A stretch of DNA of 25,149 nucleotides. It comes from a virus. Every line of letters begins with the position of its first letter. Positions within the stretch are counted from its first letter, which is position 1. The translations under genes were made by a program, and so were the position numbers. Below are positions 1 to 25,149 of this stretch, in pieces. The notes beneath the pieces were generated by a model that was not told where the DNA came from, ran no database searches, and saw only the letters and a program-made list of their open reading frames with translations. The DNA is taken from positions 1 to 25,149 of IMG/VR virus record IMGVR_UViG_3300010883_000417. One strand, written 5' to 3'.

Positions 1-350
1 AACCAAATTATACCTGTACGCTGTATTTTAATACCTTTAGACTCTTCTAACGCTTTAGCATAAGAAGCTAACTGAAGATCAAATGATTTATGTACACTGT
101 TTGATGTCTTAATGTCAAGTAACCAAACTTCTCCGTTCATCTTAACTACTAAGTCAGCTGTTCCTGCATACTTATGTTCGTCCGACCAAACAAAGTCTTC
201 AGCAGATATAAGTTCTGGTTTATGAGTTCTCCAAAAGTCAGCAAACTTTAATATCATCTCCCATACTATTTGAGAGTATTTAGCATTACCGTAATCATCC
301 ATCCAGGAGACTTCATTCCCTAAGACCAGCTTCTCAGCTGCTTCATGCAC
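1..350 (-). CDS. PD-(D/E)XK (RecB/MGME1-like) exonuclease, C-terminal catalytic part, cut by window edge
   Basis: Reading on from the neighbouring N-terminal piece in a shifted frame gives an open frame that leaves the window at base 1. It starts VHEAAEKLVLG, then has WSDEHKYAGTADLVVK, EVWLLDIKTS and FDLQLASYAKALEE. These match the PD-(D/E)XK nuclease core: the GTxVHE helix, the catalytic D of GTAD, the D-x-K of LDIKTS, and the QLxxY motif of RecB/Cas4/MGME1-type exonucleases. Such enzymes in T4-like phages process single-stranded DNA ends during replication and recombination (family knowledge). This frame has no good start of its own, the first Met being at 300-302 after the first motif. It is therefore best read as the second half of the 343-594 gene, separated by a frameshift near 349-351. 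The family call is firm; whether the protein is made is uncertain. Confidence 0.8.
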   Translation of the reverse strand, partial: MHEAAEKLVLGNEVSWMDDYGNAKYSQIVWEMILKFADFWRTHKPELISAEDFVWSDEHKYAGTADLVVKMNGEVWLLDIKTSNSVHKSFDLQLASYAKALEESKGIKIQRTGIIW

Positions 351-594
351 CTGTACCTTGCTTACCTGCTCTGCGCATAATGAGATCAGCGTTATGCCCA
401 ACATCCTTCATCCATGATTCGAAGAACTTATTTTTGGGCATATATTGGAGTATTGTAGTTACGGACGGGTAAAATACTCCTTCGCCTCTCTTATAGACTC
501 TGCGGTCTAAAAAATTAATTTGCTTTAAGTCTGGATTAAAATCTAATCTTTTCTTCTCGTTTTGTTCGAGAATGTTCATACCTTGTTTAATCAT
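343..594 (-). CDS. PD-(D/E)XK exonuclease, N-terminal part (frameshifted)
   Basis: This 83-residue frame contains YPSVTTILQYMP and WMKDVG...ADLIMRRAGKQGT, typical of the N-terminus of phage MGME1/RecB-like exonucleases, where a RRAxxRGTxVHxxxE helix follows. The frame stops right after GKQGTGA, while VHEAAE continues in another frame. Adding one GT dinucleotide to the GGTG at 348-351 would restore QGTGVHEAAE, the exact family spacing. Removing one G gives QGTVHEAAE. Its ATG overlaps the primase stop by four bases (ATGA), so the two are translationally coupled and transcribed from the promoter at 1540-1568. It could be an assembly indel, a true pseudogene or recoding. The truncated product has no catalytic residues. 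Confidence 0.75.
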   Translation of the reverse strand: MIKQGMNILEQNEKKRLDFNPDLKQINFLDRRVYKRGEGVFYPSVTTILQYMPKNKFFESWMKDVGHNADLIMRRAGKQGTGA

Positions 595-1514
595 AGGTTG
601 AGTTTGTGCATCATTATCCCAGGTAGGTCTAACTCTTCTGCTGTTTGAATATGTTCGGTAAAAGCCCTGAAGCCCATTTCAGATGGATCTTTATCTGGTA
701 AGTCTACTAGAAAGACTCTTTTACCTTGGTTTAAAAATTTCTCTCCTATTTCGAGAGCTCTATCACGTGCATCAGTATCCAGTGCTACGTATATATCTTT
801 TACTTTACTAGTAATTATTTTCTTATAAAGTGAGGTTGAAATACTTTTTCCAAGTATAGGAACTGCGTTTCTTCTAATAGACATAGCATCGAATACGCCC
901 TCACATAGTATAATAGGTTGGTTCCAGTTAATTAAGTTTTCAAAAAATATTATGTCTTTGGAAGTTTCGGGGTTTTTGTACTTAAAATAATTTCCATCAT
1001 ATGTTCTTGCAACAAAAAAGTTGAGTTGATTGGATTCAGAATAACTTGGGATAATAACTCGTCCTCCATATGCACCAGTTGTTGCGTATCCAACGCCATA
1101 TTTAATAAAATCATTATCGTTAAGTCCTCGTTCATATAGGTATTTTTTAACCATATTAGCTACATAAGATTCTGATGATGCTAAATATAGAGGTTGAAAT
1201 TCTTTGGGTATCTCTACTATAGATAGTCCAGTGTACTCTTTATAAGAACCTTTCGGTAAGTACTTAAGTATTTCGGATGCTTTATCTTTTGGAGTATTTA
1301 ATTGCTTGAGTAGGGACCTTATAGACTGTCCCCTAGTTTGACATACCCAACATTCCCAGAAGTTTTTACCTTCTTCGGTTGTGTGCATATTGATCTCTAG
1401 TTTAGGTTTGCGATGATTGCAAAAGGGGCAATGAAAAGCATAGTTATCTCTTGCTCTCTTATTACTCTTACCTAAAATATTCTCAATGGATCCTAAAAGG
1501 AAAGTATAATCCAT
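591..1514 (-). CDS. DNA primase (DnaG/T4 gp61-like, zinc-binding plus TOPRIM)
   Basis: This primase would synthesise RNA primers for lagging-strand replication beside the phage helicase. The 307 residues show an N-terminal CHC2-type zinc ribbon (H28, C29-x2-C32, then C55-x2-C58 in FWECWVCQTRG). A TOPRIM domain follows, with E204-G205 in ILCEGVFDA, the ALDTDARD motif (D245, D247) and LPDKDPSE at 271-278. All metal-binding residues look intact. The length suits a compact phage primase without a helicase domain. The start at 1514 is supported by the promoter at 1540-1568, 25 bases upstream; the ATG has no Shine-Dalgarno sequence. It is followed by the exonuclease with a four-base overlap, making a replication/recombination pair. 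Confidence 0.88.
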   Translation of the reverse strand: MDYTFLLGSIENILGKSNKRARDNYAFHCPFCNHRKPKLEINMHTTEEGKNFWECWVCQTRGQSIRSLLKQLNTPKDKASEILKYLPKGSYKEYTGLSIVEIPKEFQPLYLASSESYVANMVKKYLYERGLNDNDFIKYGVGYATTGAYGGRVIIPSYSESNQLNFFVARTYDGNYFKYKNPETSKDIIFFENLINWNQPIILCEGVFDAMSIRRNAVPILGKSISTSLYKKIITSKVKDIYVALDTDARDRALEIGEKFLNQGKRVFLVDLPDKDPSEMGFRAFTEHIQTAEELDLPGIMMHKLNL

Positions 1515-1539
1515 AAAACCAGTCCGTTTCTTAATTAAT

Positions 1540-1568
1540 AAGATAAGAACTTTTTACTTAATAACCAA
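1540..1568 (-). promoter_or_regulatory. promoter TTG-N20-TATCTT for primase operon
   Basis: On the minus strand TTG (1568-1566) is followed by exactly 20 bases and TATCTT (1545-1540). It begins one base after the stop codon of the upstream gene. The spacer and boxes are almost identical to the plus-strand promoter at 23223-23251 (TTGGTwATTAA...AAAAAGTTCTTATmTTAT). It resembles the Bacteroidota -33 TTTG / -7 TAnnTTTG promoter. Confidence 0.8.
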
Positions 1569-1569
1569 C

Positions 1570-1764
1570 TTAGTCTTTAGAAACTATTTCGTTAATAGCA
1601 GAGGCAACTGATTTTCTTATCAGTTCTTGATTACCTGTGTCTAAATATTCTTCTAGTTTAGAAGTAATTGCTTCAGTTAACTTATCAATGTCTGAAGAAG
1701 TAAATTCTAATTGAGTTTTTTCAATTACTTCTTTATTTTCTAATATGATTTTAGATAGTTTCAT
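1570..1764 (-). CDS. small protein with MKLSKIILE leader (possible capsid-targeting sequence)
   Basis: The 64-residue, mostly helical, acidic protein is not recognised by family. Its first nine residues, MKLSKIILE, match those of the next gene upstream (MKLSQIILE), while the rest of the two proteins differ. The pattern M-K-x-x-x-x-I-x-E resembles the T4 capsid-targeting sequence (MKTYQEFIAE), which is removed by the prohead protease from internal head proteins. By inference this could be an injected or internal head protein. It could also be an ordinary amphipathic start. Its ATG overlaps the stop of the upstream gene by four bases. Confidence 0.7.
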   Translation of the reverse strand: MKLSKIILENKEVIEKTQLEFTSSDIDKLTEAITSKLEEYLDTGNQELIRKSVASAINEIVSKD

Positions 1765-2078
1765 ATTTCAAATTCAAATTTAATGTCAGGGTACACTCGA
1801 CGATCATCGTCAGTTTCCGCAAAATTCATACCGCCAGTAACCTCGTAGTCTTTAGCCTCTAGGTAATTTCTCATATTTTGATACTCTGATGGTAGTAATT
1901 GGTCTGGGGTTATAATAGTAACTTTTCCCATAGCTTTATCACCATTAGAGTGTTGTATAATTGAAACTCGAATATCATCACGGTTGTATACGTCTTTCAT
2001 CTCATTTTCAATTTCTTGAGATTTAGCTGTAAACTTGCTCCAGTGATCGTCTTCTAATATAATTTGACTTAATTTCAT
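1761..2078 (-). CDS. small protein with MKLSQIILE leader (possible capsid-targeting sequence)
   Basis: The 105 residues begin MKLSQIILED, matching eight of nine positions of its downstream neighbour's leader. The body is charged and looks alpha/beta (WSKFTAKSQEIENEMKDVYN, then IRVSIIQHSNGDKAMGKVTI). Two clusters of acidic residues occur near the end (ETDDDRR). I do not recognise the family. The shared leader suggests common targeting, possibly into the prohead as with T4 internal proteins, but this is inference. It sits in an overlapping four-gene unit (2493 to 1570) that starts at the promoter 2503-2531. Confidence 0.72.
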   Translation of the reverse strand: MKLSQIILEDDHWSKFTAKSQEIENEMKDVYNRDDIRVSIIQHSNGDKAMGKVTIITPDQLLPSEYQNMRNYLEAKDYEVTGGMNFAETDDDRRVYPDIKFEFEI

Positions 2079-2212
2079 TTTCCTTGTCCTCTATAAGCTT
2101 TCTGATAGTGTTTACTATTTTTCAGCTTTGATGTTTTAGACTTAGCATGTATGCCTGGTCTCTTTTTTTTAGTGCCACCTGCGTAGCTACCTAAAGTTAA
2201 TCCTTGTGCCAT
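2075..2212 (-). CDS. 45-residue lysine/glycine-rich basic protein
   Basis: This short frame reads MAQGLTLGSYAGGTKKKRPG, then IHAKSKTSKLKNSKHYQKAY and RGQGK. It is strongly basic and has no acidic residues. The start overlaps the end of the 2197-2493 gene by 16 bases, and its TGA overlaps the ATG of the next gene as ATGA, which supports real translational coupling. A tail like KNSKHYQKAYRGQG recurs in small phage proteins as far as I recall. Its function is unknown; nucleic-acid binding is possible from charge alone. Confidence 0.72.
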   Translation of the reverse strand: MAQGLTLGSYAGGTKKKRPGIHAKSKTSKLKNSKHYQKAYRGQGK

Positions 2213-2493
2213 ATCTTAATAACTAAATCACCAGTTCCTTTTATTAAACGATGATATGTCTCTTTGGGTATAAATAGTTTGTTTTCTGATAATCCTTGTG
2301 GTAACTCATTATCTAATTGAAATAACCAATCTGTATGATGTGTAGCTTGAACTATTCGATCTTCTCTATCTCTATGCCATACAAATTCAAATGAAGGAGT
2401 ATCTTGAGAGAACTCTCTTAAGGTATAGTCGTCTATAATATGTTCGTTATATGGTAACATTGTTGCACTTTGGGCACTTATAGTAAGGTCCAT
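2197..2493 (-). CDS. conserved hypothetical protein, possibly cupin-like
   Basis: The 98-residue protein has a beta-rich centre with FVWHRDREDRIVQ, WLFQLDNELP, LFIPKETYHRLIKGTGDLVI and a final IKIWHKD. The spacing of HxD...R, IPxxxxH and the last His resembles a single-domain cupin barrel with a metal site, but I cannot confirm this. The promoter 2503-2531 ends nine bases before the ATG, so the mRNA would be leaderless or nearly so. It is the first gene of the four-gene overlapping unit running down to 1570. Confidence 0.72.
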   Translation of the reverse strand: MDLTISAQSATMLPYNEHIIDDYTLREFSQDTPSFEFVWHRDREDRIVQATHHTDWLFQLDNELPQGLSENKLFIPKETYHRLIKGTGDLVIKIWHKD

Positions 2494-2502
2494 TCTGTAT
2501 AG

Positions 2503-2531
2503 AAGATACGAAAATTAATGCAATGCTACAA
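2503..2531 (-). promoter_or_regulatory. promoter TTG-N20-TATCTT for 2493-1570 unit
   Basis: TTG (2531-2529), exactly 20 bases ending TTTTCG, then TATCTT (2508-2503) on the minus strand. Only nine bases separate the -7 box from the ATG at 2493, implying a very short or absent leader. Confidence 0.75.
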
Positions 2532-2548
2532 GCTTTACAGAGAGTCAT

Positions 2549-3337
2549 CTACCAGTACCCGGAGAAGTTTTGTGAGCCTCCTAAAGATTTCCAGTAGCGG
2601 CCAATATTACAGGACCAATACCCTGCTTTTGTTTTATCTTTTTTAGCAGCACATTTATGTCTTGCTGCAAATGATGCTCTTGCACCTTTCTGTTTAAACT
2701 TAACTGATAGGTTAGTATCCCCAAAAGAAACTTTCTTTACATTTCCTTTATCAGATTTTACATAAACGTAGAACTTTTTAGAACCTCCACGCTTAGGTTT
2801 GTTGAGAGCAACTTTCTTACCTTGGTACTCTAATTCATTCATATAGTCTACAGAAGCTTTTAACATCTCAAATCCATTATAGTCAAATGATTCGTTTTGG
2901 ACTGTTACAGCTTTTCTAAAGTTTTCCATATTCATAGTACCGCCAATTGATTCAACTAGCTCTTTGATTAAGTCGTAGTCAATCATTTCATCAATAGAAG
3001 CAGCTTCATCAATAGTATCTTCATTTTCAATCATATTATCAATCATACACCCGATTTCGAAAAGAGGATTGGCTTTACCTGAAGACATCATAGGTAGATC
3101 TAAAGGAACTTTCATTCCATTGTAATCCCCATACTCTCCTATATCTGTTGTTTCTAACAGTTTTTCATCTTCTTCGTTTAACGTAATATACCCGTCTCTC
3201 CAAGCGTCTCTTGCTTCAGCAAATAATTGTATAAAGGCATCAGAGTTATAGCGGTAGACATTCTCATGTAAAGAGAGATCATTGTCTACATGGTACTGTA
3301 GTGATGGGTATCCGATAAGTTCTTTTATTCTAATCAT
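2549..3337 (-). CDS. phage protein with C-terminal RHKC...YWSC domain, probable virion protein
   Basis: The 262 residues have an acidic, helical N-terminal two thirds (about 1-170). The C-terminal domain is compact and basic: KKFYVYVKSDKGNVKKVSFG, then ASFAARHKCAAKKD and AGYWSCNIGRYW. I recall this C-terminal module (FxARHxC...YWSC, with VKKVxFGD before it) from many large-phage structural or prohead-associated proteins. The two Cys and the His could bind zinc. The start overlaps the end of the GIY-YIG-like gene by eight bases, so it follows that gene in one transcript. Its exact role is unknown. Confidence 0.75.
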   Translation of the reverse strand: MIRIKELIGYPSLQYHVDNDLSLHENVYRYNSDAFIQLFAEARDAWRDGYITLNEEDEKLLETTDIGEYGDYNGMKVPLDLPMMSSGKANPLFEIGCMIDNMIENEDTIDEAASIDEMIDYDLIKELVESIGGTMNMENFRKAVTVQNESFDYNGFEMLKASVDYMNELEYQGKKVALNKPKRGGSKKFYVYVKSDKGNVKKVSFGDTNLSVKFKQKGARASFAARHKCAAKKDKTKAGYWSCNIGRYWKSLGGSQNFSGYW

Positions 3338-3824
3338 TGTTAAAGTCTTTTCTATAAAATTTACCTAGTATGTTATCGTTGATGTATTGATGACTATAAG
3401 TCTCAAGTACGTCATTAATAAATAGGTGTTTGCACTCATAATATGTTAGAAGCTTCTTATTTGGAACTAAATCTAATATTTTCTTTTCAAAATCAGCTCT
3501 TAAGTCGTTTGAATCTTTTACTAGCTGCTTGATCTTTGGATGGGAACCGTAATAGTCCTTCCAATCAGATTCAGTTATTACTTTCTGCTTAAGTGGGGTA
3601 CGTCCTCCGATACCTTTTGCTTTTCTTTCTTCTTTAAGAGCTTCTAATGCTCTTTTTCCTAACCTCTTATTTCTTTCGAATCGCAATACTTTCTTTCCAA
3701 GATACTTAAGACCTGAGGGTTTATGAAAAACCTCATATATAAATCCGTAAGTACCTTCTGGGAAGTCTGATATATCGTTGAAGTATCTACCTTGGTATGT
3801 CCAGGTAGGGTTCGTCATTTCCAT
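3330..3824 (-). CDS. GIY-YIG-like putative endonuclease
   Basis: The 164 residues carry GFIYEVFHKPSGLKYLGKK (about 27-45), which fits the GIY...YIG strand pair. A basic helix with conserved Arg and Lys follows, then WKDYYGS (88-94), FEKKIL and YYECKHLF with a candidate catalytic Glu at 130. The order matches putative GIY-YIG endonucleases found free-standing in T4-like phages. Metal-dependent DNA cleavage is family knowledge; whether it is a homing nuclease or a repair enzyme cannot be told. It lies 18 bases downstream of the large fibre gene and probably shares its transcript. Confidence 0.7.
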   Translation of the reverse strand: MEMTNPTWTYQGRYFNDISDFPEGTYGFIYEVFHKPSGLKYLGKKVLRFERNKRLGKRALEALKEERKAKGIGGRTPLKQKVITESDWKDYYGSHPKIKQLVKDSNDLRADFEKKILDLVPNKKLLTYYECKHLFINDVLETYSHQYINDNILGKFYRKDFNND

Positions 3825-3842
3825 ATATATTAGTTTCTGTCG

Positions 3843-5447
3843 CTAGAGCTCTGACTTCAGCTCATCTATTTGTAACTGCTGCTCTTTAATAGCATTTATT
3901 AATAACGCGACGATTTTATCATAACGTACTGCTTTGTAGCCATCTTGTCTGTTAACTACTAATTCTGGCAGCACTTTTTCGATCTCTTGAGCAATAACAC
4001 CAATATCGTGACCGCTATGCTCAGAAAGACTATTCCAATCAAATTCATATCCTTCGATTTGTTTTACTTTATCTACTGCACCTTCTATAGGAGTAACATT
4101 ATCCTTTAATCTCTGATCAGAAGTATGAAATGCAGTTATATCCCCAGAAACAGTTATTGATCCTGTAACTTGAACTGATGGTGCATCTAGTTTGATTAAA
4201 CTACCAGATATATTAGCTGTTACTGAGCCATCAGTTTCAGTGATGAGGCTATTAAAGCCAGCTGAGCCAGATATAGATTTCATTCCTAAACCTAATTCGT
4301 ATCCTGAGTTATAAATTTCAGACCAGTATTGAGCTGTTCCTCCTACAGAGTAGCATTTCCTCATTGAGAGCCTATTATCAAATGCCCTACTTCCTGTTGT
4401 ATTGTACGCCCATATGCGCATACCATTCCAATCTGGTGTAATTGAATCTACGTTTTTATAATCTAAAAAGTACTTCGATCCGTAACCTGATGGTGAGACA
4501 ACCTCGTTAGAGGGGGCTGGGATCTTAATTGTAAAGTTACTTCCTGACTGAGATGAAGAACCCGTTATTGATGAACTTCCTAACAGCTTTAAACTTCCAG
4601 TAAAAGAATGAGTATCATCTGCTGTATCTCCAAACTTAGTTGATCCTGATTCTAAAATTACTGATGAAGTTATATACTCTGTGTTAAACTCCTGTGCAGT
4701 TAATGTACCGGTAACTGTTAAATTACCATTTAAAGTATCCGTAGTATTTAGTAAATAAGCACCTGATACAGAGTTCAATCCATCTACTATGGTGTTTATA
4801 CTAGTTATTGAAGATTCATTTGTTGTAACTCTAGATGTTATAGATGATGAAGTTGCTGTATTAGTAGCAATATCAATAGCAAGTGAAGAGCTTAAAGATG
4901 TTGATGATCCTGATATATCTGTTGCTATTTGGGCTGAGCTAGATAATACTCCGTTAGTAGAGAGAAGGGATCCTGTTATACCATTTGAAACTCTAACACT
5001 GCCTGTAAAGGTATGTGTATCGTCAGGTGTGTTTCCGAATAGAGATGATCCAGAATCAAATAGAATAGAAGAACTTACTAATTCTGATTTAAATTCCTGT
5101 GCTGTTACTGTTCCTAGTATTACTAGATCTCCTGATAATTGTCCTGATCCTGAAATTGATAAGTGGTTATTATCGTAATCAAATTGAAAATTACTAGACC
5201 CGGTTAAGAACGAGGAGGATATATTACTAGAGCCAGATTTTATTTGTATCTGATAGTTATTTCCGATTGCTTGCGGAAAGTATATATCTGTACCGCTATT
5301 TAGAGATTTACTTTGAAATAAAGTTACTCCATATGGTCTTGCTGGTTCACCAATATAGGATGAGCTAAAAAAGAATTCTTTAAAATTCTGATCTAATTCT
5401 ATGTGTGTAAGCGGACTTCCTTTTGTCTCTCTAAACGTTATAGCCAT
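3843..5447 (-). CDS. tail fibre protein with C-terminal S74 intramolecular chaperone
   Basis: The 534-residue Ser/Gly/Thr-rich protein starts MAITFRETKGSPLTHIELD, an N-terminus also seen in the neighbouring split fibre gene, so probably the virion-attachment end. Two copies of a roughly 40-residue beta unit (TAQEF...SGS..FG.T.DDTH.FTGS) lie at about 111-151 and 246-286. From about 440 comes a peptidase S74 domain (SDQRLKDNV, GYEFDWN, GHDIGVIAQEIEKVLPE, then a helix ending QLQIDELKSEL). In this family the C-terminal domain trimerises, folds the beta-helical shaft and then cuts itself off at the Ser of SDxRLKxN. Host recognition is inferred. One base separates it from the preceding fibre gene. 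Confidence 0.88.
   Translation of the reverse strand: MAITFRETKGSPLTHIELDQNFKEFFFSSSYIGEPARPYGVTLFQSKSLNSGTDIYFPQAIGNNYQIQIKSGSSNISSSFLTGSSNFQFDYDNNHLSISGSGQLSGDLVILGTVTAQEFKSELVSSSILFDSGSSLFGNTPDDTHTFTGSVRVSNGITGSLLSTNGVLSSSAQIATDISGSSTSLSSSLAIDIATNTATSSSITSRVTTNESSITSINTIVDGLNSVSGAYLLNTTDTLNGNLTVTGTLTAQEFNTEYITSSVILESGSTKFGDTADDTHSFTGSLKLLGSSSITGSSSQSGSNFTIKIPAPSNEVVSPSGYGSKYFLDYKNVDSITPDWNGMRIWAYNTTGSRAFDNRLSMRKCYSVGGTAQYWSEIYNSGYELGLGMKSISGSAGFNSLITETDGSVTANISGSLIKLDAPSVQVTGSITVSGDITAFHTSDQRLKDNVTPIEGAVDKVKQIEGYEFDWNSLSEHSGHDIGVIAQEIEKVLPELVVNRQDGYKAVRYDKIVALLINAIKEQQLQIDELKSEL
4590..5117 (-). repeat. two copies of a ~40-residue fibre repeat
   Basis: The repeats lie at about 4995-5117 and 4590-4712 within the fibre gene. 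Both encode GT(V/L)TAQEF, then SSxIL(F/E), SGSxxFG and TxDDTHxFTGS. They are similar in protein but clearly diverged. They probably form successive shaft segments of the trimeric fibre and offer a recombination point for fibre exchange. Confidence 0.7.
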
Positions 5448-5448
5448 T

Positions 5449-5922
5449 TTACTTATCTTCTAATTGAGAAATTCTTTTCTCTAAATCGTTTATTATACTC
5501 TTATGTTCCTTTATGGTTTCAATTAATAATGGAACCAGACCACCGTAGTCTACATTAAGATAGCCTTTATTATCTTCTGAGACAACTTCTGGAAGGACTT
5601 TTTGTACTTGCTGTGCAATTACTCCTATTCTTCTTTCTTCTTTTTCCTTCCAATTAAAGTAAACTCCATCAATAGCATCCAGTCTATCGGAGGCGTTATC
5701 TATAGTATAAATATTTTCTTTTAATCTTTCATCAGAAGCTTGTAGAACAGTTCCTGATGCTCTTATACTCCCTGAAACATCTAATGCGTAAGAGAGTGGT
5801 AGAGAAGACCCAGATTCATTTACCTTTATTCCCACACTCCCACTTTCATCTACAACTAATCCAGCTGCTGTTATAATTGTAGAAGATAGAAAAAGCTGCG
5901 ATACGTCTATTTTGACCTGCAT
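5449..5922 (-). CDS. second S74 tail-fibre, C-terminal part (frameshifted from 5846-6118)
   Basis: This 157-residue frame has a short beta segment (GLVVDESGSVGIKVNESGSS, YALDVSGSIRASG) and a complete S74 chaperone domain: ASDERLKENI, GVYFNWKEKE, RRIGVIAQQVQKVLPE and a C-terminal coiled coil ending EKRISQLEDK. It lacks the fibre N-terminus, which sits in the overlapping frame just upstream. The two frames are joined by a +1 shift; removing one T from the TTTT at 5910-5913 would link ...GLQDAGQ to IDVSQLFL. An internal ATG at 5922 could still allow the chaperone part to be made alone. Confidence 0.75.
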   Translation of the reverse strand: MQVKIDVSQLFLSSTIITAAGLVVDESGSVGIKVNESGSSLPLSYALDVSGSIRASGTVLQASDERLKENIYTIDNASDRLDAIDGVYFNWKEKEERRIGVIAQQVQKVLPEVVSEDNKGYLNVDYGGLVPLLIETIKEHKSIINDLEKRISQLEDK

Positions 5923-6118
5923 CCTGTAAACCCTTTATTAGTGAGTAAGACACAGAACCTGAATTTATAGGTACGTTCTGACTACTAGAATAATGAAGTT
6001 GTAAATTTTGTCCGTTTCCAGACAGAGAACTTGAATAGAAAAAAGAACCAAAATTCTTATCCATTTCTGAATAAGTTAATGCTTCATTTTTATTTGCTCT
6101 AAACGTTATTGTTGACAT
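5846..6118 (-). CDS. second S74 tail-fibre, N-terminal part (frameshifted)
   Basis: The 90-residue frame begins MSTITFRANKNEALTYSEMD, homologous to the N-terminus of the 534-residue fibre. It goes on with FFYSSSLSGNGQNLQLHYSS and SVSYSLIKGLQDAGQ. After that the reading becomes unlike a fibre (NRRIAAFSIFYNYNSSWISC), while the overlapping frame 5449-5922 carries the expected fibre sequence and S74 domain. The two are best seen as one fibre of roughly 225-230 residues broken by a single extra base, or as a recoded gene. The ATG overlaps the end of the 344-residue gene upstream by one base. Confidence 0.75.
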   Translation of the reverse strand: MSTITFRANKNEALTYSEMDKNFGSFFYSSSLSGNGQNLQLHYSSSQNVPINSGSVSYSLIKGLQDAGQNRRIAAFSIFYNYNSSWISCR

Positions 6119-7152
6119 TATATATCTATTTTAATTGCGAATGTCATATCAACATTCTCTGATTTTGGTATTGGCCTGTTTAACTTCCCTACTGCAATTA
6201 ATTCATTGCTTTCATTATATAGCCCGACAGCGGATATATACGGTCTGAATGTGCTACCTGAGATATTATCTCTAACGGTATTATTAGAACCGGTTAATGC
6301 TGATGGGTTAAAGGTGTGGTTTAGCTCAGTCTCTTTTACCGTACAGTGTATGTTATATGTATAAATAGGTTGTTTTGATTTCCAGGTAACTTTATGTCTT
6401 GAATATGTAGAATAATACCTAGCTAATACTTCGTCATTAAAAATCATTAAGCCTTGGTTATATATTACATCTCCTACGTATCTAGCAGGGAGTGTAAATA
6501 TGCTATCGGAACCTGATATTAATAACCTTCCTTCACCGTCGTCTATTATAGGAATATGTTGCATAGATCCTGTAGTAACATCCGTATATTCAACCGTTGA
6601 TTCATCAATATAGCTACTTTCACTAACTAAGTAATCTCCGGTATCAACTGGTTTTGAATTATACCAGTATTTTATATCTTCAAAAAAAAGATTTGCACCG
6701 GTATTTTCATCACTAACGTATGCGTCAGTACAGTACTTATCTACTGATTCAGTAAAATGCTCTATGTGTACTGTGCCTGGTTCTATTCCTGTTCCCATAA
6801 CATCTCTAGGTATCGATATAATACCAACTTCACTTGTTTCGTATCTAGATCTCGATAAACTTAAAGTAGTAGTAGGTGATATATTAAAGGACCCTGAGTA
6901 GGTTGTATACCCGTCAACAGAACCAGATGTATTGCTATAGAAGTTTTGGTGAGTACTATTGTATACTAATTTTTCATAACGGTTATTTCTATAGTCAGAT
7001 GGGTAGGGGTACCCTGGGGTTGAACCAGAGAAGCCTCTTAGGGTTTCTATACCATAGTCTGAAATGTAGCTTCCTGTTGCATACCAGTGTTTCTTAGCTA
7101 CATAGTCAGTTACGTATACATCCTGGCGATTTAATTTTTTGTATGCACCCAT
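6118..7152 (-). CDS. tail fibre/baseplate-associated structural protein (paralogue of next gene)
   Basis: The 344 residues begin MGAYKKLNRQDVYVTDYVAK. They contain an (I)SIPRDVMGTGIEPGTVHIEH segment around 118-138 and end with YISAVGLYNESNELIAVGKL, NRPIPKS and IKID. That C-terminal module is shared with the 7156-8178 gene (YITAVGLYNDNNDLLAVAKL). I recall this ending from virion proteins of large marine myoviruses. It is Tyr/Ser-rich and beta-dominated, with no enzyme motifs. Its place between the baseplate genes and the fibres suggests a fibre-connecting role, by inference only. Confidence 0.75.
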   Translation of the reverse strand: MGAYKKLNRQDVYVTDYVAKKHWYATGSYISDYGIETLRGFSGSTPGYPYPSDYRNNRYEKLVYNSTHQNFYSNTSGSVDGYTTYSGSFNISPTTTLSLSRSRYETSEVGIISIPRDVMGTGIEPGTVHIEHFTESVDKYCTDAYVSDENTGANLFFEDIKYWYNSKPVDTGDYLVSESSYIDESTVEYTDVTTGSMQHIPIIDDGEGRLLISGSDSIFTLPARYVGDVIYNQGLMIFNDEVLARYYSTYSRHKVTWKSKQPIYTYNIHCTVKETELNHTFNPSALTGSNNTVRDNISGSTFRPYISAVGLYNESNELIAVGKLNRPIPKSENVDMTFAIKIDI

Positions 7153-7155
7153 TCA

Positions 7156-8178
7156 TTAGTAATCTAACTTGATTCGTACTAGAGATTCTTTTGAAAAATC
7201 TTTTAGTAGTGGTCTAGATAATTTTGCTACTGCTAGTAAATCATTATTATCATTATAGAGACCAACAGCTGTAATATATGATTGAGGTGTGTCAATCATT
7301 ACGTTATGTCTAATTTCCCCAGACCCTGTAATTAGTGATGGGTTAGTGGAGTAGTTAAATTCAGCATTACGCGCTCTTACAAAAACAAAATTCGATGTAA
7401 TAGTTTCTTCAGACTGTACTCTAAAGCTTCCACTAAGTGTTAATAGGTTGTAAAAGGTACTCATATTTGCACCTGCGGTGTTTGCACTCCTGTTTGTATT
7501 AAGTGCAAGGCCACCTTGTGCGGTATTACCATCTAGTGCTTTAGCATTAATTAATATTACTCCAATATCTGGAAGTAATTTCCCGTAGGACCCAGATCCA
7601 TTTGTATACCCGTTTGTTTGTAATCCAGTATAAACATTTCCTAGTGATCCAGATACTAATTCGTATACTCTTCCTGCATCAGAAAACGTAGTAGTACTAA
7701 CAACTTGACTGTCGTCAGTTAAAGTTATCTCTGCTCCGCTTGAAGATACGTGAAGTTTAAATTCTAATGTTCCAGGTAAGAGTTTTTCTTTGTACCTAGC
7801 TCTATCAATTGTTATAGCATAGAAGTGTTCAGATGTAATGCTACCAAAGGTAAATTCTTCTTCTTCAGTTCCTAAAACAAGGTTTCTATACTGTCCATAT
7901 ACTGTAGATGAAGGTGACCTACCTGCCACGTTAGCATTGTAGTAAAGAGATCCGCTTCCTTGTTTATCTGCATATGCTACACTGAACTGTACTCTAGAGG
8001 TGCTAAGGGTAGACCCTGTCTGGTAAATATCGTAATAGTAGTCAGCAGAGGTTCCACCTATCTGTGTTGATGAAGTAAAAAACGTGTTAAGAGTAGTTAC
8101 GTCTCCTGTCCATACTGGTGATGTTACTGACTCTGCACTAACTACTACATCTTCTGTATCAAATCTTTTGTATGACAT
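7156..8178 (-). CDS. tail fibre/baseplate-associated structural protein
   Basis: The 340-residue protein starts MSYKRFDTEDVVVSAESVTS, has AITIDRARYKEKLLPGTLEF near the middle and ends YITAVGLYNDNNDLLAVAKL, SRPLLK and IKLDY. The RARYKEKLLPGT segment and the ending correspond to the same two places in the downstream gene, so the pair arose by duplication and then diverged strongly. The body is beta-rich with SGS turns, as in other fibre-block proteins. No catalytic motif is seen. Three bases separate it from the downstream paralogue, and two from the 218-residue gene upstream. Confidence 0.75.
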   Translation of the reverse strand: MSYKRFDTEDVVVSAESVTSPVWTGDVTTLNTFFTSSTQIGGTSADYYYDIYQTGSTLSTSRVQFSVAYADKQGSGSLYYNANVAGRSPSSTVYGQYRNLVLGTEEEEFTFGSITSEHFYAITIDRARYKEKLLPGTLEFKLHVSSSGAEITLTDDSQVVSTTTFSDAGRVYELVSGSLGNVYTGLQTNGYTNGSGSYGKLLPDIGVILINAKALDGNTAQGGLALNTNRSANTAGANMSTFYNLLTLSGSFRVQSEETITSNFVFVRARNAEFNYSTNPSLITGSGEIRHNVMIDTPQSYITAVGLYNDNNDLLAVAKLSRPLLKDFSKESLVRIKLDY

Positions 8179-8180
8179 AA

Positions 8181-8837
8181 TTATGTAGTTTTAGTTATTG
8201 TTATTGGAATTGTTAATCTTGCTCCGGATCCTCTTCCTATCACGGTTAGTGTTGTCTGTAAAGTTGTTCTACTTCCGAATAGAGTGTTTACTGATGTTGC
8301 TGTGAGGTTAATTGTAGTCCCTATTACTGTTTTAGATACATTTGTACCTACAGTAGTAGAGGTGTTTAACCTTTCTGCATCTTCTGTATTAATTCCTACT
8401 CCAGAAAAAGAGTTAAGAGTTCTTACATCTGCAAGTGTTGCAGTATAACCATCTGTTTCGAATATAGAAGTTGCTCCTAAGTAGTTTAATGTCTGAGGGG
8501 TAACAGCTACTGAAGCTCCTTGTTTAAGTACAATAGAGGAATATCCTATATCAAGTACCGGTAGTTTGGAGGTTCCTCTAGGTAGAGTTGTTAGCTTATA
8601 CTTCATTATTTGAGTCTCATCAGGAAAAGCTTCCAAGAGTGGCATGTTTTCTATTGCTTCTCCGTATAGAGCAGAACCTGAGGGATGTTGTGGATTGTAT
8701 AAAGTGTAGTCAATCTCATCATCGCCTAGGGCAAATTGAGTGATTTTAAAAGAGCCATCTCCTCGAGCTAATAGCTCTCTTCCTTTTTTTGTTAGGATCG
8801 CATCCACAGTCACGATCGAATTGTCTAAATATCCCAT
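8181..8837 (-). CDS. conserved phage structural protein (VDAILTKKGRELLA family)
   Basis: The 218 residues begin MGYLDNSIVTVDAILTKKGR, then GSFKITQFALGDDEIDYTLY, PQHPSGSALYGEAIENMPLL and EAFPDETQIMKYKL. I recall this N-terminal half as highly conserved among T4-like marine phages, always beside baseplate genes. The C-terminal half is a Thr/Val-rich beta domain, probably immunoglobulin-like. No enzymatic function is suggested. Unusually for the structural block it has its own host-type promoter (8859-8887), 21 bases upstream of the ATG, so it may be made earlier or more strongly than its neighbours. Confidence 0.78.
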   Translation of the reverse strand: MGYLDNSIVTVDAILTKKGRELLARGDGSFKITQFALGDDEIDYTLYNPQHPSGSALYGEAIENMPLLEAFPDETQIMKYKLTTLPRGTSKLPVLDIGYSSIVLKQGASVAVTPQTLNYLGATSIFETDGYTATLADVRTLNSFSGVGINTEDAERLNTSTTVGTNVSKTVIGTTINLTATSVNTLFGSRTTLQTTLTVIGRGSGARLTIPITITKTT

Positions 8838-8858
8838 TTTCTAAATGTGTTTTATATA

Positions 8859-8887
8859 AATATATGTTAATTAACTATTTTATTCAA
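8859..8887 (-). promoter_or_regulatory. promoter TTG-N20-TATATT within structural block
   Basis: TTG (8887-8885), exactly 20 bases, TATATT (8864-8859) on the minus strand. The TTG lies inside the last codons of the 8880-9836 gene. The region is AT-rich, so chance is more likely here than at the other copies. Confidence 0.6.
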
Positions 8888-9836
8888 CTAAAGTTACTTC
8901 GCCTAGTTGATTTGTTGTAAAAACTTGTCCTTTATCAATCGAATAAACTTTTGATTTTACTAAACTAACCAGTGAGTTTCCTTCTTCTGTAAAAACTAAA
9001 GTGGTTAAGCTAGGGAAGTTAGGAAATGATTTAGTAGGATGGCTACCAGATATTTCAGATTGAAAAAACACTTTAGTAAGTTTTCTATCAGATTGATTTA
9101 TCTGTTTTATTGTTGAAGTATCTGCGTCATCACTGTGTGTGCTGCCTTCGAATACTTTATATGCTTGTGCAGGGTTATTACCGGTAATAGCATTTGATGT
9201 TACGTAGCTGGTAAGTTCTGCTTTGTTAGCTAGGTGTGTTGATCCTGCTGCAGTATTCTTAGAGCCATTATATCTACCGCTAATTAAACCAGTCTTAGAG
9301 TACGCACAGTTTTGTAGTTCAGCAGATTCAGCTGATTGAGATAGTATAGCATCAAAATTTGTAGGGTTAACTTCATCAGCAAACCTATCTACTTTTTGAA
9401 CTGTGGCGTTTCTTTTACTACCTTCACTATTATTAATAAGAGGATTGTAGTCATTATTATTAAAAGCTAAAGTAACATAAGGTACAAATACAAACTCACT
9501 ATCACCGTAGATTGGATTTCCTCCAATTTCTGTTGGGAGCTGGTTTACTATTACTTCTTCAAAAGTAAAATAGAAATATTGGTTTCTCTTTTGCCTTCCG
9601 GTAATTTTTGCTTCAACTGTACCTGTAGTATAATCAAAATTTATGTTAGTAAGCTCTTTAAATGCTGCTGCGACATTAGTCCCTTCTTGGCTAGTGAAGG
9701 GGATTGTTAACCCCTGTAGGTGAAATGGAGGTATTGGTGTGTTTCCAGAACCGGATACACTACTACTATAGAGTAGGTTTGCGTTACCTGATCCGTAAGA
9801 TTGTGGTCTCTGTGCTATGAATTCTTGTAGTGTCAT
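8880..9836 (-). CDS. putative virion structural protein
   Basis: The 318-residue protein begins MTLQEFIAQRPQSYGSGNAN and is rich in Asn, Ser and Thr with no known motif. It ends FTTNQLGEVTLVE. The start MTLQEFIA resembles the T4 head-targeting pattern only loosely and I do not rely on it. It lies two bases after the 1000-residue gene and directly before the 218-residue structural gene, so tail, baseplate or fibre attachment is the likely location. Lys/Arg content is low and Gly-Ser turns are frequent, as expected for a beta-rich virion component. Its specific role is unknown. Confidence 0.68.
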   Translation of the reverse strand: MTLQEFIAQRPQSYGSGNANLLYSSSVSGSGNTPIPPFHLQGLTIPFTSQEGTNVAAAFKELTNINFDYTTGTVEAKITGRQKRNQYFYFTFEEVIVNQLPTEIGGNPIYGDSEFVFVPYVTLAFNNNDYNPLINNSEGSKRNATVQKVDRFADEVNPTNFDAILSQSAESAELQNCAYSKTGLISGRYNGSKNTAAGSTHLANKAELTSYVTSNAITGNNPAQAYKVFEGSTHSDDADTSTIKQINQSDRKLTKVFFQSEISGSHPTKSFPNFPSLTTLVFTEEGNSLVSLVKSKVYSIDKGQVFTTNQLGEVTLVE

Positions 9837-9838
9837 CT

Positions 9839-12800
9839 TTAATTAAAAATAGCGTAATATTTATTTCCTCTTGTTTGTTCGTCTTCATAGTATACTGACA
9901 GTGTAGAGGAAGTGGTATATAAAGTACTTCCTGTGGTATGCCCACTATACCAGCCATGGAATGCTGCTGCATAGTTTTCTTCTGCTTCTATAGTGAAGAA
10001 TTCGTGAGAATCATAATCATGAGCAAATTTAACATTTGTAGTTGATAGTGCTGATAGTGTTGGGTATATGACTTGGACAGATCCGCTAATCGCATCTCCT
10101 TCACTTCCAGTTGAATATATTTCAAAGAATTCTCTTACATATGATGAGGAAAGTGCTACTATACATGCTGGGGGTATTGGTAGGGAGAGGTTAAATAAGG
10201 TTAAGTCGAAAGTAAGTGTTGGTTGAGCTGAGCCTACAAATGGATTGTTTTTACCTACTTCTCCGTCAGTTGATATCATTAAAGACCCACTAAATTCTCC
10301 TGTAAACTGTGGTGATTCATCTGTAACGTTCCTTGGAGCTTTACCTTTAGGTGTCATTATAGATTGACTATAATTAGTAGTGTAGTTAAAGCTTTGAGAA
10401 CTTTCATAAGAACCTCCTGATGTTCCTGTTAGTTCACCGATTGTTAATGACCCTGATATAGTTTCATTACTTAGCACTCCTGATACTTGCTGTGCTTTAC
10501 TTCTGGCAAGTTTATGAGATTCGATTATAATACCTGTATCTACTTTAGTTCTTGCAGGGACAAAATCTTTAATCATTCTAAAGAGAGAACTGTCGAAGAA
10601 GTTTAATAGCCTAATAAAAGACCTAGGGCTTCTAGCGTACTGTAAAGCATCATCCCAATCCCAATCTGCTTCATTCCACTTTGTAAAAATATCGTCCCAT
10701 GTATAGGACATATCTGTAATATTTCTACCTAGTAAGTTTAAACTTTCGTATTTCTTAGAAGAACCTTCTCTTGGATCACCTATATAGTTATCTATATCAA
10801 AGCTTCCAGATACCTTTGAATCTATAAATTCATTAGTTCCTCTTGCAATATTAAACCCTACCTGTACTTGGTGGCTATCGTCAGAATACCTTTTCTTATT
10901 TTTTACAGTCGAAACATACCTAGATAGTGTACTACCTGATATAATACTTCCTGTATTATTAAGCCTTACTTTACCTGCTGGAGAAATGTGATACCTTGTG
11001 GATCCGCTAGGTTCGGCGCTGGTGGTAACTGATGTATCGATTGATTGAGATACACTAGAAGAGGTAAAGTATTCCGGACCAAAGTACCTATCTGAGTCTA
11101 TTTCTGCTCCTCCGTATTGTTTAATAGAGAGCATGTTTGCAGGTATACCGAAACAGTTTATAAGTGCTCTTAAACCTCTCTCTGTACCTTTTGTTTGAGT
11201 AAGGTAAGGTAGGTTATGGTATATTCTCTTGTGTACCTCTCTTTCGTAGTCTAGTTTTGCAACTGGCTGTAGATATTCTAGTCCTGTAGATCCACTATTA
11301 AAAGAGGTAGATGTAGCTACTGACATAGATAGTATATTCAACTCACTTCCAGTAGATGGAGTTTCTCCAACCAGCATAGAAAATAAGTTACCTGTATTAT
11401 GATTACTGTTATATAATTTAATACCGTAAGATTCTATAGCACTCCTTACAATGTCTTTTGCAATTCCGTAGTCTAGTCTGTTATCATTATCATACCTGTC
11501 TGACATTGCTTTCATATAGATCCATATGTTGTCAAAGTGTTGAGCAATCATATGAACAAACATTAAGTAGTTCTCGTTATTACTATCTTCTCTTAGGAAT
11601 GTAGGAATAGTATTAATAAGAATATCATAATTAGTATTATCGTATACTGAAGCTGAGGCAATATTATCGGTGAACCAGTTTGATCCTGTAGGGGATGTTG
11701 TAGTATAGAGACTACTAGAGTTTAATTTAGGCCAAGAGTTGGATCCGCTTCCGTAATAAAGAAATCTATCGTAATGGTCAAAGTTATTTACAACTCCTTT
11801 TATAAGGTTATTATAGTAGACTACACTGCCGGATGAATCGTTTACGTCTATCGAGTTACTTGCAAAGGTATCTATATTAGTCTCGTATGATTCAAGAAGA
11901 GCTAGCTTATAGTGAAAGTTTCTTATTCTTTCTTCTGCTGATGAAAAGTGAATAAAGTTTTTATAGTCGTTATACTGTACGGTAATGCTAGCTCCTTTTT
12001 CACCTAAGAGAGAGTGTAGTTTAAAATTAGAACTACTAATAGGGTAGCTAAAAAGTTCATTGTAATTAAGGAACTCTGTAGATGTACTAGAGTCTTCAGC
12101 TAGTTCTATTTGAAAATTAGGACCTTTTAATTTTTTTACAGAAATTACATCTTCAATATAAGAAGACTCAATTTCAAAAGCTACGTTATTGGATATTATT
12201 TCCTCAACTGTAAACTCTGAGTTAATATTAACACCTGTAGGAAGTGGTTCGTAGAGTTTAAATACTGCAGTAGTACCTTTTTCTGTTTCCTCTACATCTA
12301 TATTTAACCCTACTGTATTAATATCGTTACCGAAGTTTATTTTAAACTCCGAAAAATGAGTAGGGTCATTTAACTTAGATTTTATATCCTCTACATACTT
12401 TAATAGTTCACTATCTTTTAAGTTGGTGGATAAAGCTCTTATTTCTGTTCCGTCTGGGGATATTTTTTCTATGAATAAGTCCCCGCCGAAAATACCGTCT
12501 GTAAATAGGTTATTAGTAAAGGTATACAGTAACCTAACATCACCGCTCTCATACCCTAAGTATAACATATCCTCTTTAGGGTTAATAGTTATATTAGAGG
12601 CTCCGCTTTTACCGGCACCTGCTGAGTTAAGAAGTTGACTATACCCCCGGTACCCTGTGTTTTGTTCCTGTAGTACGTTATCAAGTGAATATACTAATAA
12701 GTCAATTCTATGCTTTGATTGATTAAATTGAGTATTAATTTCAAAAGACTCTATTAAATTAGAATCACTTTGATTAATAGACACCTCCTTATCAATAAAG

Positions 12801-12841
12801 TCTGCGGGAATTTCTGATATGTTATATGTGTACGTAGCCAC
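9839..12841 (-). CDS. large baseplate protein, gp7/P2 gpI-like wedge component
   Basis: The 1000 residues start MATYTYNISEIPADFIDKEV. A central region includes IDVNDSSGSVVYYNNLIKGV, IPTFLREDSNNENYLMFVHM, YGIAKDIVRSAIESYGIKLY, then YHNLPYLTQTKGTERGLRAL and INCFGIPANMLSIKQYGG. The R-x-x-Y-x-N-L-P-Y-L...KGT...GL..L...GIP run matches the core of tail protein I, and gene order supports it: gp25 (P2 W), gp6 (P2 J), then this protein (P2 I). T4 gp7 is of similar length (1032 residues) and holds the wedge in the baseplate. The last third is a Ser/Gly beta-rich region (for example SGSLTIGEL). The assignment to gp7 rests on motif and order. Confidence 0.75.
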   Translation of the reverse strand: MATYTYNISEIPADFIDKEVSINQSDSNLIESFEINTQFNQSKHRIDLLVYSLDNVLQEQNTGYRGYSQLLNSAGAGKSGASNITINPKEDMLYLGYESGDVRLLYTFTNNLFTDGIFGGDLFIEKISPDGTEIRALSTNLKDSELLKYVEDIKSKLNDPTHFSEFKINFGNDINTVGLNIDVEETEKGTTAVFKLYEPLPTGVNINSEFTVEEIISNNVAFEIESSYIEDVISVKKLKGPNFQIELAEDSSTSTEFLNYNELFSYPISSSNFKLHSLLGEKGASITVQYNDYKNFIHFSSAEERIRNFHYKLALLESYETNIDTFASNSIDVNDSSGSVVYYNNLIKGVVNNFDHYDRFLYYGSGSNSWPKLNSSSLYTTTSPTGSNWFTDNIASASVYDNTNYDILINTIPTFLREDSNNENYLMFVHMIAQHFDNIWIYMKAMSDRYDNDNRLDYGIAKDIVRSAIESYGIKLYNSNHNTGNLFSMLVGETPSTGSELNILSMSVATSTSFNSGSTGLEYLQPVAKLDYEREVHKRIYHNLPYLTQTKGTERGLRALINCFGIPANMLSIKQYGGAEIDSDRYFGPEYFTSSSVSQSIDTSVTTSAEPSGSTRYHISPAGKVRLNNTGSIISGSTLSRYVSTVKNKKRYSDDSHQVQVGFNIARGTNEFIDSKVSGSFDIDNYIGDPREGSSKKYESLNLLGRNITDMSYTWDDIFTKWNEADWDWDDALQYARSPRSFIRLLNFFDSSLFRMIKDFVPARTKVDTGIIIESHKLARSKAQQVSGVLSNETISGSLTIGELTGTSGGSYESSQSFNYTTNYSQSIMTPKGKAPRNVTDESPQFTGEFSGSLMISTDGEVGKNNPFVGSAQPTLTFDLTLFNLSLPIPPACIVALSSSYVREFFEIYSTGSEGDAISGSVQVIYPTLSALSTTNVKFAHDYDSHEFFTIEAEENYAAAFHGWYSGHTTGSTLYTTSSTLSVYYEDEQTRGNKYYAIFN

Positions 12842-13179
12842 TAATCTTCAGGGGTGTTTGCAGCAATAAGCTGCTGTTGATACTCTAAAATTTGTTCTCT
12901 TAATATCGATATTTCATCTAATAAAGGCTGTATATCTTCTGTGTTTTTTTCAAACTCTACTAACTCAGAACTCCTTTCTACTAAAACTCTATGTGAGTTT
13001 AACTCTCCTTCTACAGGGATTTCAAAGTAGAACTGATCATAAAGGCTAAAAAATTCCTCAATAGAAGTTTGCTCTTCAACCGGTTTAGGTTGTGCAAATG
13101 TTTTAAAAGATCTATCAACTACTTTATCAAATTGATCTTTATTGTAAACAGTCTTTTGTATTTTTATTTCATTAACCAT
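12841..13179 (-). CDS. small baseplate-block protein with C-terminal coiled coil
   Basis: The 112-residue protein begins MVNEIKIQKTVYNKDQFDKV. A C-terminal helix (LLDEISILREQILEYQQQLI) has heptad hydrophobics suggesting a coiled coil. It overlaps the upstream DNRLRE-like gene by eight bases and the downstream gp7-like gene by one base, so the three are translated together. It is not recognised as a named T4 protein. Its acidic nature and position suggest a small connector or chaperone of the baseplate wedge, which is inference. Confidence 0.72.
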   Translation of the reverse strand: MVNEIKIQKTVYNKDQFDKVVDRSFKTFAQPKPVEEQTSIEEFFSLYDQFYFEIPVEGELNSHRVLVERSSELVEFEKNTEDIQPLLDEISILREQILEYQQQLIAANTPED

Positions 13180-14224
13180 GTCTAACTACCTTGAAAACAT
13201 TATTATCATCTAGTACAATAGTGCTATCGTTTAAAGTAGTTTTAACTAATAGTCTATAAAATCTTTCTGGTTGGAGAGAGTCCATATAGACATCAAAATA
13301 ACTACTTGTGTTGTCGGCACTTACTTTTGTAAAAGTTGTATCGAAGTCTACTATCATTTCTCCACTATACTCATCTTTAATACCCCAGTACGAGGTAGAT
13401 GGTAATTTATACTCAGTTAAGTATATAGATGATGTAGTAAAACTTCTTATTGGATATTTAGGTCTTGCTGATAATCTAAATCTTGCTGAGTCAGAATCAG
13501 TGTACTTTTCCTTATGGTTCTTTATAGCTACTGTTGCTATATCAGTAGATAACTCGGAAAGAGAAGAACTGTATATGCTGTCGTCCCATTTAAATTCTAG
13601 ATATGGGGGAAATATTGTATGGGTATTACTGCCGAAGTATTTAAGATTAATACTGGCAGTAGTATAGTTTTCGTAGGTATCTTCTATTTTAAGTAACATA
13701 CCATAGTTTGGTACACTACTACTATAATGTGAGTTAACTATGGTTGTAACATCTATATCTACATCATAATTCGAATCAAGGTTAAATGTCTGGCTTCCGG
13801 ATACACTAGAGGTTATAAAGTCTCCTCCTAAAGTATTCCAGGCATTTTCTTGTGCTCCTCTATGTTGCCAAGATACACCTGTTTTATTTAGCGGGCTATC
13901 GTCTCTTTTTCCAGTGCCGTTAATCCAAGATTGGCTTACTGGGTATGCAAATAAAGTGTAGGATGTAGGTATTTCAGAGGCACTTGCTAAAGATAGATGT
14001 AGGCTTGATGACCAGTTTCCAGTGACTTTAGTGTCTAGAGTAGATGTAATGTCTGTGTTTTTAAACTGTATTAGTGATCTCTGGGTTCTTCCTGTGAGGT
14101 TAGAGTCGGGGTACCCTCCTATTTCTATTACAGAGTCTAGGCCAGCATTGCCGTAAATGCCTGAAGTATTAGGTTCAGACCATATCGTGGTATCTTTTTC
14201 GGGGAATATTCTGTATACTGCCAT
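13172..14224 (-). CDS. DNRLRE-type beta-sandwich structural protein
   Basis: The 350 residues begin AVYRIFPEKDTTIWSE, then GLDSVIEIGGYPDSNLTGRT and QRSLIQFKNTDI. This is the pattern of DNRLRE domains: an initial D-T-I, an acidic turn, then RSLIQF (RSLLRFD in many members). Other family features follow, such as SWINGTGKRDDSP, SWQHRGAQENAW and VDIDVTTIVNSHY. Such domains occur in secreted and virion proteins as beta-sandwiches. A second domain (about 225-350) is unrecognised. Located between gp6 and the gp7-like gene, it is likely a baseplate decoration or a fibre attachment point. No enzyme motif is seen. Confidence 0.75.
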   Translation of the reverse strand: MAVYRIFPEKDTTIWSEPNTSGIYGNAGLDSVIEIGGYPDSNLTGRTQRSLIQFKNTDITSTLDTKVTGNWSSSLHLSLASASEIPTSYTLFAYPVSQSWINGTGKRDDSPLNKTGVSWQHRGAQENAWNTLGGDFITSSVSGSQTFNLDSNYDVDIDVTTIVNSHYSSSVPNYGMLLKIEDTYENYTTASINLKYFGSNTHTIFPPYLEFKWDDSIYSSSLSELSTDIATVAIKNHKEKYTDSDSARFRLSARPKYPIRSFTTSSIYLTEYKLPSTSYWGIKDEYSGEMIVDFDTTFTKVSADNTSSYFDVYMDSLQPERFYRLLVKTTLNDSTIVLDDNNVFKVVRHG

Positions 14225-14225
14225 C

Positions 14226-16043
14226 TTAAATATTTGTTACTCTACCTTGAATATCAACATTTGGATATTTAACTTCAAAGATACTTGGATCATAAGAAGG
14301 GTAGACTATGTTGTCTTTAGTTGCTCCGGCTACATCGTATCCATATTCCGAGTAGTTTCCGCCTTGTTTATTTTCGACTAATACTTTCTTAACTGTTTGT
14401 ACTCCCTTTATCCTATCTAGTAAAGTGAATATAGATGATAAATTAATAGGTTGATTTATGCTCCACTTATTTATTTTAAAGTAGTTTTTTAAAGCTGTAG
14501 TGCAGCTTAGAAGTACATCTCTAGAGGCATAGGTTGGTAAAGTTAATAATTCAAACTTTATCCCTATGTTAACAATAAAAGCGTCTTTTATATCTAGAGC
14601 ATCTGTTAGCATCATATATTGGGATAGGTATGTGGTTAAATTATTCTTAAGTAAAGTACTTGCAGGTGCTACTTTTCCGCTGTTGTTATAAGATAGTACG
14701 TACATAGAGAGTGCTAAAGGATTCCTGTCTAATACACTCCTATTAGAGTTTTCTGTTAGTTCCCTTGTTACAAATGTTTTTGCAACTGTTCCAAATTGAG
14801 GAGGGAGTGATGCTGCACGGACTGCGAAGTCTTGAAGAGTTACTGTTCTTTTTTGTTCTGAGAATGATCTTAAGCTGTTTTGTCTTATTTCTTCTACAGT
14901 GTCACCATCTTTACCCCCAGAAGCTGCTTCTAAGTTAGTACAGGTTATGTCTGCTAAAGATCCTGTATTAGTGGCAGTTGCTGTAGTTGTTAGTGTGGTT
15001 ATAGCTCCTGCAGGAACGTTTGCTGATGTTCCTCCGCCTGTTAGGTACCTTATAGTAAGCGTAGTGTTGCTGGGTGCTTGTCCATATGTTTTAGTAAATA
15101 AAAAGTTAGATGGGTCAAATGATTGGTCAAACTTGTTAATTGTATCAGCATCTCCAAACTTTTTAATGTATGTAGGATCGGGTAAAAATTCTTCATCTCT
15201 AGCTATAACTACTCCTGATCCGAATTGGATTTGTAAAACTCCTTTAGAAGTAAATCTACTGACAAATCTTCTAGGTACACTCTGCAGCTTCATTATACTT
15301 GGTATAGATGATTTATCTGATGCTGGGTTATTTTCTTCTATGAAAATAGTATCTTGCCCTAAAAAGGGTACTTCGTACCATTTATTCCCATCGCTGTCTA
15401 TTATATCTATTACTCTAACTATATCAGTATCGGTAATCTGTATAGTAGTAAACTTTTCTGCTGTAGAAAACTCTTTAGTAGTAGTTTTAATGTTACCTGA
15501 ATATGCTTTTACTTTTTTAGTAAGAGTGAATAGAGATGGATTACCATCGCTAATTTCAGATATTTGTATTTCTGTTGGACTTAAAGAGCTACTGAATTTA
15601 AAGTCAACTGCAGAAGAATGTATAAATGTCTTATTTCCGTCTGTTGTAGATGTGCTTACTGAGTTGTCGCTTAGTTTAGCTGCGTAGGTAAAGTCTGGTA
15701 CATAGTTGGAGCCTGAGATTGTAGCTGGTATAATTTGACTAACATCTATTTCTACTTCAGATACATTAGATACTTTTGGTCTATACCCCATCATATATGC
15801 TAGGGAATATAGATTAGATGGGTTTTGAGCGTGTTGTAGAAATGATTCTTGAAGTTGTGTATCAGTGTAAAAAGATAGTACATCTCCTACGTAAGAGGCC
15901 ATTTCAATAAACATAGCACCTGGAGATGATTCATTAAAATCATTATAGGTGTCAGGAAAATAGTTTTTAGAGAATTCTACTAGTTGACTTTTAAAGTCAC
16001 TAAATTCTCTATTAATATACTTTATGTCTTTTTCTTCAGCCAT
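14226..16043 (-). CDS. gp6: baseplate wedge protein gp6 (Baseplate J-like)
   Basis: The 605 residues begin with IKYINREFSDFKSQLVEFSK, then NESSPGAMFIEMASYVGDVL and SFYTDTQLQESFLQHAQNP. This is the characteristic N-terminus of T4 gp6 and related J proteins. Further on lie the VPAGAITTL and GGKDGDTVEEIRQN segments of the Baseplate_J core, and SLRSFSEQKRTVTLQDFAV. In T4, gp6 dimers form the continuous inner ring of the baseplate, joining the wedges with gp7, gp25 and gp53. The gene starts one base inside gp25, and its stop lies two bases before the DNRLRE-like gene. The length is close to T4 gp6 (660). Confidence 0.93.
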   Translation of the reverse strand: MAEEKDIKYINREFSDFKSQLVEFSKNYFPDTYNDFNESSPGAMFIEMASYVGDVLSFYTDTQLQESFLQHAQNPSNLYSLAYMMGYRPKVSNVSEVEIDVSQIIPATISGSNYVPDFTYAAKLSDNSVSTSTTDGNKTFIHSSAVDFKFSSSLSPTEIQISEISDGNPSLFTLTKKVKAYSGNIKTTTKEFSTAEKFTTIQITDTDIVRVIDIIDSDGNKWYEVPFLGQDTIFIEENNPASDKSSIPSIMKLQSVPRRFVSRFTSKGVLQIQFGSGVVIARDEEFLPDPTYIKKFGDADTINKFDQSFDPSNFLFTKTYGQAPSNTTLTIRYLTGGGTSANVPAGAITTLTTTATATNTGSLADITCTNLEAASGGKDGDTVEEIRQNSLRSFSEQKRTVTLQDFAVRAASLPPQFGTVAKTFVTRELTENSNRSVLDRNPLALSMYVLSYNNSGKVAPASTLLKNNLTTYLSQYMMLTDALDIKDAFIVNIGIKFELLTLPTYASRDVLLSCTTALKNYFKINKWSINQPINLSSIFTLLDRIKGVQTVKKVLVENKQGGNYSEYGYDVAGATKDNIVYPSYDPSIFEVKYPNVDIQGRVTNI

Positions 16044-16453
16044 TATTGTTCAATATTTATTACTACTTCATCTTCTATATTAGTTTGTTTAATAGAGTAA
16101 GATAAGCTAAACTGTATTACATTCCTATCAGGGTCACTAGAAGTATTGATTTGTGTAGGTTCAACTCTTGGAAAAAAAATTTTAAGTTCCTGTCTTATAG
16201 AAGAGTCTAGTAATCTTAAAGTATCAGGAGTGACATTTTCAAATAGTAGATTTTTAATTCCAGAGCCAAATGTTGGGTTAAGGAATCTCTCACCTTTTGA
16301 AGTTAGAAAAAAGTTTATTAAGTTTGTTTTTATTGCTTCTTTTGTTGTATAGGTAGAGGTAAATACAGAGTCGCTAGAAAAAGGGAGTTTAACTCCAACT
16401 GCTTTCCTAGGCTGTAAATCTAACGGATCTTTTACTTCTACTCTAAATGCCAT
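16043..16453 (-). CDS. gp25: baseplate wedge protein gp25 (lysozyme-like fold)
   Basis: The 136 residues match the gp25/P2 W family: AIKTNLINFFLTSKGERFLN, PTFGSGIKNLLFENVT, then a helix with IRQELKIFFPRV and a final beta pair (VIQFSLSYSI). The R of KGER and the NPTFGSGI loop are the family signature. In T4, gp25 nucleates sheath assembly and binds gp6; the fold is lysozyme-like but inactive (family knowledge). It overlaps gp6 by one base, and a gp25-gp6 pair is conserved across contractile tails. A TATAAATA sequence touches its start codon (16454-16461), probably by chance. Confidence 0.93.
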   Translation of the reverse strand: MAFRVEVKDPLDLQPRKAVGVKLPFSSDSVFTSTYTTKEAIKTNLINFFLTSKGERFLNPTFGSGIKNLLFENVTPDTLRLLDSSIRQELKIFFPRVEPTQINTSSDPDRNVIQFSLSYSIKQTNIEDEVVINIEQ

Positions 16454-16466
16454 TATTTATAGTTTT

Positions 16467-16871
16467 TTACTTGAGTTTATTTTTTGACATAGATGCGTCG
16501 TAAACACTTTTAGCTTTACTCACAAAGTCTAACTTACTTATGTCTATTCCTGGCATGTTACCTGTGTTTTCTGTTAAGCCCATATTAGAGGCCATAGAGG
16601 AGGCAAAATTAGGCTTCTGTACGCCGCCTGTTGCACCAGTTATGTTGTTAAAATCTTGACCAGTCATTTCAGATCTGGTTTTATTAAGCATTTCGTCTAG
16701 TGTAGAGGATTTACCTGTAGACCAAACTTTCGGCTGACCTTTAGGCACTTCTTGCATCTTAGTAGGAGTAGAAGCATGTTTAACCGCTTCATTCATTACA
16801 TCTTGTAACTCCTCCTTTACTGCTGCTCTTACTTCTTCTCGTATTACCTTTCTTAATTGATCGAGTTTCAT
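16467..16871 (-). CDS. conserved hypothetical protein of the baseplate block
   Basis: The 134-residue protein opens with a charged amphipathic helix (MKLDQLRKVIREEVRAAVKE, continuing ELQDVMNEA). A low-complexity Ser/Thr/Gly/Met region (about 40-110) follows, then a short helical end. I recall proteins starting MKLxQLRxxIREEV in T4-like marine phages but no function. It is encoded between the 391-residue protein and gp25, so assembly of the baseplate or hub is the likely context. The ATG has only AT-rich sequence upstream. Confidence 0.68.
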   Translation of the reverse strand: MKLDQLRKVIREEVRAAVKEELQDVMNEAVKHASTPTKMQEVPKGQPKVWSTGKSSTLDEMLNKTRSEMTGQDFNNITGATGGVQKPNFASSMASNMGLTENTGNMPGIDISKLDFVSKAKSVYDASMSKNKLK

Positions 16872-16888
16872 ATATATAAATAGTTTAG

Positions 16889-18064
16889 TTATGGAAGTTG
16901 ATTATCTATTCTGAATTTTATTTCATCTAATAGTATTTGGGTAGATGAACTAAATGATTTTTGACCCTTTAAAACTACAATTCCGTCTTTATTTTTTGCT
17001 ACTGCAAAGCGTCTTGGCGCTATTTGGGGTGATTCTGGGTCTATAATTATTTCTAGTTTATACACTATTCCGTTTGGGCCTGTATGGAAAAAATTAGGAT
17101 TTTCTTGAACGGTGTCTTCTGGATGTGCTATGAAGGTATCCAGTAAGCTTTTAAGACGATCTTTTATCTCATTGTTTAAATCAGAGCCGTCTATATTGTT
17201 AAGTAGGCCGTTGAGTGTATTAATACTATCTAATTCCTGTTTGTCTAGCTCTATCCATGGCCCTATCCCTGGCGGGCCGTTCGTGGAGTCTCCGTTTTTA
17301 ATCGAAATGTGATCCTTGGTACATGACCATTTACTTCCGAGATAGGAAATAATATCACCTATATAATACTGTCTGCTTATGTAATATTTCCCTTTATATC
17401 TTAAGTTGAAGTTATCATCTGTATTATTACTAAGTAACTTTGGCCCTAAGGTAGAAAATATAAATGTTTCATCTTCATTTAAAAGTCCTATTGCTTCTAA
17501 TTCCTGGAGTGTTATTGTATTATTCTCTAGTTCTTTTTGTAAAGCAAGATCGGCTTCACATGATTTTAGTGCGTTGTCTGTTCTAGCTAAATTACGAGTT
17601 ATACTCCCTAATGTAAGACTGGGTGTCTGTAGTATAACTTCTATACCTTCTATATCGTCACTAATCTGCTTTATAAATTCCTTTACTAGGTGCATTATAT
17701 CAGCATAGTTAGTAGTAAGGTTGATTGGGAGTCCAATACCAGGTGGAACGGCTTGAGGTATTGGAAGTGTTAAGATTAATTTTAAAGCTACTTTTAGTCC
17801 TTTTACTGGGATTTTCAGTGCTTTAGGTAATTTTCTAATTCTAGATAGCCTTTTATCTATACTTGAAAGTTTACTATCTACGCTTTGTTTTTTTCTTCTT
17901 AACCTTCTAAGTGTATTTTCTGGAGGACATCCGTCTTTGTTAAGTTGGTTTGATACTTCAGTAGATACTTTTAGAGCATGAGATACAACTTGTCCTTGCA
18001 ATTTACCAACTAATTTAGCTATTGTTCCTGTTAATCCACTATCTGGTATATTTACGTATGGCAT
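16889..18064 (-). CDS. putative baseplate hub or tail structural protein
   Basis: The 391 residues begin MPYVNIPDSGLTGTIAKLVG. A strongly basic region (LRRLRRKKQSVDSKLSSIDK, about 52-71) is followed by a hydrophobic, proline-rich stretch (LILTLPIPQAVPPGIGLPIN, about 96-115) that could insert in a membrane or pack in the hub. The last part has PRRFAVAKNKDGIVVLKGQK then SFSSSTQILLDEIKFRID, an ending I recall from other large-phage structural proteins. Its start overlaps the spike gene's stop by one base. Neighbourhood (spike upstream, gp25 downstream) suggests the hub; no enzyme motif is visible. The exact identity is unknown. Confidence 0.7.
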   Translation of the reverse strand: MPYVNIPDSGLTGTIAKLVGKLQGQVVSHALKVSTEVSNQLNKDGCPPENTLRRLRRKKQSVDSKLSSIDKRLSRIRKLPKALKIPVKGLKVALKLILTLPIPQAVPPGIGLPINLTTNYADIMHLVKEFIKQISDDIEGIEVILQTPSLTLGSITRNLARTDNALKSCEADLALQKELENNTITLQELEAIGLLNEDETFIFSTLGPKLLSNNTDDNFNLRYKGKYYISRQYYIGDIISYLGSKWSCTKDHISIKNGDSTNGPPGIGPWIELDKQELDSINTLNGLLNNIDGSDLNNEIKDRLKSLLDTFIAHPEDTVQENPNFFHTGPNGIVYKLEIIIDPESPQIAPRRFAVAKNKDGIVVLKGQKSFSSSTQILLDEIKFRIDNQLP

Positions 18065-19227
18065 TATTCTGTATATACTTTTTTAGAAAGGTTTAGTTTA
18101 AGTTTTTGACGGAGAACTTTTAACGAGGGGAAGATAGAAGCGGAGGATGCTATTATTTTTACGATTGCGGCAGGGGGTGCTGGTGGAAGAGTAGCTAAGG
18201 TTTTAGTAAGGGATTCCATTTGAGATAAAAAATCATCTAACCAGTCAATAGTTGTTTGTCCTAGTAGAACAGGTTCATCTTCTCGAAATCCTTTTTCACC
18301 TAGATATATCCTCTTAGCATCTAAACCTATATATTTATCTGCATCAATTCCTATTTCCGATGCATTTATTCCAATCTGTTTTTTAGAAGACATTAAAATA
18401 CTCTCCTCTTTAGAGTTAAAAAATAAACGGCCTGCGTTTATAATAACCTGGTTACCTTTATATTGATCAGCTTCTTCTGGTGCTTCTTCTAGTGCTTTTC
18501 TTTTAGTATTGGCTTGTTTTAATTCAAATTTGTGATCTGAGCTTAGATATATTGAGGATGGGTCTTTATTTATATCCTCTAATACTGTATCTAATCCATC
18601 TTTAGTCTCTATTTGACCATTTCTAATAATAGTATAAGGTTTACCGTTATTAGAAGAATCGATAATCTTATTAGATTCAAACTTAGTTCCTCCAAACCTT
18701 AGAGAGCTACCGTGTCGGCTTTCAATTATAACATCACCAGGAAACATTTGAAGGTTATTGATAGCGCTTTGTTCTTTAAAGTCTTTTCCGAAATTAGCAT
18801 CTCCTTCGCCGTCTTGAAAAGTATCTGGGTATCCGTTGTGATGGGTATGGTTCCAGATGGGTAGAATGTCTATCCAGTATTTCTTAAGTGTAGCTGAGGA
18901 TTCATCTCTGTAGTCAGAAGAGGGTCCGGATATGATAAGTACTATTTCGTTTTTTACTGGGAGTCTTTTAAAGAAGGTAGTGCCACACCAAGCAAATGAT
19001 TTCTCAGCATCTTCATTATTATCTGCTGAAGTTGTAGCTGATATATACTCTACCCCGTAAAGTGCTTGACTTTTGCCATTTTCATTATATAGAGGATGGA
19101 AAGCATCTACCACTACATCGGTGACTCTACCATAAGTGATAGGAGCACCTGGCTGTTTAGATGAGGCGCCGGCTTGACTGCTTCTTGAAGTAGAGAGTCT
19201 AGAACCTAAGTTATAATTTACTGCCAT
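18064..19227 (-). CDS. gp5: baseplate central spike (gp5/gpV-like, without lysozyme domain)
   Basis: The 387 residues show an OB-fold-like start (ITYGRVTDVVVDAFHPLY, with YGVEY), as in gp5/gpV-type spikes. Then come WNHTHHNGYPD, FPGDVIIESRHGSSLRFGG and a series of short beta repeats typical of the triple-stranded needle (ILMSSKKQIGINASEIGIDA, then DKYIGLDAKRIYLG). T4 gp5 carries a lysozyme domain between OB fold and needle; none is seen here, so local peptidoglycan cleavage must come from elsewhere or is not needed. The last 80 residues are helical. The gene overlaps the small gene upstream by 17 bases. Confidence 0.8.
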   Translation of the reverse strand: MAVNYNLGSRLSTSRSSQAGASSKQPGAPITYGRVTDVVVDAFHPLYNENGKSQALYGVEYISATTSADNNEDAEKSFAWCGTTFFKRLPVKNEIVLIISGPSSDYRDESSATLKKYWIDILPIWNHTHHNGYPDTFQDGEGDANFGKDFKEQSAINNLQMFPGDVIIESRHGSSLRFGGTKFESNKIIDSSNNGKPYTIIRNGQIETKDGLDTVLEDINKDPSSIYLSSDHKFELKQANTKRKALEEAPEEADQYKGNQVIINAGRLFFNSKEESILMSSKKQIGINASEIGIDADKYIGLDAKRIYLGEKGFREDEPVLLGQTTIDWLDDFLSQMESLTKTLATLPPAPPAAIVKIIASSASIFPSLKVLRQKLKLNLSKKVYTE

Positions 19228-19591
19228 CTTTACCTTCTATTTGCTCTTCATTAGTTGACTCTATATCTTTATCTAATTGTTCTTGCTCCTCTAATAAGTC
19301 TTGTAGATCTGAAAAGTCAAATTCACCTCCATCGGCCTTAGCTACTGCCGTCTCTATGCGTTGTATTACTGTCGCTAGTTTAATTAAATGCTCGTCATTC
19401 TTTACTCCTATCTCCATGTACTCTTTTATCATAGGGACGATAAGAGTAGCATCTCCGATGTTCTCAATTAAGGGTTTAAGTTCACCAATAAGGGCTTTTA
19501 CTTGTCCTTTTGTTTCTTTCGAGTTGTCGTAGATTTCTCCAAAAAGATCAGATAGTGTCTTACCTGAAAATATTTCTTTGTCTAAACTCAT
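19211..19591 (-). CDS. small acidic helical protein beside spike gene
   Basis: The 126 residues (starting MSLDKEIFSGKTLSDLFGEI) are predominantly helical and acidic, with LEEQEQLDKDIESTNEEQIE near the end. A hydrophobic middle (DATLIVPMIKEYMEIGVK) is followed by LIKLATVIQRIETAVAK. I do not recognise a named family. It ends 17 bases inside the spike gene. This suggests co-translation and perhaps a chaperone or tail-assembly role, by inference. It lies downstream of the sigma-factor gene but is separated from it by 23 bases. Confidence 0.7.
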   Translation of the reverse strand: MSLDKEIFSGKTLSDLFGEIYDNSKETKGQVKALIGELKPLIENIGDATLIVPMIKEYMEIGVKNDEHLIKLATVIQRIETAVAKADGGEFDFSDLQDLLEEQEQLDKDIESTNEEQIEGKDGSKL

Positions 19592-19614
19592 AATTATAGT
19601 TTATTATAAATAGA

Positions 19615-20319
19615 CTAAAGGTATTTATTGGTTAAGTACCCGTTGTCGTAGTAGAATTGGTACTTTATTTTAAAACTTTCTTTTAGCTTAGTTACTACCC
19701 TGGTTAGCTGGGGAGTTTCACAGTCAGTCATTTCTCTTATGTATATGTAAAGAGCTTTCTTTTTAAAAATTTCTAAGTCGTGTCTTGTTTTGAATATAGT
19801 TAAAGTAGCATCTGCTATCTTCTTTTCAGACTCTTTTGGAAATGTTTCATCTAGTACCTCGTAAACTTCTTCTACCCAGTTATCTATAAACTTACTTAGT
19901 GGCATTCCTGAGGCATTATCCAAATTTAAGGAGTCTTCATAAGACTCTTCTATATCATCAAATGACCCTATCTGTTTAAGCTTTTTATAGTTTTTATTGT
20001 TGTAGTTTATTAACCAGCGTTTAACTATTGTGCCAAAGTAAGAATATGCTTTTGCTCCATTAGTTGGGTCAAACTTCATAATCTTTTCTTCTAATAGTAC
20101 AGATACTAATTCATGTTTGAGATCTTCTATCTGTTCTACATCTGTGTAGTAGAACTTAAAAGTATGTATTATGTTCTCTGCTAGTTTATAAAATGGGATG
20201 TAAATATGATCAGTAAATATTTTATTTCTATACTCCTGATCTGTGGAGGTATTATATCTGACTATATATTCTTCTGTCTCTTTTGTAAAGTAATTAGCTT
20301 TCGCTCTCTTTCTTGCCAT
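19615..20319 (-). CDS. gp55: late-transcription sigma factor, gp55-like
   Basis: The 234 residues fit the T4 gp55 type of reduced sigma factor: NYFTKETEEYIVRYN, KIFTDHIYIPFYKLAENIIH, then a region-2-like block with DLKHELVSVLLEEKIMKFD and AYSYFGTIVKRWLINYNN. The last contains the aromatic and basic residues that contact the -10 element. In T4, gp55 directs host RNA polymerase to TATAAATA late promoters together with the sliding clamp. It is longer than T4 gp55 (185) owing to a C-terminal helical extension. It overlaps the membrane-anchored gene by 26 bases and belongs to the HD operon, which has a host-type promoter at 21494-21522, as expected for a factor made before late genes. Confidence 0.82.
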   Translation of the reverse strand: MARKRAKANYFTKETEEYIVRYNTSTDQEYRNKIFTDHIYIPFYKLAENIIHTFKFYYTDVEQIEDLKHELVSVLLEEKIMKFDPTNGAKAYSYFGTIVKRWLINYNNKNYKKLKQIGSFDDIEESYEDSLNLDNASGMPLSKFIDNWVEEVYEVLDETFPKESEKKIADATLTIFKTRHDLEIFKKKALYIYIREMTDCETPQLTRVVTKLKESFKIKYQFYYDNGYLTNKYL

Positions 20320-20614
20320 AATTATTGGGGAGCATATATCGGTTCAGCTCATCTTGTACGTATTTCATTTGTTCAAAAAAATAACCGACCTCATCATCCG
20401 CTTGAAAAACCCCTTTTTCATCTAGACTTTTTAGGTGCTTTTGACCTTCTCCTACTGCTGTTGATATGTTCTGTAAGTATTGTGTCTGGTCATTCACAAC
20501 ATCTTCATATTTTTCTACCTTTCTAAGTAGGTTATTAGTAATATAAACTAATAAAATTAAAAAGGCAACTAAAATACCAGTTATTATAAAAAAAAGTGTA
20601 GAGTTTAATTCCAT
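20294..20614 (-). CDS. single-pass membrane-anchored small protein
   Basis: The 106 residues have one N-terminal transmembrane helix (about 6-28, LFFIITGILVAFLILLVYIT), then a cytoplasmic coiled-coil-like part (VEKYEDVVNDQTQYLQNIST). A conserved-looking end follows (GVFQADDEVGYFFEQMKYVQ, then DELNRYMLP). The topology suggests anchoring to the inner membrane with the helical part in the cytoplasm. No family is recognised. It is sandwiched between an HD-domain gene (one-base overlap) and the gp55-like factor (26-base overlap), so it is co-produced with them. The link to transcription is contextual only. Confidence 0.72.
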   Translation of the reverse strand: MELNSTLFFIITGILVAFLILLVYITNNLLRKVEKYEDVVNDQTQYLQNISTAVGEGQKHLKSLDEKGVFQADDEVGYFFEQMKYVQDELNRYMLPNNYGKKESES

Positions 20615-21348
20615 TATAGATTTTTTAACATTTTAGAAAGCCCTTCTGAGGATTTGACTGGTCTACCTGTAGTAGACTTTGTAGGTTTAACTTTAGGAGT
20701 TGATGTTCCTCCCTCTCTCTTCCACATATCATATTCAACTTTAGATGCTAAGAAGTCTGCACTATGTAGAACTGAAACTATAGAAGTTTTTTGTCTAGAG
20801 GATTCAACATGACTAAAAAAGTATGCTTCGTTTGCTTTATCAAATACACCATCATGACATCTTATACCTAAAAACTCTTTCTGAGAGACTTTAATACCGA
20901 ATTTCTGTAAAATAAATAAAGATCTGTCTGGTATAAGCATAAAATCTAAGTCTGAGTTAAATGTATACATCTCCGAGAGCTTATCTTGACGCCATTTATC
21001 AGTCTGAGGTATATAATTAGGTTTGTCACCATCTCCTATTTTACCTAAATCGTGGAACAATGCGGCAAATACTAGTTCTTCTTCGGTGTAATCAATCGTT
21101 CCACCCATTTCTTCGTATAACCTCGACTGCTTTACCGCATATTGAACCACTCTATTAACATGATCTACATACCCACCTGCGAAAGCATTGTGGTACCAAG
21201 TCTTTCCGCTTGCAGGAGCCATAACATATGTTTCTTCCATATGAGTAAGCATTGATAGTACGCCCTGCTTACGGTCCCCTAAGTAAGTGTCAACTATCTT
21301 AAGATGTTTATCGTAATTGGATTGAATCTTTTCTGCCGATAATGCCAT
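20614..21348 (-). CDS. HD-domain phosphohydrolase
   Basis: The 244 residues contain the HD metal site: H63 (YVDHVNR), H99-D100 (AALFHDLGKIGDGD), H165 (IRCHDGVFD), H195 and D198 (VLHSADFLAS). This set suits a metal-dependent phosphohydrolase of the HD superfamily; substrates in the family range from nucleotides to cyclic nucleotides and RNA, and the sequence does not decide. The basic Pro/Lys/Thr tail (about 216-232) is probably disordered. It is the first gene of the operon leading to the gp55-like factor. Phage HD proteins can remodel nucleotide pools or degrade signalling nucleotides; that is inference. An AT-rich 145-base leader precedes it. Confidence 0.85.
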   Translation of the reverse strand: MALSAEKIQSNYDKHLKIVDTYLGDRKQGVLSMLTHMEETYVMAPASGKTWYHNAFAGGYVDHVNRVVQYAVKQSRLYEEMGGTIDYTEEELVFAALFHDLGKIGDGDKPNYIPQTDKWRQDKLSEMYTFNSDLDFMLIPDRSLFILQKFGIKVSQKEFLGIRCHDGVFDKANEAYFFSHVESSRQKTSIVSVLHSADFLASKVEYDMWKREGGTSTPKVKPTKSTTGRPVKSSEGLSKMLKNL

Positions 21349-21493
21349 AGATTAATTTATTAATTAGTATTGATAATATTAGTATTAGTATAATGGTTAT
21401 ATATATATTTATATACTTATATATTATAGTATTTATATATTTAACTTAATATTTTATTTATTATTCTTTATATTATATATTATTAATATAATT
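21349..21493 (-). other. 145-base AT-only-like leader with two TATAAATA octamers
   Basis: Between the -7 box at 21494 and the ATG at 21348 the sequence is nearly all A and T and contains many short TATA runs. Two perfect T4-type late-promoter octamers on the minus strand lie at 21430-21437 and 21406-21413. A late sigma factor could thus re-transcribe its own operon, although in such AT-rich DNA chance matches are likely. No open frame is seen. Confidence 0.5.
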
Positions 21494-21522
21494 AAGATAG
21501 TACTTCTAGAGCAGAATAGCAA
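21494..21522 (-). promoter_or_regulatory. promoter TTG-N20-TATCTT for HD/gp55 operon
   Basis: TTG (21522-21520) directly after the stop codon of the upstream lipoprotein gene, exactly 20 bases, then TATCTT (21499-21494), minus strand. It is the same box pair and spacing as the other copies. Confidence 0.75.
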
Positions 21523-22122
21523 CTATTCTACAATAAATTTTGCAAAAACTTCTCTTCCTTTAGTCTCCATACCTGCTTCCCACCATATAGTTGCTTTTAT
21601 TTGTATAGTATCACCTTTCATTTCTGGAGGAAAAGGACCTAAAATACGTTTACCTGAAACTCTTAACTCTGAATACATGGATAACATTATTCTATCTGAT
21701 TGAACTACTGGTAATACATCGTTTTGAAACTCCCAAGTAGTACCTGTTTCAAAAGAAGCCTGTACAACTGGTGAATTATTATACCAATAGTCTTTGCTGG
21801 TAGTAGAAGCATCAACATTTATACTAAACCTAGGGTAATACTGTCCATCCCAATCTAAGTCTATGTGGTAAAACCCATTATTGTCCTGTTCTTGTGAAAA
21901 TATAAGAGAAGCATCACAAACTCCAGTAGAACAAGTAGGGACACCGTTAAACTCGTCTTTAGTACAAGAGGTAAGCATAAAAGTAAGTAAAAGAACTACC
22001 ATAAGGAGTAAACCAACCTTAGTAGAATCACCATCTTCTCTATATGCCCTGAATATACTAATTAAAACAAGAGTAATCGGGAAAAATACCGCAAAAGCGG
22101 ATAAAAAGTACAATAAATACAT
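21523..22122 (-). CDS. phage-encoded membrane lipoprotein with Bacteroidota-type lipobox
   Basis: The 199 residues start with a transmembrane helix (about 1-25). A short charged loop (RAYREDGDSTK) and a second hydrophobic segment (36-52) follow, ending in the lipobox MLTSC with the acylated Cys at 53. The following TKDEF is typical of Bacteroidota lipoproteins. The secreted domain (about 54-199) is beta-rich with paired Cys (PTCSTGVC) and many aromatic residues. The first helix before a complete lipoprotein signal is unusual; translation from an internal Met at 41 would give a normal lipoprotein. The start at 22122 is supported by the promoter at 22144-22172 and by AAGGTTATG shared with two other genes. 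A role in superinfection exclusion is possible but unproven. Confidence 0.8.
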   Translation of the reverse strand: MYLLYFLSAFAVFFPITLVLISIFRAYREDGDSTKVGLLLMVVLLLTFMLTSCTKDEFNGVPTCSTGVCDASLIFSQEQDNNGFYHIDLDWDGQYYPRFSINVDASTTSKDYWYNNSPVVQASFETGTTWEFQNDVLPVVQSDRIMLSMYSELRVSGKRILGPFPPEMKGDTIQIKATIWWEAGMETKGREVFAKFIVE

Positions 22123-22143
22123 AACCTTAATTTTTATACTATA

Positions 22144-22172
22144 AATATACGAAGAATAACTCAGTCAGGCAA
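22144..22172 (-). promoter_or_regulatory. promoter TTG-N20-TATATT for lipoprotein gene
   Basis: TTG (22172-22170), 20 bases ending TTCG, TATATT (22149-22144) on the minus strand. The -7 box, the leader (AGTATAAAAATTAAGGTT) and the start codon are almost the same as those of the 22618 gene. Confidence 0.85.
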
Positions 22173-22177
22173 CTAAT

Positions 22178-22618
22178 TTAATACCTTTCTTCATTTACTT
22201 TCTGTACAGCCGAAATAGCCTGTGTAGGGTGCATATAAAAACCCTCTCTCTTCTTATTTACCCTAAATTCTTTAAGGTATTCATGGGTTTTTCTCTCCAA
22301 ATCATGAGCTTCTGTACACTCTACCGACCATTCCAAGCTCCATCCCTCTATAACCCCCGTTGCAGAGTTAATCTCCTTCAATCTCTGCTCTGGAGAGGTG
22401 GTTGTGAAGCCTATTTTAACTATACCCGGCATAGATTTATTAGATAAGACATACACAAACTCACCCCACGTAGAAGCATATTCATTTACCCTCTCTCTCA
22501 TACCATCTAAACGCCATTGACAATCTTCTGCCATAGAAACATTACCTCTTTCAAGATAAACCTCTTTTCTGCTTTGCATTTGTAGTATTTCCGTATTTAA
22601 TTCCGATATCATACTCAT
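22178..22618 (-). CDS. T5orf172-type GIY-YIG domain protein
   Basis: The 146-residue protein has an N-terminal helical part (1-50) and a T5orf172/MUG113 version of the GIY-YIG fold: EFVYVLSNK (53-61), IVKIGFTTTSPEQRLKEINS (66-85, with the usual R79) and E109 in DLERKTHEYL. GFYMHPTQAI closes the domain. Members are phage and bacterial proteins with a nuclease-like fold, but biochemical evidence is thin. The start at 22618 follows the AAGGTTATG leader; a second ATG is two codons later. It stands alone with its own promoter, in an accessory cluster. Confidence 0.82.
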   Translation of the reverse strand: MSMISELNTEILQMQSRKEVYLERGNVSMAEDCQWRLDGMRERVNEYASTWGEFVYVLSNKSMPGIVKIGFTTTSPEQRLKEINSATGVIEGWSLEWSVECTEAHDLERKTHEYLKEFRVNKKREGFYMHPTQAISAVQKVNEERY

Positions 22619-22638
22619 AACCTTGATTTTTATACTTA

Positions 22639-22667
22639 AATATACGAATTATTTCTCGGGGAGGCAA
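22639..22667 (-). promoter_or_regulatory. promoter TTG-N20-TATATT for T5orf172 gene
   Basis: TTG (22667-22665), 20 bases ending TTCG, TATATT (22644-22639), minus strand, followed by AAGTATAAAAATCAAGGTT and the ATG. Near-duplicate of 22144-22172. Confidence 0.85.
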
Positions 22668-22676
22668 GGGTTTTAT

Positions 22677-22710
22677 AAAAAAGCTTTAGCTCGCCGCGCG
22701 AAACGCGCAA
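22677..22710 (-). terminator. possible terminator after the UVR-motif gene
   Basis: On the minus strand a GC-rich hairpin (GCGCG, loop TTT, CGCGC; 22708-22696, extendable by two G-T pairs) is followed by AGCTAAAGCTTTTTT. The T-run (22682-22677) lies about 13 bases after the hairpin, farther than usual. It is the most GC-rich spot nearby and lies 20 bases past the stop codon. Confidence 0.5.
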
Positions 22711-22728
22711 GTTGCACCGCGATTTACT

Positions 22729-23160
22729 TTATATTACTGTCTCAATACTCCTCTTAACCAGTAGGTCGATGTACTTCTTAATAGTAGCACACTTTTCATA
22801 CTGCTCTATATCTTCATAATAGACCCTCAGTAGATCTAAACAAGAGTAAACATCCTCTATATCGAAAGACTCCCCTATCTTATATACCTTATCAAAGTCT
22901 AAAGAATCTATACGTGTGAGATAAGAGTAGAGCTTGTTATAATACTTATACTTAGTTATATTCCGTACCTTCTTGTATGGGGCTGGGTATTGTTTGAGGT
23001 ACATCATATCCATCATACGGTAATTATCTATACCCCTGAGTACCATACCCATAAGGACAAATGGGTTATTAAGGGCATCCTCCATTCCGTGTTCCTGGTA
23101 GACTTGCTCGTCACCTTGCTCGAATATGTTGAATAAAGTATTGGGATCTATTCCTTGCAT
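22729..23160 (-). CDS. hypothetical protein with UVR-like C-terminal motif
   Basis: The 143-residue, helical protein begins MQGIDPNTLFNIFEQGDEQV and is rich in Tyr and Met in its middle. Near the end YEDIEQYEKCATIKKYI resembles the UVR motif (paired helix, EYEKCAxIK), found in UvrB/UvrC, McsA and many unrelated small phage proteins, where it mediates protein contact. This supports an adaptor role rather than an enzyme. It is divergent from the plus-strand membrane gene, with 98 bases between the two starts. I could not find the TTG-N20-TATMTT promoter for it, so it may be regulated differently. Confidence 0.72.
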   Translation of the reverse strand: MQGIDPNTLFNIFEQGDEQVYQEHGMEDALNNPFVLMGMVLRGIDNYRMMDMMYLKQYPAPYKKVRNITKYKYYNKLYSYLTRIDSLDFDKVYKIGESFDIEDVYSCLDLLRVYYEDIEQYEKCATIKKYIDLLVKRSIETVI

Positions 23161-23222
23161 GTTAATAAATATGGTAAGTACTATAGAGCGGAATTTTTTT
23201 CGGAAAATTTTTCTCGTAAACG

Positions 23223-23251
23223 TTGGTAATTAACCAAAAAGTTCTTATATT
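23223..23251 (+). promoter_or_regulatory. promoter TTG-N20-TATATT for plus-strand accessory operon
   Basis: TTG (23223-23225), exactly 20 bases, TATATT (23246-23251). Only seven bases separate the -7 box from the ATG at 23259, so the transcript should be leaderless or nearly so. The spacer matches the primase promoter closely (shared AAAAAGTTCT before the -7 box). Confidence 0.8.
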
Positions 23252-23258
23252 ATAGTAT

Positions 23259-23666
23259 ATGTCTGGATTAAAGGTAGATAGGGTAGTTAATCATTTGAAC
23301 AAGTTCTTAGGCTGGTATGTAGTGGTACCTTCTCTATACTTAGCTCTAACAGGGGTGTCAGTGACCTGGTTAGTAATAATGGCAGTACTACTAAAGATGC
23401 CACCATTCGATTTAATAAGACGATATGAACAATGGCTCTATAATAGGATGAAGGTAGAGGAGAGAGGGTTAGAGATGCAGGCTAACCTTGGTAAGAAGCT
23501 ACGGTACATAAGGTTCTTAGTACACATGGCTATATTAACACTCCTTGTACTCTGGGTATTATATAATCTAGCACTATTACCATTGATGGTGGATGACTAT
23601 ATAGTAATAAGCCTAATGGTAGTTATGTTCTCCTGGGGAGTGTACGATGTCTTCTTTAGAGATTAG
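23259..23666 (+). CDS. multi-pass membrane protein of unknown function
   Basis: The 135 residues have about four hydrophobic segments: roughly 16-47 (two short passes with VVVPSLYLALTGVSVTWLVI), 85-110 (HMAILTLLVLWVLYNLALLP) and 113-131 (YIVISLMVVMFSWGVYDVFF). A charged cytoplasmic-type stretch in between (RRYEQWLYNRMKVEERG) lies before the third. I recognise no holin or known exclusion family with confidence. It is the first gene of a small plus-strand operon in an otherwise minus-strand window, with the zinc-finger gene overlapping its 3' end by 20 bases. Membrane-targeted takeover or exclusion functions are plausible but speculative. Confidence 0.7.
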   Translation: MSGLKVDRVVNHLNKFLGWYVVVPSLYLALTGVSVTWLVIMAVLLKMPPFDLIRRYEQWLYNRMKVEERGLEMQANLGKKLRYIRFLVHMAILTLLVLWVLYNLALLPLMVDDYIVISLMVVMFSWGVYDVFFRD

Positions 23667-23820
23667 AAAGACCATTAAGTGTTCACAATGTGAAGCTGAA
23701 TTTACCAATGGTTTTGACTATAGAATGCATTGGGAGGTACATTTAGATAAGTTCTTTAACGATATTAAGTATAATAAGATCATAGATAGACTTATATATG
23801 AGATATCATCAACAATTTAA
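23647..23820 (+). CDS. small protein with a classical C2H2 zinc finger
   Basis: This 57-residue frame starts at the ATG at 23647 inside the end of the membrane gene. It reads MSSLEIRKTIKCSQCEAEFT, NGFDYRMHWEVHLDKFFNDI and a basic helical end. C-x2-C-x12-H-x3-H is the textbook spacing of a eukaryotic-style C2H2 finger (C12, C15, H28, H32). Bacterial Ros/MucR fingers usually have nine residues in the middle. A single finger would bind DNA, RNA or a protein. The 20-base overlap with the membrane gene and the following small gene six bases later support translation as part of an operon. Confidence 0.72.
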   Translation: MSSLEIRKTIKCSQCEAEFTNGFDYRMHWEVHLDKFFNDIKYNKIIDRLIYEISSTI

Positions 23821-23826
23821 TAAACT

Positions 23827-23952
23827 ATGAGTTCACAATATTTCGGCAATAAGAACGACAATAAGAAAGCTAAAGAGACTAAGGGTAAGATAAAGAAGAA
23901 ACAACCGAGTACGGTAAGGACTATGGTTAAGAAGGCAGGTAGAGGTAAGTAA
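23827..23952 (+). CDS. 41-residue lysine-rich basic protein
   Basis: The frame reads MSSQYFGNKNDNKKAKETKG, KIKKKQPSTVRTMVKKAGRG and a final K. It is very basic and lacks hydrophobic core residues, so it is probably disordered alone and suited to bind nucleic acid or an acidic partner. It follows the zinc-finger gene by six bases and precedes an AT-rich stretch and a structured RNA. Function unknown. Confidence 0.62.
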   Translation: MSSQYFGNKNDNKKAKETKGKIKKKQPSTVRTMVKKAGRGK

Positions 23953-23963
23953 CATACTCTATA

Positions 23964-23979
23964 TATAAATATATAAATA
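23964..23979 (+). promoter_or_regulatory. two tandem TATAAATA octamers (candidate late promoters)
   Basis: The plus strand holds TATAAATA at 23964-23971 and again at 23972-23979, perfect matches to the T4 late-promoter box. They stand just upstream of the structured RNA, in a window that encodes a gp55-like factor. The DNA is AT-rich, so chance is possible. Confidence 0.5.
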
Positions 23980-23987
23980 TATATAAA

Positions 23988-24155
23988 CCTATATACCGAA
24001 AAGTTAGCAGCTATAGGAAATTAGACCAGTGCTCCCCGAGACCCTTACGAGCCCTGTAGGGAACGATACCGGCACTGTTATGGCAACATGACGTCAACCT
24101 TACAGCAACCGGCTATCATCCAGACGGAAGTATGAAAACCGTCTTGGTATTTTTT
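23988..24155 (+). ncRNA. candidate structured RNA ending in a terminator
   Basis: In very AT-rich surroundings, 24001-24147 is distinctly richer in G and C and contains no long open frame. Nested complementarity is evident: CCTATA (23988) with TATAGG (24012); CAGTGC (24027) with GCACTG (24072), enclosing CCCTTAC/GTAGGG. As an alternative or additional fold, GATACCGG (24065-24072) pairs with CCGGCTATC (24109-24117) and encloses CTGT/ACAG. A terminator hairpin follows. The CAGTGC and GATACCGG helices overlap and could be two states. It does not match tRNA, tmRNA or any RNA family I can recall. It may be an independent late transcript or a structured 3' end of the upstream operon. Confidence 0.6.
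24120..24155 (+). terminator. rho-independent terminator
   Basis: CCAGACGG (24120-24127), an 11-base loop, CCGTCTTGG (24139-24147, one bulged T), then TATTTTTT. The T-run supports the plus strand only. It ends the plus-strand operon and structured RNA, five bases before the 3' end of the minus-strand gene at 24161. Confidence 0.82.
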
Positions 24156-24160
24156 ACGAG

Positions 24161-24307
24161 CTATGAAAGCCTATTGGTAAGCTCTATGAGATGCTTATTA
24201 AACCTTTTCATTTCTTCTATGTGTGCAACCTTCGATCCTTTTGATTGCTTGTTGTTGGCTCTTATGGCATATTGATTAGATGCTCTAGAATAAGATGGAT
24301 GTTTCAT
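24161..24307 (-). CDS. 48-residue basic small protein
   Basis: The frame reads MKHPSYSRASNQYAIRANNK, QSKGSKVAHIEEMKRFNKHL and IELTNRLS. A helix is likely from about residue 28 on; the N-terminal half is basic and polar. The start is supported by a complete promoter (24336-24364) and by the AAGGTTATG start context that also precedes the lipoprotein and T5orf172 genes. No family is recognised. Unlike the next gene on the same strand it contains normal amounts of cytosine in its coding strand. Confidence 0.72.
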   Translation of the reverse strand: MKHPSYSRASNQYAIRANNKQSKGSKVAHIEEMKRFNKHLIELTNRLS

Positions 24308-24335
24308 AACCTTTATTGTCTTTTAATTATACCTT

Positions 24336-24364
24336 AATATAAGAATAATATATCAGGCTAGCAA
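24336..24364 (-). promoter_or_regulatory. promoter TTG-N20-TATATT for 48-residue protein gene
   Basis: TTG (24364-24362), exactly 20 bases ending ATTCT, TATATT (24341-24336), minus strand, 28 bases before the ATG. Confidence 0.78.
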
Positions 24365-24411
24365 CTAATATGATGCTGATGTTTATAACTCTTAGGTTTT
24401 TTTATTGTGAG

Positions 24412-24459
24412 GAGAAAATTATATATAAATAAAATTAATTAAATATATATAATCCCCTC
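24412..24459 (-). terminator. hairpin ending the cytosine-free transcript
   Basis: In the minus-strand RNA GAGGGGAUUAUAUAUA (24459-24444) pairs with UAUAUAUAAUUUUCUC (24427-24412) over 16 positions, three of them G-U. The plus-strand version would have three A-C mismatches, so the structure belongs to the minus transcript. No T-run follows, so termination is inferred from position, 16 bases past the stop codon. The first cytosines of the transcript lie in its 3' arm. Confidence 0.55.
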
Positions 24460-24474
24460 TCTATTATTATTATA

Positions 24475-24948
24475 TTAATTCACCAACCACAATCTATTAT
24501 TAATTTTAATCTTTTCTTTAATTAACATACCACTTCTTCTACACCAATTTTCAAACCTATCATTATAATCATTCACATTCCACCTTCCACTTCTAAAATT
24601 ATATAATAATCCAAACACACCTTTATTATTAAATTTATTCATATATTCACTCAATAATACCTTTTTATCATCACCAATATATTTCTTTAATTCTTTCTTA
24701 AATAATATATCCATATTATTATTTCCATATAATTTCTTATCTCTTACAACAATCACATCATATTTCTTTCTCTTCATATAATTATAATCCACATCAATAC
24801 TTACCAATTCTCTCACAACTTTATAATCAACCAAATCATAATAATCTTTCCATTCTACATCTTTAAACACAACAATATCATTACCAATTTCATCAAATAA
24901 ATAATTCTTTTTACCAAAATAATTTAATACATCTTTAAAATTTTTCAT
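24475..24948 (-). CDS. 157-residue protein encoded entirely without cytosine
   Basis: The intact frame (MKNFKDVLNYFGKKNYLFDE to the end IKINNRLWLVN) uses no codon containing C. It therefore has no Ala, Thr, Pro, His or Gln, and Ser, Leu and Arg come only from AGT, TTA/TTG and AGA/AGG. It is rich in Lys, Asn, Asp, Tyr and Val. The pattern of alternating strands and helices looks like a folded alpha/beta protein, not low complexity. One Cys and four Trp are present. No family is recognised. A perfect phage promoter lies 50 bases upstream and a hairpin 16 bases downstream, so it appears to be a single-gene transcription unit. Confidence 0.85.
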   Translation of the reverse strand: MKNFKDVLNYFGKKNYLFDEIGNDIVVFKDVEWKDYYDLVDYKVVRELVSIDVDYNYMKRKKYDVIVVRDKKLYGNNNMDILFKKELKKYIGDDKKVLLSEYMNKFNNKGVFGLLYNFRSGRWNVNDYNDRFENWCRRSGMLIKEKIKINNRLWLVN

Positions 24949-24998
24949 ACTTTTTCTTTTTAATTATTAATTATTATTATTACTTTTATTATTACTTA

Positions 24999-25027
24999 AA
25001 TATACAATTTTTATTTCAAATAAACAA
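24999..25027 (-). promoter_or_regulatory. promoter TTG-N20-TATATT inside the cytosine-free island
   Basis: TTG (25027-25025), exactly 20 bases, TATATT (25004-24999) followed by TAAG, minus strand. The TTG begins one base after the stop codon of the upstream gene, as at the primase and HD operons. The spacer also lacks C. Confidence 0.8.
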
Positions 25028-25028
25028 A

Positions 25029-25149
25029 TTATTCTTCAATTAAATAATTTTTATTTTCATCATAAAATACACTATACCCACCATCACCTTCTTTAATATC
25101 TAATTTACAAACAACATCATTTATATTCTTATCATTTCCATCTTCATCA
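25029..25149 (-). CDS. C-terminal end of a second cytosine-free gene (partial)
   Basis: An open minus-strand frame enters from the window edge and reads DEDGNDKNINDVVCKLDIKE, GDGGYSVFYDENKNYLIEE and stop (TAA at 25031-25029). It again uses only C-free codons, and Ala, Thr, Pro, His and Gln are absent from the 39 visible residues. It is acidic and looks like the end of a folded protein (VVCKLDIKE, YSVFYDE). The family cannot be told from this piece. It shows that the composition constraint covers more than one gene. Confidence 0.7.
   Translation of the reverse strand, partial: DEDGNDKNINDVVCKLDIKEGDGGYSVFYDENKNYLIEE

Follow-up and report, generated by a model that had tools for sequence, protein, structure and literature searches.

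The sense strand of a small phage operon at the right end of the DNA studied here contains no cytosine, and comparison with related phages argues that the unit kept free of C is the transcript, from promoter to 3' hairpin. We think it somewhat probable that natural phage mRNAs have here been purged of one nucleotide, leaving a few genes expressible during a nucleotide-specific attack, and that Flavobacteriia harbour an undiscovered cytidine-directed RNA defence.

The window, by which we mean the whole stretch of DNA analysed, is a linear IMG/VR fragment of 25,149 bp (IMGVR_UViG_3300010883_000417), and its right end falls within the island. The last G on the plus strand is at position 24414; from 24415 to 25149 (735 nt; 316 T, 275 A and 144 C) there is none, and the minus strand, which is the sense strand, therefore lacks C over 735 nt. 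The base count bears out the sequence-only reading, which had reported no plus-strand G up to the window edge, and so does its placing of both island genes on one strand, since we find a complete minus-strand ORF and the 3' part of a second. Its figure of 735 bases stands as a count but not as the full size of such an island, intact ones in relatives measuring 1079 and 1890 nt. Elsewhere in the window, G is missing for at most 66 nt in a row, and runs lacking C or G reached at most 69 in 300 first-order Markov simulations of 25 kb; the probability of a 735-nt run at a given place is about 10^-60. In a control of 839 kb of related phage DNA, the longest run missing one base while the partner base made up at least 8% was 122 nt. 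The observation of the island is solid. The features of the window are as follows.

24415..25149, minus strand: C-free island (sense strand without C), truncated at the contig end; from base counts and relatives.
24475-24948, minus strand: gene B, 157 aa, a complete ORF without C, with homologues in seven other contigs.
25029..25149, minus strand: 3' part of gene D (...DVVCKLDIKEGDGGYSVFYDENKNYLIEE), with the stop at about 25029-25031; assigned by homology.
24997..25028, minus strand: promoter-like signal of Bacteroidetes type for gene B, recognised by eye from a motif seen at other islands; TTTG (25025-25028), a 20-nt spacer, then TATATTTA (24997-25004).
24409..24461, minus strand: hairpin 3' of gene B, with the first sense-strand C (24414) in its stem.
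23986..24170, strand unassigned: conserved non-coding element downstream of the island, of ordinary C content, a neighbour outside the C-free unit.

The same C-free gene adjoins the same flank in independent contigs, which supports the join at 24414. An assembly or bisulfite artefact can be set aside, the pattern recurring in independent metagenomes and, as a nearly C-free homologue, in an isolate, with homologues differing by all kinds of A, G and T changes. Neither is this low-complexity or tandem-repeat DNA: the ORFs are conserved, and dN (0.05-0.26) is lower than dS (0.22-0.45), as in real genes. In most carriers the contig breaks in or at the C-free island (at the ends of the window, L002, L004, L112 and L113 and at the start of L110), seemingly through strain variation or the loss of three-letter reads. 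The non-coding element of about 160 nt, perhaps a small RNA, gave no match in Rfam; it recurs in L003 (10549-10707), L007 (2990-3162) and L112 (647-774), with 77-84% identity between carriers, and four relatives that lack a C-free island (L087, L090, L037 and L069) have it too.

The viruses with islands belong to a marine, Flavobacterium-type myovirus group whose nearest isolate is Flavobacterium phage immuto (vB_FspM_immuto_2-6A, Immutovirus, NC_055915). Searching with immuto proteins (tblastn) showed that the tail genes and their neighbours keep the same order in the window, which is thus Immutovirus-like in this shared neighbourhood; identity is 63% for the window gene at 19615-20319, 57% for baseplate gp6 and 58% for the HD phosphohydrolase. 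Immuto gp143, a distant relative of gene family A, is nearly C-free (1.4% C, that is, 5 C in 357 nt), but we found no B gene beside it and no absolutely C-free operon in the parts of immuto scanned. In all there are nine islands in nine contigs (the window, L002, L003, L004, L007, L110, L112, L113 and L011). Gene B homologues occur in L002, L003, L004, L007, L110, L112 and L113, all without C. The L110 island measures 1077 nt; that of L003 (1079 nt) carries genes A and B, and that of L007 (1890 nt) genes A, B, A2 and D, its one C falling in D's last codons. Other D homologues lie in L003 (7057-7365) and L071 (2058-2360), and those outside islands, in these two contigs, are C-poor (about 4%), the L007 copy being at 2650-2937. 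Scanning for the shared leader TAAAAAGTATG brought in L011, which belongs to this phage group as a distant member and has one C-free gene, of a different family; scanning for a second leader yielded L116, with an A-like gene holding one C, and the partly C-free L117. These surveys detect only genes with the two chosen leader sequences and therefore undercount.

Other genes of these genomes have about 15% C, so that the C-free genes are discrete outliers. Among 50,697 phage records, families A, B, D and X have no isolate representative beyond immuto gp143. The possibility that relatives carry the same genes at ordinary C content was pursued: comparison of the DNA of related phages found no C-rich homologue of A or B, and none for complete gene B. 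An island is present at two (in the L003 and L007 contigs) of the 20 related loci whose sequence extends 5 kb or more upstream of a conserved marker gene. From phage to phage, island genes can differ less than their flanks do (L002/L003 difference: 7% for B vs 21% for the HD gene), which suggests that they are accessory genes exchanged between phages. A pattern scan of GTDB genomes for bacterial C-free genes returned a single match, a false positive: a C-less minisatellite, (GAAGTGTGAAGTAT)n, of Nostoc sp. FACHB-110 (L114 6500-6664). A limited literature search for C-free phage transcripts found nothing comparable, an absence that proves little.

The products are small. A, D and X encode acidic proteins (net -14 to -21) and B a basic one (+7 to +9; +9 in the window), a charge that is partly forced by the missing codons for Ala, Thr, Pro, His and Gln. 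No family was found for the A, B, D and X products (the window's B included) in Pfam, PHROGs, NCBIfam or PADLOC, and no fold match by AlphaFold with Foldseek, the models reaching pLDDT 70-73 only; neither by family nor by fold do they match known anti-defence proteins. A radical SAM gene in L003 was considered as a viperin and rejected: its PADLOC pVip match (E 5e-4) covers residues 17-124 only, not the full length, and its best NCBIfam match is a generic twitch radical SAM family, below cut-off. The island genes are accessory, with a putative role in counter-defence or takeover.

The sequence-only reading had placed the constraint on the sense strand or its RNA, and the relatives support and sharpen this. 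Together with the window, the islands total about 6700 nt and contain 5 C: one in 5512 coding nt and four in 1188 non-coding nt, the latter all in L002, immediately upstream of the gene B -10 box (TTTGTAAATTGAAGAATTCTCCC/TATATTAAG). Coding and untranslated parts are equally C-free, which makes the transcript the constrained unit. At all five visible 5' ends (L002 gene B, L003, L007, L110 and L011) the last C lies in or beside the -10 box, at a distance of 31-57 nt upstream of the ATG, as in L003 (...TTTCTTATC/TTTATATAA), L007 (...TTATTC/TTATATTTATATAAG) and L011 (...AATTAC/TTATATTTAAG). The promoters, judged by eye, have the form TTTG-N19/20-TANNTTTA, which is the Bacteroidetes promoter consensus; the same form precedes neighbouring ordinary genes, and so no special polymerase is indicated. 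At the other end, the first C after the genes is base-paired in a hairpin stem in all eight cases folded (P 0.92-1.0), and L011 and L113 have theirs as early as the 5' arm; L112 has an AT-only hairpin and continues C-free to the next promoter. The AT-only hairpin (TTTTAATATA..TATATTAAAA), which is terminator-like and needs no C, also lies inside the L007 operon (2184-2288), its position after the L112 gene being 249-305. The 3' hairpins lack clear U tracts. From this layout we infer that transcripts start at the promoter and end at the hairpin; the position of the first C in the stem may merely mean that the transcript ends there.

Our best explanation, a tentative one, is that of 'stealth' transcripts: the phage operons are accessory, host-type promoters of the ordinary kind drive them, and their mRNA, free of single-stranded cytidine along its whole length, would be made and would survive during a cytidine-directed attack on RNA. 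Of the four bases, cytosine alone is wholly dispensable to a protein gene, since start codons require T and G and stop codons T and A; hence only an attack directed at C could be escaped by sequence. We conjecture that the attacker would be a C-directed single-strand endoribonuclease, more likely one of a host defence than a host-shutoff enzyme encoded by the phage itself. The gene products, small and for the most part acidic, may counter it or function while it acts. The likely logic would be that of a counter-measure immune in its own expression, or of a host-shutoff programme exempt from its own action. Zero C over up to 1890 nt, untranslated parts included, implies that each single-stranded C is costly. 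The patchy presence of the islands (two of 20 related loci) fits such operons. Against this explanation, C occurs in every other gene of these phages, and those genes need expression too; a few C are also tolerated in the nearly C-free genes of immuto (gp143, 5 C) and L116 (1 C).

The main rival, which we regard as unlikely, is expression without CTP: if CTP were scarce, or swapped for a chain-terminating analogue such as the ddhCTP of prokaryotic viperins, a message without C could still be transcribed in full. This would account for the absolute zero and for its start at the promoter. The pVips make ddhCTP, ddhGTP and ddhUTP, and phage RNA chains are terminated (PMC12926258, PMC11249213); of these analogues, the one of C is the only one that a coding gene could evade. 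CTP starvation or a CTP analogue fits as well as an endonuclease except in two respects. C is missing from the 3' untranslated stretches as well, by which point the protein is fully encoded; sensitivity to an endonuclease would explain this, while C at that place would matter little to a chain terminator. Also, eight of the nine islands end in C-containing hairpins, two of them with C in the 5' arm, that could not be completed without CTP, whereas single-strand cleavage at C would tolerate paired C, including the 5' arms in L011 and L113. The L003 radical SAM gene, not being a viperin, does not help this rival. Single-strand cleavage at C is thus a slightly better explanation than a CTP analogue or CTP starvation; nuclease escape and CTP-free expression had both been among the candidates of the sequence-only reading.

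Whether C is kept out by selection or lost by mutation can be judged from divergence between homologues. Their comparison showed the absence of C to be conserved: the codon alignments of A and B have 441 variable columns, none with C, while in two flanking-gene controls from the same phages 162 of 314 and 147 of 290 variable columns contain C. At second codon positions the lost C is replaced by A (+0.113), G (+0.059) and T (+0.034), and at third positions T and G rise. Where C-containing D homologues have C, the L007 island copy has T, G and A alike. That A and G, and not T alone, took the place of C argues against C-to-T hypermutation, and we infer that selection rather than mutation keeps C out. 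It is accordingly improbable that the islands arose through a cytosine deaminase that attacked the non-template strand in the course of transcription and turned every C into T, and the strand-specific C-to-T conversion raised earlier is disfavoured, even if long divergence could blur both the second-position and the D comparison. The C of the -10 box also persists, although it is single-stranded in open complexes and only a few bases from the C-free zone. What speaks for a deaminase, besides the third-position rise in T and G, is that synonymous C is reduced across the whole small-gene cluster (immuto 66-76 kb, equal to L005 7400-16000; L096 700-11000). NNY codons there end in C at a frequency of 0.22 vs 0.38 in structural genes of immuto, and of 0.19 vs 0.32 in the L003 contig; this weaker deficit may be a separate background skew.

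The residual C of the nearly C-free genes, seven in immuto gp143 (L005 8997-9353), L116 892-1266 and L007 2650-2940, are all in RCT context (7/7), mostly in Thr ACT and Ala GCT codons. We do not take the context as evidence (nominal p 2e-5), as it is largely a consequence of the Thr and Ala codons. Further explanations were rejected. A codon or tRNA cause would not reach the 1188 non-coding nt, C-free bar one promoter, and NNT codons still need G34 tRNAs; an amino-acid bias would not explain zero C at synonymous NNY positions; and avoidance of restriction sites would leave some C in place.

It is very improbable that the islands serve to escape termination by Rho, a process dependent on C-rich unstructured RNA, or to avoid RNA structure in general. 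The primary site of Rho prefers YC dinucleotides, and C-free RNA could neither load Rho there nor form G-C pairs; these benefits require low C rather than zero over 1890 nt, single scattered C being harmless, and strong 3' hairpins are retained. The suppression of base pairing proposed in the sequence-only reading thus leaves the absolute zero unexplained.

Least probable of all is that the genes avoid template G replaced by 7-deazaguanines, sparing an unmodified host polymerase the modified base: the idea is attractive in view of the whole 7-deazaguanine pathway of immuto (FolE, QueD, QueE, QueC, QueF and DpdA; NC_055915 18607-37015), and a DpdA homologue (69%) lies in the relative G006 (63616-64401), but that 73-kb contig has no C-free run of at least 90 nt, the candidate gene of immuto itself holds 5 C, and template G is present in all other early genes. 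The modification genes, DpdA among them, were not found in the available parts of the island contigs, but those parts do not cover that region. In immuto, a formyltransferase-like gene, gp204, adjoins DpdA and QueF.

Transcripts that would be spared by a cytidine-directed attack have partial counterparts among known systems. Prokaryotic viperins, through ddhCTP, impose a C-directed block of RNA synthesis that a C-free message could escape, but no viperin was found in these phages. Phages lose restriction sites, a defence-related purge of sequence from the genome; here one base is purged fully from whole transcripts and nowhere else. In C-less and G-less in vitro transcription cassettes, three nucleotides suffice until the fourth is first called for, but those cassettes are artificial and non-coding, whereas the islands are natural, coding and kept in evolution. 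We know of no class of selection or mutation that fits the removal of one base from whole transcripts, promoter to 3' hairpin, over strong divergence. The islands point to a cytidine-directed attack on RNA, new or of a known, ddhCTP-like kind, strong enough to act on every single C. C-free transcripts flag candidate counter-defence genes in uncultured phages, for which sequences can be scanned, and they open a direct test: if our reading is true, an operon recoded with C would reveal the host in which its expression fails.

Follow-up and report, generated by a model that had tools for sequence, protein, structure and literature searches.

An operon, CF1-CF4, shared by a group of flavobacterial viruses, has a predicted transcript that is almost without cytosine. 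We put the probability that the whole transcript is kept C-free by selection at roughly 0.8, judging from sequence alone. The operon is entered at one end of the window, by which we mean the whole 25,149-nt stretch of DNA that was analysed (IMG/VR record IMGVR_UViG_3300010883_000417); the record is the whole contig, and the contig ends within the C-free island. The promoter studied here, at 24999-25027, is one of the operon's own ordinary switches. Loss of one base of four from a whole transcript, and of five amino acids from its proteins, points to something that acts strongly and specifically on RNA cytidine in infected cells. That the operon yields a natural three-letter (A, G, U) mRNA, which could be synthesised or preserved under a block on cytidine in RNA, we regard as about an even bet.

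The C-free island in the window

There is no G in the 735 nt of the + strand from 24415 to 25149 (log10 P about -60 under independence); the coding strand there has 144 G and no C. Features are collected in Table 1. With +1 placed at 24992 by rule, the first C of the predicted RNA falls at +579, within the terminal hairpin's 3′ arm. The initial annotation had held that the RNA would lack C up to the hairpin, which is correct by sequence, there being no transcription data. Starts and terminators are predictions throughout, and several contigs have no U tract at the end hairpin. The window's hairpin is inferred to be a terminator, although no U tract follows it.

Table 1. Features of the C-free operon in the window and of its fullest form (L006)
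Feature	Record	Coordinates	Strand	Remarks
C-free island	Window	24415..25149	-	735 nt, no C on coding strand; runs off contig end
Promoter of CF2 unit	Window	-33 TTG 25025-25027; -7 box TATATTTA 24997-25004	-	Spacer 20; C-free; consensus from PMC6847099
Predicted 5′ UTR of CF2 transcript	Window	24949..24992	-	+1 at 24992 by the -12 to -5 rule; inferred, unmapped
CF2 ORF	Window	24475..24948	-	157 aa, without A, P, T, H or Q residues; kept in eight other contigs, always C-free
CF4-like ORF, C-terminal part	Window	25029..25149	-	Incomplete, C-free; homologues at L006 2650-2940 and L003 2057-2368
Terminal hairpin	Window	24409..24461	-	First Cs of RNA (from 24414) in 3′ arm; MFE -18.4 kcal/mol, z -3.8
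Conserved C-containing non-coding element	Window	23960..24140	-	About 180 nt, downstream of operon; in 9/9 contigs
CF1	L006	1099-1548
CF2	L006	1653-2183
CF3	L006	2289-2633
CF4	L006	2650-2940

The downstream non-coding element recurs at L003 5545-5730, L006 3000-3185 and in the other contigs, and ends in an AU-rich hairpin. Its structure signal is weak, with little covariation, and an Rfam search gave sub-threshold matches only and no family for it.

The promoter of the CF2 unit

The sequence at 24999-25027 on the - strand of the window is TTGTTTATTTGAAATAAAAATTGTATATT. Sigma-A promoters of Bacteroidota, including Flavobacterium, have the consensus TTTG / TAnnTTTG at -33/-7 (PMC6847099), and in flavobacteria the TAnnTTTG box spans -12 to -5 (PMC9723704). 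The island site meets the TTG/TTTG form of the -33 element, with a T before its TTG. In its -7 element, TATATTTA, TA and TTT are present and the last G is missing. The third expectation, a fixed spacing between the two elements, is met by counts in the phage and its relatives. Exact TTG-N20-TATATT occurs eight times in the window (shuffles: mean 0.97, maximum 4); the initial annotation counted eight copies elsewhere, and there are seven, the eighth being the island site itself. Relaxing the second element to TAT[AC]TT raises the count at spacing 20 to 13, where about 1.4 are expected; each other spacing from 16 to 24 has 0 to 2. The shared spacing that the initial annotation noted is confirmed. 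The same peak at spacing 20 is found in the related contigs G002 (26 against 4.5 expected) and G004 (13 against 4.2) and in Flavobacterium phage immuto (63 against 13). Two window matches lie inside ORFs (20540 and 5557) and some have no gene after them; the motif alone therefore does not make a promoter.

A position directly behind the preceding stop codon, also claimed as shared, is found at the island, where the preceding ORF's TAA occupies 25029-25031 and the TTG begins at 25027. It is not general: at the other sites the distance from stop to motif is 0, 1, 5, 17, 45, 61 or 110 nt. The proposal of a host-type promoter is supported by the fit to the Bacteroidota consensus, and the closest isolate infects Flavobacterium. 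The site is thus a predicted Bacteroidota-type sigma-A promoter, of a type common to this phage and its relatives, with its transcription start unmapped.

It probably lies inside a longer C-free operon, cut off by the contig end, and serves as an internal promoter there, because it is itself C-free, as are only 2 of 84 other promoters, and because the homologue of the upstream ORF sits in the L006 operon. In that case the gene order in the window would differ from that in L006.

Homologous operons in other contigs

CF2 homologues were found in eight other IMG/VR contigs (L002, L003, L004, L006, L025, L027, L028 and L029), and in 9/9 contigs CF2 sits within a C-free stretch; these total 7369 nt. 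The C-free lengths include 1079 nt in L003, 1077 nt in L025 and 987 nt in L029; the longest, 1890 nt with four genes, is in L006, whose CF3 is a paralogue of CF1. The 80-kb contig G002, which holds L003, has no other C- or G-free run longer than 102 nt. In L006 the CF4 homologue has a single C; in G002 (L003) it lies outside the operon and has about 4% C, and several upstream genes there have 4-10% C. C-depletion is thus graded by base count, and by inference it seems tied to operon context.

All strictly C-free units come from metagenomic contigs. Had only the window been available, bisulfite- or enzyme-converted DNA or a chimeric contig would have been a natural suspicion, since either could leave a stretch without one base where a contig ends. 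That such an artefact underlies the operon is next to negligible: nine contigs with different IMG sample numbers have it, with normal syntenic flanks and intact, conserved ORFs; both island edges are visible in L003, L006 and L025; and a cultured phage has a nearly C-free probable relative. Bisulfite conversion was rejected because its expectation that all C become T is not met (at codon position 2, T is unchanged and A and G are raised) and the ORFs are intact and conserved. A chimera is ruled out by the independent contigs with intact conserved ORFs. The initial annotation's inference that the island belongs to the phage and is not chimeric is borne out by the homologous C-free islands beside the same phage genes in eight independent contigs.

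Seven of the nine contigs break in the C-free island or its first promoter (the window at its end, 25149; L002, L004, L025, L027, L028 and L029 at their starts), and therefore complete operons are known from few genomes. The breaks suggest strain variation, repeats or sequencing or assembly bias at that place. CF2 DNA is about 93% identical between L002 and L003 (L003 5001-5465, L002 256-720; also L004 1-268) whereas a control gene is 79% identical; the operon may therefore, to go by these identities, have moved recently between phages. Upstream of the island, several small genes form a block (G002 22749-25151, - strand, equal to L003 1-3340) in which the coding strand is C-poor, at 4-10% where about 14% is usual, and some of these genes have C-free transcript starts.

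Collections of phages other than immuto, plasmids and bacterial genomes gave no homologues for the queries tried, only some weak DNA matches that were short and of low complexity. A search with the promoter and 109 C-free bases returned the known contigs only, and a C-free match in a Methanobrevibacter MAG was rejected as a purine-rich tandem repeat, not genes. No precedent for a C-free gene set, and no paper on C-free genes, was found in a non-exhaustive search of the literature and sequence collections.

Edges of the C-free region

The first promoter of the unit is visible in L003, L006 and L025, and the CF2 promoter in L002. In these the last C before the predicted start is at -9, -14, -5 and -13, respectively, and the C-free run from +1 extends for 1071, 1877, 1073 and 551 nt. 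Promoters within units have no C, except the CF2 promoter of L002. At the other end, no C appears in the window, L003 and L025 before the 3′ arm of the hairpin that closes the unit, and the first Cs there are mostly paired. L006 has a single C at 2933, in the second-last codon of CF4, unpaired in the predicted fold, and then none until the 3′ arm of its hairpin. L028 has its first C already in the hairpin's 5′ arm, and the C-free run of L027 stops at the next promoter. Since C occurs up to the outer promoter and is absent from +1 to the hairpin, the C-free region coincides with the predicted transcript.

A constraint over the entire RNA, UTRs included, is also what would be seen if a C-specific ribonuclease of host or phage, possibly a CF protein, cut single-stranded RNA at C, so that C-free mRNA survives and a few Cs are tolerated in duplex; the 3′-end Cs of the window, L003, L006 and L025 are indeed mostly paired in the hairpin. 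The C at L006 2933 does not fit this, nor do the other phage mRNAs, which have C and must survive too, and no nuclease domain was found in CF1-CF4. We consider the ribonuclease rather unlikely, and it is the main rival to the mechanism proposed below, in which CTP is unavailable.

Silent sites

At conserved Phe, Tyr, Asn, Asp and Cys codons of CF2 the third base differed in 0 of 293 comparisons over seven contig pairs. In a control gene, encoding an HD-domain protein, 10-19 of about 50 silent pyrimidine sites differ per pair. At silent A/G sites CF2 and the control gene differ at similar rates. About 1037 of the 6331 nt in six islands are non-coding and likewise C-free. Between close contig pairs about 42% of flank substitutions involve C; within the island none does, the CTCCC of the L002 promoter excepted. 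Frozen silent T/C sites, variable silent A/G sites and C-free UTRs together argue that the purge acts on the transcript. Single Cs are very probably removed at transcript level, UTRs included, by a force on the nucleotide, not on protein or codon; this too is read from sequence comparison and not from RNA.

Three further causes were rejected: one at the codon or tRNA level by the C-free UTRs and intergenic DNA, C-to-U RNA editing since it would leave silent and intergenic Cs unpurged, and general nucleotide conservation by the variable silent purine sites.

Mutation without selection could be strand-specific and bounded by the start site and terminator, as is observed, if transcription-coupled deamination of the exposed non-template strand had bleached all C to T. 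At codon position 2, however, where other small genes have 18% C, A and G have taken the place of the lost C and T is unchanged; among amino acids, N, D, R, Y and E are enriched in the CF proteins, and V and I hardly at all. The comparison is across different gene families, and we take it as moderate evidence that the pattern is not what C-to-T deamination alone would leave. Moreover, C persists at -5 in L025, within the expected open bubble, C would have to be lost thousands of times faster than it is gained, and no match to the cytidine deaminase domain PF00383 was found in seven records. Deamination is decidedly unlikely as the cause.

Selection might instead favour an unstructured or Rho-proof mRNA: without C, RNA can pair only through A-U and G-U, and it is on C-rich RNA that Rho loads. 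Neither benefit needs the removal of each single C over up to 1.9 kb, silent sites included, and we hold this to be very unlikely.

Relation to Flavobacterium phage immuto

The baseplate wedge protein of the phage is 57% identical to that of immuto, and gene order matches, with collinear matches across the related contigs G000-G004. By these comparisons the phage shares structural genes and gene order with an Immutovirus-like flavobacterial phage; genus membership is not claimed. At the syntenic position immuto has gp143, which matches CF1/CF3 (hhalign E 7e-6; pairwise BLASTP E 2e-4) and has an FGSR motif in common with them; a search with gp143 alone does not recover the contigs. It is a probable homologue of CF1/CF3 by sequence. 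Only 5 of the gene's 357 nt are C, where neighbouring genes have about 9-15%, and no C occurs in the first 91 nt counted from +1. No CF2 was found in the phage collection at the protein level. The five Cs of gp143 (immuto 68330-68686) and the one at L006 2933 each precede T, and six are too few to conclude from.

Immuto (NC_055915.1, 18607-37015) is annotated with QueC, QueD, QueE, FolE, QueF and DpdA, and from this annotation its DNA likely contains 7-deazaguanine. A modified guanine in phage DNA might hinder the unmodified host RNA polymerase, so that an operon read first would do without G in its template; the constraint does begin where transcription starts, and in the promoter itself both strands are free to contain G and C. 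Host polymerases nevertheless transcribe phages with modified bases, and QueC, FolE and DpdA had no match in G000-G004. Those contigs do not cover that genome region, and therefore a link through modified template G, which we think unlikely, cannot be excluded.

G002 has at 27711-30882 (- strand) a cluster encoding a radical SAM protein, a thymidylate synthase, a SET-domain protein and a 2OG-Fe(II) oxygenase, adjoined at 31029-33245 (- strand) by a gene for a 738-aa protein with Hint/intein-type domains. The thymidylate-synthase-like gene was rejected as a dCMP hydroxymethylase, as it matches ordinary thymidylate synthase models, and the radical SAM protein was rejected as a viperin, its pVip score being marginal (E 5e-4) and its matches to other radical SAM families better.

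CF proteins and proposed mechanism

CF1-CF4 gave no match over cut-off in Pfam, PHROGs or PADLOC and no confident match to PDB sequences. Comparison of CF1 and CF2 folds with the PDB gave no Foldseek E below 0.001 and VIA Z of at most 7.6; the C-terminus of CF2 is winged-helix-like only at the common-fold level (Z at most 5.6).

We propose that the operon has to be transcribed, probably at an early stage and by the polymerase of the host, at a time when cytidine is unusable in RNA, because CTP has been depleted or replaced by a chain-terminating analogue; the agent is unknown. Each C in the operon RNA would then be harmful. The coding RNA could be made from ATP, GTP and UTP only, CTP being first needed in the terminal hairpin, and the CF products would lift the cytidine block or help to make it. 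Bacterial viperins make ddhCTP, a chain terminator, and therefore an agent of the CTP-analogue type exists (PMC10732462).

Several observations count against this mechanism. The ban on C is not absolute, with one C in the L006 operon and five in the probable homologue gp143; the L002 CF1 transcript, if it reads through, contains CTCCC; all other phage genes have C and the same promoter type; and no nucleotide-related domain was recognised in any CF protein. Without RNA or nucleotide data, the unavailability of CTP remains a possible and tentative explanation of the C-free operon.

A three-letter mRNA, if true, would bring to light a so far unknown conflict, directed at cytidine, in which flavobacteria and their phages are engaged. 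Identifying the agent might lead to an anti-phage defence, a takeover nuclease or a form of competition for nucleotides between phage and host that is new. Immuto, a cultured phage with a probable relative of the CF genes, makes the question testable now.

Comparison with known systems

The promoters of the operon resemble Bacteroidota and Flavobacterium sigma-A promoters in the -33 TTG, the -7 TAnnTTT and one favoured spacing, a type used throughout the phage group; the island copies differ in lacking C and the last G of TAnnTTTG. Bacterial viperins and other nucleotide-directed anti-phage defences would likewise make C in RNA costly, but no viperin or known counter-defence was identified here and the link is inference only. 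Laboratory G-less and C-less transcription cassettes and bisulfite-converted DNA share with the island a long stretch with one base absent from one strand; unlike them, the island is natural, conserved and protein-coding, and its position-2 Cs have given way to A or G, not T. The nearest likeness in a cultured virus is gp143 of immuto (vB_FspM_immuto_2-6A, Immutovirus), which agrees with the operon in syntenic place, FGSR motif and near absence of C, and differs in being a single gene that tolerates a few Cs.
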